A stretch of 64,000 bases of DNA from an uncultured Verrucomicrobiales bacterium (GTDB lineage Bacteria; Verrucomicrobiota; Verrucomicrobiia; Verrucomicrobiales; Akkermansiaceae). Under the pieces are notes generated by a model. That model was not told the DNA's origin. It worked only from the letters and a program-made list of their open reading frames with translations, and did no database searches. Shown here piece after piece: positions 1 to 64,000 of this stretch. A program made the translations under genes and the position numbers. Within the stretch, counting starts at the first letter, position 1. Each line of letters begins with the position of its first letter. The DNA lies in NCBI GenBank assembly GCA_905478925.1, contig CAJQKQ010000044.1, forward strand, positions 91,984-155,983, in the 5' to 3' direction.

Positions 1-423
1 GAACATTCGTCCGCAGATTTCCAAGGTAGTGAAATGGGCGGTGAAAAGGATGACTCCTCTCCCTTCCTTCTGAAATTTCTCCAGAATCTCCAGGCCGACA
101 AATTGATATTCCGGAATCCGCTCCGGACGAGCCCACCAAGCCATGCAGGTCTCGAAAGCGCCTATCCCTACAGCCTCGTAGTGGCGTTTTGCCAGCTGCA
201 TGCGCTCGCGCTTCTGAAGTTCAGGAAAACAAAGACCCAGATTGATCCGGACGACGCGGCGACGTTCGGTTAGGAACAGGAAAGCGAACCGCCCGATATA
301 GCCGCCGAGTACTCGCTGTGCCTTCCAAGGTAGCAAAGTGATGAGCCGGAGAAATCCGATGCCAGCCCACATGGGCCAATGCTTCGGATGGAAAAGGTCG
401 GGTCGCTCCCGGAAAAGACTCAT
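1..423 (-). CDS. lpxL: Lipid A acyltransferase (LpxL/HtrB family), N-terminal part
   Basis: This gene runs off the left edge; only about 141 N-terminal residues are present, and it is absent from the ORF track. Translating the minus strand from ATG at 423 gives a start like E. coli LpxL: 'HPKHWPMWAGIG', then 'INLGLCFPEL', 'HYEAVGIGAFET' and 'HFTTLEICGRMF'. The last carries the HX4E acyltransferase motif (H-FTTL-E). The family transfers a secondary acyl chain from acyl-ACP to Kdo-lipid A at the inner membrane. The start overlaps the stop of the upstream DUF4254 gene by 4 bp (ATGA), so the two are probably co-translated. Which acyl chain or position is used cannot be told from this fragment. 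Family assignment is strong. Confidence 0.9.
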   Translation of the reverse strand, partial: MSLFRERPDLFHPKHWPMWAGIGFLRLITLLPWKAQRVLGGYIGRFAFLFLTERRRVVRINLGLCFPELQKRERMQLAKRHYEAVGIGAFETCMAWWARPERIPEYQFVGLEILEKFQKEGRGVILFTAHFTTLEICGRMF

Positions 424-1016
424 ACTCCGCCGGAGCTTTTCGCTCCGTAGAGCTGCGGATTCAGAGCGGGATCGTTATACATTTTGAACTGATAATAGAT
501 CCCGAAGGTGCGGCGGCCTGCCGCCACATCGTCCAGCAATTCGCGTAGGCAGTCGGTGAGGTCGTTCCTTTGGAGGGTGATCCGCGCCAGCTTGGTCCCG
601 CAGTTCGCGCGGTGTTCCTCCGAAGCCTCGGTCCGCTCGGCTTCCTCGCGCATGTGAAATTCCTTGAGTGCCAGGATTGAGAGCCGGTCGATGATCATGC
701 CGGGTGTCTCTGAGTTCTTGGGAACTCCGGTTTCAGCGGGTTTCAGTGCCGCCACGAGCTCCATGTCCATACGCTCGATGAAATTGTTCCGCTGCTGGTT
801 GAACGCGTCGATCGCCCGCTTCGCTTGATGGACACGCTCCGAGCCGAGGTCGTCCCGGCGGGCGACGTCCTCCTCGTGCCAAAGGCTGAAATTTCTCAGG
901 TGGTTTTCCTCGACGATGCGGGTGAACCCGTCCGCTGAGGCAGCCGGCTTCTCCCGGTGCCATGCTTCGGTCAGGCGGCTTTGCAAATCGGCGATTTCCT
1001 GAGGGTGGCAAGTCAT
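420..1016 (-). CDS. DUF4254 domain protein
   Basis: A soluble protein of about 198 aa with no signal peptide or membrane segment. The sequence fits the DUF4254 family ('LWHEEDVARRDDLG', 'NNFIERMDMEL', 'PGMIIDRLSILALKEFHM', 'GIYYQFKMYNDP'), whose function is unknown to me. I moved the start from 1124 to the internal ATG at 1016 ('MTCHPQEIADLQ'), because the upstream extension is basic, shows no family similarity and runs into the divergent gene. Its stop overlaps the lpxL start, and a GT9 glycosyltransferase lies divergently next to it. The context suggests a role in lipopolysaccharide or lipid A assembly, but this is inference from neighbours only. Confidence 0.8.
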   Translation of the reverse strand: MTCHPQEIADLQSRLTEAWHREKPAASADGFTRIVEENHLRNFSLWHEEDVARRDDLGSERVHQAKRAIDAFNQQRNNFIERMDMELVAALKPAETGVPKNSETPGMIIDRLSILALKEFHMREEAERTEASEEHRANCGTKLARITLQRNDLTDCLRELLDDVAAGRRTFGIYYQFKMYNDPALNPQLYGAKSSGGV

Positions 1017-1023
1017 TGAGAGT

Positions 1024-2070
1024 ATGGTGGAATTGGGGTTGCGGGCGAACCGGCGATGGTCGACCCTTGGAGCCGTGCAATGTAAGTTAAGTTCGGCGGC
1101 GATCAAGAGCATTTTGGTGATCAAGCCCTCTTCGCTGGGCGATATCGTTCACGGCCTCCAGGTCATGCAAACGGTTGCCAGCCAGCTTCCTGATTGCCGC
1201 ATCACATGGGTGGCGCGCGATCGCTTCGCCCCGCTCGTGGAAGCCGCGCCATTCGTCCACGAGGTGCTCCACTTCCGCCGGAAGGAAGGGCTTCGGGGAT
1301 TGGTCGGAATGCTCAAGACATTGGCGGGAAGACACTTCGATCTTGTCTGGGACATGCAGGGGCTGTTGCGCAGCGGATTGATGGCGGCGGCTGCGAAATC
1401 GCCGGAAAAATGGGGTCGCAAGGATTCCAGGGAGGGAGCGGGGCTGTTCTACGGACATCGTATCCAGTTACCGCCGGGCCCCGGACCGCATCATGCAATC
1501 CCGATCCTGCAGGGCTTCCCCGGAGCACTTGGTCTGGATGCGGATATACGGTTTCCGCTCGGACTCCGGCCAGGGGGCACCTTCCCATGGCATTCGTTTT
1601 TCTCGGATGATCCCCACCGGAATTTCGTAATTTTCACCGACAGTCGTGGCGTCGGCAAGGAGTGGCCGGGCTTTGACGAGCTGACGAGGCTCATCTGGGA
1701 GCGGATACCCGGCAGCCGCGTGGCATGGTGCGCGGGCGTCCCGCAGGTTCCGAAGGCGGTGGCTCCCGAGGGCCGTTTCTTGAACCTGACAGGTTGTCCG
1801 CTGGACGAAATGATCGAGCTCGTGCGCGTGAAATCCATATTTATTGGCAACGACAGCGGCCCGATGCATCTCTCTGCGGCCGTTGGCAACCGGGTGCTCG
1901 CGATTTTCGGGCCAACTTCCCCGATGCGTTTCGGACCTTGGCCGATGGATTCCGTGCGGACGCGTGCGGTTTGTGCGCCCGAGGGGGTTATGAACCAGCT
2001 CGATGCCGAAACCGTGCTCCGTAGCCTGGGGGATTGGGTCGATGTGGGGGATGTTCAACGGGGTTTGTGA
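1024..2070 (+). CDS. Glycosyltransferase family 9 (heptosyltransferase-like)
   Basis: A 348-aa ORF with GT9 signatures at both ends: 'LVIKPSSLGDIVHGLQV' near the N-terminus and 'FIGNDSGPMHLSAAVG' followed by 'AIFGPTSPMRFGPW' near residues 275-310. This family includes WaaC/WaaF/WaaQ, which add heptose to the LPS inner core in the cytoplasm. The true start is uncertain. ATG 1024 leaves only 7 bp to the divergent DUF4254 start, and a GTG at 1075 would leave about 58 bp and remove an unconserved 17-residue extension. Neighbouring lpxL and DUF4254 support an LPS role. The acceptor and sugar are not determinable. Confidence 0.85.
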   Translation: MVELGLRANRRWSTLGAVQCKLSSAAIKSILVIKPSSLGDIVHGLQVMQTVASQLPDCRITWVARDRFAPLVEAAPFVHEVLHFRRKEGLRGLVGMLKTLAGRHFDLVWDMQGLLRSGLMAAAAKSPEKWGRKDSREGAGLFYGHRIQLPPGPGPHHAIPILQGFPGALGLDADIRFPLGLRPGGTFPWHSFFSDDPHRNFVIFTDSRGVGKEWPGFDELTRLIWERIPGSRVAWCAGVPQVPKAVAPEGRFLNLTGCPLDEMIELVRVKSIFIGNDSGPMHLSAAVGNRVLAIFGPTSPMRFGPWPMDSVRTRAVCAPEGVMNQLDAETVLRSLGDWVDVGDVQRGL

Positions 2071-2323
2071 TGAAATCCTGCGTGCTATCCTGCGGGCATG
2101 ACAAGGGTTTTGCTGCGGGGATTGCGCGGATGTAGCCACCTGCCCTGGTGATGCTCTCACCGAGAAATAGTATGGCGCGTTTGCGCTGGGGAGTTTTCAG
2201 CTTCCGCAAGAACGGCCGTCTGCGACAGAAAATGCGCCATCGGCGCCACAGTCAATCCGGTCAAGAGCTGTCTCCGCTTTCCAGGCGACCGTTCAAATTG
2301 CCAAGCTTGATTTTCCAGAAGCG

Positions 2324-4144
<1,821 letters not shown>

Positions 4145-4183
4145 GCGGGGAATGATGGGTGGTTTCGCCGCGCCTGCGGGGAA

Positions 4184-5584
4184 TCACAGCTCCAGCATCA
4201 GCCGGTGCGGGGCTTCGAGGGCGTCCTTGATGCGGATGAGGAAGGTGACTGCCTCTTTGCCATCGACGAGGCGGTGGTCGTAGCTGAGGGCAAGATACAT
4301 CATCGGACGGATGACGACCTGGCCGTTGAGGGCGATGGGGCGCTGCTGTATGGTGTGCATCCCGAGTATACCGCTTTGGGGAGGGTTGAGGATGGGGGTG
4401 CTGAGCAGGGAGCCATAGACGCCGCCGTTGGAGATGGTGAAGACACCGCCCTGTAGATCCTCGATAGCGATTTTGCCGCTGCGGCCTTTTTCCGCGTAGT
4501 CGAGGATGTCCTGCTCGATCTGTGCGAAGCCTTTCCCGTCACAGTCGCGGAGGACGGGGACGATGAGGCCTTTCTCGGTGCCGATGGCGACGCCGATGTC
4601 GTAGAAATGGTTCTGGATGACCTCGTTGCCCTCGATGCGACCGTTGATGGATGGCACGTCTTTCAGTGCCTGGGTGACGGCTTTCACGAAAAAGGACATG
4701 AAGCCGAGTTTTACACCGTGCTTTTTCACGAAATCCTCCTGCACGCTTTTGCGGAGCTTCATGACGGCGGTCATATCGACTTCGTTGAAGGTGGTGAGGA
4801 TGGCGGCGGTCTGCTGGGCGTTGACGAGATGGGTCGCGATCTTGCGGCGCAGCATCGACATCTTCTTGCGGGTGGTGCGGCCTTCCTCGGAGGGGGCGGA
4901 CGCTTTGGCTATTTCGCGCGGAGCGGAAACCACAGAGAGATCCGGTTTGGTGCGCGCAGGTTCTGCTGCGGTTTTCGGGGCGGGAGCGGGGTTTTCGGGT
5001 GCGGATGCGGGGGGCGAACCAGCGTTCGCCCCTCCGGGTTCGATGCGGGCAATCACCTTGCCGATGGAGACCTCTTCACCTTCCGGGATAAGGATGCGGA
5101 TGATCCCGGCGATGGGGGACTCGAGCTCGTTGGAAACTTTGTCGGTTTCGAGGGTTACGAGGATCTCTCCTTTTTCGACATGCTCGCCGTCTTTCTTGCG
5201 CCATTCGGCGACATTGGCGGAGGTGATAGATTCGCCGGCGGCGGGAACTGCGATGTCTACAGGGGAACCGGCTGCGGCTGCTGGAGCTACTGGTGCGGCT
5301 GCGGGTGCCGCTGGTTGGACTGGATTTTCTGCGGCGGGCGCGGCGGCGGAGGAGGTTTCGAGTTTTCCTATGACCGTGCCAATCGCGACTTCCTCGCCCT
5401 CCTGGACGATAATGCTGAGCACGCCGTCAGCCTCGGCCTCAAGCTCGTTGGATACTTTGTCGGTCTCCAGGCTGGCGAGTGGATCGCCCTTTTTGACGGC
5501 GTCGCCGTCGTTCTTGTACCATTTTGCGATGTTCGCAGAGGTGATGGATTCGCCGGCGGCCGGCACTTTGATATCGATGGCCAT
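4184..5584 (-). CDS. odhB: 2-oxoglutarate dehydrogenase E2 (dihydrolipoyl succinyltransferase)
   Basis: A 466-aa E2 subunit directly downstream of sucA (24 bp gap), forming the succinyl-CoA-producing complex of the TCA cycle. Two lipoyl domains are visible, about residues 1-77 and 110-186, each with the lipoylated Lys in '[10 protein letters not shown]'. The catalytic acyltransferase domain starts near residue 235 ('[15 protein letters not shown]') and ends with the active-site segment '[13 protein letters not shown]'. The linker between the second lipoyl domain and the core is a roughly 45-residue Pro/Ala-rich stretch without the usual peripheral-subunit-binding domain, which is odd for this family. 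A 22-bp palindrome sits inside the linker coding sequence. The E3 (lpd) gene is not in the window. Confidence 0.92.
5011..5032. repeat. GC palindrome inside odhB linker
   Basis: A perfect inverted repeat with arms GGGGCGAAC and GTTCGCCCC and a 4-nt spacer. It lies within the Ala/Pro linker codons of odhB and is translated in frame as part of '[13 protein letters not shown]'. It resembles REP-like extragenic palindromes in size and GC content but is inside a gene. Confidence 0.7.
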
Positions 5585-5608
5585 TGTGGAAGGTGGTTGT
5601 GGGGAAAA

Positions 5609-8374
5609 TCAGATTTCGAAGGCTTTCGCGAGGAGCGCCTTTTGTTCGCGGTAGTGCATTGCCTTGGATCCTGCAGCAGGACTCGAGCCGGGTTTGCGGC
5701 CGGCGTAATGGATGGGGGAGCTGAGCGTTTCCTGGAGACGTGGCGTGACGTAGGTGAATGCGCCCATGTTCTGCGGCTCTTCCTGGCACCAGACGAAGCG
5801 GGATGCTTGCGGAAACTGCCCGGCGAGCGCGGCGACGAGTTCACCGTGGAATGGGTAAAGCTGCTCGATTCGGATGATCGCGGCGTCCTCGATGCCCGCT
5901 TCCTTGCGGTGGGCTGCGAGGTCGTAGAAGACCTTTCCGGAGCAGAAGATGATCCGTTTCACATCGGCTGGATTTTCGAATGCCTTGAGATCCGGGAGGA
6001 TTTCCTGGAAGCAGGTGCCTTCGAGGAAATCCGATTCCGAAGAGACAGCCTCCGGTCTGCCGAGGAGGCTTTTCGGGGTCATCAGGATGAGCGGCTTGCG
6101 GAAATCGCGGTGCTTCTGGCGGCGTAGGGCGTGGAAATACTGAGCCGGCGTGGTAAAGTTGCCGACGATCATGTTTTGCTCCGCGCAGAGCTGGAGGAAG
6201 CGCTCGAGGCGGGCGCTGGAGTGTTCCGGCCCCATACCTTCGTAGCCGTGGGGCAGCAGCATCACGAGATCGGAGGGCGTCTGCCATTTCGATTCCGCAG
6301 AGGAGATGAACTGGTCGATGATGACCTGTGCACCGTTGGAGAAATCGCCGAACTGTGCCTCCCACATCAGCAGCATGCTTGGGTAGGAGAGGGAGTAGCC
6401 GTAGTCGAAACCGAGCACCGCGAACTCGGAGAGCAGCGAGTTGTAGACGCAGAATTTTGCCTGGTCCTGGGAAAGGTTTTCCAGCGGGATATAGCGCTCG
6501 CGGGTTTCGTAGTCGTAAAAGACCGCGTGGCGCTGCGAAAAGGTGCCGCGGCGGCAGTCTTGGCCGGAAAGGCGGACGGGGGAGCCCTCCATGAGCAGGG
6601 AGCCGAAGGCGAGGGATTCCGCGAAAGCCCAGTCGATCGGGCCGCCCTTGGCCAGCGCCTCGACGCGGCGAGGGACGAAACGTTTCTCAAGCGTTGGGTT
6701 GAGACAGAAGGTTTCCGGGACGGTGGTGAGGGTTTTTCCGATGTGCTGCAGCCGCTCATGGGTGATCCCGGTCGGCACTTGGGCGTGGGAGTAGGCCGGT
6801 TGGACGATGGCGGTCGAGCCGCTGAAGACCGTGCGGTCGCCCGCTTCGCTCATTTTAACCATTTGCTGGTGACCCTCTTCGAGACGATCCCAGATTGCCT
6901 GCTCCAGCGCATCTGCATCCGGCTGGGAAAGCACGCCGTCAGTAACGAGCTGGCGCTTGTAAACCTGGCCGAAGGTCTCGCGTGCGGCGATTTCTTTCGC
7001 CACCAATGGCTGGGTGAATGCCGCCTGATCCGCTTCGTTGTGGCCCTGGCGGCGGTAGCAATACATGTCGATGACGATGTCGCGGCCGAACTTCTGGCGG
7101 AACTCGAGGGCGAACTTCGCGGCCCAGAAAAGCTCCATTGGCTCCTCGCCGTTGACGTGGAGGATAGGTGCCTCGATCATTTTCGCTACGTCCGTCGCAT
7201 AGGCGGAGGAGCGGGCATCGGCCGGCATCGTGGTGAAACCGATCTGGTTGTTGATGATCAGGTGGATCGTGCCGCCGGTGCGGTAGCCGGGGAGCTGGGA
7301 AAGGTTGAGCACCTCCGCGACCGAGCCTTGGCCTGCGAATGCCGCATCGCCGTGAAGCAGGATGGGAAGCACGCGCTTCCTGTCGGTTGCGGCTCCATCG
7401 TCGCCGAGCACGCGCTGACGGGCGCGGGCCTTGCCCTCGACGACCGGGTTGACGGCCTCAAGGTGGCTAGGGTTCGCCGCGAGGCTGACGCGGACGTTGC
7501 CGTCGGGGAGTTCGCGGACTTTTTCGTAGCCGAGGTGGTATTTCACGTCCCCGTCCCCGGCGACGAGGCCCGGTTCGTAGTTCGGCGTGAATTCGTAGAG
7601 CAGGGTGGTGAGGGATTTGCGGATGAAATTCGCGAGCACGTTCAGGCGGCCGCGGTGCGCCATGCCCATCTCGATTTCCAGGACGTCCTGGTTCGGGCAG
7701 CTTTCAAGGATGGCGTTGAGAACGACCATTGCGCCCTCGCTGCCTTCTAGGGAGAAGCGTTTCTCGCCGAGGAATTTCTTTGCGAGAAAGTGCTCGAAGG
7801 ATTCCGCCTCAAGCAGCCAGCGCAGGGACTTCACCTGCAGCTCCATGTTTTTTTCTGCACCATCCGAGCCGTGGTGCTCGATCCGCTCGCGCACCCAGTG
7901 GCGCACGGTAGTGTTGTGGATGTGCATGAACTCGAAGCCGATCTTGCCCGAATACGTGGACTTGAGCGCCGCCACCATGTCCCTCAGCTTCATTTTCGCT
8001 CCACGTAAAAAGAATGGATTCGAGGCCTCGCGCTCCATTTCCGCCTCGGTGAAATTATATTCGCTCAGGCTCAGGCGGGGGTTGATCTCCGGTTGATCGT
8101 CGAGCGGATTGATCTGTGCCTGGGTGTGGCCGAGGGTGCGGTAGTTGTAGACTAGGCCCACGACCTTGCCGTTGAACTCCAGGTCAATCCCTGCCGCAGG
8201 CGGTGTGCCCGCCGCTTGTGGCTCGCCCTTTTCCTTGGCTTGGCAAACTCCGAGCTCGAAGCCTTCGAAAAACGACGACCAGGTGGCTTCGACGGATTGC
8301 GGATCCTCGCACCATAGCGCGTATTTTTCGTCCAATAGATCCGAGTTGAGCCGTGCCGAAACCGATGAGTTCAT
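5609..8374 (-). CDS. sucA: 2-oxoglutarate dehydrogenase E1 component
   Basis: A full-length 921-aa thiamine-diphosphate-dependent E1 (E. coli SucA is of similar size). It decarboxylates 2-oxoglutarate and passes the succinyl group to lipoyl-E2. Landmarks are the N-terminal E2-contact helix ('DEKYALWCEDPQSVEATW'), 'MGMAHRGRLNVLANF', 'HGDAAFAGQGSVAEVLNL', the ThDP-binding 'INNQIGFTT', and the C-terminal transketolase-like domain ('LLPHGYEGMGPEHSSARLER', 'YPFHGELVAAL'). It is the first gene of a minus-strand set (sucA-odhB-ABC exporter). The roughly 155-bp region upstream is shared with a divergent ABC ATPase gene and must contain its promoter, though no clear -35/-10 stands out. Confidence 0.95.
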   Translation of the reverse strand: MNSSVSARLNSDLLDEKYALWCEDPQSVEATWSSFFEGFELGVCQAKEKGEPQAAGTPPAAGIDLEFNGKVVGLVYNYRTLGHTQAQINPLDDQPEINPRLSLSEYNFTEAEMEREASNPFFLRGAKMKLRDMVAALKSTYSGKIGFEFMHIHNTTVRHWVRERIEHHGSDGAEKNMELQVKSLRWLLEAESFEHFLAKKFLGEKRFSLEGSEGAMVVLNAILESCPNQDVLEIEMGMAHRGRLNVLANFIRKSLTTLLYEFTPNYEPGLVAGDGDVKYHLGYEKVRELPDGNVRVSLAANPSHLEAVNPVVEGKARARQRVLGDDGAATDRKRVLPILLHGDAAFAGQGSVAEVLNLSQLPGYRTGGTIHLIINNQIGFTTMPADARSSAYATDVAKMIEAPILHVNGEEPMELFWAAKFALEFRQKFGRDIVIDMYCYRRQGHNEADQAAFTQPLVAKEIAARETFGQVYKRQLVTDGVLSQPDADALEQAIWDRLEEGHQQMVKMSEAGDRTVFSGSTAIVQPAYSHAQVPTGITHERLQHIGKTLTTVPETFCLNPTLEKRFVPRRVEALAKGGPIDWAFAESLAFGSLLMEGSPVRLSGQDCRRGTFSQRHAVFYDYETRERYIPLENLSQDQAKFCVYNSLLSEFAVLGFDYGYSLSYPSMLLMWEAQFGDFSNGAQVIIDQFISSAESKWQTPSDLVMLLPHGYEGMGPEHSSARLERFLQLCAEQNMIVGNFTTPAQYFHALRRQKHRDFRKPLILMTPKSLLGRPEAVSSESDFLEGTCFQEILPDLKAFENPADVKRIIFCSGKVFYDLAAHRKEAGIEDAAIIRIEQLYPFHGELVAALAGQFPQASRFVWCQEEPQNMGAFTYVTPRLQETLSSPIHYAGRKPGSSPAAGSKAMHYREQKALLAKAFEI

Positions 8375-8529
8375 GTGCTTTTGCCTTGGAGGCGTGCCCT
8401 CGCCGGGGAAAATCCCGCTCGGCTGGCTGCGCGCGGGGAGTAGTTAAAGGACTCGTAGGCTTGCGTCAACCATTGCAGGGTGAAAATATCCCGCCGCCGC
8501 ACCCAAGTTTTCCCACCCTCCCCCGAACG

Positions 8530-9462
8530 ATGATCGAAGCCACAAACCTCTCCAAACGCTATGGCCGCCACCTCGCGGTCCGCGACATATCGTTCTCTGT
8601 GGCACGGGGCGAGATCGTCGGTTTCCTGGGACCGAACGGTGCCGGGAAAACCACCACCCTGCGCATGCTGACTGGGTATCTCCCGCCCTCCGGAGGCTCC
8701 GCCCGTATTGCAGATTTCGACATTTTCCGCCAATCCATCGAGGCCAGGAAACGCATCGGCTATATGCCGGAAAACGTGCCCCTCTACGATGATATGCGCG
8801 TCCGCGAGTATCTCTCCTTCCGTGCCCGTATCAAGGGGCTTTCCAACGGCGATGCTCGCCGCCGGGTGTCTCATGTCATCGATACCTGCGGTCTCGAAGG
8901 CGTCCGAAGGAAAATGATCAAGACGCTCTCCAAGGGCTTCCGCCAGCGGGTCGGCCTTGCGGATGCTCTCGTCCACCAGCCGGATCTGCTCATCCTCGAC
9001 GAGCCGACGAACGGCCTCGACCCCATTCAGATTCGCCAGATCCGGGAGCTGATCAAGCACCTCTCCCTCAACCACACCGTCCTCATTTCCACCCACATCC
9101 TCAGCGAGGTGGAGATGATCGCCAACCGCGTCATCATCATTGACGGAGGAAAAATCAAGGCCGCCGAGACGCCTAGCAACCTGATTTCCGAAATGCGAAC
9201 CGCCGGGCGGGTTCAGGTCGAGCTTCAGGCAGCTTCCGAGGTGGTGCTTCCCATCCTTTCCGATCTGCCCAAAGTCAAAAAGGTAGCCGCCGAAGATCTC
9301 GAGGATGGCTGGATTCGCTGCACCCTTTGGTCGGATTCCGGTACCGACACCCGGCAGGCGATTTCCGCCGTCGCCGCACACAACAGTTGGTCGCTGCGTT
9401 CCCTCTTCCGTCACGAGGCAACGCTTGAGGACGTTTTCGTAGAGCTGACGCGAAAGGATTGA
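8530..9462 (+). CDS. ABC transporter ATP-binding protein (ABC-2/GldA-like)
   Basis: A 310-aa stand-alone ATPase. The ORF was shortened to ATG 8530 ('MIEATNLSKRYGRHLAVRD') because upstream codons look non-coding. Walker A is 'GPNGAGKTT', the signature region 'LSKGFRQRVGLADAL' and Walker B 'LLILDEPTNGLDP', with a C-terminal roughly 80-residue extension typical of ABC-2 exporters and of GldA of the gliding/auxiliary-transport family. Such genes are usually followed by an ABC-2 permease and a GldG-like protein, but here a cation antiporter follows after 123 bp. The partner must lie elsewhere or be lost. Function in export of an unknown substrate is inferred from family only. Confidence 0.82.
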   Translation: MIEATNLSKRYGRHLAVRDISFSVARGEIVGFLGPNGAGKTTTLRMLTGYLPPSGGSARIADFDIFRQSIEARKRIGYMPENVPLYDDMRVREYLSFRARIKGLSNGDARRRVSHVIDTCGLEGVRRKMIKTLSKGFRQRVGLADALVHQPDLLILDEPTNGLDPIQIRQIRELIKHLSLNHTVLISTHILSEVEMIANRVIIIDGGKIKAAETPSNLISEMRTAGRVQVELQAASEVVLPILSDLPKVKKVAAEDLEDGWIRCTLWSDSGTDTRQAISAVAAHNSWSLRSLFRHEATLEDVFVELTRKD

Positions 9463-9585
9463 ACCGCCGGGGTTGTCGTGCCCCGCGGATCTTTCCCGTG
9501 TATTCGGGCATGTGGTATGGCCGTGGGAACGGCTTGCGGTAAAAAACCTCCCAATAGGCACGCGGATGGCTTTCTCTCTCCGTGA

Positions 9586-11280
9586 ATGGATGCACTCCTA
9601 TTAGCCGTAGCGTTTTTCTTCGGGCTGCTCGCCCAGCAGTTCCGGTTGCCACCTTTGGTCGGCTTCTTGATCTCGGGTTTCGTGCTCCAAGCCTTCGGGC
9701 AAACCGGCGGCCCGGCGCTCGGCACGATCGCCGAGCTCGGCGTGACGCTGATGCTTTTCACCATCGGGGTGAAACTCCGTGTCCGTACCCTCGCCCAACC
9801 GGAGATCTGGGTGGGCACCTCGCTCCACACCATTTCGGTGGTAATCGTTTTCGCCTTGGCTCTGCTCGGGGTAGGCACCCTCGCCGGGCAGGCGGTCGGG
9901 ATGGAATGGCAGACAGCCCTCCTGCTTGCCTTTGCACTGAGTTTTTCCAGCACGGTATTCGCCGTGAAAAGTCTTACAGAAAGCGGCGACATGGGAGCCA
10001 TGCACGGCCGTGTCGCCATCGGCATGCTCATCATGCAGGACATCCTCGCGGTGCTTTTCCTGACCTTTTCCACCGGGAAAATCCCCTCGATCTGGGCCAT
10101 CGCCCTGCTCGCCGCCCTGCTGTTCGGCAGGAAATGGCTCGGCGCACTCATTGGGCGCTCGGGGCACGGGGAAATGATCACACTCTGCGGACTTTTCCTC
10201 GCCCTTGTATTGGGCGCAAAGGGCTTCGAACTCGTTGGGCTGAAGGCAGATCTCGGTGCGCTTTTCGTGGGAGTTCTCGTCGGCTCCCATCCGAAGGCGA
10301 AGGAGGTGAGCAAATCCCTGATGAGCATCACCGATCTGCTGCTTGTCGGCTTTTTCCTGCAGATCGGACTCGAGGGATCGCTTTCAACCAACGGACTGCT
10401 CTGGGCGCTTTTCCTGATCCTTCTGCTGCCGCTCAAGAGTCTCGCGTTTTTCGGAATCCTCACTCGTTTCCGACTCCGCGCCCGCACCTCGTGGATGGCG
10501 GGACTCACGCTTTCCACCTACAGTGAGTTCGGCCTCATCGTCATGGCGCTGGGTGTTAGCAAGGGCTGGCTTTCTCCCGAATGGCTGGTCGCCATGGCAC
10601 TCGCGCTATCGATCAGCATCCTCCTCATCTCTCCTCTCAGCCGCCGCGCGGAGGAACTCTACGATCCCATCAGCGATTTCCTGAAACGCTTCGAAACCAA
10701 AGGCCGCCACCCCGGCGACCTACCGATCCGGACGAAGGGCGAGCGCATCGCGATCTTTGGAATGGGTCGCATGGGTCTCGCCGCCTACCAGAGCCTCGGT
10801 GAGCGCTTTCCCGGCCAGGTGATGGGCTTCGATCGCGATCCCGCCGCGGTCGAGCTGCACCGCCTCGCCGACCGCAACGTCCTCCTCGCCGATGCCACGG
10901 ACTCGGATTTTTGGGAGCGTGTCAGCGTCCGCGAAAACATCGATCTCGTGGTCTTGGCGATGCCGAAACACAGCTCGAACATCCAAGCCGCGAAGACGCT
11001 CAAGCGCCATAATTTCGAGGGAGTCGTCACCGCCACAGGAAAGTTCGACGACGAGGTAAAACAGCTCCGCGACCTCGGCCTGGACACCGCATTCAATATC
11101 TACTCCGAGGCGGGATCGGGATTTGCCGAGCACGTCTTCACGGTGTTCTCACAGCAGCGTCCCGACCTCGCGAACTCCTGGCGAAAAAAGGCACTGAAGA
11201 ATGACGAAAACAAGATTATCTGGCCTCGAAGCCCGAAACTGGCAGGAGAAAACAGCGAAAGCGAACCCTCGGAAACCTGA
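9586..11280 (+). CDS. CPA2 cation:proton antiporter with TrkA-N domain (YbaL/KefB-like)
   Basis: A 564-aa integral membrane protein. The first ~370 residues are a hydrophobic Na+/H+-exchanger domain of about 12 segments ('LLAQQFRLPPLVGFLISGFV', 'ALSFSSTVFAVKSL', 'LIMQDILAVLFL'). A cytosolic TrkA-N/RCK domain follows, with the NAD-binding Rossmann motif 'IFGMGRMGLAAYQSLG'. The family exchanges K+ or Na+ for protons and responds to nucleotides or glutathione adducts. A second, longer member of the same superfamily is encoded at 45.8-47.7 kb. Ion specificity cannot be read from the sequence. Confidence 0.85.
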   Translation: MDALLLAVAFFFGLLAQQFRLPPLVGFLISGFVLQAFGQTGGPALGTIAELGVTLMLFTIGVKLRVRTLAQPEIWVGTSLHTISVVIVFALALLGVGTLAGQAVGMEWQTALLLAFALSFSSTVFAVKSLTESGDMGAMHGRVAIGMLIMQDILAVLFLTFSTGKIPSIWAIALLAALLFGRKWLGALIGRSGHGEMITLCGLFLALVLGAKGFELVGLKADLGALFVGVLVGSHPKAKEVSKSLMSITDLLLVGFFLQIGLEGSLSTNGLLWALFLILLLPLKSLAFFGILTRFRLRARTSWMAGLTLSTYSEFGLIVMALGVSKGWLSPEWLVAMALALSISILLISPLSRRAEELYDPISDFLKRFETKGRHPGDLPIRTKGERIAIFGMGRMGLAAYQSLGERFPGQVMGFDRDPAAVELHRLADRNVLLADATDSDFWERVSVRENIDLVVLAMPKHSSNIQAAKTLKRHNFEGVVTATGKFDDEVKQLRDLGLDTAFNIYSEAGSGFAEHVFTVFSQQRPDLANSWRKKALKNDENKIIWPRSPKLAGENSESEPSET

Positions 11281-11347
11281 CGGCTCGAATGCCACATTTA
11301 CACGGTGGGTATTCTAGTTAGCTTTGCACAAGGACACCCTAAAAGCC

Positions 11348-14300
11348 ATGCGAACCCCTCTCGTCATCCCAGCGTTTCAGCTTCTCTGCCTTTCCGCATC
11401 CATCGCGCAAACCTTTCCCGCTGCGAACGGCCTGGAGCGTTCACTTGTCGCGCAGCAACCGCTCCTTAAAAACCCGGTCTCCGTATCGGTGGATGTGGAC
11501 GGCACGCTTTACGTCACCGAGACCACCAGGCGCAAAGCCGCCGACCTCGATATCCGAAGTTACTACAAGCACGGCTGGGTTCCGGAGGATGTTTCCTTCA
11601 CCTCAGTTGAAGACAAGCTGGCCTTCTTCCGCAAGCAACTGGATGGCACCAACAAGCTGGTCAAAGACCACAACAAAGACGGGGTTAGCGACATCAAGGA
11701 TCTTACGGTTCTCTCGGAAAAAATCATCCGCCTCACAGACACGAACGGCGATGGGTTGATGGACGAATCGAACGTTTTCGCCGAGGGCTTCAACACCGAG
11801 GTCACCGGCATCGCGGCAGGAACCCTAGCATGGCGTGGCGATGTCTACGCCACCATCGCCCCGGATATGTGGAAGCTGCGCGACACCGACGGTGATGGAA
11901 AAGCGGACCAACGCGAGTCGCTGGCGCATGGCTTCGGGGTTCACATCGCCTACGCCGGCCATGACATGCACGGGCTGACGCTGGGGCCCGACGGGCGTAT
12001 CTATTGGTCGATTGGCGACAAGGGTGTGAACGTCACCTCGAAAGAGGGGAAAAACTTTTTCGCCCCTCATGAAGGCGCGGTGCTGCGCTGCTATCCCGAC
12101 GGCTCAGGCTTCGAGATTTTTGCGCGCGGCCTGCGCAACCCACAGGAGATTGCCTTCGACAAATACGGCAACCTTTTTTCCGTCGACAACGATTCCGACC
12201 AGAAAGGCGAGCGCGAACGTTTCCTGCACATCACCGAAGGCTCCGACACCGGTTGGAGGAACTACTACCAATACCGTGGTTCTGCCTACAATCCGTGGAT
12301 GGCGGAAAGTATCTGGGCGACTGAGGGAGAATTCCAACCCGCCTACATCACGCCTACAAACGCGAACTACTCGGATGGCCCGGCGGGCTTCGCCTACAAT
12401 CCCGGCACCGCCCTCAACGCGAAATATGAAGACGCGTTCTTCGTTACGGAATTTCCAAAAGGAAATCTCCGTTCCTTCAAAGTAAAACCCAAGGGCGCGA
12501 CCTTCGAAATGACCGACGAGCATACGGTCTACTCGGGGCCGATGAATGTCGGCATCAACTTCGGCCCCGACGGTGCGCTCTACTCTGCCGATTGGTCCGG
12601 CGGCTACCCGCTCAACGACAAGGGTGCCGTGTGGACGCTCGACGATCCGAAGGAAGCTGGCTCGGAAATCCGCAAGGAGGTCGCAGCGATGCTCAAGGCA
12701 GGCCCGTCCGAGGTATCTACTACGGATCTCGTAAAAACGCTGTCTCACAAGGATATGCGTATCCGCCTCGACGCCCAGTGGGAGCTGGCGGAGCGCAAGG
12801 CCAAGGATGATTTCATCGCCACCGCATCCGCCGAAGGGGCCGACCAGATGGCCGTCATCCACTCCCTCTGGGGTCTCACTCAGATGAAAGCCTTCGATCT
12901 CCCCCTATTTGAAAAACTCTCCAAAAGCAAAGATGCGGAGCTGCGAGCGCAAGCACTCAAATACGCGACAGAATCCGGGCAGATTCTCGTTCCCGGTCTT
13001 GAGCAGCTCATCAAAGATGAAAGCCTGCGAGTTCGTTATTTTGCCGTCATGTTCGCGTGGAAATCAAAGACTTGGTCGCTCACCTGTCTTTCGACAAATG
13101 TCAGCAATTCAATCATCGAGATGCTCGTGGAGAACGACAACCGAGACGCGTATCTCCGGCATGCAGGAGTTCTCGCGCTGACGTCCTTTAGCGAACCGTT
13201 TCTGCAAAAATCACTCAACCACAAATCGCCGGCAGTCCGCCTCGCCGCCGCCGTTGCCTTCCGCCGCCTTTCCTCGCCCCTCGCCGCGGAACTTCTTCCC
13301 GACACCGACCCGAAGGTCGTCGCGGAGGCCGCCCGTGCGATTTACGACGATCCCGCCATTTTGGAAGCCTACCCCGCGCTCGCCGATCTCATCCGCACCA
13401 ACCCCATGGCCACCGTCCCCGCCATGCGCCGCTCCATCGCCGCGAACCGCTACCTCGCCGACAAGGAATCCGCCGAACGGCTCGCCGCCTATGCAGCAAA
13501 CGATGAGGTGCCGCAGGATCTCCGTATCGCCGCGCTCGAATCCCTCGCATCCTGGACGGTGGCGTCCAAGCCCAATCCCGTCGATGGTCGCCACGATCCC
13601 CTGGATCCTGCCGATGTTGAAATAGCAAAAGCGGCGAGCCTCCCGCTAGCCAGCCTCAAAAATAGCCAGAATAAGGACATCGCCAAGGCTGCCGCCGACG
13701 TTTGTAAAAACCTCGGCATCGTCGCCAATGTCTCGGATCTCGAAAGAGTAATCCTCAATCGGAAGGCTGAGACGTCCGCCCGCATTGATGCAATCGATGC
13801 TCTTCGATCCGTCAACCCTGCGGCTTTCGCCAAACTCCTTCCCGGTTTACTCGACGATAAACCATTCGAAATCCGTATTCACGCCGCATCCCTATTGGCC
13901 GATGTGAATCCGCAGGCGGTCGTCGATTACGCTGCGATGGCAATCATGAAATCCGAGCGAATCGAGGAGCAGCAACAGGCGGTTCTTCTGCTCGCGAAAA
14001 TCGATGCGCCCGCAGCAAAGGAACTTTTGACGAATTATGCGAAAAGGTTTAGCGAGAAAGGGCAAACCCGTGGTTATCTCCTGCTTGAATTCAGCGAGGC
14101 TCTTGCCGGCTTTTCAAAAACGATCCCAGCCCACTCCGCTTCATTCAGCGGCGGGAATCCGAAGCTCGGCGAGAAGGTTTTCAACGAGCACCTCGCCGCG
14201 CAATGCACAGCCTGCCATCGAGTGGGAAAAGAGGGTAGTGAGGTCGGCCCGCCGCTCACGCAAATTGGCAAAAAGGGGCGCGAATACATCCTTGAATCCC

Positions 14301-14563
14301 TTGTAGCTCCGCAGGCGATGCTAGCAGCCGGCTACGGAATGATGACCGTCACGAAAAAGGATAAAACCTCCTTGGCAGGCGCTCTCAAGGATGAGGATGC
14401 GGAGAAACTCACCCTGATCCTTCCTGATAAATCGGTAGTCACCGTGAAAATATCCGAGATCGCATCCCGCACCGTGCCGGTCAGCACCATGCCGCCGATG
14501 GGGGAGATCCTCAGCCCTCGCGAGCTGCGCGATCTCGTCGCCTACCTTCTGGAGTTGAAATAA
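11348..14563 (+). CDS. PVC-type haem-binding dehydrogenase-like protein with HEAT repeats and cytochrome c domain
   Basis: About 1071 aa. I use ATG 11348 rather than the TTG at 11324 because it starts a clean signal peptide ('MRTPLVIPAFQLLCLSASIA', then Q). Order of domains: a periplasmic beta-propeller/dehydrogenase-like region (about residues 25-450, with 'KDGVSDIKDL' and 'TDGDGKADQRE' calcium-loop-like motifs and 'RGLRNPQEIAFD'), a helical HEAT-like region (about 470-900), and a C-terminal c-type haem site 'CTACHRVGKEG' near residue 953 with a distal 'MPPMGEI' Met. This architecture is characteristic of Verrucomicrobiota and Planctomycetota. It probably acts in periplasmic oxidation of sugars or alcohols; the substrate is unknown. 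Promoter not identified. Confidence 0.88.
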   Translation: MRTPLVIPAFQLLCLSASIAQTFPAANGLERSLVAQQPLLKNPVSVSVDVDGTLYVTETTRRKAADLDIRSYYKHGWVPEDVSFTSVEDKLAFFRKQLDGTNKLVKDHNKDGVSDIKDLTVLSEKIIRLTDTNGDGLMDESNVFAEGFNTEVTGIAAGTLAWRGDVYATIAPDMWKLRDTDGDGKADQRESLAHGFGVHIAYAGHDMHGLTLGPDGRIYWSIGDKGVNVTSKEGKNFFAPHEGAVLRCYPDGSGFEIFARGLRNPQEIAFDKYGNLFSVDNDSDQKGERERFLHITEGSDTGWRNYYQYRGSAYNPWMAESIWATEGEFQPAYITPTNANYSDGPAGFAYNPGTALNAKYEDAFFVTEFPKGNLRSFKVKPKGATFEMTDEHTVYSGPMNVGINFGPDGALYSADWSGGYPLNDKGAVWTLDDPKEAGSEIRKEVAAMLKAGPSEVSTTDLVKTLSHKDMRIRLDAQWELAERKAKDDFIATASAEGADQMAVIHSLWGLTQMKAFDLPLFEKLSKSKDAELRAQALKYATESGQILVPGLEQLIKDESLRVRYFAVMFAWKSKTWSLTCLSTNVSNSIIEMLVENDNRDAYLRHAGVLALTSFSEPFLQKSLNHKSPAVRLAAAVAFRRLSSPLAAELLPDTDPKVVAEAARAIYDDPAILEAYPALADLIRTNPMATVPAMRRSIAANRYLADKESAERLAAYAANDEVPQDLRIAALESLASWTVASKPNPVDGRHDPLDPADVEIAKAASLPLASLKNSQNKDIAKAAADVCKNLGIVANVSDLERVILNRKAETSARIDAIDALRSVNPAAFAKLLPGLLDDKPFEIRIHAASLLADVNPQAVVDYAAMAIMKSERIEEQQQAVLLLAKIDAPAAKELLTNYAKRFSEKGQTRGYLLLEFSEALAGFSKTIPAHSASFSGGNPKLGEKVFNEHLAAQCTACHRVGKEGSEVGPPLTQIGKKGREYILESLVAPQAMLAAGYGMMTVTKKDKTSLAGALKDEDAEKLTLILPDKSVVTVKISEIASRTVPVSTMPPMGEILSPRELRDLVAYLLELK

Positions 14564-14660
14564 ACCGGAGTCGTCATTTCGGGCGGAGCGGCGTGTCTCT
14601 CCCCGCCCGCCGCCGCCTGCTCGACGAGCCGAGAAAGGTGGGTTTTGGCCTCCGAGTGCC

Positions 14661-14860
14661 CTGAAAATCTTAATCTGACGGATGGGGATTTTTAAGGTCT
14701 TGAGAAAAAGGCTTCCGATGGTCGCGGAGGGTCAGAAAGCTCGACGCTTTTTCCCAATAGCTGCGTTGCGCGTCGAGTCGTGAATCTCGATGGACTCCCT
14801 CCTTGCGCCTTGCTCTTGGGGAAAATCGCCTTCGCCCATCCGTCAGATTAAGGTTTTCAG
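14661..14860. repeat. 200-bp element with 26-bp terminal inverted repeats (MITE-like)
   Basis: The left end CTGAAAATCTTAATCTGACG and following bases (14661-14686) pair with 14835-14860 over 26 bp with one mismatch. The interior has no plausible gene and contains smaller GC-rich self-complementary stretches. It lies in the 422-bp gap (14564-14985) between the PVC cytochrome and the SNF2 gene; the rest of that gap shows nothing recognisable. Size and terminal symmetry fit a miniature inverted-repeat element or a long RNA hairpin. No target-site duplication was established. Confidence 0.7.
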
Positions 14861-14985
14861 AACACTAGATATTTCTCATACGATTGAGTCTGGTCTGGTT
14901 TGTTTAACAAGTCGCTTCTTTCCAAGTGATTCTGTGACCGACAGCGGCTTGCAAAGGGGTGTTACATTGATCACGGTGTGCGCGC

Positions 14986-17670
14986 GTGGAGATAGTAGAA
15001 GAAATTAGAGATTTCCTGGCCGGGGGGAGTTGGGTGGAGAGGTTCGAGGAAGAGCTGCGTGGCCTCGGCACGCGCTTGGTTCCCAAAGTGAAGGGACTCA
15101 GTCTGGATGAAGGGGAGGGCGAGACCCGCTTCTCCGCAACGGTTCTCGACGATGGGGTCGAAGGCGTTTTCTGGGAGGAGGGCGGCGGGATCCATTTCGA
15201 GACGACCTGCTCCTGCGAGGTGGGCGCTTTCTGCGAGCACGGCTTCGCGGCGGTCGGGAAACTGGCGAAGGAGAAGAAGCTTTCGAGGTTGCTCGGCAGA
15301 AGCGCAGGGGAGGCGGTGAAGCTGGCGCTGGGAAGAGCGGGGGATTTGGGAGATGGGGAGAGGGGGGGAGGGGGAGAAATTGCGCCGGAGGCGAGATTCG
15401 CCCTGCATGTCAGCAAGGGGGAGGTGGACAAGACCACGAATCTGCTTCTGCAATCGCTCGGCGAGAAGGATCCCGGCGAGTGGATCTTTGCCGAGGCGAT
15501 GGTTTACTATGACGGGCATAGTAGCCCGCTGGTATCTGCGGGCGAGGGCGGCAAGACCCCTGCGGAGATGCGAGCGATCCGAGTGCTCAGGGAGACCGGC
15601 TTGTCCTCGATGAAGTCGAATCCCGCATGGCGTTTCCTGCTGAGCATGAAATCCCGCACCACCGATGCGGAAGCGAGTGACAAGTGGTTTCCCGATCCGG
15701 GCCGTGTGCCTGTGGATGCGTTCTGGCACAGGTTCCGGGGTGAGACGGTCGCGGAGCTGGAGGCGGCAGGTTGGGAGGTTTCGTTCGGGGAAGGAGTCGG
15801 GCACGAGGTGCACGACGCCGATCCGGGGAAATGGGAAACCAAGCTCTCGCAAGACGATGAGGCGGACGATGCCTACGAGGGTGATTTTTCCGACGGCGGT
15901 TGGTTCAGCCTGTCGGTGGGCTTCGATGTCGATGGGGACAGGCACGACCTCATGCCCATCCTTGCCGGCTTGCTGAAACAAGATTTCCTTGAAGAGACGC
16001 TGGACCGGCCGGACACGGGTTTCGTTTATGCACCTCTGAAAAACGGCGATGCGCTCAAGCTCCCCATCGGCCGGGTGAGGCGCATCCTCAACCATCTCTC
16101 CGCCCTGATTGACCCGAAGTTTTTCGGAAAAGTGCAGGTGCATGCGCTCGATGCGGCGGCGCTCGGCGGGTTGGAGGGTCTGGGGATAGAAACTCCCAAG
16201 GGCTTGGCGAAACTGAAGAAGCGGCTGGAGAATTTTACGGAGGTCGAGGAGATGGAGACACCTCTGGAGATCAAGGCGACACTGCGGGATTACCAGAAGT
16301 CCGGCTTCCAGTGGATGCAGTTCCTCGCAAGGCACGGCCTGCACGGTATCCTCGCCGACGACATGGGGCTGGGGAAAACGCTCCAAACCCTCGCCCACCT
16401 AATGGCGGAAAAGGTCAGTGGCCGCAGCGGCGGCATGCCCTCACTGGTCGTCGCGCCGACCTCCGTGGTGCCGAACTGGCGGGCGGAGGCGATGAAATTC
16501 GCCCCCGGCCTCAGCGTGCTGGTTCTCAACGGCGCGGATCGGAAAAAATACTACCGCTCCATCCCCCACGCGGATCTCGTGATCACATCCTTTGCTTTGC
16601 TCCAGCGGGACATCGCGAAGCTCTCCGAGGTCAAATTCCACATCGTCGCCCTCGATGAGGCGCAATACATCAAGAACCCCCGCGCGAAAGTCTCGCAGGC
16701 GGCCTGCAAACTCGTTGCGCGGCACCGGCTCTGCCTATCCGGCACCCCCATCGAGAATCACCTCGGCGAGCTCTGGAGCCTGATGCATTTCCTCATCCCC
16801 GGCTACCTCGGCACGGAGGATGTCTTTCAGAAAAAATTTCGTAAACCCATCGAGGAGGAGGGCGATGCGGAGAAGAACACCCTTCTGAAAAAACGCATCG
16901 CTCCGCTCGTGCTGCGCCGCACCAAGGATCAAGTGGCCAAGGAGTTGCCCCCGAAGACGGAGATGATCCACCTGATCGAGCTACACTCCGAGCAGAAGGA
17001 TCTCTACGAAACCGTCCGCGCCACGATGGACAAACGCGTTCGTGAAGCCATCGCCGCCCGCGGTATTGAGCAATCCCAGATTGTGTTCCTCGACGCCCTC
17101 CTGAAGCTCCGCCAAATCTGTTGCGATCCCCGGCTGCTGCCACCGGATTTCTCCGACGGAGTGAAAAGATCCGCAAAATTGGATTTCCTCGCCGAGCTGC
17201 TCGGAACCCTCGTTGAGGAAGGTCGTCGCATTCTGATTTTCTCCCAGTTCACCACGATGCTCGCCCTCATCGAGGATCATCTTGTGAAAACGAAAGTGCC
17301 CTATCTGAAGCTCACTGGAAGCTCGAAAGATCGCGGAAAACTCGTCGAGCAATTCCAGTCCGGGAAGTTCCCCGTTTTCCTCATTTCCCTCAAAGCGGGT
17401 GGCACCGGACTCAATCTGACCGCCGCCGACACCGTGATCCACTACGATCCTTGGTGGAACCCTGCCGCCGAGGCGCAGGCGACGGATCGCGCCTATCGCA
17501 TCGGCCAGGACAAGCCGGTCTTCGTCCACAAGCTGCTCTGCCAAGAAACCGTCGAGGAGCGCATTCATCGCCTGCAGCAGGAAAAGTCCAAGCTCGCCCA
17601 AGGCCTGCTTGCCGACGCAGATGTGGTTCGGAAGCTTGATGCCTCAATGATACGCGAGCTGCTTGGATAA
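14986..17670 (+). CDS. SNF2-family helicase with N-terminal SWIM zinc finger
   Basis: 894 aa starting at GTG. A SWIM-type zinc motif lies near residue 75 ('CSCEVGAFCEH', CxCx5CxH). A less conserved region follows, then a complete SNF2 ATPase: motif I 'DDMGLGKTLQTL' near 457, DEAH-box equivalent 'DEAQYIKNP' near 557, and helicase-C with 'FLISLKAGGTGLNLTAAD' and 'TDRAYRIGQDKPVFVHKL'. The family uses ATP hydrolysis to translocate on double-stranded DNA and displace proteins such as RNA polymerase (RapA-like). A Gly/Glu-rich low-complexity insert ('GERGGGGEIAPEA') sits near residue 125. It is monocistronic, with a convergent lipoprotein gene 16 bp downstream. Confidence 0.92.
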   Translation: MEIVEEIRDFLAGGSWVERFEEELRGLGTRLVPKVKGLSLDEGEGETRFSATVLDDGVEGVFWEEGGGIHFETTCSCEVGAFCEHGFAAVGKLAKEKKLSRLLGRSAGEAVKLALGRAGDLGDGERGGGGEIAPEARFALHVSKGEVDKTTNLLLQSLGEKDPGEWIFAEAMVYYDGHSSPLVSAGEGGKTPAEMRAIRVLRETGLSSMKSNPAWRFLLSMKSRTTDAEASDKWFPDPGRVPVDAFWHRFRGETVAELEAAGWEVSFGEGVGHEVHDADPGKWETKLSQDDEADDAYEGDFSDGGWFSLSVGFDVDGDRHDLMPILAGLLKQDFLEETLDRPDTGFVYAPLKNGDALKLPIGRVRRILNHLSALIDPKFFGKVQVHALDAAALGGLEGLGIETPKGLAKLKKRLENFTEVEEMETPLEIKATLRDYQKSGFQWMQFLARHGLHGILADDMGLGKTLQTLAHLMAEKVSGRSGGMPSLVVAPTSVVPNWRAEAMKFAPGLSVLVLNGADRKKYYRSIPHADLVITSFALLQRDIAKLSEVKFHIVALDEAQYIKNPRAKVSQAACKLVARHRLCLSGTPIENHLGELWSLMHFLIPGYLGTEDVFQKKFRKPIEEEGDAEKNTLLKKRIAPLVLRRTKDQVAKELPPKTEMIHLIELHSEQKDLYETVRATMDKRVREAIAARGIEQSQIVFLDALLKLRQICCDPRLLPPDFSDGVKRSAKLDFLAELLGTLVEEGRRILIFSQFTTMLALIEDHLVKTKVPYLKLTGSSKDRGKLVEQFQSGKFPVFLISLKAGGTGLNLTAADTVIHYDPWWNPAAEAQATDRAYRIGQDKPVFVHKLLCQETVEERIHRLQQEKSKLAQGLLADADVVRKLDASMIRELLG

Positions 17671-17686
17671 TTTGCAGCCTGACGCT

Positions 17687-18364
17687 TCACTTCTGGCTCA
17701 TGCCGGGTGGTAGCCAGTCCTTCTTCATCGGCTTCATGGCTTCCTCGATGGGCTTTGCGTTCGACGGGCGGGGTCGAGCCGGAACGGTTGCCGTGGTTCC
17801 GTCACCTTCGTCCACTCCCGCGAAGCCCGTTTTGAGGCGTGCGACCATGCTCGCCGTCGGGTCGATGTTTGCGGAGTGTGTTGCGATTAAGCTCTCGATG
17901 GTTTCTTTGGGTGCAGCTCCCGTGAACTTGTGGACGAGTTTGCCGTCGATATAGAACCGCACGTCGGGAATGCTGCGGACACCCTGTTCTTGCGAGAGCT
18001 GGCGTGCCTGATCCACGTTGAGCTTGCCGAGCCGAACGACCCCTGAGTTGGCCTCGATGATACTGGAAAGCACTGGGCCGAGCTTCTTGCACGGGCCGCA
18101 CCAGTCGGCATGGAAATCCACCACATTGAGCCTGCCAGGCTCGGAAATAAACGATTGGAAATCCACCTCGCCGATGTCACGGACTGCCGGACCGGAGTTC
18201 TGCATGCCGTTGACGATCGCCTTCAGATCCATTCCCTCGACCCCTTGGGTGCTTTCCTTGCGCATGTCCTTGAGCTCGCCGACTTTGTCGCCCACGGCGT
18301 CGATGTGGTCGCAGGAGCTAAGGAGGAGCACCGCGGAGGCTGGAATGAGGATTAAGCGTTTCAC
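17687..18364 (-). CDS. Thioredoxin-fold lipoprotein
   Basis: 225 aa with a lipoprotein signal ('MKRLILIPASAVLLLSSC', lipobox L-S-S-C), so it is probably lipid-anchored in the periplasm or outer membrane. A thioredoxin domain occupies about residues 65-175, with the active-site motif 'WCGPCKK' near residue 90 and cis-Pro context 'SIPDVRFYIDG'. The spacer after the Cys (residues 19-60) is polar and helical. Likely a thiol-disulfide oxidoreductase or reductant acting outside the cytoplasm; partner unknown. The C-terminal tail is basic and Pro-rich ('PARPRPSNAKP'). It is convergent with the SNF2 gene. Confidence 0.88.
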   Translation of the reverse strand: MKRLILIPASAVLLLSSCDHIDAVGDKVGELKDMRKESTQGVEGMDLKAIVNGMQNSGPAVRDIGEVDFQSFISEPGRLNVVDFHADWCGPCKKLGPVLSSIIEANSGVVRLGKLNVDQARQLSQEQGVRSIPDVRFYIDGKLVHKFTGAAPKETIESLIATHSANIDPTASMVARLKTGFAGVDEGDGTTATVPARPRPSNAKPIEEAMKPMKKDWLPPGMSQK

Positions 18365-18486
18365 ACGAATAAAATATCAGGAAGGCCTTACATGTCGAGC
18401 CGTTTTGCCACTCGTGGCCGCCAGCCGTGTTGCCTCATTGAAGCGGATACCGACAAGGGAAGGGAAAGCAGAACCAGATATTGGAT

Positions 18487-18624
18487 TTGAACCGCCAAGT
18501 AAGAAAAGCTCGCCAAGTTTTCCAAAGCAAAAATGCTTTCTGATCAATAATCTCCAGCCAGAGAGGTTCTTTTGAGATTTTTTTTCTCGTGGACTTGGCG
18601 TTCTTGGCGAACTTGGCGGTTCAA
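18487..18624. repeat. 138-bp element bounded by 14-bp inverted repeats
   Basis: TTGAACCGCCAAGT at 18487-18500 is the exact reverse complement of ACTTGGCGGTTCAA at 18611-18624. Inside, further CGCCAAG and CTTGGCG copies add to the symmetry, around an AT-rich centre with a run of eight T. It lies in the 312-bp gap (18365-18676) between the thioredoxin-like gene and pcp, where no gene is seen. It may be a dispersed palindromic element or strong RNA hairpin. Confidence 0.65.
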
Positions 18625-18676
18625 TTTCTTAAGAAATCCCTAATGTCGCCGCCTTGCCGCGCCCGCTCCGGAGATC

Positions 18677-19246
18677 CTATCGGGGAAGGGAAATCCTGAT
18701 CATCTCAGCGATCGCCCCTGCCGCAGAGGTAGTTGGGAGATTTTTATCCAGTGGCAGGTGGATGAAACCCGCCGGGATGCGGATCTCGTTTTCTTCGAGG
18801 AAGTCCATGGCGGAAAAGAACAGTTGGTTGCAGAGATAGCGGCCGGGATCGTCGGAAAAGGACACGCCATGGCCCATGCGTTCTAACCGCGTATGGATTG
18901 CCTGCAATGGCAGGGTGGATGCCATGGATTCGTGTGCTCCCACGCGAACCGGGATCCCCGTAGGCTTGCGCCCTGCAATGTCGGGAATGTCGAAATTCTT
19001 GAGGTTCCATGCGGTCTGCTCGAGTCGGATTTTCGTGCTCCCCACCGCCTCTCCGAGCATGATGAGTGCGCTGGGGCGGATGCGGCGCAAGGCCTGCCGC
19101 AGCCGGGATGGTGCCAGCACCGCATCGACCGGGAGGATGCGGGTGCGGATTTCCGGAAGGGATTTGCGGAGCTCATGCAGCACCAGCGAGGAGGCGTTCT
19201 GCGTCCGTCCGCCGAAGGGGCCGAATGCGGTGACGAGGACGGGCAT
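18677..19246 (-). CDS. pcp: Pyroglutamyl-peptidase I
   Basis: 189 aa from ATG 19246 ('MPVLVTAFGPFGG'). The ORF track start at 19318 adds 24 unconserved residues. This cytoplasmic cysteine peptidase (family C15) removes N-terminal pyroglutamate. Visible catalytic elements are the Glu region 'LGEAVGSTKIRLEQTAWN', the nucleophile Cys in 'DDPGRYLCNQLFF' and the His in 'AGFIHLPL'. It is somewhat shorter than the usual 200-220 residues. The gene is divergent from the GalU-like gene about 90 bp away and seems unrelated to it. Confidence 0.9.
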   Translation of the reverse strand: MPVLVTAFGPFGGRTQNASSLVLHELRKSLPEIRTRILPVDAVLAPSRLRQALRRIRPSALIMLGEAVGSTKIRLEQTAWNLKNFDIPDIAGRKPTGIPVRVGAHESMASTLPLQAIHTRLERMGHGVSFSDDPGRYLCNQLFFSAMDFLEENEIRIPAGFIHLPLDKNLPTTSAAGAIAEMIRISLPR

Positions 19247-19335
19247 GGGCAAGTGTAATGATGTTCGGCATTCCGACGAAGGATTTTTCTGTCGTCCGGT
19301 GCGGGATTTTTCTGACAAAGTCCGTCCACAGCTCC

Positions 19336-20162
19336 ATGAAAATACGCAAGGCAGTCATCACCGCAGCCGGTTCCGACCAGCGCCATCTTCCGCTCCAGGC
19401 GGTAACCAGCCAGTCGGGAGCCTCGCAAACGGCTCTCCAGATGCTTCTGGACGAGGTTTTCTCCGCCGGTATCACCTCTGCGGCGGTGGTCGTCGCCGCC
19501 GGGGATGCGGAAGCATATCGGAAAGCTGCGGGACCGCATGCGGAGCAGGTCACCTTCATTGAGCAGGCGAAACCGTCGGGCTACGGAGATGCGATCTGCC
19601 AGGCCAAGGATTTCATCGGTGGCGAACCTTTCCTGTTGATGGTCAGCGATCACCTCTACCTCAGTCACACGGATGGATCCTGTGTTTCCCAACTCCTGAA
19701 AACCGCGGAGTCGAACGCGTGCTCGGTGTCCGCCGTACAGGCTACGCACGAAAGCAAGCTGCCGCTCTACGGAGCGATCGGGGGCACCAAGGTTCCGCAG
19801 GGGGCCGGTCTTTATGAGATACGCAATGTCATCGAAAAACCCAGCCCGACCCTGGCCGAGCAGCATCTGACGATCCCGGGACTGCGGGCCGCGCAATACC
19901 TCTGCTTTTTCGGCATGCATGCGCTTAGTCCGAAATTCATGGAATTTCTCTGCGCATCCGAGGAGAAGGGTGTTTCCCTGACCTTGCGAAAACTGGCGAA
20001 AACGGAGCGCTGCCTCGCCCACGAGATCCAGGGTCGGCGCTTCAACCTCGATGAGCAAAACGGTCTCCTCATCGCTCAGCTTGCGCTCGCCCTCGACGGC
20101 CCGCACCGCGACGGGGTGCTCGTTTCGCTGCTCGAACTTCTTGCCACCACCAACCGCCCCGC

Positions 20163-20166
<4 letters not shown>
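19336..20166 (+). CDS. GalU-like sugar-phosphate nucleotidyltransferase
   Basis: 276 aa from ATG 19336 ('[20 protein letters not shown]'), resembling the glucose-1-phosphate uridylyltransferase/NTP_transferase fold. Conserved-looking pieces include '[17 protein letters not shown]' and '[11 protein letters not shown]', but the nucleotide loop reads '[10 protein letters not shown]' where GalU proteins have GxGTRxLP, and the metal-binding Asp segment is 'VSDH'. Activity could therefore be altered. The stop overlaps the start of the 1108-aa fusion by 4 bp (ATGA), so the two are surely co-translated and probably act on the same sugar. The family normally couples a sugar-1-phosphate to UTP or dTTP in the cytoplasm. 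Confidence 0.75.
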
Positions 20167-23489
<3,323 letters not shown>

Positions 23490-23687
23490 TGGAGCAGGAG
23501 AGCATTTTGCTGACACCGGGAAAAAGTTCTTCCCTGAGGCGGTAACGAAGGGGGTCTTCGCGGAGGGATTGGATGCGGTTCCAGATTTTCCGCAGGTAGA
23601 TTTTCTCCTGTTCTTCGCCCCATGTTTCGAGGGTGTAGGCGCGGATGGAGCGGAAATCATCTAGGCCGGCCTCGGTGAGGGTGAGCT

Positions 23688-23918
23688 TCATGCCTTGCCG
23701 CGTACGAGATCGATGAAGTGCTGTTCGGATTTTACCTCGACGGTCTGCCCCGCCTGAAGCTGCGCATAGCCAATGGCCGCTTCACGACTTAGCAATTGGT
23801 TTTCCTGCTCTTGAATGAGGGATTTACGCAGTGCCTCGCGGATCACCTCGCTGGCATTGTTATACATCCCCGAAGCAACCTTCGCCTTCACGGCACTTTC
23901 GAGTTCTGGGGTGAGCAA
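23688..23918 (-). CDS. ParD/CopG-type antitoxin, start codon apparently lost
   Basis: 76 aa: 'LTPELESAVKAKVASGMYNN' and 'ASEVIREALRKSLIQEQE' are typical of ParD ribbon-helix-helix antitoxins. The expected N-terminus (APTINILLTPELE) is readable upstream of the TTG at 23918, but the codon where an initiator ATG should be is TAG (23939-23941). Translation could start only at TTG, removing part of the DNA-binding strand. Together with the truncated toxin it looks like a decayed parDE module. Confidence 0.6.
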   Translation of the reverse strand: MLTPELESAVKAKVASGMYNNASEVIREALRKSLIQEQENQLLSREAAIGYAQLQAGQTVEVKSEQHFIDLVRGKA

Positions 23919-23980
23919 AATGTTGATGGTGGGAGCCTACAAAGATTGCTGATCTTTGTGAAGATGGGTGGTGGGTGAAA

Positions 23981-24014
23981 TCGGCGACCGAAGATCGCCG
24001 CCACATCGCCGCTA
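23981..24014. repeat. GGCGACCGAAGATCGCC palindrome at the 3' end of priA
   Basis: The sequence CGGCGACCGAAGATCGCCG with a following CGCTAC tail abuts the priA stop. A second copy sits at the 3' end of pta (48297). The core can fold as GGCGA/TCGCC. It is possibly a REP-like element or a transcription end signal; there is no T-run to call it an intrinsic terminator. Confidence 0.55.
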
Positions 24015-26291
24015 CGAGAAGTTATACGCGTCCATATCGAAGACGACGGTGACGTCTTCGGGGAGGGAGGTTTTTCGGAGGATGGTTTGGATGTGGTTGG
24101 TGAGGGGGCGTGCTTTGTGGGAGCGGAGAGTGATCTGGAAGCGGAATTGGTCGTGGGAACGGATCAGGGGGCTGGGGAGCACTTCTCCGAGGGAGATGCC
24201 GGGCGGAAGATTTTCCTTTAGGCGGAGGTGGAGCGTCTGGAGTGTGAATTCGGCGCGACGCTCGTGCGTGGATCTTGCGGTGAGGACTCCGCAGTGGGCG
24301 AAGGGCGGGAAGCTGAACTGGCGGCGCATTTCCATTTCCTGCTCGGCATAGCCATCGAAGTCGTGCTTGCGGGCGAACTGGATGCTGGGGCTATGGGGCG
24401 TAAAGGTCTGGACGATGACTTCGCCTTCGAGCTCGCCGCGGCCGGCGCGGCCGGCGACCTGGGTGATGAGCTGGAAGGTGCGCTCGCCGGCGCGGAAGTC
24501 CGGGACGTGCAGACCGAGGTCGGCGTTGAGTATTCCCACCAAGGTGACGTTGGGGAAATGCAGGCCCTTGGCGATCATCTGGGTGCCGATGAGGACGTCG
24601 ATTTTTTGGGATTTAAATTTCTTGAGGATGTCTTTGAGCGTGTTTTTGCGGCGCATGGCATCCGCATCGATGCGAGCGAAGCGGGCTTCGGGGAGGACTT
24701 TCCGAAGGACTTCCTCGACCTTCTGGGTGCCGTATCCCTGGAGGGCGATGCCTGGGTTTTTGCATTCCGGGCATTTTTTCGGGACGATGGATTGGTGGCC
24801 GCAAACATGGCAGACGAGTCGCTCGTCGGTGCGATGGTAGGTGAGGGCGACGGCGCAGTGCGGGCACTCGCAGACATGGCCGCAGCCGTGGCATTGGAGG
24901 GAGCGGGCGAAGCCGCGGCGGTTGAGGAAAAGGATGGATTGCTCACCTTTTTCGAGGCGTTGCTCGAGCGCGGTGCGGAGCCGGTCGGAGAGGATGGCGA
25001 TCTGGCCTTTCTGCTTCTGTTTTTCCAAGCGCATGTCGATGACACGCACCAGCGGCATCGAGTGGGCGTCGGCGCGTTTGTCGAGGCGGAGCAGGTGGTA
25101 TTTCCCCGCGAGAGTGTTTTGCCATGACTCCAAAGAGGGTGTTGCTGACCCTAAAACGATGACGCATGGCTCGAAGGCGGCGCGGAGGACGGCGACATCG
25201 CGTGCTTGGTAGCGGGGGACGTTTTCCTGTTTGTAGGTGGATTCGTGTTCTTCATCGATGACGATGAGTCCGAGGTTTGGCAGGGGTGCGAAGACGGCGG
25301 AGCGTGCGCCGATGACGATGCGGGCGGTGCCTTTGCGGATGCGGTGCCACTCATCGAAGCGCTCGCCCTGGGAGAGGTTCGAGTGGAGGACGGCGACTTG
25401 GTCGGTGAGGTGGGAGAAGCGGGCTTTGAAGCGGCGGACGGTCTGGGGGGTGAGGGCGATTTCCGGGACCAGGACGAGGACGGTTTTGTCGAGGTCGAGG
25501 GCGGCTTGGGCGGCTTGGAGATAGACCTCGGTTTTGCCGGAGCCGGTGACGCCTAGAAGAAGATAGGGGGAGGGGGCGAGTGGGGGCGAGGGGGGATTTT
25601 CCACCGCAGAGGTGCAGAGGTCGCGGAGGGACGCGGAGATTTCTTGAAATGCTGTTTCTTGTTGCTCGTTTAGGGTGAGGGGTTGGGAGGGGATGATTTC
25701 CTCGGCGGCTTCGGGGTTGCGGCGGATTTCCTCGGTGGTGATGGTGATGAGGCCTTTTTTTTCGAGGGACTTGAGGGAGGGGGCTGAGCCATCGCCGAGG
25801 TCAGTGGTGGGGAGGGTGCGGTTTTCGGCGACTAGGAGGAGAGTGAGGATGGCGTGCTGCTTGGGGGCACGCTTGGCGAGTTTCTCCAACTCCTCCGGAT
25901 CGGGGCTTTCCGTAGTGGTGGCGATGCGGCGAGTCTTGGCCGAATTGCCCTCGGTGCGGACCGCCTCTGGTAGGATGGAGCGGATGACGCTTTCGATACT
26001 GGATCCGTAGTAGTTCGCGATCCAGCGGGCAACCTTGAGGAGGTTGGGGGTGATCAGTGGCTCGGGATCGATGAGCGATTTCACCTCGCGCATGGCGAAC
26101 TCGCTTTGCTCCGGCGGCGGGATGACGGAGAGCACCGTTCCCGAGGTGGTTTTCTGCCGGATGGGTATGCGCACGCGGCAGCCCGGCTCGACGGGGAGGT
26201 CGGCGGGGATGGCGTAGTCGAAAATAAGTTCCGAAGGGCCGTCGATGAGGACGCGGGCGATCACGGCACGACTTTGGAGGAAAAACTTCAA
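24012..26291 (-). CDS. priA: Primosomal protein N' (PriA replication-restart helicase)
   Basis: 759 aa. A superfamily 2 helicase that reloads the replisome at stalled forks. N-terminal fork-binding domain 'ARVLIDGPSELIFDYAIP'; motif I 'GVTGSGKTEVYLQAA'; DEAH equivalent 'IVIDEEHESTYKQE'; a zinc-binding insert with paired cysteines ('CHGCGHVCECPHC', 'CHVCGHQSIVPKKCPEC') near residues 465-510; and helicase-C 'IGTQMIAKGLHFPNVTLVG'. The start is ambiguous: TTG 26291 lies in an AT-rich repeat, and a GTG at 26264 begins closer to the family's usual N-terminus. A segment before motif I ('SASLRDLCTSAVENPPSPPL') is encoded by a dispersed-looking repeat, an insertion that the family does not normally carry. 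Confidence 0.93.
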   Translation of the reverse strand: MKFFLQSRAVIARVLIDGPSELIFDYAIPADLPVEPGCRVRIPIRQKTTSGTVLSVIPPPEQSEFAMREVKSLIDPEPLITPNLLKVARWIANYYGSSIESVIRSILPEAVRTEGNSAKTRRIATTTESPDPEELEKLAKRAPKQHAILTLLLVAENRTLPTTDLGDGSAPSLKSLEKKGLITITTEEIRRNPEAAEEIIPSQPLTLNEQQETAFQEISASLRDLCTSAVENPPSPPLAPSPYLLLGVTGSGKTEVYLQAAQAALDLDKTVLVLVPEIALTPQTVRRFKARFSHLTDQVAVLHSNLSQGERFDEWHRIRKGTARIVIGARSAVFAPLPNLGLIVIDEEHESTYKQENVPRYQARDVAVLRAAFEPCVIVLGSATPSLESWQNTLAGKYHLLRLDKRADAHSMPLVRVIDMRLEKQKQKGQIAILSDRLRTALEQRLEKGEQSILFLNRRGFARSLQCHGCGHVCECPHCAVALTYHRTDERLVCHVCGHQSIVPKKCPECKNPGIALQGYGTQKVEEVLRKVLPEARFARIDADAMRRKNTLKDILKKFKSQKIDVLIGTQMIAKGLHFPNVTLVGILNADLGLHVPDFRAGERTFQLITQVAGRAGRGELEGEVIVQTFTPHSPSIQFARKHDFDGYAEQEMEMRRQFSFPPFAHCGVLTARSTHERRAEFTLQTLHLRLKENLPPGISLGEVLPSPLIRSHDQFRFQITLRSHKARPLTNHIQTILRKTSLPEDVTVVFDMDAYNFS
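25601..25645. repeat. CTCTGCG-type dispersed repeat inside priA
   Basis: On the minus strand this reads GCGTCCCTCCGCGACCTCTG followed by CACCTCTGCGGTGG. The same pattern occurs intergenically after typA (about 34479-34515: GCGCCCCTCTGCGACCTTTG, then CGGCTCTGCGGTG), about 85% alike. In priA it is read in frame as 'SASLRDLCTSAVE', just upstream of the Walker A strand. Confidence 0.65.
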
Positions 26292-26319
26292 ACTCTAAAC
26301 TTTAAACTTCAAGGAAGAA
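26288..26319. repeat. AT-rich AGTTTA-type block before priA
   Basis: In the priA sense this is CTTCCTTGAAGTTTAAAGTT followed by TAGAGTTTGAAG. It is one of a family seen next to polA, pta, the thioesterase gene, ilvH and typA, built from AGTTTAN heptamers after a CTTG(G) lead. It runs into the TTG proposed as the priA start. The rest of the gap to acr3 (26320-26421) holds no recognisable gene. Confidence 0.6.
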
Positions 26320-26421
26320 GCTAGGAGTTTGTTCCGGGGAGGGTCAGATCGTGCCATCCTCGACGAATTTGGACTTGAGCTAGCTCTGGTGGCGGTCGTC
26401 CTCTTGCTTGCCTTCCTGGAC

Positions 26422-27507
26422 TCAGGAAAACCAGCCCTTGGTGCGTTGGCATACGCGGACGAGGAAGAGCATCAGCGGTACCTCGATCAGCACACCGACC
26501 ACGGTGGCAAGCGCGGCGCCGGAAGACAGCCCGAACAGCATTACCGCCGTGGCGATGGCGACCTCGAAGTGGTTTGATGCGCCGATCATCGCGGCAGGTG
26601 CTGCATCTTCGTAAGAGAGTTTTAGCCATTTTGCCGCGCCGTAGGTCAGCGCGAAAATCAGCAGGGTCTGCAAGGTCAGCGGGATGGCGATCCAGAGAAT
26701 GGTGAGCGGATTCGCCAAGATCGTCTCACCTTTGAAGCTGAATAACAGCACCAAGGTCGCCAACAGAGCGATGATGGACATCGGCGTGAGGATGTGCAGG
26801 AACTTTTTCTCGAACCAATCCAGACCCTTGGCGCCAACGATCCAGCGACGCGACAAATATCCAGCCAGCAGCGGCAGCGCGACATAGATGCCGACCGATA
26901 GCAGCAGGGCCTGCCACGGCACCGGCATGTGATTGATGCCAAGCAGCCAGCCACCGAGGATGCCGTAGAGTAGAAGCATGAGCAGGGAATTGACCGCCAC
27001 CATGACCAGAGTGAGACCTTGGTTACCCCTCGCCAGGTAGCCCCACACCAGGACCATCGCGGTGCAGGGGGCGATACCGAGCAGGATGGCGCCGGAGATG
27101 TAGGAGCGATAAAGTTCCACCTCGGAACCGTCCTTGAGCACCTCCGTGCCGGGGAGTTGGTCTTTGAGCAAGACACCGAGGAACAGCGTCGCGATGCCCA
27201 GCATGGTGAAGGGCTTGATCGCCCAGTTGACGATCAGTGTGAGAGTGACCGGCTTTGGGTTGTGGCTAGCCTGCACCACCTCGGCGAAGTCGATTTTCAC
27301 CATGATGGGGTACATCATGAAAAAGAGGCAGATTGCTATGGGAATGGAGACCACCGGCGCGCCGTTGACGTAAATGGCCATGCCATCGAGGGTTCCTGCC
27401 AAGTCGGGAGCGATCTTGCCCAGGGCTATGCCGGCGACGATGCACAGGCCGACCCACAGAGTGAGATGGCGTTCAAAAAAGCCCATGGATGATTTGTCGA
27501 GACTCAT
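26422..27507 (-). CDS. acr3: ACR3-family arsenite efflux permease
   Basis: About 361 aa with ten predicted membrane segments. I start at ATG 27507 ('[20 protein letters not shown]'); the track start at 27573 would overlap arsR. Family hallmarks are '[17 protein letters not shown]' and '[19 protein letters not shown]', which contains the conserved Cys needed for As(III) transport in ACR3 proteins. It exports arsenite (and in some members antimonite) using the proton gradient. It follows arsR directly on the same strand, forming a two-gene resistance operon. No arsenate reductase gene is adjacent. Confidence 0.93.
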
Positions 27508-27553
27508 GACTGGAGATGTTTTGGTTGGGCTTGTTTCACGGGTGAAAAATGGT

Positions 27554-27922
27554 TCATTTGGATTCTGGGCCACACAGTTTGCGCCGTATCGTCTTCAACT
27601 TACGGAGATCCGCCTTGAACATTGGGCTCTCGAAAGTGCAGTCCTGCAGACAGGAAAGATTGGCCGCCAATTCCGGTGACGGCTCGGCTGACAGAGAATA
27701 CCGGCGCCACGTCCCGCACGCCTCCACGTCGACGAGGCCATATCGGCGTAGGTAGGCCAACTGCTGGGATGTCCGCACCGATCCGATCCCCAGCACTCCC
27801 TCGATATGGCACACGCACTGCGGGCCGGAGTTCAACAGGTTCAGAATCCGCAGACGGTTGGGATCACACAAGCACTTGTAGATCTCGACCACATGCTCGC
27901 AGGGCTGGAGTTGCTTGGTCAC
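27554..27922 (-). CDS. arsR: ArsR-family arsenic-responsive repressor
   Basis: 122 aa from GTG. Winged-helix HTH: '[17 protein letters not shown]', recognition region '[19 protein letters not shown]'. The metalloid site appears as '[11 protein letters not shown]' (C-V-C, matching the CVC box in the DNA-binding helix of ArsR), plus Cys in 'YKCLCD' and 'SCLQDCTF' that might add ligands. It should repress its own operon until As(III) or Sb(III) binds. A perfect palindrome six bases upstream is the likely operator. The downstream gene is acr3. Confidence 0.93.
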
Positions 27923-27927
27923 GACGG

Positions 27928-27955
27928 ACTTAGATAAGTAGATCCTTATCTAAGT
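27928..27955 (-). promoter_or_regulatory. ArsR operator
   Basis: A perfect inverted repeat ACTTAGATAAG-TAGATC-CTTATCTAAGT (11-bp arms, 6-nt spacer) ends 5 nt before the arsR GTG. Position and symmetry fit an ArsR dimer site. Being this close to the start codon, binding would also cover the ribosome site or imply a very short leader. Confidence 0.8.
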
Positions 27956-28052
27956 GCAAGATTAAATAAATTCCAGCCTTCGAATCCGGATTACCCAAAA
28001 AAGGAATATGGAAGCACAATGGTAGAGCCGCGGAGATGGACGAACTGGAAAT

Positions 28053-28175
28053 TTAGATATTTCGCCACATGCGGAAGTTTGAGGGTTTGAGTTCCGTGCG
28101 CATGAGCTTGATCACCTCGGCTTCGGAGAGGCCGGTTTTCTCGCGAATTGCATCGAAATAGATGATAGGTGGCAA
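28053..28175 (-). pseudogene. Fragment of a DUF2805 (TIGR03643-type) protein
   Basis: Not in the ORF track. The minus strand reads 'FDAIREKTGLSEAEVIKLMR' then 'TELKPSNFRMWRNI' and a TAA. This matches the C-terminal half of the short DUF2805 family as I remember it, but the N-terminal part (a helix ending in AWEDRTPF) is missing, and only a weak TTG could start it. It probably lost its 5' end where the aminotransferase gene now begins. The surrounding gap (27956-28250) holds nothing else recognisable. Confidence 0.55.
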
Positions 28176-28250
28176 TAAATGTTTGGCATCCGGTTTTTCC
28201 TGTAGTGGAAAGAGATGGCGCTTCCCAGGCGGCGGGCTATTTTCGCCGTG

Positions 28251-29525
28251 ATGTTACCGGAGATCCTGACGAATGTGCCTGGAGAAAAATCCCTGGAATG
28301 GGGGAGCAGGCTAGGGCAAGTGGAGTGCCGGAACACGACGTATCTCGGGGATGACTGGCCGGTTTTCTGGGAAAAGGCGGAGGGCGTGAACGTATGGGAT
28401 GTGGATGGCAACCGGTATCTCGATATGACGAGCGGCTTCGGGGTGGCGGGGCTGGGATACGGGTTCACCGGGGATGCCTTGCGGGAACAGAGCGCTTCCC
28501 TGATGCACGCGATGGGGGATGTGCATCCGGCGCGGGTGAAGGTGGAGCTTTGCGAGGCGCTATCGAAGATGACTTTCGAGAAATGGGAAGGGAAGAAGGG
28601 CAAGTGCCTGTTTGGAAATTCAGGGTTCGAGGCGGTTGAGGCGGCGCTCAAGACGGCGGTGATTGCCACGGGGCGGAGCGGGATCCTTTCGTTCGAGGGT
28701 GGATATCACGGGCTTGGATACGGGGCTTTGCTCGGGCAGGGGATAGCCTGGTTCCGGGAGCCCTTCGAGGGGCAGATGGCCAAGGTCACGCAGCGGCTGG
28801 ATTACCCGAGGACCCTGGCTGATCTGGGAGTTTTCCGTGATGAACTCTGGAAAATCGATGGCTCGGGGATCGGAGCGGTGTTGGTGGAGCCGATCCAGGG
28901 GCGGGGCGGGATCGTGGTTCCGCCGGAGGGTTTCCTTGATGAGTTACGGAAATGGTGCGACTCGGTTGGCGCTCTGCTGGTTTTCGATGAGATCTACACC
29001 GGCTTTTGGAGGACGGGGAAAATGTTCGGCTGCGAGTGGGAGGGCGTCGTGCCGGATCTGATCTGTCTGGGAAAAGCGCTAAGCGGGGGATTCCCGATTT
29101 CCGTCTGTGTGGGGCGCGCGGAGGTGATGGATCGCTGGCCTGCCAGCGAGGGAGAGGCGCTGCACACCAGTACATTTTTGGGTAACCCGATGGGTTGCGC
29201 GATGGCTCTTGAGGCAATTCGACGTTACCGGGAGCCTGGGACGGAAGCCATGGTGGTTGCGGCATCGGAATGCCTTGGGGAAGCTCTCTCCGCCCTTGCG
29301 GATCTCGGTTGCGTAAGGGGAATCCGAGGGAGGGGGTTGATGTTGGGGGTGGAGACAGACAGTGGGGATCGCGCCCTCGACGCTGTCAAAGGGTTGCTGC
29401 GGGACGGGATCATCGCGCTGCCCGACGGGCCGGCCGGTGATGTTGTCGCGCTGACTCCGCCGTATTCCGTTTCCGCAGGGGAAATCGCTTTTGCGGTCAA
29501 TCACCTGAGTGAAAGGCTGGAATAG
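28251..29525 (+). CDS. Class III PLP-dependent aminotransferase
   Basis: About 424 aa from ATG 28251 ('MLPEILTNVPGEKSLEW'); the upstream 12 codons in the track are unconserved. Fold-type I landmarks are 'MTSGFGVAGLGYG', 'CLFGNSGFEAVEAALKTA', the PLP Asp in 'LLVFDEIYTGFWRTG', and the Schiff-base Lys in 'LGKALSGGFPIS' near residue 274. Relatives include 4-aminobutyrate, acetylornithine and other omega-aminotransferases. The sequence does not fix the substrate. It stands alone, with about 70 bp to the next gene, so genomic context gives no pathway. Confidence 0.88.
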   Translation: MLPEILTNVPGEKSLEWGSRLGQVECRNTTYLGDDWPVFWEKAEGVNVWDVDGNRYLDMTSGFGVAGLGYGFTGDALREQSASLMHAMGDVHPARVKVELCEALSKMTFEKWEGKKGKCLFGNSGFEAVEAALKTAVIATGRSGILSFEGGYHGLGYGALLGQGIAWFREPFEGQMAKVTQRLDYPRTLADLGVFRDELWKIDGSGIGAVLVEPIQGRGGIVVPPEGFLDELRKWCDSVGALLVFDEIYTGFWRTGKMFGCEWEGVVPDLICLGKALSGGFPISVCVGRAEVMDRWPASEGEALHTSTFLGNPMGCAMALEAIRRYREPGTEAMVVAASECLGEALSALADLGCVRGIRGRGLMLGVETDSGDRALDAVKGLLRDGIIALPDGPAGDVVALTPPYSVSAGEIAFAVNHLSERLE

Positions 29526-29595
29526 CCAGCCTTCGCCGCTTGCCCTACCTGCCCGTATCGTCTAGCTAATAGCGAACTTCCGACCAGATTCGCTC

Positions 29596-31803
29596 TTGTT
29601 ACACCTCAATCCCACCCCGCTGACCCTCTGGCTAGGCATCGTTGCCCTGCTGGGTGTGGCGTTGCTCTGCGTTCTCTCTTGGAAGCGCAGCCCGCATCCC
29701 GGGAGGACGGCGGCGCTTGAGGTCCTGAGGTTTTTCATCGCCGCACTGGTGGTGATCCTGCTCTGGCAGCCGGAGTGGCGGACGGTCATCCATCCCACCA
29801 CCAAGCCGAAAATCGCCATTCTTTGGGATGATTCTGGATCCATGAAAACCCTGGATGCCGAGCTGCCGGATGTCCTTTCCGGGAATGGCAAAGCGGGGGA
29901 AATCATCGCCCGCGGCGAGTGGGTGGAGAAAGCCCTGGCTTCCGAGTTGTGGACGCCGTTGCGCTCCGACGGCGCGAACGATCTGTTCACCAAGCCCTTC
30001 GCCGGCCCTGCGGAAAGCGGATCCAACGGCAGCGATCTCAGCACGCCGCTCGATGAGCTGTTGCAGAAGGAAAACAACCTCCGCGCCGTGGTCATGCTCA
30101 GCGACGGGGATTTCAACCTCGGCCAGCCACCCGTCGGTGTGGCGCAGAAATTCCGTTTGCGCGGGGTGCCGATCTTCACCATCCCGGTCGGTAGCGAAAC
30201 GCGGTTGCCAGATCTCGATCTCCTCACGGTCACCGCGCCGACCTACGGGATCGTCGGCGAGAACGTGCAGATCCCCTTCACGATCCGCTCCTCGCTGGAT
30301 CGGCAGGTGCGCACCATCGTCCGCCTGCGGGACGAATCCGGCCGTGAGCGGACCAAGAATATCATCCTGCCGCCGAACGCGGAAACCTATGACTCCATCC
30401 TATGGCGCCTGGAAAAGGAAGGCTCCTCGACGCTCACGCTTTCGGTCCCGGTCGAGGATGGCGAACTGGTTTCCGCCAATAACGCTCGGAAATTCACCAT
30501 CGCCGGGCGCCCGGAGAAAATACGTGTGCTGGTCGTGGAGACCCTGCCGCGCTGGGAATACCGGTTCCTGAGGAATGCGCTGTCGCGGGATCCGGGAGTC
30601 GATCTTTCCTGCCTGTTGATGCGCCCCGAACTGGGCATTTCCGAAGGGATCGATTACATCCCGGAGTTTCCGAAAACCCTTGAGGAGCTTTCCAAGTTTG
30701 ATGTTATTTTTCTCGGCGATGTCGGTGTCGGTCCGAACCAGCTCACGGCGGAGCAGTGTGCGCAGATCCGCGGGCTTGTGGAAAACCAAGCTTCGGGCGT
30801 CGTTTTTCTTCCGGGGCCGCTGGGCAACCAGTTCACCCTGCTCGACACCGAGCTTTCGGATCTGTTGCCGGTGACCCTTGACGACAAGAACAAGGAAGGG
30901 CTCCCGGAAAACCTCGCCACGCCACTGAACCTCACCACCGAAGGGCGTGCCTCGCTGCTCACTATGCTGGGCGATTCCGAGGAGGAGAACCCCGAGATCT
31001 GGCGGCGCCTTCCCGGATTCTACTGGCACGCGCCGGTTGTCCGCGCCAAGGGCGGCACGGAAGTCCTCGCCGTCCACGCGAACCGCCGCGGCCCCTACGG
31101 CCCGATCCCGCTGCTTGTTACGAAAGCGGCCGGCAGCGGCAAAGTCCTTTTCATGGGCATCGATTCCGCATGGCGCTGGCGTCGCGGCGTGGAGGATCTC
31201 TATCACTACCGTTTCTGGGGTCAGGTCGCGCGCTGGATGAGCTACCAGCGAAATATGGCGGCCGGCCAGCGGGTGCGGATGTTTTTCACCCCCGAGCGAC
31301 CCGAGCCTGGCACGACCGTGACGCTCAACGCCAACGGCTTCGACGCGAACGGTGCGCCCCTCAAGGAGGGCTCCATCGTGGTGGACATCACTGACCCCGA
31401 CGGGAAAACGAAGCGCATCGAACTCCAGAAGAACGATTCCGAATGGGGCTCGTTCAGCGGGCGGTTTCGGGTCGATCTGCCGGGTGCCTGGAAGCTTCGA
31501 GCTGCCGCCTCGGGAGCCGCCGATCTCCCCACCGAGACCACGATCCTCGCCCAAGGCGTGGATATCGAGAAAACCGGCCAGCCTGCCCGGCCAGGGGTGC
31601 TTGAGGAGATTTCTAGGGTTTCGCGCGGCCGCAGCATCCTTCCAAACCAGCTCCCAGATCTCATCAAGGAAATCGACGCCCTCCCCGAGCCACGGCCGCT
31701 GGAGAACCGCATCCCGCTCTGGTCCCACTGGGCGACCCTCGCCGTCATGGTTTTCCTGCTCGCCCTGTTCTGGGTTGGCCGGAAGCTCAACGGGGCGTTC
31801 TGA
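29596..31803 (+). CDS. BatA-like membrane protein with VWA and glutamine-amidotransferase-like domains
   Basis: 735 aa from TTG 29596. Two N-terminal membrane segments ('LWLGIVALLGVALLCVL', 'FFIAALVVILLW') are followed by a VWA domain with the MIDAS motif 'WDDSGSMKT' near residue 82 and 'VVMLSDGDFNLG'. A class I amidotransferase-like region covers about 310-560 ('LVVETLPRWEYRFLRNAL', 'FDVIFLGDVG'), then comes a beta-rich domain, and a last membrane helix ('LAVMVFLLALFWVGRKL') near the C-terminus. Such proteins are common in PVC bacteria and often sit with MoxR ATPases, which are absent here. Probably a periplasmic-facing scaffold or aerotolerance-type protein; function not established. Confidence 0.75.
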   Translation: MLHLNPTPLTLWLGIVALLGVALLCVLSWKRSPHPGRTAALEVLRFFIAALVVILLWQPEWRTVIHPTTKPKIAILWDDSGSMKTLDAELPDVLSGNGKAGEIIARGEWVEKALASELWTPLRSDGANDLFTKPFAGPAESGSNGSDLSTPLDELLQKENNLRAVVMLSDGDFNLGQPPVGVAQKFRLRGVPIFTIPVGSETRLPDLDLLTVTAPTYGIVGENVQIPFTIRSSLDRQVRTIVRLRDESGRERTKNIILPPNAETYDSILWRLEKEGSSTLTLSVPVEDGELVSANNARKFTIAGRPEKIRVLVVETLPRWEYRFLRNALSRDPGVDLSCLLMRPELGISEGIDYIPEFPKTLEELSKFDVIFLGDVGVGPNQLTAEQCAQIRGLVENQASGVVFLPGPLGNQFTLLDTELSDLLPVTLDDKNKEGLPENLATPLNLTTEGRASLLTMLGDSEEENPEIWRRLPGFYWHAPVVRAKGGTEVLAVHANRRGPYGPIPLLVTKAAGSGKVLFMGIDSAWRWRRGVEDLYHYRFWGQVARWMSYQRNMAAGQRVRMFFTPERPEPGTTVTLNANGFDANGAPLKEGSIVVDITDPDGKTKRIELQKNDSEWGSFSGRFRVDLPGAWKLRAAASGAADLPTETTILAQGVDIEKTGQPARPGVLEEISRVSRGRSILPNQLPDLIKEIDALPEPRPLENRIPLWSHWATLAVMVFLLALFWVGRKLNGAF

Positions 31804-31833
31804 TCCCGGCACCCGCATGCCCTGCCTTGGAAA

Positions 31834-31866
31834 TTGACAGCGGGGCTTGTAAAACGTAGTTTTACA
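31834..31866 (+). promoter_or_regulatory. Promoter and palindromic operator of the AbrB-Doc module
   Basis: A consensus -35 TTGACA (31834-31839) is followed 17 nt later by TAGTTT as possible -10. The -10 lies inside a perfect palindrome TGTAAAAC-GTA-GTTTTACA (31848-31866), which ends 2 nt before the antitoxin ATG. This is the layout expected for autorepression by the AbrB-type antitoxin. Confidence 0.7.
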
Positions 31867-31868
31867 TC

Positions 31869-32102
31869 ATGATCAAGACTATCACCAAAGTCGGGAACTC
31901 GCAGGGGATCATCTTCGACAACGCGATCATGCAGCTCGCCAGGCTCAAGGTGGGTGACGAGGTCAACGTCGAGATTCATCCCAACAGCGGCGCGATCACG
32001 ATCATGCCCAGTAAGGCGGCGGTGATCGACCCTGAGAAAGCGGGTGCCGCGGCCAAGCGCCTTATCGGCAAGAATAACGAGCTTTTCAGGAGGCTTTCGT
32101 GA
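31869..32102 (+). CDS. AbrB/MazE-family antitoxin
   Basis: 77 aa with the swapped-hairpin AbrB fold at the N-terminus ('TKVGNSQGIIFDNAIMQLAR', 'LKVGDEVNVEIHPNSGAI'). The C-terminal tail (about 45-77) is charged and would wrap the toxin. It should neutralise the Doc toxin encoded next and repress the shared promoter through the palindrome just upstream. The stop overlaps the toxin GTG by 4 bp (GTGA). Pairing an AbrB-type antitoxin with Doc, rather than the Phd type, is less usual. Confidence 0.85.
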   Translation: MIKTITKVGNSQGIIFDNAIMQLARLKVGDEVNVEIHPNSGAITIMPSKAAVIDPEKAGAAAKRLIGKNNELFRRLS

Positions 32103-32494
32103 GCGATTCCCTGAAACATCCTTCGGTCGATGCGGTTATCGCAATCCATGCCGAAGTCCTCGCAGCGCATGGTGGCGGCACCGGAATGTGCTCGCGGGAA
32201 CTGCTGGAATCGGCTGTTGCAGCTCCGCAGGCGACCATGATGGGTGCGCCGCTCATCAGCGATCCCATCGCGATCGCAGCCGCGTATCTCTATTACCTGT
32301 GCAGCAACCACCCTTTTGTGGATGGGAACAAGCGTGTGGCGTTGGCTACCTGCCTGGTTTTTCTAAGTGAGAACGATTTATTGGAAAACGAGGAACTGGA
32401 TGCGGACGACTGGGAAAACCTCACGCTCTCCGTCGCCGCTAGCCTTTTGACGCGTGACCAGATCACCGAAACGCTGCGGAAACTGCTCGATTGA
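32099..32494 (+). CDS. doc: Doc-family (Fic fold) toxin
   Basis: 131 aa from GTG. The catalytic loop 'HPFVDGNKRVAL' near residue 70 matches the Doc/Fic motif HxFx(D/E)GNKR, and 'MCSRELLESAVAAPQATMMG' is typical of the Doc N-terminus. Doc of phage P1 phosphorylates EF-Tu and stops translation. The motif here has Asp after HPFV and lacks the second Gly of AMP-transferring Fic enzymes, which fits Doc. It looks intact, overlaps the antitoxin gene and lies about 95 bp before typA. Confidence 0.9.
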   Translation: MSDSLKHPSVDAVIAIHAEVLAAHGGGTGMCSRELLESAVAAPQATMMGAPLISDPIAIAAAYLYYLCSNHPFVDGNKRVALATCLVFLSENDLLENEELDADDWENLTLSVAASLLTRDQITETLRKLLD

Positions 32495-32588
32495 GCGTCT
32501 TTCGCCCAGAGTTTCGCATTCCCGCCTTGCCATTGCGGGGAAAATCGTCCATAGCCCCGCGCCCAAAGCCGCCAACCGCCTTTTATAT

Positions 32589-34436
32589 ATGTCACTCAAG
32601 ATCCGCAACCTCGCCATCATCGCCCACGTTGACCATGGCAAAACCACCCTCGTCGACCAACTCCTGCAAGCCGGTGGCACATACCGTGACAACCAAGCCA
32701 CCCAAGAGCGTGCGATGGACTCGATGGATCTTGAGAGGGAAAAAGGCATCACCATTAAGGCGAAGAACACCGCGATTCTCTGGGAGGGCTACACGATCAA
32801 CATCGTCGATACCCCGGGTCACGCTGACTTCGGTGCCGAGGTGGAGCGGGTTATGAAAATGGTGGACGGCGTCCTCCTCGTCGTTGATGCGGCAGGTGGC
32901 CCGCAGGCGCAGACACGTTTCGTGCTCCGCAAGGCGCTCCAGGAAGGCCTCAAGCCCATCGTCGTGGTCAACAAGGTGGACCGTCCGCTTTCCAATCCCC
33001 TGAAAGTCCACGACCAGGTGCTGGAGCTTTTCCTCGATCTCGATGCCACCGAAGATCAGTTCGAGGCGCCCTTCTCCTACGGCTCCGCCCGTGACGGCTA
33101 CTTCATGGATCATCCGGATGATGAGCGTAAGGACTGCATCCCGCTCCTCAAAAAGATCGTTGAGTTCATCCCCGAGCCGACAGCCGATCCGGAATCGCCT
33201 TTCCTCATGCTGGTCTCCAACATCGAGTGGGACAGCTTCGTCGGTCGTGTGGCGGTCGGCAAGGTTCTCGGCGGCGCCGTGAAAAAGGGCGATACGATCT
33301 GGCTTCACCGCAAGGACGGCACCAAGCAGCAGTCCAAGGTCATGAAAACCTTCACCTACTCCGGTCTCGCTACAGAGGATTCGGAAGGCTGCGGCGCGGG
33401 TGGCATCGTCGGCATCGCGGCCGGCATCGAGGACATCGACATCGGCGAAACTCTCGCCGCCACCAAAGAGCAGGAAGCCCTGCCTTTCGTGGCAATCGAT
33501 CCACCGACCATTTCCATGGAATTCTCCATCAATGACGGTCCGCTGGCAGGCAAGGAAGGCAAGCACGTTACTTCCCGCGCCATCCGCGAGCGGCTGATGC
33601 ACGAGCTAAAGACCAATGTCTCGCTTCAGGTCGAGGACACGGACCAAGCCGGTATTTTCAACGTCTCCGCACGTGGCGCGATGCAGATCGCCGTGCTCGT
33701 CGAGCAGATGCGCCGCGAAGGCTTTGAGGTCTGCGTTTCCCGTCCGACCGTAATTTATCGTCGCGATGAAAAGGACAAGCTCCTCGAACCGTTCGAGACC
33801 CTCTACATCGAGTCGCCGGGCGAATACACCCAGGGCATCCTGAAATCCCTCATCAACCGCAAGGGCATGATGGAGAACATGGAAACCGAGCCTTCCGGCG
33901 AAACGCTCATCACCGCGCTCATCCCGACCCGCGGCCTGATCGGCTTCGAAACGGAGATCGTCAACCTCACCTCCGGCCACGGCATCATGTCCCACCTCTT
34001 CCGTGAGTATGGCCCGCACGCCGGGCCGATCGTTACCCGCACCACGGGAACACTCGTCTCCATGGAGGCGGGCACCGCGACCACCTACTCGTTGCAAACA
34101 CTCGAAGACCGCGGCGTGCTCTTCGTCGCCGCGAACGATGCGATTTACGGCGGCATGCTTGTCGGTGAGAACCCACGGGTCGGCGACATGCCGGTCAACC
34201 CCGTCAAGGAGAAGCACCTCGACAACATGCGCTCTTCCGGCAAGGACAAGACCTCGAAACTTTCCCCGCCGATCCGTTTCTCCCTCGAGCGCGCCATCGA
34301 ATACATCGATGCCGACGAGCTCGTGGAAGCGACCCCGCAGAACATCCGTCTCCGCAAGCGCATCCTCGACGCCAACGCCCGCAAGCGCGCTGCGAAGAGT
34401 GTTTCCGGCGAGGACCGCAGCAATCGCGGGAAGTAA
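32589..34436 (+). CDS. typA: Ribosome-associated GTPase TypA/BipA
   Basis: 615 aa from ATG 32589 ('[20 protein letters not shown]'); the track start at 32454 includes 45 non-homologous residues overlapping doc. EF-G-like GTPase: G1 '[10 protein letters not shown]', G2 region 'EREKGITI', G3 'DTPGHADF', G4 'NKVD'; then domain II, EF-G domain V-like region and the TypA-specific C-terminus ('[18 protein letters not shown]'). It binds the 70S ribosome and aids 50S assembly and growth at low temperature or under stress in other bacteria. Length is as expected. No partner gene is coupled. Confidence 0.97.
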
Positions 34437-34520
34437 AAATTCAAATTTCAACTTCCAAGGGAGAAGAGAAATAGTAAACTCGGCTCCGCGCCCCTCTGCG
34501 ACCTTTGCGGCTCTGCGGTG
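34437..34520. repeat. Repeat cluster after typA: AT-rich block and CTCTGCG-type block
   Basis: Immediately after the typA stop, AAATTCAAATTTCAACTTCC is an inverted copy of the AT-rich AGTTTA-type block. About 20 bp later CGCCCCTCTGCGACCTTTGC and CTCTGCGGTGAA form the CTCTGCG-type block that also occurs inside priA. No gene is seen in the 136-bp spacer. Confidence 0.55.
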
Positions 34521-34572
34521 AACCTCTTCTCCGTAAGCCAAAGTCTTCCACGGATCACTCGGCACATCTTCC

Positions 34573-35625
34573 ATGTCCACTCACCTCATCCGTATTTCGG
34601 AAGTGTTCTCCGGCCTCGTTCCGGAGATCCTCGGTATTCTCGGTGCGGAGAAGATAAAAAAGCTGGGATCGGAGTATTTCCTTTTCCATACAGAAACCCC
34701 GGAACTGATACGGGATTCGTCCGCCGCACGATTCATCCGCTGGCACATTCCGTTGGAGCACTCGTGGCCGTGCAACCCGGAAAAGATGGAGAACTTCATC
34801 GAGAAAGCCGCACAGACGATTTACTACAAGTTTGAGAGTCGTAACCCGCAGACTCTCCTCGTCGGGCGGCTCGATCCCGGCTCGCCGAAACAATATTACA
34901 AGGCGCTGGCCTCCAATTTTCGTGGTCGCGCACTGCAGGTATTCGAGCTGCCTGAGGGCTTGCCGAAAACCGCCGAACAGCAGGATCCTGCGAAGGAAAC
35001 TCTTTTCTGTCTGGTCGGAAAGGAAGGTCTCTATTGCGGCGTTTCCAGCCCGCTTGAGGCGGGGGGGCTGCATCCCGGTGGGACGAAGTTCATCGCGCAG
35101 AATACGGAGGACACCATCAGCCGCGCCGGGGCGAAGATCGCCGAGGGACTGCACTTCCTCTCCATGCATCGCCGCCTTCCGAAGAAGGGTGCTCACTGGC
35201 TGGAGCTCGGCGCCAGCCCCGGGGGCATGACCTCCGAACTGCTGAAGCGCGAATACGAGGTCTCGGCGATCGATCGCGCGCCGCTCGATCCCCGCCTTGC
35301 GAACCACCGCAACCTCAGCTTCCTGAAAGAGGATGTGGCGGAGTTCGTCCCGCCCCGCAGCATCCGCTACGATGCGATCCTCTCCGACATGAACGGCGAG
35401 CCGCAGCAGGCGATCACACTCGTCACCCGGCTCAAGGATTTCCTCAATCCCGGTGCACTTGTCGTATTCACCCTGAAAACAACCGGTGCAGAAACGATCG
35501 CGGACATCGATGCGCTTGAGAGTGACGTGCTCGCGATTACCGAGCAGAATGGGTTCTCTCTCATCGCCCGCACCCACCTGACCTACAACCGGCAGGAGTT
35601 CACGCTGTTTTTCGAAAAGGCTTGA
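34573..35625 (+). CDS. RlmM-like (FtsJ-type) rRNA methyltransferase
   Basis: 350 aa. The N-terminal half carries a divergent THUMP-like region ('SEVFSGLVPEILGILGAEKI'). The C-terminal half has a Rossmann methyltransferase with the SAM loop 'LELGASPGGMTSELLKR' near residue 210, close to the GACPGGW loop of RlmM, and an acidic loop 'YDAILSDMNGEP'. RlmM 2'-O-methylates C2498 of 23S rRNA in E. coli, and this protein probably modifies rRNA in the same way. The second Trp of the RlmM loop is Met here. Downstream, convergent, is an MmcQ-like gene. Confidence 0.75.
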   Translation: MSTHLIRISEVFSGLVPEILGILGAEKIKKLGSEYFLFHTETPELIRDSSAARFIRWHIPLEHSWPCNPEKMENFIEKAAQTIYYKFESRNPQTLLVGRLDPGSPKQYYKALASNFRGRALQVFELPEGLPKTAEQQDPAKETLFCLVGKEGLYCGVSSPLEAGGLHPGGTKFIAQNTEDTISRAGAKIAEGLHFLSMHRRLPKKGAHWLELGASPGGMTSELLKREYEVSAIDRAPLDPRLANHRNLSFLKEDVAEFVPPRSIRYDAILSDMNGEPQQAITLVTRLKDFLNPGALVVFTLKTTGAETIADIDALESDVLAITEQNGFSLIARTHLTYNRQEFTLFFEKA

Positions 35626-35631
35626 GGCCTC

Positions 35632-35982
35632 TCAGGAAAGCGCTTCCCGCGTTTTCTTGGTCAGCGAGGCGAATACCAGATCGTAGGAGTGCCGGATCAG
35701 CTCTTTGACCAGCCCGGCGGGCAGTGAGCCGTCGAGTATGAGGGTGTTCCAGTGCTTCTTGTTCATGTGGTAGCCGGGGATGATGGTCTCGTGCTCTTCC
35801 CGGAGTTCCACGGCGCGGTCGGGATCACACTTCAGGTTCAGCCGAACCGGCTCATCCTCTGGCGAGTAGATCGCAAAAACCTTCGCGCCGACCTTTTCGA
35901 TAAAATTCTCCGGGCCGAAGGGCGTGCACTCCGCGACGTGGGGGAGGGACAGCAGGAGATCGCTGAGGGTTGACGGCGACAT
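35632..35982 (-). CDS. MmcQ/YjbR family protein
   Basis: 116 aa from ATG 35982 ('MSPSTLSDLLLSLPHVAECT'). Family features are 'PFGPENFIEKVGAKVFAIYS', 'LNLKCDPDRAVELREEH' and 'MNKKHWNTLILDGSLPAGLV'. These small cytoplasmic proteins have a CyaY-like fold and are often annotated as DNA-binding, though the role is not known. It is convergent with the RlmM-like gene (6-bp gap) and about 45 bp downstream of the esterase gene on the same strand, so it is not obviously in a pathway. Confidence 0.85.
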   Translation of the reverse strand: MSPSTLSDLLLSLPHVAECTPFGPENFIEKVGAKVFAIYSPEDEPVRLNLKCDPDRAVELREEHETIIPGYHMNKKHWNTLILDGSLPAGLVKELIRHSYDLVFASLTKKTREALS

Positions 35983-36028
35983 ACGGGCATCGTGAGGAAT
36001 ATCCCCGGGCTTGTCACGCAAAGGGATG

Positions 36029-37174
36029 CTACGGCAGGGGGGTGTTGGGTTCCGCCGCGTCCCCGGGGAGTGGGTTGCCCTCGCCGAAGACCAGGAGCTT
36101 TTCGTAGGGCTCGTTGACGAGGAAGGATTCGTCGATGTCGCCTTGCTCGTTTTGGATTTTTTTCAGATCGAGACCGAGGTGCTTGGCAAGGAAAGGGTAG
36201 GCGGCGAGGCGCTTGGACAAACCGTAGTCGTGCTTTTCATCCGGTAAATGGCCGTTCTCTACTTTGCCGGCTGCTTCGTAGAGTCCGTAGATATACTGCA
36301 GGTGGGGGAACTCGACCTTGGGGGTGTTCTGAGTCCAATCGTCGCCGTTGGAGATGACAAGCTGCGGACGGGGGGCGGCCAGTGCGGCGATCTCGGCGTT
36401 GTTGGTCTTGTATTGGTCCGTCCAATGGATGGGCATCGCGCTTTCGCAAACGCAGCCCCCGAAGAAGTGAGCGGATACTTGGCAGACCGGGACGCTGACG
36501 GCCAGGCGGTCGTCGATGGCGGCGAGAATGAAGGTCTGGGTGCCACCGCCGGAGCAGCCCGTCATGCCGATGCGGGTGGGATCGACGTTTTTCATGGCGC
36601 TGAGAAAATCGAGTGAGCGGATGCTGTTCCAAGTCTGTAGGCGCATGATCTCCGGGGTCTTCTTATGATCCCAGCCGGCTTCATTGGAATCGCCGTAGCC
36701 GACCATGTCGTAGAGGAATACGACGGCGCCCATCTTTGCGAGGGCGGAGCAGCGGGCTTGCCGGGAGGGGCGGAAGCGGCCGCCGTGGCCGTGTGGGCAG
36801 AGGATGCCTGCGAGTTTCCCTGAGGATTTGGTCGGCTCGTAAAGACTGCCAGTGACGTAGAATCCGGGGGAGCTCTGGAAAGCGACCTCGCGGACACGGT
36901 AGCCGCCATGCTCCCGCTCGTCGAAGTAACGGGGCTGGAGAGGGGTTTTCTCCGGCAAGGGGTCAAGCCGCAGCCCTTTGAGTATGCCTTGGCGTATGGT
37001 GGCTTTGCGTTTTTCCCAGTCGGCGAGACTGGGGTTTTTCGCCCGGATGGCGGAGAGTTCTTTACTGGCTTCCTCGGGAGTCTGAGCGTGGCCGACACGG
37101 AGAAGGGGAGCGGTTTCGGCGGCGACGAGAAGTCCTGCAAAAAGCGGAATGCAGCCAAGAAAGGTTTTGAGCAT
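36029..37174 (-). CDS. Secreted alpha/beta hydrolase (acetyl-xylan-esterase-like)
   Basis: 381 aa from ATG 37174, which begins a signal peptide ('[20 protein letters not shown]'). The track start at 37231 adds a basic 19-residue leader. Alpha/beta-hydrolase elements are '[12 protein letters not shown]' (oxyanion region), nucleophile elbow '[13 protein letters not shown]' (Ser near residue 207), and late 'DEKHDYGL' with the catalytic His. Similar proteins in Verrucomicrobiota are annotated as acetyl xylan or carbohydrate esterases and usually act in the periplasm on plant or algal polysaccharides. Substrate is inferred only from such relatives. Confidence 0.8.
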
Positions 37175-37269
37175 TCCCTTGATACGTGTTCTGGGAAGTT
37201 TTCTAGCAAACGATGAGTTATGCCGTATCAAAAATACCAGTTTGACGGGAAAACGGTAATACTGTCTCC

Positions 37270-37395
37270 ATGAAAACGACCATCGACCTGGCCGACCTCC
37301 TGTTCAGGAAAGTGAAGGCGACTGCGGCTGCGGAGTTTCGCTCAAATCGTTTATCACCAAGGCGTTGGAGCATCGGCTGAACACCGGCTCCAGGC
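37270..37395 (+). pseudogene. Frameshifted antitoxin fragment
   Basis: ATG 37270 opens '[20 protein letters not shown]', typical of short ribbon-helix antitoxins paired with PIN toxins. After about residue 22 the frame shifts: the continuation 'VSLKSFITKALEHRLNTGS' is readable in another frame, and the original frame ends at TGA 37380. One or two base changes therefore broke it. No cognate toxin follows on this strand. Confidence 0.65.
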
Positions 37396-37407
37396 CGCTG
37401 GCGGCAA

Positions 37408-37665
37408 TTATACTGAGGGACTCTTGGTATAAGTCGCAAACAGAACCAATGTGTCGGGCAGTTTTTTGGCGGCCTTTTCGAAGGCGACCAGGGTTTGGCC
37501 TTCGCCGTTGGCTGCTCCGTGGATGAGGCGGTCGATGAAGTCGGGTTTCATCTGGGAAGGGTTAGGAAGATCGAATACAAGCCGGGCGGAGGGCGTGATG
37601 GTAATCGTGCCTTTCTCGTCCCATGCTCGACGAGGATGGGGACGCCGTGGGGCAATGTAAGGCGT
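37408..37665 (-). pseudogene. Unidentified coding remnant with a PolA-tail-like piece
   Basis: The minus strand contains 'LPHGVPILVEHGT', close to the C-terminal 'LPHDVPILVEKGT' of the PolA encoded 600 bp away. In an adjacent frame it has 'EKGTITITPSARLVFDLPN' and 'DFIDRLIHGAANGEGQTLVA' ending at TAA 37408. Neither piece has a start or a recognised family. It looks like rearranged debris, possibly including a duplicated 3' end of a polA-like gene. Confidence 0.35.
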
Positions 37666-37666
37666 T

Positions 37667-37981
37667 TCAAAGTAGCTGGAAGCCTGCGAGTTTCGCGGCT
37701 TTGCGATCCAAGGTATGGGTGGGGGAGATGGAGCGGGATTCGTTCCGGGCGAGGATGAGGCAGTCGGAGAAATCGGCGGTGGATCCTAGGAAAAGATCGA
37801 TGGCTTTTCCCGCGATGGCGTGATCTTCCACACAGATGGAAGCGGTATGGAGGAGCTGGTGGAGAAAGGCTCCCACATCCGGGCGTAAATATCCGTAGCG
37901 TCGGGTAAGAATCCAGGCCAGTTCTGTGAGAACGACAATGCTGACCCATGCGGGATGCGCTGACGAGAAATTCCCACGCAT
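37667..37981 (-). pseudogene. VapC-type PIN toxin lacking its N-terminus
   Basis: 104 aa: 'VLTELAWILTRRYGYLRPDV', 'STADFSDCLIL' and 'HTLDRKAAKLAGFQLL' match the central and C-terminal parts of PIN-domain VapC toxins, including the middle Glu and the later Asp residues. The first strand with the essential Asp (LDTNxLVR type) is missing, so the metal site cannot form. The ATG overlaps the end of a degraded AbrB-type antitoxin frame. Decayed vapBC. Confidence 0.7.
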
Positions 37982-38136
37982 CAGCTTTTCGACTTTTCTA
38001 AGCTGAGCCTCATCGTCATGAGATATTCTAAAGATCCCTTTGCGACGGGAACGACTTTGATGGCTCCTCCCTCGATCTGAAAATCAAGCATGTCCCCGGT
38101 TTGGAGATTGAGCTGTTGCCTGATTTTCGCGGAGAC
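37981..38136 (-). pseudogene. AbrB-type antitoxin remnant (vapB-like)
   Basis: Not in the ORF track. The minus strand reads 'VSAKIRQQLNLQTGDMLDFQ' then 'IEGGAIKVVPVAKGSLEYL', ending at TGA 37981. This fits the C-terminal part of a SpoVT/AbrB antitoxin. The N-terminal strand with the usual T-SKGQ(I/V)T motif is only vaguely visible as 'TESGGQIAEE' in a different frame, stopped by TAA, so the gene is frameshifted. It preceded the broken PIN toxin. Confidence 0.6.
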
Positions 38137-38217
38137 GCACCTTCTCCTTATTCTTCTGCAATCTGCCCACCACTTTCAGTTACACCCGCTCGCGTTCTAG
38201 AGAACGCGGCTCCGGTT

Positions 38218-40998
38218 TCAATGCGCCGCCAGCCAGTTTTGCCCGGTGCCTTTTTCCACGAGAATCGGCACGTCGTGTGGCAGCGGCAGGGCGGATTCCA
38301 TGATGTGGAGGATTTTGGGGACGAGTTCGGCTTCCTCGTCGGGGTGGAGGTCGAAGACGAGTTCATCGTGGACCTGGAGGAGCATTTTGGTCTGGTAGGG
38401 CTTTTTGCGGAGCAGCTCGTCGATGCGGATCATGGCGATCTTGATCATGTCGGCGGAGGTGCCTTGGATGGGCATGTTGATGGCGGCGCGCTCGGCGTTC
38501 TGGCGGAGGCCGGCGTTTCCTGTGCTCAGGTCGGGGTAGTGGCGGCGGCGACCGGCGAGGGTCTCGGCGTAGCCTTTATCACGGGCGACGGCGACGGTGC
38601 GATCCATGTATTCCTTGATGGCGGGATACTCGCGGAAGTAGGCGTCGATAATTTCGGCGGCTTCGCCGCGGGGGATGGCGAGGCGCTGGGAGAGGCCGAA
38701 GGCGGAGATGCCGTAGATGATGCCGAAGTTGACCATTTTCGCGCCGGAGCGCACCCCGCGGGTGACTTCCTCGGGGGTGACTCCGTGGACTTTCGCGGCG
38801 GTGATGGTGTGGATGTCCGCACCGTCCTGGAAGGCGGAGATCATGGTGGGATCGCAGGCGAGGGAGGCCATCACGCGGAGCTCGATCTGGGAGTAGTCGC
38901 AGGCCAGCAGGGTGCAGCCGTCGCGCGGGACGAAGGCTTGGCGGATTTTTCTGCCGGCTTCTGAGCGGACGGGGATGTTTTGGAGGTTGGGATCGGAGGA
39001 GGCGAGGCGGCCGGTGGCGGCGAGGAGCTGGTGGTAATGGGTGTGGATGCGGCCGGTCTCCGGGGCGATGTGGTTGGGGAGGGCGTCGAGGTAGGTGGAC
39101 TTGAGTTTGGATGCCTCGCGGTAGGTGAGGATTTCCTCGATGATGGGGTGAATACCGAGCAGGGTGGAGAGGGTTTGCTCGTCGGTTTTGTACTGGCCGG
39201 TTTTGGTTTTCTTGGGCTTATCCAAGAGCTTGAGGTGATCGAAGAGGATCTGGCCGAGCTGTTTCGGGGAGGCGATGTTGAACGGGGTGCCGGCGTGGGC
39301 TTGGATCGATTTCGCGAGCTGGTCTATGGTCTGCTGGAGGTCGACGGCTATGGTTTGGAGGGCTTCCAGATCGATGGCGATTCCCTCCATTTCCATGCGG
39401 ACGAGGACGGGGAGGAGGGGCGCTTCGATTTCGAAATAGACTTTTTCCTGGCCACTTTCCTTGAGGAGAGGCCGGAGTTTCTCGGCGAGCTGGTAGGTGA
39501 CGTCGGCGTCCTCGGCGGCGTATTCGGCTAGGATTTCCAAGGGGATGGAGGCGATATCTAGATCTTTGGACTTTTTGGATTTTTTCTCGGCGTGGGCGAA
39601 GAGGTCGTCTTGGGCGGAATCGTCTTCGGGTGCGGTGGCGATGTCGGCGAGCTTGACCGTGGAATAGCCGAGGAGGATTTCCGAAAGGTAGTCCATGCTG
39701 TGGCGGCGCTCGGGGGCGACCAGGGCATCGGCGAGCATGGTGTCGAAGAACGGGCCGGCGACGTGGATGTTGTGAGAGTGGAGGACGGAGAGGTCGTATT
39801 TCAGGTTGTGCCCGATCTTCTCCGAAGATGCGGAGAGCAAAGAGCGGAGAGGTTGGAGAAGATCCTCTGTGTATGGGAGATACCAGCCTTCGTGGGCTTT
39901 CCAGGAGAAGGCGATTCCGAGGAGTTTTGCGGAGTGGCGGTTCAGGGAGGTGGTCTCGATGTCGAAGCAGAAGGATTTCTGGGCGGCTAGTTCGGTGAAG
40001 AGGGATTTCTGGAGATCCGGGGTGTTGGCTAGGGTGTATTTGTGCGGGACGTCGGCGATGGTTTTGAAGGTGTCGAAGAGGGTTGGGGTTTCTCCGGTTG
40101 TTGGCTGCGGACTAAAGTCCGCGTTCCGTTCTTCGCCGAAGAGGCGCTTGGTGAGGGAGCGGAATTCGAAGTCGATGAAGAGCTGTTTGATGGCTTCGTC
40201 GTCGCGCTGGGAGACGAGCAGCTCTTCCCATGTGACTTCGATTGGGCAGTCGAGGATGATGGTGGCGAGGTCTTTGGAGAGAAGTGCTTGGTCGACGTTG
40301 GCCTCGACGTTTTCCTTCTGCTTGCCTTTGAGCTTGGCGGTGTTTTTCAGGAGGTTTTCGGTGGAGCCGTATTCCTTGATGAGTTTCTGGGCGGTCTTGG
40401 GGCCGATGCCGGGGACGCCGGGGATGTTGTCGGAGGCGTCGCCCATGAGGCCGAGGAGATCGATGATCTGGTGTGGCTCGGAGACGCCCCAGATGCTTTC
40501 GAGCTGCTCCATGCCGATGATTTCGTATTCGCTGCCTTTGCGGCCAGGTTTCCACATGTAGGTGGTGGGGGAAATGAGCTGCGCGAAATCCTTGTCGGGG
40601 GTGACCATGTAGGACTCGAAGCCGTCGGGCTCGGCGCGTTTCACCAAGGTTCCGATGAGGTCGTCGGCCTCGAAGCCGTCGATTTCGAGAACGGGAATGG
40701 CGAAGGCGCGGCAGAGGGCTTTGACGTGGGGGATGGAGGCGGCGAGCTCCTCGGGCATTTCGTCGCGCTGTGCCTTGTAGGCGGGGTATTTGATGTGGCG
40801 CGGGGTCGGCGCGGAGGTGTCGAAGGCAACACCGAGGTGGGTGGGTTTTTCCTTTTCCAGGATGGAGAGCAGGGTGTTGATAAAACCGTAGAGGGCGGAG
40901 GTGTTGACGCCTTTGGAGTTTCTGATCGGGTTGTTGATGAGGGCAAAGTGAGCCCGGTAGATCAGGGCCATGCCGTCGAGCAGGAAAAGGCGTTTCAT
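38218..40998 (-). CDS. polA: DNA polymerase I
   Basis: 926 aa with all three domains: 5'-nuclease (about 1-290; 'LFLLDGMALIYRAHFAL', 'VTPDKDFAQLI', 'GVPGIGPKTAQKLI'), 3'-5' proofreading exonuclease (about 320-500; 'FCFDIETTSLNRHSAKLLG' with the DIE motif, 'AEDADVTYQLAEKL'), and polymerase (about 520-926; 'LACDYSQIELRVMASLA', 'MVNFGIIYGISAFGLSQRL', 'LLQVHDELVFDLHPDE'). It fills gaps, removes RNA primers and joins in excision repair. The linker between nuclease and exonuclease domains contains a palindrome encoded in frame. An AT-rich block precedes the start. Confidence 0.97.
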   Translation of the reverse strand: MKRLFLLDGMALIYRAHFALINNPIRNSKGVNTSALYGFINTLLSILEKEKPTHLGVAFDTSAPTPRHIKYPAYKAQRDEMPEELAASIPHVKALCRAFAIPVLEIDGFEADDLIGTLVKRAEPDGFESYMVTPDKDFAQLISPTTYMWKPGRKGSEYEIIGMEQLESIWGVSEPHQIIDLLGLMGDASDNIPGVPGIGPKTAQKLIKEYGSTENLLKNTAKLKGKQKENVEANVDQALLSKDLATIILDCPIEVTWEELLVSQRDDEAIKQLFIDFEFRSLTKRLFGEERNADFSPQPTTGETPTLFDTFKTIADVPHKYTLANTPDLQKSLFTELAAQKSFCFDIETTSLNRHSAKLLGIAFSWKAHEGWYLPYTEDLLQPLRSLLSASSEKIGHNLKYDLSVLHSHNIHVAGPFFDTMLADALVAPERRHSMDYLSEILLGYSTVKLADIATAPEDDSAQDDLFAHAEKKSKKSKDLDIASIPLEILAEYAAEDADVTYQLAEKLRPLLKESGQEKVYFEIEAPLLPVLVRMEMEGIAIDLEALQTIAVDLQQTIDQLAKSIQAHAGTPFNIASPKQLGQILFDHLKLLDKPKKTKTGQYKTDEQTLSTLLGIHPIIEEILTYREASKLKSTYLDALPNHIAPETGRIHTHYHQLLAATGRLASSDPNLQNIPVRSEAGRKIRQAFVPRDGCTLLACDYSQIELRVMASLACDPTMISAFQDGADIHTITAAKVHGVTPEEVTRGVRSGAKMVNFGIIYGISAFGLSQRLAIPRGEAAEIIDAYFREYPAIKEYMDRTVAVARDKGYAETLAGRRRHYPDLSTGNAGLRQNAERAAINMPIQGTSADMIKIAMIRIDELLRKKPYQTKMLLQVHDELVFDLHPDEEAELVPKILHIMESALPLPHDVPILVEKGTGQNWLAAH
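40107..40122. repeat. GCGGACTAAAGTCCGC palindrome inside polA
   Basis: A perfect 16-bp palindrome in the coding region for the interdomain linker, read as 'RNADFSPQP'. Very similar stem-loops (GCGGCTTTGAAAGCCGC, GCGGGTTTTTAACCCGC) occur between genes at 54.2 and 55.1 kb. Confidence 0.65.
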
Positions 40999-41001
40999 GG
41001 G

Positions 41002-41040
41002 GAAACTCTAAATTTTAAACTCTAAACTCCAATGAAGAAT
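41002..41040. repeat. AT-rich AGTTTA-type block before polA
   Basis: In the polA sense this is CATTGGAGTTTAGAGTTTAA followed by AATTTAGAGTTTCCCC and then the start codon. It is the closest match to the blocks before ilvH and priA. It occupies the usual ribosome-binding position, where no purine-rich site is seen. Confidence 0.6.
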
Positions 41041-41162
41041 TGCCGGGATTGACCACTTCTTCTTCTGGGGGATTTCAGCTTGAATTCGGGTGTATCACCG
41101 GCATGTTGAATTGATAGATTCGAGGGGGTTGTTAAGTATCCCTTCACTCCTGCATGCTGCCT

Positions 41163-44100
41163 ATGAAATATCGTTTTTTTCAAATGCTACCGCTCTGCGC
41201 AATGCTTTCCGGGTGTGGTAAAGACCCGATCGTGTTTGAGTTTCTTGCTGAGGAAGCTCCTGCGGGAAAAACGATGGTTCTGCCGAAGGAGGTTTCTTTC
41301 AATGAGCACATTCAGCCCATCCTCTCCGAATACTGCTACCAATGCCACGGCCCGGATGCGGAGGCGAGGGAGCCTGAAAAGGAGCCGCTGAGGCTCGATA
41401 TCGAGGAGGATACCTTCAAGGTTCGCGATTTCGGCGCTCCGGTGATCGTGAAGGGCAAGCCGGAGGAATCCGTGCTGATGGAACTGATTCGCTCCGCTGA
41501 CAAGGACGAGGTGATGCCACCGCCGGAGAGCCATAAAACGATGGGTGCGCGCGAAATCGCCCTGCTGGAGAGATGGATAGCCCAGGGTGCGGAGTATGAG
41601 GGTCATTGGTCCTACGAGCCCGTTGTGAAGGCAAGCCCTCTTGCCAACGATTGGTCGGACAAGCCGATCGACGGCTTCGTTTTCGAGAAGCTTGCGGAAG
41701 CCGGCCTCAAGCCGAACCCGTCGGAGGATACGAGGAGATTCCACCGCAAATTGTCCTTCGACCTGACTGGCCTGCCGCCGGAGCCTGCGGATACCGATGC
41801 TTTCGTGGCAGCATACGAAAAGGACGCGGACGCGGCGGTTTCCGCGGAGGCGGACAAGATGCTCTCGACGACAGCCAACGCGGAGCACTTCGCCCGGCAT
41901 TGGCTTGATGCGGTCCGCTATGCGGATACCCACGGCATCCATATCGACAACTACCGCGCGATCTGGCCGTATCGCGATTGGGTGATCAGCGCTTTCAGTG
42001 AGAACATGCCGTGGGACAAATTCACCACCGAGCAAATCGCCGGCGATCTGCTGCCCGAGCCGACGCTTGACCAGAAAGTGGCCACCGGTTTCCTCCGCTG
42101 CCTAGCGACCACCGGCGAGGGCGGGGCGATTCCCGAGGAATACGATGCCATCTATGCGACCGATCGGGTGGACACCATGGGCGCGATTTGGCTCGGCCTG
42201 ACGGCGAGCTGCGCTTCCTGCCATGATCACAAGTTCGATCCGTTTTCCACCAAGGAATTCTACCAGCTTACCGCGTTTTTCCGGAACAACACGATGAGCG
42301 CGCTGGATCGGAACAACGCGAATCACCCACCGTCGATCTTTGCAGCTCTTCCGGAGGACCGGGACGCTTTGGTTGCCATTCAGGAAAAGATAGCTGGAGT
42401 TGATAAGCGCATCGCCGAGAGGAAAATCGCGGCGCAGGGAGATTACGAGAAGTGGCTGGCAGGTTATTCGGACTCCGCTCCCAAAGAGTCCGATCCCACG
42501 CTTTCGGTTCATCTACCCTTGGTCGCAGCGAAAGGCAATCTCACCGGTACCATCGACGGGGAGGCTCGCGAATGGCCGGTTTCCCCGGAGCGTATCGACG
42601 GCCCTCTCGGCAAGGCGGTGGTCGTTTCCGGCAGCGAGATCGTTCTCGGTGACGTCGGTAATTTTTCACGCGAGGATCAGGTCAGTTATGGCGGATTCAT
42701 CTGGTATACGAAGAATTCGACAGGCGCAGTGATCTCAAAAATGGATGTGTCGAACCGCTACCGTGGCTGGGACATCTGGTTGGATAAGGGCAAGCCCGGA
42801 GCTCACATCATCGATTCCTGGGACAAGTCAGCTAACAAACTGATCGTCCCCGAGAGGCTGGAACCAGGCAAGTGGCAACACGTAATGGTGGTGTTTGATG
42901 GCACGAAAACCTCCGACCAGGCGATGGTGGTATATGTCGATGGCAAGCCCGCGGGCACATTGCCCGTTCCGAACTCGGTCGGCGCCAGCATCGAGACGAC
43001 ATCCCCCCTGATACTTGGATCGCGGGGTGGAGGTGACTCGAAGGTGAGTGGGAAAGTGGCTCTTCAGGATTTCCGTTTCTACCGCCGAGTCCTCAGCGAC
43101 GGGGAGATTGCCCACCTAGCAAACCAGCAGATGATCGAGCACTGGGCGGCCATTCCGAAAGCCAAGCGCACCGCTGAGCAAAACAAGGCACTGTTCGAGC
43201 ATTTCATCACAACAGTCGACCAGCCTGGGGTAGCTTTGTTCAAAGAGCTCGCCAAGATGAAGGCCGAGGAGAAGGCGTTGCGCGACCGTGGCTCGATGAC
43301 CTTGGTGTATGAGGAGAAAAAGGACAGCGAGCCCTTCGCTCACGTCCTGATCCGCGGTGCCTACACCTCCAAGGGCGACAAGGTTTTCCCGGATACCCCG
43401 GCCATGCTCCCGGCCATGCCGGAGGGTGCACCGAAGGACAGGAACGGCCTCGCGCAGTGGCTCAACGATCCGAAAAATCCGCTGCCTGCGAGAGTCACCA
43501 TGAACCGCTTGTGGTCGTACATGTTCGGCACCGGCATCGTCGAGACCAACGGCGACTTTGGGATTATGGGCGCACGCCCGACTCATCCCAAACTCCTCGA
43601 TTGGCTGGCCTCGGAATTCATCGCCAGCGGCTGGGACTACCGCCACATGGCCAAGACGATCGTCACCTCCGCCGCTTACCGGCAGGCAGGTATAATTTCT
43701 CCAGAGAAGCTTGAGAAGGATCCCGGCAACCGCCTGATTTCGCGTGGGTCGAGGACGCGCCTCGATGCGGAGCAGATCCGAGACCTCGCCCTGGAAAGCG
43801 CCGGGTTGCTTTCGGAAAAAGTCGGTGGCCCGCCGGTGAAGCCCTACCAGCCGGAAGGGATCTGGGAGGCGGTCGCCATGCGGCAGTCGAACACCAAGAA
43901 CTACAAGCGTGACACCGGCGATTCGCTCTACCGGAGATCCCTCTACACTTTCTGGAAACGCACCGCCGCACCGCCGACGATGGAGATTCTCAACGCTCCG
44001 ACAAGGGAGACATTTTGTGTTGGTAGGGAAACGACCAACACCCCTTTACAGGCGTTAGCGATGATGAACGATCCGCAGTTCGTTGAGGCGACCCGGGTGC

Positions 44101-44381
44101 TCGCCACCAAGGCGGTCAAGGAAGCCGAGGGCTTTGACGCGCGGCTGGATCTGATCACGCTTAGACTTCTCGGGCGCAAATTGGATGAAGATGAAAGATC
44201 CTATGTGAAGACCACCTTCGACGAGGCGATCGCGCATTACACGGAGAAACCTGAACAGGCTCGCAAGGCGATCGCCGTCGGCGAGTTGAAGCCAGACGAA
44301 GAGGCTCCGGCCGTGGAACTGGCCGCTTGGGCCTTGGTTGCCGGACAGCTGTTTAACCTCGACGAAACAATCACCAGATAA
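41163..44381 (+). CDS. PSD1-type cytochrome c / DUF1549 / LamG / DUF1553 lipoprotein
   Basis: About 1072 aa from ATG 41163, which gives a lipoprotein signal ('MKYRFFQMLPLCAMLSGC'). Order: PSC1 cytochrome domain with haem motif 'CYQCH' near residue 58, DUF1549 ('LSFDLTGLPPEPADTDAFVA', 'CHDHKFDPFSTKEFYQL'), a LamG/concanavalin-like insert (about 440-640; 'VVFDGTKTSDQAMVVYVDG'), then DUF1553 ('LPARVTMNRLWSYMFGTG', 'SRTRLDAEQIRDLALES', 'ETTNTPLQALAMMND'). The architecture is nearly restricted to Planctomycetota and Verrucomicrobiota and is thought to act with DUF1501 partners in periplasmic polysaccharide use. The DUF1501 gene follows after 5 bp. Confidence 0.9.
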   Translation: MKYRFFQMLPLCAMLSGCGKDPIVFEFLAEEAPAGKTMVLPKEVSFNEHIQPILSEYCYQCHGPDAEAREPEKEPLRLDIEEDTFKVRDFGAPVIVKGKPEESVLMELIRSADKDEVMPPPESHKTMGAREIALLERWIAQGAEYEGHWSYEPVVKASPLANDWSDKPIDGFVFEKLAEAGLKPNPSEDTRRFHRKLSFDLTGLPPEPADTDAFVAAYEKDADAAVSAEADKMLSTTANAEHFARHWLDAVRYADTHGIHIDNYRAIWPYRDWVISAFSENMPWDKFTTEQIAGDLLPEPTLDQKVATGFLRCLATTGEGGAIPEEYDAIYATDRVDTMGAIWLGLTASCASCHDHKFDPFSTKEFYQLTAFFRNNTMSALDRNNANHPPSIFAALPEDRDALVAIQEKIAGVDKRIAERKIAAQGDYEKWLAGYSDSAPKESDPTLSVHLPLVAAKGNLTGTIDGEAREWPVSPERIDGPLGKAVVVSGSEIVLGDVGNFSREDQVSYGGFIWYTKNSTGAVISKMDVSNRYRGWDIWLDKGKPGAHIIDSWDKSANKLIVPERLEPGKWQHVMVVFDGTKTSDQAMVVYVDGKPAGTLPVPNSVGASIETTSPLILGSRGGGDSKVSGKVALQDFRFYRRVLSDGEIAHLANQQMIEHWAAIPKAKRTAEQNKALFEHFITTVDQPGVALFKELAKMKAEEKALRDRGSMTLVYEEKKDSEPFAHVLIRGAYTSKGDKVFPDTPAMLPAMPEGAPKDRNGLAQWLNDPKNPLPARVTMNRLWSYMFGTGIVETNGDFGIMGARPTHPKLLDWLASEFIASGWDYRHMAKTIVTSAAYRQAGIISPEKLEKDPGNRLISRGSRTRLDAEQIRDLALESAGLLSEKVGGPPVKPYQPEGIWEAVAMRQSNTKNYKRDTGDSLYRRSLYTFWKRTAAPPTMEILNAPTRETFCVGRETTNTPLQALAMMNDPQFVEATRVLATKAVKEAEGFDARLDLITLRLLGRKLDEDERSYVKTTFDEAIAHYTEKPEQARKAIAVGELKPDEEAPAVELAAWALVAGQLFNLDETITR

Positions 44382-44386
44382 CCGTT

Positions 44387-45844
44387 ATGAATCCTCTAGA
44401 AGCTTACAACAGTGCCCTAACAAGGCGTCAGTTTTTCCGGAAATCGGGCACTGGGCTCGGAATGGCCGCGATGGCATCGCTGGTCGGCGAAAAGGGCTTT
44501 GCCGCAGCACAACCGATGGGCAACATGAGCATCCCGCAGTTCGCCCCGAAGGCGAAGCGCGCGATCTACATTTCACCAATCGGCGCCCCATCCCAACTGG
44601 ATACTTTCGATTACAAGCCGGAGCTTGAGAAGCGCTTCAAGGAAGACCTGAAAGACTATCTTGCCAAGGAAGGCGAGCGCCTCACCGGGATGACCTCCAA
44701 GCAGGCGGCATTTCCGCTCGCGCCCTCGCGCTTCAAGTTCTCCCAGCACGGAAAATCCGGAACGTGGATCAGCGAAGCGCTGCCGTGGCACGGCAAAATG
44801 GCGGACGATATTTGCGTGATCAAGTCGATGCACACGGATGCGATCAACCACGAGCCCGCCAATCAGCTCGTCTGCACCGGCTCGATGGTCAACGGCAAGG
44901 CCTCGATGGGTTCCTGGCTGTCCTATGGGCTCGGCTCGATGAACCAGGATCTTCCCTCGTTCGTCGTGCTCCACGCGACCCACAGTTCTCCCTACTCGAA
45001 CGTGCAGGCGATTTCCTCACGGCTTTGGGGCTCCGGCTACTTGCCCGGGAAATACGCAGGCGTCGACCTTCGCTCGAAAGGCGATCCGGTTCTTTTCCTT
45101 GAGGATAGCGCCGGTGTCCCGCGTGAGATGCGCCGCAGCATGCTCGATGGGCTTTCCAAGCTGAACATGAAATCCTACGAAGCGGTCGGCGATCCGGAAA
45201 TCGTGACTCGTATGCAGCAGTATGAGATGGCCTACCGGATGCAGACTTCGGTGCCTGAGTTGACGGATCTCTCCGGCGAGCAGGAGCACACCTACGCGAT
45301 GTACGGCGAGGACAGCAAGACGCGTGGCACCTTCGCGAACTCCGCGATCATGGCGCGCCGTCTTCTCGAAAGGGGCGTTCGCTTTGTCCAGATCTTCCAT
45401 CGTGGCTGGGATCAGCACGGCAATCTGCCGCGCGATCTCGCATCCCAGTGCAAGGACATCGACCAAGGTTGCTATGGCCTCATCCAGGATCTCAAGCAGC
45501 GTGGCATGCTCGAGGACACGCTCGTCGTTTTCGGCGGCGAATTTGGCCGGACGGTATATTCGCAGGGGAAACTCACGGAAACGAATTACGGACGCGACCA
45601 CCACCCGCGCTGCTTCAGCATCTGGATGGCGGGCGGCGGGATCAAGGGTGGGCAAGTCTACGGCGAGACCGACGAGATGAGCTACAATATTACGGAAAAC
45701 CCGGTCCATATCCGCGATCTCCATGCAACGATTCTCCACTCCCTCGGCATTGACCACGAGCGCCTCAACTTCAAGTTCCAAGGTCTCGACCAGAGACTAA
45801 CCGGAGTCGAACCGGCGAAGGTCATCACGGATCTTTTTGCGTAG
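44387..45844 (+). CDS. DUF1501 protein with Tat signal
   Basis: 485 aa. The N-terminus has a twin-arginine signal ('TRRQFFRKSGTGLGMAAMAS'), so it is exported folded. The body resembles the alkaline-phosphatase-like DUF1501 family: 'YISPIGAPSQLDTFDYKPEL', 'KSMHTDAINHEPANQLVCTG', 'DTLVVFGGEFGRTVYSQG', 'GRDHHPRCFSIWMAGGGIKG'. It starts 5 bp after the PSD1 gene; this pair is a standard PVC operon and the proteins probably work together in the periplasm. Exact activity is not established. Its 3' end overlaps the convergent antiporter gene by 20 bp. Confidence 0.92.
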   Translation: MNPLEAYNSALTRRQFFRKSGTGLGMAAMASLVGEKGFAAAQPMGNMSIPQFAPKAKRAIYISPIGAPSQLDTFDYKPELEKRFKEDLKDYLAKEGERLTGMTSKQAAFPLAPSRFKFSQHGKSGTWISEALPWHGKMADDICVIKSMHTDAINHEPANQLVCTGSMVNGKASMGSWLSYGLGSMNQDLPSFVVLHATHSSPYSNVQAISSRLWGSGYLPGKYAGVDLRSKGDPVLFLEDSAGVPREMRRSMLDGLSKLNMKSYEAVGDPEIVTRMQQYEMAYRMQTSVPELTDLSGEQEHTYAMYGEDSKTRGTFANSAIMARRLLERGVRFVQIFHRGWDQHGNLPRDLASQCKDIDQGCYGLIQDLKQRGMLEDTLVVFGGEFGRTVYSQGKLTETNYGRDHHPRCFSIWMAGGGIKGGQVYGETDEMSYNITENPVHIRDLHATILHSLGIDHERLNFKFQGLDQRLTGVEPAKVITDLFA

Positions 45845-47663
45845 CGTCCTCGTCGAGATCGCGGCGCATTAGTTCGTCTAGCGAGCGCACGTATTCCCGT
45901 GCCGGGCTGACGTATTCCTTGTCGTCGTGGCGGTGCTTCGCCATTTCGCGCACCATGCGCTCGTCGTTTTCCTTGTAGCGTTTCGAGATTCGTTCGGCCT
46001 TCCCATGGGGCATGCCCAGATCCGCCATGATGTCCGCGCTCATCGCCAGCGAGGAATCGAGCGTTTCGCGATAGACCTTTTCCTCACCGAGATCGAGGAA
46101 TTCATATGCCTCCAGCCGGCTGTGGGCGCGGAGGTATAGTTTGAGGTGCGGGAAGCTGTGGCGAACCGTATGGATAATTTGGGAAACAACGTCCCCGTCC
46201 TTGAGCGCCACCACTAGGATCTTCGCTTTCGCCGCACCGGCCGCCGCGAGCAGATCCGGGCGCGATGCATCGCCGTAAAAAACCGGGATTCCGATGGAGC
46301 GGAGCAGATCAATCTGATCCTCGTCGCGGTCCAGGACTGTGCAGGCTATCCCCTGTGTCCTCAGCAAGCGCCCGACGGTATGCCCGTATCTTCCGAAGCC
46401 GCAGATGATCACTGGAGAGCTCTCATCCACAACATCGGATTCCCGCGCACTTCCTTGCTCTTCCGTTTCTCTGCGGCAGGTAAGGCGCTGGCTGATGATG
46501 ATGAGAATGGGTGTAAGCGCCATCGAGATCGCCACCACCGCTGTGAGCGTGCGCCCGGTTTCCTGATCGAGCACCCCTCCGGTGAACGCGATGCCGAGCA
46601 GCACGAATGCGAATTCCCCGCCCGCCGCCATCGAGCAGGCGAAAAGCAGCGATTCGTCTTTCCGTATGCCATTGAGCCGCGCAAGCAAAAGCAGTAGTAG
46701 GCCTTTTACGACAAGCAGCCCGAGTGTCAGGCCGATCACTAGGAAAAGGTGCGCGGCGATGTGGCCGAAATCGATTCCGATCCCGACACCGATAAAGAAG
46801 ATCCCGAGCAGCAACCCTTTGAACGGTGCGAGGTCGCTCTCCAACTCGTGCCGGTACTCGCTGCTGGCAAGCACGACCCCCGCGACGAACGCGCCGAGCG
46901 CCGGGGAAAGCCCGACCATGGTCATCAGGATCGCCACGCCGATGACGAGAACGAGTGCTGTCGCGGTGAATGCTTCGCGCTGGCGGGTCGCGGCGATCAT
47001 CCGGAAAAGTGGCCTTGAAGCCCAGCGGGTCAGCAGTACCACCAGCAGCACCGCACCGATCGTGGCCAGCGCCCGCGCCCAGCCGGGCAGGCTATCGAGA
47101 AGCATAGGCCCGTGGCCGCCGTGATCCGCGTCGGGCAGCGGCAGGCTGGCAAGCAGGGGCAGGGCGGCGATGATGGGGATCACCGCGATGTCCTGGAAAA
47201 GCAGGACGGAGAAAGCGCCTTTTCCCGCCTCGGTTCGCATCAGCCCGCGCTCGCTGAGCGTCTGCAGAATGATCGCGGTGCTGGAGAGGGAAAGGATCAG
47301 CCCGATGGCCAGTGCGGGCCGCCACCCGAGCCCGAAGGCCATTGCCGCGCCGCCGATCAGCAGGGCGGTCAGCAGTACCTGCAGGCCGCCGAGACCGAGG
47401 ATTCTGCGGCGCATTTTCCATAGCCTCGCCGGCTCCATCTCGAGGCCGATGAGGAACAGCATCATCACCACGCCGAACTCCGCGAAGTGCATGACATCCT
47501 CGCTCTGCTCGCCGATCAGTCGCAGCCCCCACGGGCCGATTGCCATGCCGACCAGTAGGTAGCCGAGCACCGCACCGACCCCGAGCCGCTTGCCCAGCAG
47601 GATGGCAAAGAGGGCGGCGACGAGGTAGATGAAGGCCTGAAGGAAGAGGCTTTGAATATCCAT
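45825..47663 (-). CDS. CPA2 cation:proton antiporter with TrkA-N domain (KefB/KefC-like)
   Basis: 612 aa from ATG 47663 ('MDIQSLFLQAFIYLVAALFA'); the track's N-terminal 35 residues are polar and not family-like. Twelve or so membrane segments with 'LGYLLVGMAIGPWGL', 'LSLSSTAIILQTLSERG' and 'VLLFQDIAVIPI'. A cytosolic TrkA-N domain follows ('VIICGFGRYGHTVGRLLR', 'FYGDASRPDLLAAAG'), then a charged tail of about 80 residues. This is the glutathione-regulated K+ efflux type by layout, but ancillary kefF/kefG genes are absent. Divergent from uspA. Confidence 0.88.
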   Translation of the reverse strand: MDIQSLFLQAFIYLVAALFAILLGKRLGVGAVLGYLLVGMAIGPWGLRLIGEQSEDVMHFAEFGVVMMLFLIGLEMEPARLWKMRRRILGLGGLQVLLTALLIGGAAMAFGLGWRPALAIGLILSLSSTAIILQTLSERGLMRTEAGKGAFSVLLFQDIAVIPIIAALPLLASLPLPDADHGGHGPMLLDSLPGWARALATIGAVLLVVLLTRWASRPLFRMIAATRQREAFTATALVLVIGVAILMTMVGLSPALGAFVAGVVLASSEYRHELESDLAPFKGLLLGIFFIGVGIGIDFGHIAAHLFLVIGLTLGLLVVKGLLLLLLARLNGIRKDESLLFACSMAAGGEFAFVLLGIAFTGGVLDQETGRTLTAVVAISMALTPILIIISQRLTCRRETEEQGSARESDVVDESSPVIICGFGRYGHTVGRLLRTQGIACTVLDRDEDQIDLLRSIGIPVFYGDASRPDLLAAAGAAKAKILVVALKDGDVVSQIIHTVRHSFPHLKLYLRAHSRLEAYEFLDLGEEKVYRETLDSSLAMSADIMADLGMPHGKAERISKRYKENDERMVREMAKHRHDDKEYVSPAREYVRSLDELMRRDLDEDATQKDP

Positions 47664-47801
47664 AAAGGCGGAGGGAAAGATTTCCTCCCGCAGTCTGTCG
47701 AGGAATGCCAGAGGATCAACGGGCAATTGCCGCTTCTTTTCCGCATGGATATGCGGAGGGTTTCTCATTCCCTACGGCCTGCACCGGGTGTAGTGTAAGG
47801 C

Positions 47802-48242
47802 ATGAAGAAGATCCTTGCTGCCGTCGATTTCTCCAATGCAACCACAGGCGTGGTTGGAACAGCTGCCGAAATGGCCAAGGCCTTCGGAGCCGAGCTCCAT
47901 CTCCTCCACATCATCGAGCCGGAGCCAACCTACACCGCATACGGTTTCACGCCGGATGAATTCCCGGCGATCCACACCTTCCACGCAGAGACCCGGAAAC
48001 GTGCCCAGAAAACGCTGGATGACGCGGCGTCCGTTTTCCCGGGTGCGTTCACCCACCTCGGCGACGGCAGCCCGCTGCATGTCATTGAGGAGAAAGTGAA
48101 GGAGATCGGCGCCGATCTCGTTATCCTCGGCTCCCACGGCCACGGCGTCGTCGCATCACTGCTCCTCGGTAGCGTGGCGGAGGGGATGATTAGGAAATCC
48201 CTCGTGCCGACGCTGGTGATCCCAGCTGGAAAGCCGGAGTGA
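47802..48242 (+). CDS. Universal stress protein (UspA family)
   Basis: 146 aa, single Usp domain. The start 'MKKILAAVDFSNATTGVVGT' has the nucleotide-contact Asp, and the ATP-binding signature is present near the end ('GSHGHGVVASLLLGSVAEGM', of the G-2x-G-9x-G(S/T) type), so it is probably an ATP-binding member. Such proteins respond to starvation and oxidative or energy stress, and a Usp gene next to a CPA2 antiporter is a common pairing. The promoter lies in the roughly 140 bp between the divergent starts. Confidence 0.9.
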   Translation: MKKILAAVDFSNATTGVVGTAAEMAKAFGAELHLLHIIEPEPTYTAYGFTPDEFPAIHTFHAETRKRAQKTLDDAASVFPGAFTHLGDGSPLHVIEEKVKEIGADLVILGSHGHGVVASLLLGSVAEGMIRKSLVPTLVIPAGKPE

Positions 48243-48296
48243 GGCTTTCCCTGTCGTTGGCTCATGGTTTTCCGGAACCGGTTCCAATCCGAGTGC

Positions 48297-48320
48297 CGGC
48301 GACCGAAGATCGCCGCTACT
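48297..48320. repeat. GGCGACCGAAGATCGCC palindrome at the 3' end of pta
   Basis: CGGCGACCGAAGATCGCCGC followed by TACT, right after the pta stop. Same core and same orientation relative to the upstream minus-strand gene as the copy after priA at 23981. Confidence 0.55.
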
Positions 48321-49388
48321 TCAGAAAGTGCTCTCCGGGTGGAGCTCGTGGTATTTGATCGCCTCCACTGCGACGGCAGCGGCGGTGCCGAAGATGGTCT
48401 CGACGGAGGCGGTGCGGGGGAGCTGGGCAGCGGGGCGGGAGAGGCCGAGGATGAGCTGGCCATAGTTCTGTGCGCCGCCGAGGTGCTGGAGGAGTTTCAG
48501 CGAGATGTGGGCTGCGTCGAGGTTGGGGAAAACGAGGACGTCTGCGGTGTGGCGTGCCGTGGCGTCAGCGAGTTTCGTTTCGGCGGCTTGGGGATCGACG
48601 GCGACGTCTGCCTGCAGTTCACCGTCGAGATCGATGTCGAGCCGCTCCCTGATGATGCGGTCTTTCGCGATTGCCGTTGCGGCCACAACTTTCTGCGCAT
48701 CCTTGGTGGCGGAGGAGCCTTTCGTCGAGTGGCTGAGCAGGGCGACGGTCGGAGTGCGACCGAGGAAATGGTGCGCGATTTTCCCGGTCTCGATGGCGAT
48801 GGTGGAGAGCTGTGTGACATCCGGCTGGGGGATGAGTCCAGTATCTGCGAGGAACAGGATGCGGTCATCGCCGAGCAGCGGGAAGTGCGGGGCGACGAGT
48901 ATGGTCACTCCGAAGATCCGGTCCACATTCGCTTGCGGCTTGATGTTGTGGAGGAGGGCGCGGAAGTAGGCGGCGGGGATCGCCTGGTTGCCGCCGACGA
49001 TCGCATCGGCATGGCCGTATTGCACCATCATCGAGCCGAAGTAATGCGGGCGGATAATGGTTTCCTCGGTATCGACCTGATGGCTGACCCGGTAGCGTGC
49101 CATGTTCTGCGCCCGTTTTACGAAAAGCGGGAGATCCGAGGAGGTTTTCGGATCGATGATCCCCACGAAATCCAGCGAGATGTGGTTTTGCCCGGCCATC
49201 GCACGGATCCGCTCGGGGCGACCCAGCAGGATGGGGATGACGGCTTCCGCAGCAACAAGACGTGCGGCGGCCTCAATGACACGAAGATCCTCGCCCTCAG
49301 TGAAAACCACCCGCTTCGGGTGGCGGCGAAGTTGGCCGATAAGCTGCCGTGTGACGTTGTTGTGGGCCGCTGGGGTGGATTCGGGCAT
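48321..49388 (-). CDS. pta: Phosphate acetyltransferase
   Basis: 355 aa, the short Pta form without the N-terminal DRTGG or P-loop domains. Landmarks are 'RVVFTEGEDLRVIEAAARLV', 'YGHADAIVGGNQAIPAAYFR', 'VALLSHSTKGSS' and 'DVLVFPNLDAAHISLKLLQH'. It interconverts acetyl-CoA and acetyl phosphate in the acetate pathway. The usual partner ackA is not in the window. It may equally be used for propionyl-CoA (PduL-unrelated members), but the signature favours Pta. It lies 160 bp downstream of smpB on the same strand, with AT-rich repeats between. Confidence 0.92.
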   Translation of the reverse strand: MPESTPAAHNNVTRQLIGQLRRHPKRVVFTEGEDLRVIEAAARLVAAEAVIPILLGRPERIRAMAGQNHISLDFVGIIDPKTSSDLPLFVKRAQNMARYRVSHQVDTEETIIRPHYFGSMMVQYGHADAIVGGNQAIPAAYFRALLHNIKPQANVDRIFGVTILVAPHFPLLGDDRILFLADTGLIPQPDVTQLSTIAIETGKIAHHFLGRTPTVALLSHSTKGSSATKDAQKVVAATAIAKDRIIRERLDIDLDGELQADVAVDPQAAETKLADATARHTADVLVFPNLDAAHISLKLLQHLGGAQNYGQLILGLSRPAAQLPRTASVETIFGTAAAVAVEAIKYHELHPESTF

Positions 49389-49441
49389 GAGAGAAATTCT
49401 GGTGAGGCGTGGGTGGGATGCTGCGCTTTGGATGCTGTGGA

Positions 49442-49470
49442 ATCAAACTTCAAATCTCAAGGAAGAGGGA
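49442..49470. repeat. AT-rich AGTTTA-type block upstream of pta
   Basis: In the pta sense this is CTCTTCCTTGAGATTTGAAG followed by TTTGATTCC, about 55 bp before the start. A further AT-rich GAATTTGAATTTTGAGAG stretch lies at 49528-49545, just after the smpB stop. Both are weaker members of the family seen at polA and ilvH. Confidence 0.45.
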
Positions 49471-49551
49471 GATTCCGGAGGAGGAGCAAGGTAAGGAGGT
49501 CTTTCAACCGGTATTGTCTGCCTTAGAATTTGAATTTTGAGAGTTGAGTTT

Positions 49552-50010
49552 TCACCGCTGGTTGAAGCGGGACATTTCACGCTGGGCCTCGCGGAGCTCG
49601 ACCTTTTTCTTCAAGGCGTGGCGCTGGTCCGAGTGGGTCTTGCCCTTGCCTACGCCGATCTCGACTTTCACGCGGCGACCCTTCCAATACATCCGCAGCA
49701 GCGGGAGGGTGCAGCCCTTGATCGCCGTTTCAGAGGAAAGCTTGAGGATTTCGCGCTTGTTCAGCAGCAGGCGGCGCGGGCGTTTCGTCTGGTGGTTGAA
49801 CCATTCGCCGGCGGTCTGCCAGGGCTGGATGTCACAGCCGTAGAGGAATACCTGATTCCCTTCGACACGGGCGAAGGCGTCGGAAACATTGATTTTCCCG
49901 GCACGGATCGATTTGACCTCGGTGCCTTTCAGTTCCAGTCCGGCCTCGTACTTGTCGAGGATGTGGAAGTCCCGGCCGGCCTTGCGGTTGGTGGCAATCT
50001 CGGCGCTCAT
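49552..50010 (-). CDS. smpB: SsrA-binding protein SmpB
   Basis: 152 aa, complete. The OB-fold core begins 'NRKAGRDFHILDKYEAGLEL' and contains 'GTEVKSIRAGKINVSDAFA'; the basic C-terminal helix 'KGKTHSDQRHALKKKVELRE' enters the decoding centre. With tmRNA it rescues stalled ribosomes (trans-translation). The ssrA gene is not in the window. It is in a minus-strand row with the DUF3147 gene and rpoZ upstream. Confidence 0.97.
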   Translation of the reverse strand: MSAEIATNRKAGRDFHILDKYEAGLELKGTEVKSIRAGKINVSDAFARVEGNQVFLYGCDIQPWQTAGEWFNHQTKRPRRLLLNKREILKLSSETAIKGCTLPLLRMYWKGRRVKVEIGVGKGKTHSDQRHALKKKVELREAQREMSRFNQR

Positions 50011-50082
50011 GGGCAGAGGTCGGGGAATTTCGATGGGCGGCGGCCGGGGGATTCCGATGTGCGCCCGGTCGGGTCGCAGCGC

Positions 50083-50289
50083 TTACTGAGGGAGCGGGCG
50101 CTCGATGAGCTTGATCTTGCCCTCGATGATCTCAGTGAGCGCGATGTCAGCTGCGCCCATGCTGGGGCGGGTCGGGATCAAAGGGGAACGGCCGCTGTTG
50201 AGCTGGCGAACCCTTTGGGAGACAAGGTTAACGAGGACCAGAGGGTCGGTGACGATTTCAGAGGCCTGTTCGACAAGATCGCTTTTCAT
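50083..50289 (-). CDS. rpoZ: RNA polymerase omega subunit
   Basis: 68 aa from ATG 50289 ('MKSDLVEQASEIVTDPLVLV'); the track start adds 29 unconserved residues. Family features are 'NLVSQRVRQLNSG' and 'MGAADIALTEIIEGKI', in which the AxxEI segment contacts beta-prime. It assists RNA polymerase assembly and, where the MAR motif is kept, ppGpp binding; the N-terminal MAR motif is not seen here. It is 72 bp upstream of smpB and probably co-transcribed. Confidence 0.88.
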   Translation of the reverse strand: MKSDLVEQASEIVTDPLVLVNLVSQRVRQLNSGRSPLIPTRPSMGAADIALTEIIEGKIKLIERPLPQ

Positions 50290-50488
50290 GGTAGAGCCGG
50301 GAAGTTGCGAGGTTGACCTAGCTTGACCGAAAGAGACGACGTTCTCAGGTTCGGTTGGCAGGGCACTTTCGCTCAAAATTAGTTATGGTGGACGGTGACG
50401 GGCTGGATGTGAAACCAGAGAACCGAAGAAAATGCAAGTCCAAACTGGCTTGTTTTGACGATTTCCCCAAGGAATTCCGGAAAATCTC

Positions 50489-50884
50489 CTATTTCGGCAT
50501 GAGATCGATCCCGAATTTTCGCAGGAGGATGACGGTGATCCAGAAAAAGCCCGTGGTCAGGACGCAGTTTGCACCGAGAGCGGACCAGAACGACCAGCCG
50601 CTGCGGAGCATCCAGGGTAGGATCAGGAACATGGGGAGGGTCGGCAGGACGAACCAGAAGGTGCCTTCGGCGTGCCCGGCGATCTTTCCGGACGGTTGTC
50701 CGCCGTGCCACATCCAGATCATTGCCAGTAGAGATGTGAGCGGCAGGGCGATCAGTAGTGCGGAGAGTTTGTCGCTGAAGAGTTGGATCTTGTTGACGAA
50801 AAGGATGATGACTGCGGTGAGCAGAACTTTCACCAGATCTGAGGGGGTGAAGGAGAGGAGCTTGCTCCAGGGGATGTTGTTCAT
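50489..50884 (-). CDS. DUF3147-like small membrane protein
   Basis: 131 aa from ATG 50884 ('MNNIPWSKLLSFTPSDLVKV'); the long track start at 51139 runs antisense to the KH-protein gene. Four hydrophobic segments are visible: 'VLLTAVIILFVNKI', 'LSALLIALPLTSLLAMIWMW', 'FWFVLPTLPMFLILPWML' and 'GANCVLTTGFFWITVILL'. It resembles DUF3147 inner-membrane proteins of unknown function. Its start is 88 bp from the divergent KH/R3H gene. Confidence 0.7.
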   Translation of the reverse strand: MNNIPWSKLLSFTPSDLVKVLLTAVIILFVNKIQLFSDKLSALLIALPLTSLLAMIWMWHGGQPSGKIAGHAEGTFWFVLPTLPMFLILPWMLRSGWSFWSALGANCVLTTGFFWITVILLRKFGIDLMPK

Positions 50885-50972
50885 GGTGGCGATTTTCCGC
50901 CGAGATGGCGTACCATCAATATTAAACGCGCGAAAGTTGACCCTCATCGCCTTTCCGCTAGAGTAAGCACAT

Positions 50973-51422
50973 ATGACCGCCTCCGAACTTGCTGCAAAAA
51001 TTCTCGACTCCATGCTCGGGCACCTCGGGATCGCCTCCGAGATCGAAGCCCAGGAGACTTCGGACGGGACGTGCCTGCAGATATTTTCCTCGGAGAAGGA
51101 AACCATCATCGGCAATAACGGCGACCGTCTCGACGACATCCAGTATCTAGTAAACCGTATCCTACGCCGCCAGATGCCTGACGCCGGTCGGGTGAGGGTG
51201 GATTGCGAGCATTTCCGCTCGATGCAGGAGGATCAACTTCAGGAGGAGGTTCGCGAACTTGTCGAACTGGTGAAATCCCAAGGGAAAACCTACAAGATGA
51301 GGCCGCTCAACGCCTACTATCGCCGCCTGGCCTACAACGTGATCGCCGGGGAGGAAGGAATATCCGCGACCTCGCCTTCCGGCGATGACCGCCTGAAGCG
51401 CATCAGCATTTCTCCGAAATAA
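50973..51422 (+). CDS. KH/R3H RNA-binding protein (Jag/KhpB-like)
   Basis: 149 aa with a KH-II domain ('ETIIGNNGDRLDDIQYLVNR', where the GNNG loop replaces GxxG) followed by an R3H-like segment ('MRPLNAYYRRLAYNVIAGEE', 'ISATSPSGDDRLKRISISP'). The order matches the C-terminal half of SpoIIIJ-associated Jag/KhpB, but the Jag-N domain is missing. Probably a small cytosolic RNA-binding protein. In many bacteria it is next to yidC or trmE, which are absent here. A DoxX gene follows after 16 bp. Confidence 0.85.
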   Translation: MTASELAAKILDSMLGHLGIASEIEAQETSDGTCLQIFSSEKETIIGNNGDRLDDIQYLVNRILRRQMPDAGRVRVDCEHFRSMQEDQLQEEVRELVELVKSQGKTYKMRPLNAYYRRLAYNVIAGEEGISATSPSGDDRLKRISISPK

Positions 51423-51438
51423 CACACGCCCGGTCTCC

Positions 51439-51906
51439 ATGAAAAAATTCCTCTTTGATTGCGGCACCCGCGATGCCACCGCCTCCCTCGGCCTGCTTTT
51501 CCTTCGCGTCTGCACCGGGTTGATGATGTTGCTCGGCCACGGTATCGGCAAGATCGAGAAATACGGAGCCATGAAAGACGGTTTCCCGGTTCCTGATTTC
51601 TTCCCGCTGAAATACATGTCCCCGCCCATCAGCCTGATGTCAATCATCGGGGCGGAGGTCGGGTGTTCCGTGTTGATCATCTTTGGTCTCGCGACCCGCC
51701 CGGCGGCATTTATCTTCGCATTTACCATGACTGTCGCGGCCTTCAACATCCATGGCTCGAATCCGTGGTTCACACCGGGTGGCATAGGTCTGAAGGAAGG
51801 CCCCATCCTCTATCTCATCCCCGTCGTCGCGATCCTACTCGCTGGAGCCGGGCAATACTCCTTCGATGCGGCCATCCTCAAGGAAGGTCGCCGCAAAAGG
51901 TGGTGA
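51439..51906 (+). CDS. DoxX-family membrane protein
   Basis: 155 aa with four membrane segments: 'ASLGLLFLRVCTGLMMLLGH', 'SIIGAEVGCSVLIIFGLATR', 'AAFIFAFTMTVAAFNIH' and 'LYLIPVVAILLAGAGQYSF'. The GHGxxK context ('LLGHGIGKIEKYG') is typical of DoxX/YphA proteins, subunit-like membrane proteins linked to quinone or thiol redox in some species. Closely spaced behind the KH/R3H gene; function here unknown. Confidence 0.85.
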   Translation: MKKFLFDCGTRDATASLGLLFLRVCTGLMMLLGHGIGKIEKYGAMKDGFPVPDFFPLKYMSPPISLMSIIGAEVGCSVLIIFGLATRPAAFIFAFTMTVAAFNIHGSNPWFTPGGIGLKEGPILYLIPVVAILLAGAGQYSFDAAILKEGRRKRW

Positions 51907-51916
51907 TACCGGATTC

Positions 51917-51951
51917 TCTTGCTTGGAGTTTAAAGTTTAGGATTTAACGTT
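51917..51951. repeat. AT-rich AGTTTA-type block before the thioesterase gene
   Basis: CTTGCTTGGAGTTTAAAGTT followed by TAGGATTTAACGTT lies directly before the TTG start. It shares the CTTGCTTGG lead with the copy before ilvH (60612). Confidence 0.6.
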
Positions 51952-52296
51952 TTGGAAACCCACCGCCTCGTCCTCCCCGGTGACCTGAACCACTACGGTT
52001 CCCTCTTCGGCGGGCGGTTGCTCGCCTGGATCGATGAGGCCGCTTGGATTGCCGCTTCGGCTGAGTTTCCGCACTGCCAGTTCGTCACGATAGGCATGGA
52101 CAAGATCGAGTTCCGGCATGGCGTGGAAGACGGGACGATCCTGCGCATCCACTGCGAAAGGACGAACAAGGGCAGGACTTCGATCACCTACAAGGTGTCT
52201 GTTACGGATGTGAAAAACGCGCCCGAAATTCCTATTTTTCAGACCGAGGTCACGTTCGTCTCAGTGAACGATCAGGGCGCGAAGGCGGAAATCTGA
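51952..52296 (+). CDS. Acyl-CoA thioesterase (hotdog fold, YciA/BACH-like)
   Basis: 114 aa from TTG. The signature 'PGDLNHYGSLFGGRLLAWID' with the following 'EAAWIAASAEFPH' contains the catalytic Asn/Asp helix of hotdog thioesterases, and 'GTILRIHCERTNKGRTSITY' is the central strand. It hydrolyses acyl-CoA in the cytosol. It is a little shorter than usual (about 130), lacking a C-terminal tail. It follows the DoxX gene after 45 bp containing an AT-rich repeat. Confidence 0.85.
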   Translation: METHRLVLPGDLNHYGSLFGGRLLAWIDEAAWIAASAEFPHCQFVTIGMDKIEFRHGVEDGTILRIHCERTNKGRTSITYKVSVTDVKNAPEIPIFQTEVTFVSVNDQGAKAEI

Positions 52297-52328
52297 ATTT
52301 TTCGTCGGATCCGGTCTCTCACGGTATT

Positions 52329-52607
52329 ATGAAAGACAAAATCCACGAATTCGATGCGGTGATCGTTGGCTCCGGCACGTCCGCTTACTGCGCGGCCGAT
52401 GGCCTGAGAAAAGCCGGCCGCAAAATCGCAATCATCGACAACGCAATCAACGAGATTCTCGGGGCTCACATCGCCCGCCACAACGCTTCGGAGGCGATCA
52501 ACATCCTCGCGCTGGCGATGAAGCATCATATCAAGGCTGCGGATCTTGCGGATTTTATGTGGGCGTATCCGACGATCACTTCGGATTTGAAATACATGGT
52601 GAAGTAG
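52329..52607 (+). pseudogene. Pyridine-nucleotide disulfide oxidoreductase with internal deletion
   Basis: 92 aa. Residues 1-38 are the FAD-binding start of a flavoprotein reductase ('FDAVIVGSGTSAYCAADGLR'). From about residue 43 the frame continues directly into the C-terminal dimerisation domain ('GAHIARHNASEAINILALAM', 'ADLADFMWAYPTITSDLKYM'). Family members are about 450 aa, so roughly 350 residues, including the redox cysteines and NAD site, are gone without a frameshift. It has a normal start and stop but cannot be a working reductase. Relatives are mercuric-reductase or glutathione-reductase-like. Confidence 0.8.
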
Positions 52608-52661
52608 GTAACTGGATTCGGACTCGCGCGGACTGCTGGCTTTCTGCATGTTCCGTCCGGC

Positions 52662-54242
52662 ATGATCCACACCCTCGATATCGTACTCCCGCTTGGTCGC
52701 TCCGAAAGCGATGAAGCGCGGAAGGCCGAGGTGGCGCGGATGCTGGGCGTTTCGCCGGATCAGGTGAAAGGTCTGCGGCTACGCAAGCACTCCATCGATG
52801 CCCGTCAGCGGCAGGTGAAAGTGCAGCTGCGCCTGGAGGTGGCGGTGGATGAGGATTTGCCCGAAGAGGAGAAACCGATGTGGTCGGCTCCAGCGCTGGC
52901 GGAAAACGCGAAGCGGGTGCTGATCATCGGATCGGGGCCGGCGGGGCTTTTTGCGGCGCTGAAATGCTTGGAGATGGGCGCAAAACCCATCGTGCTGGAG
53001 CGGGGCAAGGATGCCTCGGCACGGCGATTCGATCTCGCTCCCATCCTCCGTGAGGGGCGGGTGATTCCGGAATCGAACTATTGCTTCGGCGAGGGCGGAG
53101 CCGGGACGTTTTCCGATGGGAAACTCTACACACGGGCGAAGAAACGCGGACCGGTGGCGGAGGTTTACCGAGTGCTGGTGGCGCACGGTGCGCCGGAAAA
53201 AATCCTGACGGATGCGCACCCGCACATCGGTTCGAATCTTTTGCCAAATGTGGTGAAAGCGATGCGGCAGTCGGTGATCGACCACGGCGGGGAGGTGCAC
53301 TTTCAAACGAAGGTGACTGACCTGCTGATTTCCGGAGGGGAAATCCGGGGCGTGACGACGGCGGACGGCGGCGAGTTCCTGGCTGATGCGACCATTCTTG
53401 CCACGGGGCACTCCGCGCGAGACATCTACCGGCTGATTGCCGAAAAGGGCATCCTGATGGAGCACAAGCCGTTCGCGATCGGGTTTCGGATCGAGCATCC
53501 GCAGCCGTTTATCGACCGCCAGCAATACCATATGCCCGAGGGCGCGCCGCGTCCCGACCTGCTGCCCGCCGCTCGCTACCGATTGGCGACGAAGATCGAC
53601 GATCGGGGGGTACATTCCTTTTGCATGTGCCCGGGCGGCTGGATCGTCCCGGCAGCGACCGAGGACGGGCAGGTGGTGGTCAACGGGATGTCGCTCTCGC
53701 GGCGTGACTCGCCCTTCGCGAACTCCGGACTGGTGACGACGATCGAACCGGAGGATATCGGGCATCTGGTTCCGGAGCACGGCATCATGGCGGGCATCGT
53801 TTTCCAGGAAATGATCGAACGCTCCGCAAAGATCGCGGGTGGAAACGCGGTGCTGGGCCAGGTGGCTCCGGCGCAGCGGGCGGTGGATTACATTTCCGGG
53901 AGGATCTCGGCAGATCTACCAGAAACATCGTACTTCCCCGGGGTGAATCCTGCGCCGTTGCATGAGCTTCTTTCGAAGGGGATCACGTCGCGTATGCGAG
54001 AGGGGCTGAAGCTGTTCAACCGTCAGATCAAAAACTATGCTTCATCTGAGGCCTTGCTGTTGGGATTTGAAACGCGGACTTCGTCTCCGCTGCGGATTCC
54101 GCGTGACGGGGTGACATTGGAGCATCCGGAAGTTTCCGGGCTTTTTCCCTGCGGAGAGGGAGCGGGATATGCAGGCGGGATTGTTTCCGCGGCGCTGGAT
54201 GGATTGAAATGCGCGGAGGCGGCTTGTGGATCGCGGCTTTGA
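52662..54242 (+). CDS. FAD-dependent dehydrogenase (COG2509-type)
   Basis: 526 aa. The N-terminal ~75 residues form a small alpha/beta domain ('ARMLGVSPDQVKGLRLRKHS'). A Rossmann FAD site follows near residue 89 ('VLIIGSGPAGLFAALKCLEM'), then 'CFGEGGAGTFSDGKLYTRAK', 'ILATGHSARDIYRLI' and a C-terminal FAD contact 'LFPCGEGAGYAGGIVSAALD'. This is the widely distributed but uncharacterised 'FAD-dependent dehydrogenase' family. No operon partner indicates a substrate. The stop codon lies within the first copy of a GCGGCTTTGAAAGCCGC stem-loop element. Confidence 0.88.
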   Translation: MIHTLDIVLPLGRSESDEARKAEVARMLGVSPDQVKGLRLRKHSIDARQRQVKVQLRLEVAVDEDLPEEEKPMWSAPALAENAKRVLIIGSGPAGLFAALKCLEMGAKPIVLERGKDASARRFDLAPILREGRVIPESNYCFGEGGAGTFSDGKLYTRAKKRGPVAEVYRVLVAHGAPEKILTDAHPHIGSNLLPNVVKAMRQSVIDHGGEVHFQTKVTDLLISGGEIRGVTTADGGEFLADATILATGHSARDIYRLIAEKGILMEHKPFAIGFRIEHPQPFIDRQQYHMPEGAPRPDLLPAARYRLATKIDDRGVHSFCMCPGGWIVPAATEDGQVVVNGMSLSRRDSPFANSGLVTTIEPEDIGHLVPEHGIMAGIVFQEMIERSAKIAGGNAVLGQVAPAQRAVDYISGRISADLPETSYFPGVNPAPLHELLSKGITSRMREGLKLFNRQIKNYASSEALLLGFETRTSSPLRIPRDGVTLEHPEVSGLFPCGEGAGYAGGIVSAALDGLKCAEAACGSRL

Positions 54243-54247
54243 AAGCC

Positions 54248-54319
54248 GCTGGATTCAATGGGTTCGTGGCCGAATAGTGAGCGGAGCGTGAGAAAGCGGC
54301 TTTGAAAGCCGCGCTCCAT
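54248..54319 (+). repeat. 72-bp direct repeat, copy A, left of Phd-PIN module
   Basis: Starts GCTGGATTCAATGGGTTCGT and ends with the stem-loop GCGGCTTTGAAAGCCGC plus GCTCCAT. Copy B at 55095-55166 has the same length and about 85% identity by hand alignment. A further stem-loop half-copy lies directly before it (54233-54249). The two copies bracket the toxin-antitoxin pair. Confidence 0.75.
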
Positions 54320-54325
54320 GCTGGC

Positions 54326-54362
54326 TTGACTTTTTCGGAGAACATCATAAATTTGTGATGTT
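54326..54362 (+). promoter_or_regulatory. Promoter and operator of the Phd-PIN module
   Basis: -35 TTGACT (54326-54331), 16-nt spacer, -10 TAAATT (54348-54353). An inverted repeat AACATCA-N8-TGATGTT (54341-54362) covers the -10 and ends immediately before the antitoxin ATG. Transcription would give a leader of only a few bases. Autorepression by the Phd-type antitoxin is expected. Confidence 0.75.
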
Positions 54363-54614
54363 ATGAAAACAGCGACAGTCCGTGATTTGCGTTACGATTT
54401 CCCGAAGATTGAGGCTTGGTTGGAAGGGGGGCAGGAAATCATTATTACAAAGCACTCAAAGCCGATTGCGCGGATTCAGTCGGAGAAGACGGTGGCGAAA
54501 CCGATGCCGGAATTGCCTGATTTCAAGGCGCGGCTTAAGGAGACATGGGGAGATAGGTTTTTCACCCAAAAGGAAGTCGATGAAATGCGTGCTTTCGAGA
54601 CGGGCGAGCCATGA
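54363..54614 (+). CDS. Phd/YefM-type antitoxin
   Basis: 83 aa. The N-terminal part is the Phd/YefM DNA-binding and dimerisation fold ('TVRDLRYDFPKIEAWLEGGQ', 'EIIITKHSKPIARI'). The C-terminal part ('LPDFKARLKETWGDRFFTQK') is acidic-helical and would block the toxin. Its stop overlaps the PIN toxin start by 4 bp (ATGA). A palindrome immediately upstream is the likely binding site. Confidence 0.88.
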   Translation: MKTATVRDLRYDFPKIEAWLEGGQEIIITKHSKPIARIQSEKTVAKPMPELPDFKARLKETWGDRFFTQKEVDEMRAFETGEP

Positions 54615-55063
54615 TTCACTACCCGGATACGAGTTTCCTTTGCTCAATATACAGGCAACAGGATCATACCGACCGCGCAGTGGAAATCCGCGAGAATCTA
54701 AGTGAGTTGCTCCATTACACGGCGCTGCTTGAATTTGAATTCTTCCAAGCCACAGAGCTACAGGTTTGGCTGTATTCCAACGATAAAACGCGCGGCTATT
54801 CGCGCAAAGAGGCGAACACAATGATCCGAAACTGGGAAACGGATGTTGCTGCGGGGATTAACCGGCAAGTGCCGTTCGATATGGACGCCGTGCTGAGGCT
54901 TTCGAGGTCTTTCTCAGTCCAGATGACCTCTTCGGGCGGACACAGAACCCTAGACATTCTCCATGTGGCAACGGCGGTGCATCTGGGGGCGAAGAAGTTT
55001 TTAACGTTTGATGGCAGGCAGAAGGTGCTGGCTGAATATGCGGGGCTGGAGGTGGTGGGGTAG
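54611..55063 (+). CDS. PIN-domain toxin (VapC-like RNase)
   Basis: 150 aa. Acidic metal ligands of the PIN fold are in place: Asp in 'YPDTSFLCSIYRQQ' near the N-terminus, Glu in 'ALLEFEFFQATEL', Asp in 'RTLDILHVATAVHLGAKKFL' and Asp in 'TFDGRQ'. The toxin would cleave tRNA or rRNA when free of antitoxin. Length and frame look intact. The pair is flanked by two 72-bp direct repeats, suggesting acquisition or movement as a unit. Confidence 0.88.
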   Translation: MIHYPDTSFLCSIYRQQDHTDRAVEIRENLSELLHYTALLEFEFFQATELQVWLYSNDKTRGYSRKEANTMIRNWETDVAAGINRQVPFDMDAVLRLSRSFSVQMTSSGGHRTLDILHVATAVHLGAKKFLTFDGRQKVLAEYAGLEVVG

Positions 55064-55094
55064 GGAGCGCGGGTTTTTAACCCGCTTTCGGAAG

Positions 55095-55166
55095 GCTGGA
55101 TTCAATGGGCTCGTCGCCGAATGGTGGGCGGAGTATCAGACAGCGGTTTGAAAAGCCGCGCTCCAT
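55095..55166 (+). repeat. 72-bp direct repeat, copy B, right of Phd-PIN module
   Basis: Starts GCTGGATTCAATGGGCTCGT and ends AAAAGCCGCGCTCCAT. It is preceded by a separate stem-loop GCGGGTTTTTAACCCGC (55069-55085). Partner of copy A at 54248. Confidence 0.75.
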
Positions 55167-55168
55167 AT

Positions 55169-56881
55169 TTAGGGGTTTTTGCCCCGTTGCAGCTTTGCGT
55201 AGTGGGCGTTTAATTCCAGTAGCTCCTCGTGCGTTCCGCTCTCGACGATTCTTCCCTCATGGAGGACGCAGATGAGATCCGCATCACGGATGGTGGAGAG
55301 ACGGTGGGCGATGACGAAGGAGGTGCGGCTCGCGCGGAGGCGGTCGAGGGCTTGCTGGACGAGTTTCTCGGTGGTGTTGTCGAGGGCGGAAGTCGCTTCG
55401 TCGAGCAGCAGGAGGGGCGGGTTTTTGAGCAGGGCACGGGCGATGGAAAGGCGTTGTTTCTCACCGCCGGAGAAACGGATGCCGCGTTCGCCGGCGACAG
55501 TGTCGAGGCCTTCGGGGAGGGCGCGGATGAACTCGGCGGCGTTGGCTGCTTCGAGGACTTCCCAGAGTTCGGCGTCGGTGGCTTCGTGTTTGGCGAGGGT
55601 GAGGTTGTCGCGGAGGGTGGTATTGAAGAGGAAGGGATCCTGGGTGACGAAGCCGATGTGGTCGCGCAGCCATTCCTTGGAGAGATCGGAGATGGGATTT
55701 TCGTCGAGGAGGATTTCGCCGGAGTTGGGTTCGTAGAAGCGGGCGAGGAGGTTGAGCAGGGTGGATTTCCCAGAGCCAGTGGAGCCGACGAGGGCGATGG
55801 TCTGGCCGGGAAGGGCGGTGAGGTTGATCCCGCGGAGTGCGGTGGTTTCCGGGTTGTAGGAAAACGTCACGTCGCGGAGTTCGATTTTTCCTGTGAATGT
55901 GGAGGGGCGTTCGCCCTCGGTGAGGTGGGTTTCATCCGGGCTGTCGATGATGGCGAAGACGCGTTTCGCGGAAACGAGGCCTTTGGTGAAGGTCTGGGAG
56001 AGAGGGTTAATTTTTGAAATTGGCTCGAAAAGGAAACCCCATGCGACCAGGAAGGCGATGACCGTGCCGCCGGTGGCGGGGAGGTTGCCGTTGAGCGTCC
56101 ACCACGCGCCGAAGGCGACCATGAGTATGATGCCGGCCTCGGCGATGAAGGAAACGCTGGGCCAGACGATGGCCTGGCCTTTCATGACATCCATTTGCTT
56201 GTCACCGGCGCGCTGCGAGGCTTCGTCGAAATCGGAGAGCGCCCGTGGCTCGACGGTGTAGGCTTTGATCTGGCGGATGCCGGCGAGGTTGTCGTGGAGT
56301 ATGGCGTTGAGCGCGGAGGAGGCTTCGGACGACGCCGTCCATTTCGGCTCCGCCTTTTTCGACCACCAGATGGTGATGAAGCCGATGAAGGGAAGGGGAG
56401 CGAGGACGATGAGGGTCAGCTCCCAGGAGTGGTAGAGCATGTAGCCGAGGACGATCAGGAACTGCAGAACGGAGGCGATGGCTTGATCCAGCCCCTCGAT
56501 AATGACGCGGTTCGTGGCCGGGACGTCGCTGGAGACGCGGGACATGATTTCCCCGGAGGAGTTTTTATCAAACCACGGGATGGGGAGGCGCTGGAGCTTG
56601 TCGTAGAGCTCGACGCGGATGACGTGGGTGAGCTTCAGCTCCAGGTGGTTGTTCAGGTAGGAGCGGAAGGTGAAAAGAATCTGCCGGGCGAGGATCGCAC
56701 CCGCACCGATCAGGGCGGTGGAAACGATGAGATCCGGTCGGTTCTGGCCGATGATCACGTCGATGAAACGCATGGTGATGCCCGGCAGCACCAGAACGAG
56801 CGAGGTGCAGGCGACAGCCAGCAGCAGGGAGAGGCCGCTGAGAAAGGGGAAGCGTAGGGTGTGGCGGATAATGCGGAGCAT
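55169..56881 (-). CDS. ABC exporter, fused permease-ATPase
   Basis: 570 aa from ATG 56881 ('MLRIIRHTLRFPFLSGLSLL'); the track adds 13 residues upstream. Six-helix ABC exporter domain (about 15-310) with the coupling region 'LQRLPIPWFDKNSSGEIMSR', then an ATPase: Walker A 'GSTGSGKSTLLNLL', signature 'FSGGEKQRLSIARALL', Walker B 'LLLLDEATSALD', switch 'VIAHRLSTIRDAD'. It is a lipid- or drug-exporter-type half transporter, distinct from the MsbA-like protein at 2.3 kb. It is next to the Phd-PIN element, not in an evident operon. Substrate unknown. Confidence 0.85.
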   Translation of the reverse strand: MLRIIRHTLRFPFLSGLSLLLAVACTSLVLVLPGITMRFIDVIIGQNRPDLIVSTALIGAGAILARQILFTFRSYLNNHLELKLTHVIRVELYDKLQRLPIPWFDKNSSGEIMSRVSSDVPATNRVIIEGLDQAIASVLQFLIVLGYMLYHSWELTLIVLAPLPFIGFITIWWSKKAEPKWTASSEASSALNAILHDNLAGIRQIKAYTVEPRALSDFDEASQRAGDKQMDVMKGQAIVWPSVSFIAEAGIILMVAFGAWWTLNGNLPATGGTVIAFLVAWGFLFEPISKINPLSQTFTKGLVSAKRVFAIIDSPDETHLTEGERPSTFTGKIELRDVTFSYNPETTALRGINLTALPGQTIALVGSTGSGKSTLLNLLARFYEPNSGEILLDENPISDLSKEWLRDHIGFVTQDPFLFNTTLRDNLTLAKHEATDAELWEVLEAANAAEFIRALPEGLDTVAGERGIRFSGGEKQRLSIARALLKNPPLLLLDEATSALDNTTEKLVQQALDRLRASRTSFVIAHRLSTIRDADLICVLHEGRIVESGTHEELLELNAHYAKLQRGKNP

Positions 56882-57279
56882 CGCGGTGACAAGTGTCCTC
56901 CGGTGCTGCTGGAATGACAAACCACTTGTTTGCCCCCAGGTATTCTACAGACGAGCGCTCAGGTATCGCACAGCTATTCCGAGGAACGCCTCCGCGCTCA
57001 TCGCCTCAATGGGCACCACTGCGGTTTTTCTTTTCGCCGTTTCCGGAAGGTCGCATGAACGAACTACGAAAAATCTGGTAGTCGGGAATGGTCAGCCAGC
57101 CTCCAGTTCCTCTCGTGGACCGAAGAACTCGATGGCCGTAGAATCACCGTGCCAGATACCGGTGAGCTTCGGAGGCTTTTTGCAGAACAGCTGCGTCGCC
57201 CCGGCAGCCAGTAGCCCAATCCACTCACGCCACATAAATACCTTCTAACGCCGCCCTGCGGCGTCCAATCTCCCTGCGG
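56882..57279. other. Gap with a possible coding remnant
   Basis: About 400 bp without a recognised gene. On the plus strand a frame at about 57085-57213 reads 'SASLQFLSWTEELDGRRITV' then 'PDTGELRRLFAEQLRRPGSQ' and a stop, which looks protein-like but matches no family I know and has no good start. The rest shows no RNA gene or repeat that I can identify; the left part must carry the exporter's promoter. Confidence 0.3.
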
Positions 57280-58020
57280 ATGCCGGACGACCCGCAAATA
57301 CTCATCATCGCGCTCGTCGCCGCCGTTTGCATCGGCCTGGCGAAGGCTGGGTTCAGTGGGATCTCGATGGTGTCTGTGGTTTTGCTTGCAGATATTTATG
57401 GAGCGAAGGCTTCCGTCGGTCTTGCTCTGCCACTTCTTATCGCGGCGGATCTAATGGCGTATCCGGCTTTCTTGAAACACGGGTCCTGGAAGCCTGTTTG
57501 GAAGCTCCTGCCCGCCACCCTTGTCGGCATTCTTCTTGGCTGGTGGCTGCTCGGTGAAATCGACGACACAGTGGCGCGGCGGGTCATCGGTGGCTGCGTG
57601 CTTGCCATGGTCCTGATCCAGGCTTTCCGGAAACTGAGGCCGGTCTTTTTCGATAGGCTTTCGGAATCGCACGGCTTCGGGATCGCAGCGGGGGCATTGG
57701 GCGGTTTCGCCACCATGCTTGCCAACGCAGCCGGGCCGGTGATCCAGCTCTACTTCCTTGCCCGCCGCCTCCCGAAGATGGAGATGATAGGGATCGGGGC
57801 GCGGTTTTTCCTGCTGGTGAACCTCATCAAAATCCCCCTCAACGCCCACCTCTCCCTCATCACTTCGGAAAGCCTTTTGGTAAATCTGAAGCTCCTGCCG
57901 GGCGTCGTGCTGGGGATCATCGCCGGGCGCTGGCTGATCGGCCGGGTGCCGCAGGCGGTCTTCGAGTGGATGATCGTCGGGTTCGCCTTCGTCGCCGCGC
58001 TGCGGCTGCTCTGGACCTAG
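57280..58020 (+). CDS. TauE/SafE-family sulfite or anion exporter
   Basis: 246 aa, about eight membrane segments, with the duplicated TauE pattern: 'VCIGLAKAGFSGISMVSVVL', 'LALPLLIAADLMAYPAF', 'GALGGFATMLANAAGPVIQL', 'LLPGVVLGIIAGRWLIGR'. The family moves sulfite, sulfoacetate or related organic anions across the inner membrane. No sulfonate or sulfur genes are next to it, so the substrate is open. Its stop overlaps the stop of the convergent protease gene by 4 bp. Confidence 0.88.
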   Translation: MPDDPQILIIALVAAVCIGLAKAGFSGISMVSVVLLADIYGAKASVGLALPLLIAADLMAYPAFLKHGSWKPVWKLLPATLVGILLGWWLLGEIDDTVARRVIGGCVLAMVLIQAFRKLRPVFFDRLSESHGFGIAAGALGGFATMLANAAGPVIQLYFLARRLPKMEMIGIGARFFLLVNLIKIPLNAHLSLITSESLLVNLKLLPGVVLGIIAGRWLIGRVPQAVFEWMIVGFAFVAALRLLWT

Positions 58021-58664
58021 CGGTAAGAGACCTGTTGGAGCGCCTTGTAGGATTCGTAGGCCATCATGCCCATGAAGATCGGGAGCAGGTAGCTTTTGGT
58101 TATCGTGAGACCAAGCAACCCGATGCCTACCGCGACAGCCATGGAAATCTTCAGGGTCAGCCGGATCCGTTGCGGCCCCAGCAGGCTTTCCATGATCCTG
58201 CCACCGTCCAGCGGGAGGACGGGAATAAGGTTGAGGATGGCCCAGAAGAAACTGATGCCATAGAGGATGCGCAGGAAGTACATCGCTTGAGGGCTCATTC
58301 CGTCGAATTGACCGGCGAACATCAGCACCACGAAACCAAGCAAGACCTGGATTGCCGGCCCCGCGGCAGTTATAAGTAAGGTTTTCTTTCGGCTCAGGGG
58401 GGCGCCGCCGCTGTATGCCGCGTAGCCGCCGAAGGCCTGAAGCACGATCTCGACTCGCTTCCCGAAGTGCTTTGCTGTTAGGGCGTGCCCGAGTTCGTGG
58501 ACGAGGATGGATATGAAGCCCGCGACCAGAAACAGAAGGATTTTGAAAAGCGCCTGTTTGGTGTCTGCGCCCAGGGCACCGCCGATCAGTGCCATCGTGA
58601 TCCAGAACCATGGCTGAACTCGCACCGGGATATTGAAGATAGAGAAGGAAATCATTTGCGCCAC
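58017..58664 (-). CDS. Site-2 protease-like membrane metalloprotease (M50)
   Basis: 215 aa with five or so membrane helices. Zinc site 'LVHELGHALTAKHFG' (HExxH) lies in the second helix region, and the third ligand is in 'LNLIPVLPLDGGRIMESLLG' (NPxxDG variant, here PLDGG). These intramembrane proteases cut transmembrane segments, for example of anti-sigma factors. It lacks PDZ or CBS domains and so is a minimal form. Convergent with the TauE gene; substrate unknown. Confidence 0.88.
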   Translation of the reverse strand: MAQMISFSIFNIPVRVQPWFWITMALIGGALGADTKQALFKILLFLVAGFISILVHELGHALTAKHFGKRVEIVLQAFGGYAAYSGGAPLSRKKTLLITAAGPAIQVLLGFVVLMFAGQFDGMSPQAMYFLRILYGISFFWAILNLIPVLPLDGGRIMESLLGPQRIRLTLKISMAVAVGIGLLGLTITKSYLLPIFMGMMAYESYKALQQVSYR

Positions 58665-58882
58665 TGCTACGGCACTTCGCGGCGACGTGCAACCGGTATG
58701 CGACGACCCCGATGTTAATAATTTTACGGACCTCGATCATCTGAAATGCAGTCTTTCGGGTCGAAATCTGAATTTTCGGAATGAATCTATCCAAGAAAGC
58801 ACAAACTTGCCGGAATTTCGTTAATTTTCGATTGTTATTCTTGTGGTTTTGCAGTAAGTATTCGCCTCTAGCCCCAAATTAC

Positions 58883-60610
58883 ATGAGCAAGCAACAACTC
58901 GACGGCGCACAGGCGCTCATCAAAACTCTCGATGACCTCGGGATCGAATACATCTTCGGTTACTCGGGTGGCGCGGCCATTCCTATCTTTGATGCGCTCG
59001 AGACGGTCAAAACGAAGATGAAGTTCATCCTCGTCCGCCACGAGCAGGGAGCGGTTCACATGGCCGATGGCTATGCGCGTGCAACCGGCAGACCCGCCGC
59101 TGTACTGGTCACCTCCGGCCCCGGTGCGGGCAATACCGTCACTGGTCTGATGACGGCGATGATGGACTCCGTGCCAATGATCGTGATCTGCGGCCAGACG
59201 GTTACGTGGATGCTCGGCAAGGACGCTTTCCAGGAGGCGGATATTTTCGGCATCACCATTCCGGTGGTGAAGCACAACTGGTTGGTGAAAGACTCCAACG
59301 CCCTTCCGCGCGTCGCCCGCGAGGCCTACCATGTCGCCACCACGGGTCGTCCCGGCCCGGTGCTCATCGATGTGCCCAAGGATATCTCGCAGGGGCCGTT
59401 CAGCGGTGAGATGGAACCGGAGATCAATCTCCCCGGTTACAATCCGGAGAAGGACTTCGATATCTGCCCGGAAGGCGTGAAAGCCGCCGCCGCTCTCATC
59501 GCAAATGCCAAGCGCCCGGTGATCCTCGCCGGACAGGGCTGCATGATCGCCCGTGCCGACAAGGAGCTCATGCACCTTGCGACGACCCTTGATTGCCCGG
59601 TCACTTCGACCCTGCTCGGAAAAGGCGTTTTCCCCGAAAATCATCCGCTCTCGCTTGGCATGCTCGGTATGCACGGCACTGCTTATGCGAACAAAGCGAT
59701 GGTCGAGTGCGATCTGCTGATCAATATCGGCTCACGCTTCGACGACCGCATTATCGGCCAGCCCTCGAAATTCTGTAAGGACGCGAAAATCATCCATATC
59801 GACATCGACCCCGCCGAGGCAGGGAAAATGATCCAGCCGGATGTGATGATCGTAGGTGATGCGAAAGCTGCTATCGCGGAGATCAACGAGAAGATCGCAC
59901 CTGCGAAACATCCTGAATGGAATGCGAAGCTGGACGGTTACAGAAAGAAATTCCCTCTCGGTTACAAGAAGCAGGGCGGCCTCCGCATGCAGCAGGTGAT
60001 CGACGAGCTCTACAATCTCACCAATGGCGAGGCCATCGTCTCCACCGACGTCGGTCAGCATCAGATGTGGGCGGCGCAGTTTTACAAGAACCACGAATCC
60101 TTCCATTGGCTCTCCTCCGGTGGTGCCGGCACGATGGGCTTCGGTTTCCCCGCCGCCATCGGCGCACAGTTTGCCTGTCCGGACAAGACCGTCATCTCTA
60201 TCTCCGGCGACGGCGGTTTCCAGATGACCCTGTTCGAACTCGCCACCGCGGCTATCCATAAGCTGCCGGTGAAAATCGTCGTGCTCAACAACCACTACCT
60301 CGGCATGGTCCGCCAGTGGCAGGAGCTTTTCTACGAAGACCGCACCTCCGGCGTGGATCTCGTAGGCAACCCGGATTTCTGTAAACTCGCCGCCGCCTAT
60401 GGCATCCCCTCCGTTTACATCAAGCGCCCGGCGGATGTCACCAAGCAGCTTGAGAAAGCCCTCGCCTACAACGACGGCCCCATCCTCATCCACGCCGAGT
60501 GCGTCAAGACCGACAACGTCTTCCCGATGATCCCCGCAGGCGCCGCCCTCGAAGACATGATCACCGAGGCCCCGAAAACCAAGATGGCCAAACCCGTCGG
60601 TTCCACCTGA
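58883..60610 (+). CDS. ilvB: Acetolactate synthase, large subunit
   Basis: 575 aa from ATG 58883 ('MSKQQLDGAQALIKTLDDLG'); the track start at 58781 adds 34 non-homologous residues. Thiamine-diphosphate enzyme: catalytic Glu in 'FILVRHEQGAVHMADGYARA', central FAD-binding domain ('RFDDRIIGQPSKFC'), ThDP/Mg site 'SISGDGGFQMTLFELATAAI' and 'VVLNNHYLGMVRQWQELF'. It makes acetolactate and acetohydroxybutyrate for valine, leucine and isoleucine. The regulatory subunit gene follows after 42 bp. The 218-bp leader has no obvious attenuator peptide. Confidence 0.96.
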   Translation: MSKQQLDGAQALIKTLDDLGIEYIFGYSGGAAIPIFDALETVKTKMKFILVRHEQGAVHMADGYARATGRPAAVLVTSGPGAGNTVTGLMTAMMDSVPMIVICGQTVTWMLGKDAFQEADIFGITIPVVKHNWLVKDSNALPRVAREAYHVATTGRPGPVLIDVPKDISQGPFSGEMEPEINLPGYNPEKDFDICPEGVKAAAALIANAKRPVILAGQGCMIARADKELMHLATTLDCPVTSTLLGKGVFPENHPLSLGMLGMHGTAYANKAMVECDLLINIGSRFDDRIIGQPSKFCKDAKIIHIDIDPAEAGKMIQPDVMIVGDAKAAIAEINEKIAPAKHPEWNAKLDGYRKKFPLGYKKQGGLRMQQVIDELYNLTNGEAIVSTDVGQHQMWAAQFYKNHESFHWLSSGGAGTMGFGFPAAIGAQFACPDKTVISISGDGGFQMTLFELATAAIHKLPVKIVVLNNHYLGMVRQWQELFYEDRTSGVDLVGNPDFCKLAAAYGIPSVYIKRPADVTKQLEKALAYNDGPILIHAECVKTDNVFPMIPAGAALEDMITEAPKTKMAKPVGST

Positions 60611-60611
60611 T

Positions 60612-60652
60612 CTTGCTTGGGATTTAAAATTTAAAATTTAGAGTTTCAGAAA
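60612..60652. repeat. AT-rich AGTTTA-type block between ilvB and ilvH
   Basis: CTTGCTTGGGATTTAAAATT followed by TAAAATTTAGAGTTTCAG lies directly before the ilvH ATG, inside what should be one transcript. It is the clearest match to the thioesterase copy. The spacer has no Shine-Dalgarno sequence. Confidence 0.6.
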
Positions 60653-61183
60653 ATGATTACCACCACAGACACTCCCGTCGCGCCGAACCTCGGCGGCTCC
60701 GGCCATACCCTTTCCATCTTCGTGAACAACGCGCCCGGCGTGCTCATGCGGATCTGTCAGGTCTTTTCACGTCGCGGCTTCAACATCGACTCCCTCGTCG
60801 TCTCGCAAGGCCGCGACCCGTCCTTTTCCCGGATGACCATCGGAATCACCGGCGATCCTGCGGGTCTCGACCAGATCATCAAGCAGGTCAACAAGCTGAT
60901 CGATGTCATCCATTGTTTCGAACACACCAGCAACAACTCCGTCACCAAGGAGATGATCCTCATCAAGATCCTTTGCTCCACAGATGATCGCTCCGCCGCT
61001 CTTCAAATCACCGAGCATTTTAGCGGAAAAACCGTGGACCTCACCCCGAGCTCAATGGTCGTTATGATCACTGGCGACAGCCCCAAGCTCGATGCCGCCG
61101 TCATCATGTTCTCCCAATACGAGATCATCGAGACCGTGCGCACCGGCAAGGTAGTCATGGCCCGCGGCGAGCAGCCGACGTAA
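60653..61183 (+). CDS. ilvH: Acetolactate synthase, small (regulatory) subunit
   Basis: 176 aa. N-terminal ACT domain ('HTLSIFVNNAPGVLMRICQV', 'FSRRGFNIDSLVVSQGRDP'), then 'EMILIKILCSTDDRSAALQI' and the C-terminal domain ('FSGKTVDLTPSSMVVMITGD', 'YEIIETVRTGKVVMARG'). It activates the large subunit and confers feedback inhibition by valine, with the ACT dimer forming the binding site. Close behind ilvB. The common third gene ilvC is not present; a gap with a broken ATPase gene follows. Confidence 0.95.
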   Translation: MITTTDTPVAPNLGGSGHTLSIFVNNAPGVLMRICQVFSRRGFNIDSLVVSQGRDPSFSRMTIGITGDPAGLDQIIKQVNKLIDVIHCFEHTSNNSVTKEMILIKILCSTDDRSAALQITEHFSGKTVDLTPSSMVVMITGDSPKLDAAVIMFSQYEIIETVRTGKVVMARGEQPT

Positions 61184-61187
61184 GCAA

Positions 61188-61239
61188 GGAGAGGCTGCAT
61201 CCTGCTGCCCGGCAACCCTGGCGCTTTCGGAAGCTCTCC
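61188..61239 (+). other. Possible structured RNA element after ilvH
   Basis: A 52-nt stretch closes on itself: GGAGAG(G)CT at the left pairs with AGCTCTCC at the right, and a nested hairpin GCTT-TCGG-AAGC has a stable-looking loop. It contains CCCGGCAACC, a string also found in S-box RNAs, but the rest of that consensus is not there. No T-run follows. It may be a 3' structure of the ilv transcript, a degenerate riboswitch or chance. Confidence 0.3.
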
Positions 61240-61261
61240 AATTCTCCGTCCATTTTAACCC

Positions 61262-61292
61262 TACAATCGTGGAATACAGATCCACGATTGTA
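61262..61292. promoter_or_regulatory. 12-bp inverted repeat before the DUF4143 remnant
   Basis: TACAATCGTGGA-ATACAGA-TCCACGATTGTA is a perfect palindrome with 12-bp arms. It lies 15 bp before the ATG of the broken ATPase fragment. An operator is the simplest reading, and no T-run supports a terminator. Confidence 0.55.
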
Positions 61293-61306
61293 AGGATGTT
61301 TCCCGG

Positions 61307-61528
61307 ATGGCTATCTTGCAGGATCGCGACCCGAAAACCATGAGATGGCGCGAGGAGTTTTTGAGAAGTTGTCTGGAACGTGATATCCCGCAGCTTGGCT
61401 CGCGGATTTCCGCCGAAACCTTGCGACAGTTCTGAACCATGCTGGCTCAGGAGCAAGGTGGGCTTCTCAACGTAGGGAAGCTCGCCCGCAGTCTCGCGGG
61501 TATGCTGGAGATTCTTGCGGGCGCGTGA
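61307..61528 (+). pseudogene. DUF4143-type AAA ATPase fragment with a premature stop
   Basis: Not in the ORF track. ATG 61307 reads 'RWREEFLRSCLERDIPQLGS' and 'RISAETLRQF', then TGA where the family has Trp. The same frame continues 'TMLAQEQGGLLNVGKLARSL' to TGA 61528. This is the junction between the AAA domain and DUF4143 of a roughly 400-aa ATPase; both the nucleotide-binding start and the C-terminus are missing. The rest of the gap 61529-61698 has no gene. Confidence 0.7.
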
Positions 61529-61698
61529 ACTGCGGCATCCGGCTTTGACCTATGACCCGATTACCTGCCTGGCGATTTTTGCGGCCTCCTCCGTTTGCTA
61601 ACATCGGCTGATGTTGGATTGAATATGTTAGGATTTTTTTTGACTAAAAACGAAGAATTTCACAAAATCTGCCGTATAAAGTCACAAATATTCAACCT

Positions 61699-62958
61699 AT
61701 GAAAAAACTCCTCTCCCTGCTGTTTGTAGTTTTCGCCCTGAGCCTCGGTGCCGCCGAGCCTTCCAAGCCCAACGTGATCCTGATCATTTCCGATGACCAG
61801 GGTTTCGCCGACTACAGCTTCATGGGGCACGATAGGATCAAGACCCCGCATCTCGACAAGATGGCGGCGGAGAGCTTGCTCTATACGCGCGGCTACGTCA
61901 TGCCCGTCTGCTCACCTTCACTGGCGTGCCTGCTCACAGGCAAACTACCAAGCGAGCATGGCATCACCGGGAACGACCTTTCCGGCAAACGCTCGCAACC
62001 CGGCCATCGCGAGGCACTTGCCGAGCAGCTTCTCGGAAACTCCCTGACGCTTCCCAAAGCCGTCACCGAGGCCGGCTACCTGACTTTCCAAACCGGGAAA
62101 ATCTGGAACGTCACCTACAAGGACGTCGGCTTCACCCATGGCATGACGGGCACCGCAGGGCGCCACGGGGATGCAGGACTAGAGATCGGCCGTAAAGGCA
62201 TGAAGCCGATCTACGATTTCATCGAAACCGCCAAGGCCGAGGATAAGCCATTCTTCATCTGGCACGCGCCATTCCTCCCTCACACCCCGCACAATCCGCC
62301 TAAGGAAATATTTAAGGAATACAAAGGCAAGGGACCGACCAAGGCCGCCGAGAAATATTACGCGATGTGCGAGTGGTTCGACAACACCTGCGCTGAGCTG
62401 GACGAGTATCTTGAGAAAAACGGATTGAAGGAAAACACTGTGATCCTCTACCTCGCCGACAACGGCTGGGATGCCGAATACGCCCATGCACACGACCGCT
62501 CAAAGCTTTCCCCCTACGAGCTAGGCATCCGCACGCCGATGTTCGTCCGCTGGCCTGGAAAAGTGAAGCCACAGCGCGATGACGAAACGCTGGCCCACAT
62601 CCTCGACTTCCCGAAGACCATCCTCGACATCACCGGCGCAGAGAACCCCGGCGATCTTAAAGGACTGAACCTGATGGATCAGAAAGCACTAAAGGCGCGC
62701 GACACCGTTTTTGTAGAAGCTTACACCCACGACATCGCAGACCTCAAAGACCCTTCGAAGAGCCTGATTGCCGACGTGGTGATCGAAGGCTGGTGGAAAC
62801 TCATCGTCCCCGGCCCTGTGAAACCCGACCGTAAGTATTCTGGAGTTCCCGCAACGACTGTCCTCTACGACCTGAAAAACGACCCTCTTGAGAAAAACGA
62901 CCTCGCGGCTAAAAATCCGGAAATCGTAGCGAAACTCAAAGCCAAACTGAAGAAATAG
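61699..62958 (+). CDS. Secreted sulfatase (S1-type) with altered active-site signature
   Basis: 419 aa with a signal peptide ('MKKLLSLLFVVFALSLGAAE'). The metal site starts 'NVILIISDDQGFADYSFMGH'. The formylglycine motif near residue 70 is 'VCSPSLACLLTGKLPSEHGI': the Cys, Pro and Ser of C-x-P-S-R are present, but the Arg is Leu. Later elements are 'KPFFIWHAPFLPHTPHNPP', 'VILYLADNGWDAEY' and 'SKLSPYELGIRTPMFVRWPG'. The family hydrolyses sulfate esters of polysaccharides in the periplasm or outside the cell. Without the Arg the Cys might not be modified. The next gene is a broken PSD1 gene. Confidence 0.88.
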   Translation: MKKLLSLLFVVFALSLGAAEPSKPNVILIISDDQGFADYSFMGHDRIKTPHLDKMAAESLLYTRGYVMPVCSPSLACLLTGKLPSEHGITGNDLSGKRSQPGHREALAEQLLGNSLTLPKAVTEAGYLTFQTGKIWNVTYKDVGFTHGMTGTAGRHGDAGLEIGRKGMKPIYDFIETAKAEDKPFFIWHAPFLPHTPHNPPKEIFKEYKGKGPTKAAEKYYAMCEWFDNTCAELDEYLEKNGLKENTVILYLADNGWDAEYAHAHDRSKLSPYELGIRTPMFVRWPGKVKPQRDDETLAHILDFPKTILDITGAENPGDLKGLNLMDQKALKARDTVFVEAYTHDIADLKDPSKSLIADVVIEGWWKLIVPGPVKPDRKYSGVPATTVLYDLKNDPLEKNDLAAKNPEIVAKLKAKLKK

Positions 62959-63042
62959 CTATCGTCTGGGCAATGCGCGCGTATTGCTTTTTACCGGGAT
63001 CCTGCGACTCAGGTAAACTGTTCGGACTAACTTACACTCGCC

Positions 63043-63626
63043 ATGTTTTTCCGAGATCACATTCGCCTGACTGTTCTGACTGTTTGCGTGCTTCCTCTGC
63101 CACGGGCACCGATCCCGAGCACCGCGGAGGGGAGCTACGCTTGGATATCAGCGAGGAAGCCCTCGCACTGCGCGACGAAGGCCCGGCCATCATCCCGGGA
63201 AAGCCGATGGAGAGCGCGATCATCAAGCGCATCCTAGATACCGATCCGGACAATACCATGCCGCCTCCGGAGGCTCACCTCGTGCCGCTCAAATCGGAAC
63301 AAATCGAAACCCTCAAAACATGGATCGCCAACGGTGCGGTCTATGAGGATCACTGGGCTTTCGAAACTCCGGTGAAAGCCCCGTTTACGGAAAAACTTAC
63401 TACGAATCCAGTAGATAACTTTATACGTGCCCGTTTGGCAAAGGAAGGTCTCGCACCCAGCCCCGAAGCTCCGCTGGAAATCCAGATTCGCCGCCTTTTC
63501 CTAGATCTCACGGGACTACCGCCGACTCCTGCACAAACCACCGCGTTTCTCGCGGATACCTCGCCGGACCGTTGGGAAAAGCGTATCCGTAGCCTCATGG
63601 AGTCGCCACGATCGGGCTCTCCGTGA
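63043..63626 (+). pseudogene. PSD1/DUF1549 gene, frameshifted and truncated
   Basis: ATG 63043 starts a signal-like peptide ('MFFRDHIRLTVLTVCVLPLP'). The PSD1 sequence then continues in another frame ('RLDISEEALALRDEGPAIIP', 'WIANGAVYEDHWAFETPVKA', 'FLDLTGLPPTPAQTTAFLAD') and stops at 63626 after 'LMESPRSGS'. The CxxCH haem segment is deleted at the frame change, and about 750 C-terminal residues, including DUF1553, are missing. The intact relative in this window is at 41.2 kb. The break lies next to the rRNA promoter region. Confidence 0.8.
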
Positions 63627-63777
63627 ATCGGCTGGTTTGAATCGTGTCGTGTGCGTTATAGCCGCCAATTTGAGGCGAATTATTGCTCGTAGGAAGTCGA
63701 CTCTCCAATGCTTAACTATTGCAAATCAATGGCTTCGACACTCCTTTAAAAAAAGTGAGGAAAAGGCCAGAAACAGA

Positions 63778-63807
63778 TTGACCCGTCCGGTGATGCGAGA
63801 CTAGAGT
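63778..63807 (+). promoter_or_regulatory. Probable rRNA operon promoter
   Basis: TTGACC (63778-63783), 18-nt spacer, TAGAGT (63802-63807), followed by a GC-rich CTCCCC start region. An AT-rich stretch with a run of seven A lies about 30 bp upstream, like an UP element. Placement about 190 bp before the presumed 16S start fits an rrn promoter. Confidence 0.6.
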
Positions 63808-64000
63808 CTCCCCGTCGTCACGAAAGCGGGCGGCGCGAGAGACTGACGGTCGATGGCGGTAAGTGATTACCCTATCGGCTTTTTAGTCCCCTCGATACAA
63901 GCTCTTTGATAGTGTGACTCAGCGCAAATCGTGCCAGCCAGAGAATTCATTTCCTCTGATGGCGGCCTTAAGCCGGTTAGGTTTTCGTTGAGATGAAGAA
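63808..64000 (+). other. Probable rRNA leader running into 16S rRNA
   Basis: Non-coding. It includes GCTCTTTGATAGTG at 63901, like the boxA antitermination site of rrn leaders, and ends GTTGAGATGAAGAA at the window edge, which fits the bases at the very 5' end of a 16S gene (normally continuing TTTGATC...). The 16S body itself is outside the window, so this rests on the leader only. The 63627-63777 stretch before the promoter shows no gene. Confidence 0.55.

Follow-up and report, generated by a model that had tools for sequence, protein, structure and literature searches.

A dispersed repeat read in frame in a PriA loop of an Akkermansiaceae bacterium resembles the arms that bracket GxxExxY genes

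In an uncultured Verrucomicrobiales bacterium, the gene for the essential helicase PriA reads in frame through a copy of a dispersed repeat, and we consider it probable (about 0.65) that this insert is a solo arm of a GxxExxY element family, captured in a tolerant loop of the protein. Such an element would consist of a left arm, a small GxxExxY gene (PD-(D/E)XK nuclease family) and a right arm. The insert lies in a window of 64,000 nucleotides, i.e., the whole stretch of DNA analysed, and its features are collected in Table 1 together with those of the same genome and of related PriA loci. The genomes used are draft assemblies, a large share of which are metagenome bins.

Table 1. Repeat arms, the priA gene and related features (positions in the window unless a contig is given)
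Feature	Position	Strand	Basis or occurrence
priA	24012..26291	(-)	759-aa ORF, identified by matches to solved PriA chains and 110 homologous loci
Walker A strand and loop, LLLGVTGSGKTE	25527..25562	(-)	Codon alignment with relatives
Pro/Ser tail PPSPPLAPSPY	25563..25595	(-)	Outside the CGCAGAG arm; occurs without the arm in relatives
14 arm-supplied codons, S-A-S-L-R-D-L-C-T-S-A-V-E-N	25596..25637	(-)	Codon alignment with relatives
Solo repeat arm, CGCAGAG family, + strand sequence ATTTTCCACCGCAGAGGTGCAGAGGTCGCGGAGGGACGCGGAGA	25596..25639	(+)	Model match, E 4.3e-15
Second CGCAGAG arm, downstream of typA	34483..34526	(-)	Model match, E 1.2e-14
Inverted CGCCAAG pair, no gene inside	18486..18630		Intergenic; matches GxxExxY arms of L242 and L241
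Bracketed GxxExxY gene of the same genome	G000:C73:62741-63091		Arms at 62670 and 63111; 136 bits, TIGR04256
CGCAGAG arms in PriA loop			Window genome, L009/L090
CGCCAAG arms in PriA loop			L017, L013/L095, L016, L051, L091
GTGGGAGAG-like PriA loop type			L014, L011, L015, L012 and duplicates
GATCAGTGA-like PriA loop type			L046, L066
GTTGATGG-like PriA loop type			L052

Solved PriA chains match the window protein at 29% or more (e.g., 8fak_H, E 2.9e-136), and alignments suggest that the true start of the gene is the GTG at 26264. The ORF passes through the repeat as SASLRDLCTSAVEN, immediately ahead of the Walker A strand. The repeat-derived part, TCCGCGTCCCTCCGCGACCTCTGCACCTCTGCGGTGGAAAAT in gene sense, comprises 14 codons (42 bases, 25637-25596), and the codon alignment gives a net gain of about 10 residues over the loop found in the closest relatives without the repeat (L011). 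The original prediction had counted a single insertion of about 24 residues, including a Pro/Ser stretch regarded as abnormal for PriA. This proved too large, since the Pro/Ser portion is a normal part of the protein in several close relatives devoid of the repeat, where it reads SPTPPLAPSPH (L011), takes a similar form (L015/L094) or is found in others too. Because L011, L015 and L094 have it without the repeat, the tail is a feature separate from the arm and probably older. It may itself derive from an arm of a different family, such as that of a four-helix-bundle element, or resemble one by chance; in the tested genomes, this low-complexity sequence gives few, weak dispersed matches at modest E-values. 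A further relative, L012, has TCCGCGTCCCTC in common with the insert, minus the remaining arm, which could be a relic or could indicate that part of the sequence was present beforehand; its PriA loop, ISASLGTSP, may retain a truncated remnant of a CGCAGAG arm. In the same locus, a CGCAGAG inverted pair lies directly upstream of priA (L012, 2819-2949).

The site of the insert appears to be permissive. In comparison with the solved chains, the loop of E. coli-type PriA is about 15 residues shorter at this point, and relatives differ freely in both the length and the composition of the loop. In the predicted structure of the window protein (mean pLDDT 77), the insert lengthens a helix, and the loop that leads from there to the Walker A strand is modelled with low confidence. 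The segment between helix and strand is presumably a surface linker of free length. An insert of about 10 residues would be tolerated in such a place and is probably neutral. Directly upstream of priA, at 26282-26309, lies a short tandem of the AACTTYAA type that resembles, at an E-value of only 0.013, the arms found around a four-helix-bundle gene (L293), and a similar tandem adjoins the typA copy (34440-34467).

The repeat itself is well attested in the genome. A block shared with an intergenic sequence after typA, from which the original prediction started, is real: GCGTCCCTCCGCGACCTCTG at 25615-25634 (-) has a partner with 3 mismatches at 34488-34507 (+), for a chance expectation of 0.02. 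A plain BLAST search with the PriA stretch, made before any model was built, retrieved 8 other copies in the genome (E<=2.6e-4). A repeat model trained on 11 copies, the PriA and typA copies included, gives about 44 matches at E<1e-3 (56 at E<=0.1) in the 3.8-Mb genome and matches the priA arm over its full length (44 bases, 52 bits). The PriA peptide is thus encoded by a dispersed multicopy repeat, as predicted, with far more copies than a handful. Nor does the same peptide recur in distant PriA proteins lacking the repeat: among 110 PriA loci of the order, several of which represent one species fetched twice, RDLCTSAVEN occurs only in the window and in one close relative (L009/L090, 91% protein identity). 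Among the best 30 copies, only that of PriA lies deep in a very long ORF (732 residues of the stretch read), and the rest are apparently intergenic or at ORF ends, as judged from ORFs alone.

The copies are frequently arranged in inverted pairs (TTTTTCACCGCAGAG... with ...CTCTGCGGTGAAAAA) that enclose no gene and are spaced about 70-220 bp. The arms are inverted copies, about 40 bp long, of a degenerate tandem with units of 8-10 bases. Hairpins predicted for three such empty pairs are strong (z -8 to -11); the fold of the priA copy alone (42-44 bp) is weak, with a hairpin z-score of -2.5. The right arm of one element (L227, 1067-1317) repeats a 9-base unit about seven times, which suggests that arms expand by slippage.

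What the original prediction overlooked is that the repeat is an arm of inverted pairs around GxxExxY genes. Pairs about 440-460 bp apart enclose a small gene of this type (TIGR04256, PF13366, PD-(D/E)XK), in the window's own genome and in at least five relatives. The gene of one of these elements, L221, scores 141 bits against TIGR04256, for which the curated cut-off is 35, and is therefore a GxxExxY member; its arm matches the priA arm independently over 47 bases at 87%. Against an independent library of GxxExxY arms, the priA arm scores 59-61 bits, as compared with 25-31 bits against a control library. These scores and the full-length match to the model make it very improbable that a loop of small residues with GC-rich codons, free to vary in length and composition, would look like the repeat through mere coincidence; as regards both the CGCAGAG and the CGCCAAG loops, chance resemblance is refuted.

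Bracketing is common well beyond the CGCAGAG family. When an inverted pair at E<=1e-5 was sought within 250 bp of each gene, 42 of 51 GxxExxY genes of the order (one element counted twice) and 19 of 29 across the phylum were bracketed, counts that are not independent since many of the genes are orthologous; none of 225 control ORFs from the priA neighbourhood passed the same test. The arm sequence differs between elements. Genes for four-helix-bundle proteins (TIGR02436) were bracketed in 23 of 30 cases, by arms of other repeat types. On plasmids of other phyla, three of five GxxExxY genes have a pair (Bacteroides, Gemmatirosa and Bernardetia), that of Treponema has a short pair, and that of Sphingomonas a left arm only. 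Two GxxExxY genes of the window's own genome (G000:C12:5721-6068 and G000:C15:42166-42504) each have an in-frame stop and are apparently decaying copies. No relative of the GxxExxY protein was found among viral contigs or solved structures. The literature searched, which excluded most subscription journals, reports neither bracketing repeats nor a function for GxxExxY (TIGR04256 / PF13366) and, when searched by repeat sequence, does not mention the repeats.

The PriA of other species carries arm-like DNA of other families in the same loop, which had likewise escaped the original prediction. In a comparison of the loop DNA with sequence flanking GxxExxY and four-helix-bundle genes, 19 of 110 loci matched at 33 bits or more, against 0 of 110 for a control library of equal size. 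On a PriA tree of 20 species built without the loop, the loop type changes at least eight times, armless loops being counted as a state. The CGCCAAG pattern is dispersed across the genus: as many as 97 matches occur in one genome (G018), as against 0 or 1 for a control pattern in genomes of the same genus. In G017, where this pattern has a single match, a search with the genome's own PriA loop found no further copy; a non-arm origin considered for that loop on this ground was overturned by the arm library, which identifies it as a CGCCAAG arm. Looking for copies of the loop inside the individual priA loci yielded mostly noise. In the window, the CGCCAAG pair lies between a thioredoxin-like and a pcp-like ORF and has a hairpin z-score of -5.8. 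Another stretch of the window, G-rich and in frame within the ORF of an SNF2-type helicase (15330-15377), resembles four-helix-bundle arms at 43.7 bits, a likeness that is doubtful because of its low complexity.

The behaviour of the two arms of an element can be followed at the metH locus, where a complete or partial GxxExxY gene separates the portions of a split metH in 17 genomes; this arrangement was seen in most genomes of the genus (L343, L348, L351, L360 and L362). An element's own left and right arms are 90% alike after reverse complementation, as opposed to 55% for the arms of orthologous elements, although this comparison is biased towards the own pair, the segments having been chosen for their best inverted match. 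Scores over unselected flanks of 130 bases average 55 for the own arm and 27 for those of other species; in 10 of 17 cases, the own arm comes first. The two arms of one element thus remain complementary while arm sequence varies between elements. At this point metH is continuous in G002 and G012; in G018 its halves lie apart, separated by arm-like sequence with no GxxExxY gene, a remnant that looks as a scar would after an unobserved event.

These observations also bear on a different account, in which the arms would not be mobile but would be structural parts around a resident gene (binding sites or an RNA hairpin). Their copies would have arisen by slippage, template switching or gene conversion, and the PriA loop would have gained one of them passively. 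A metH-associated GxxExxY gene common to most genomes of the genus, whose arms change together, is what this account would lead one to expect, as are expanding tandem units such as the seven 9-base copies of L227. However, the copies are scattered genome-wide and are frequently complete inverted pairs, and GxxExxY genes stand between unrelated neighbours in several phyla, so that we judge it unlikely.

In the window's own genome, the CGCAGAG family is represented by one bracketed gene, by gene-free pairs and by many solo arms. Under the preferred reading, that of a captured solo arm, the GxxExxY protein may move the arms, or maintain them by helping to copy them. One arm would then have become fixed in the PriA loop, either by inserting alone or as the scar left by the loss of a larger element. 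The notion of a mobile or spreading repeat accepted by PriA as an extra loop therefore stands as regards a dispersed repeat read in frame, while movement of the arms is something we infer. With the flanks read by eye, neither a clean empty-site junction nor a target-site duplication could be established.

In a further account, no insertion took place in this lineage, and a related priA would have donated the window's loop type through homologous recombination. Direct support for this comes from codons 194-223, over which the window and L009 share 98% identity, as compared with 86% for the whole gene. This loop type may accordingly have passed from one species to another by recombination instead of arising by a new insertion. 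The tree, which pairs L009 with the arm-less L010 (90/94 support), points the same way, but the separation of L009 from the window is not fully supported. We would put this route at slightly below an even chance; it merely shifts the insertion to another lineage and leaves the origin of the arm unaffected. Insertion, passive copying and recombination do not exclude one another, and the confidences attached to them do not sum to one.

Several known systems show partial likeness. Rickettsia palindromic elements, as described in PMC10969869 and PMC2229807 (reviewing Ogata et al. 2000), are palindromes of 105-150 bp with terminal inverted repeats and, like the repeat in PriA, are short, dispersed and tolerated in frame within conserved protein genes. 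The PriA insert is, however, a single arm of 42-44 bp rather than a palindrome of about 105-150 bp, the arms described here bracket a nuclease-family gene, and the loop is occupied by different arm families in different species. In the 23S rRNA intervening sequences of Coxiella, an S23p four-helix-bundle ORF lies inside terminal inverted repeats that form an RNA hairpin (PMC4990558), and TIGR02436 genes are bracketed similarly in the present genomes. Such sequences lie in an rRNA gene and are excised by RNase III. Here, in contrast, the elements lie away from rRNA genes and their arms are degenerate tandems; the copy of interest is in priA and its arm belongs to the GxxExxY class. MITEs also combine many short non-coding inverted pairs with a gene-bearing form that has the same ends (PMC10969869). 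The paired copies have such terminal inverted repeats and the single priA arm does not; moreover, MITEs are mobilised in trans by a related transposase, whereas the gene that shares these arms is of a nuclease family and does not belong to the known transposases, and no target-site duplication is established here. Finally, the STRR repeats of cyanobacteria and the TAACTGA repeats of Beggiatoaceae are likewise short degenerate tandem units between genes, but the abstracts covered (PMC4679880) do not report them as inverted arms of GxxExxY or four-helix-bundle genes.

We tentatively propose, with rather less confidence than for the PriA insert itself, that the CGCAGAG, CGCCAAG, CGGATGNACGC, GTTGATG and other degenerate short repeats dispersed in these bacteria are arms of one general class of small elements with a GxxExxY nuclease or a four-helix-bundle protein as cargo, that the arms of these elements vary in concert, and that essential proteins such as PriA repeatedly take up solo arms as loops. 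This would link hitherto unexplained dispersed repeats of bacteria to two uncharacterised families of small genes and would offer a candidate enzyme together with its cognate DNA. It would also mean that, in an essential helicase, one and the same loop holds different mobile-element DNA in different species.
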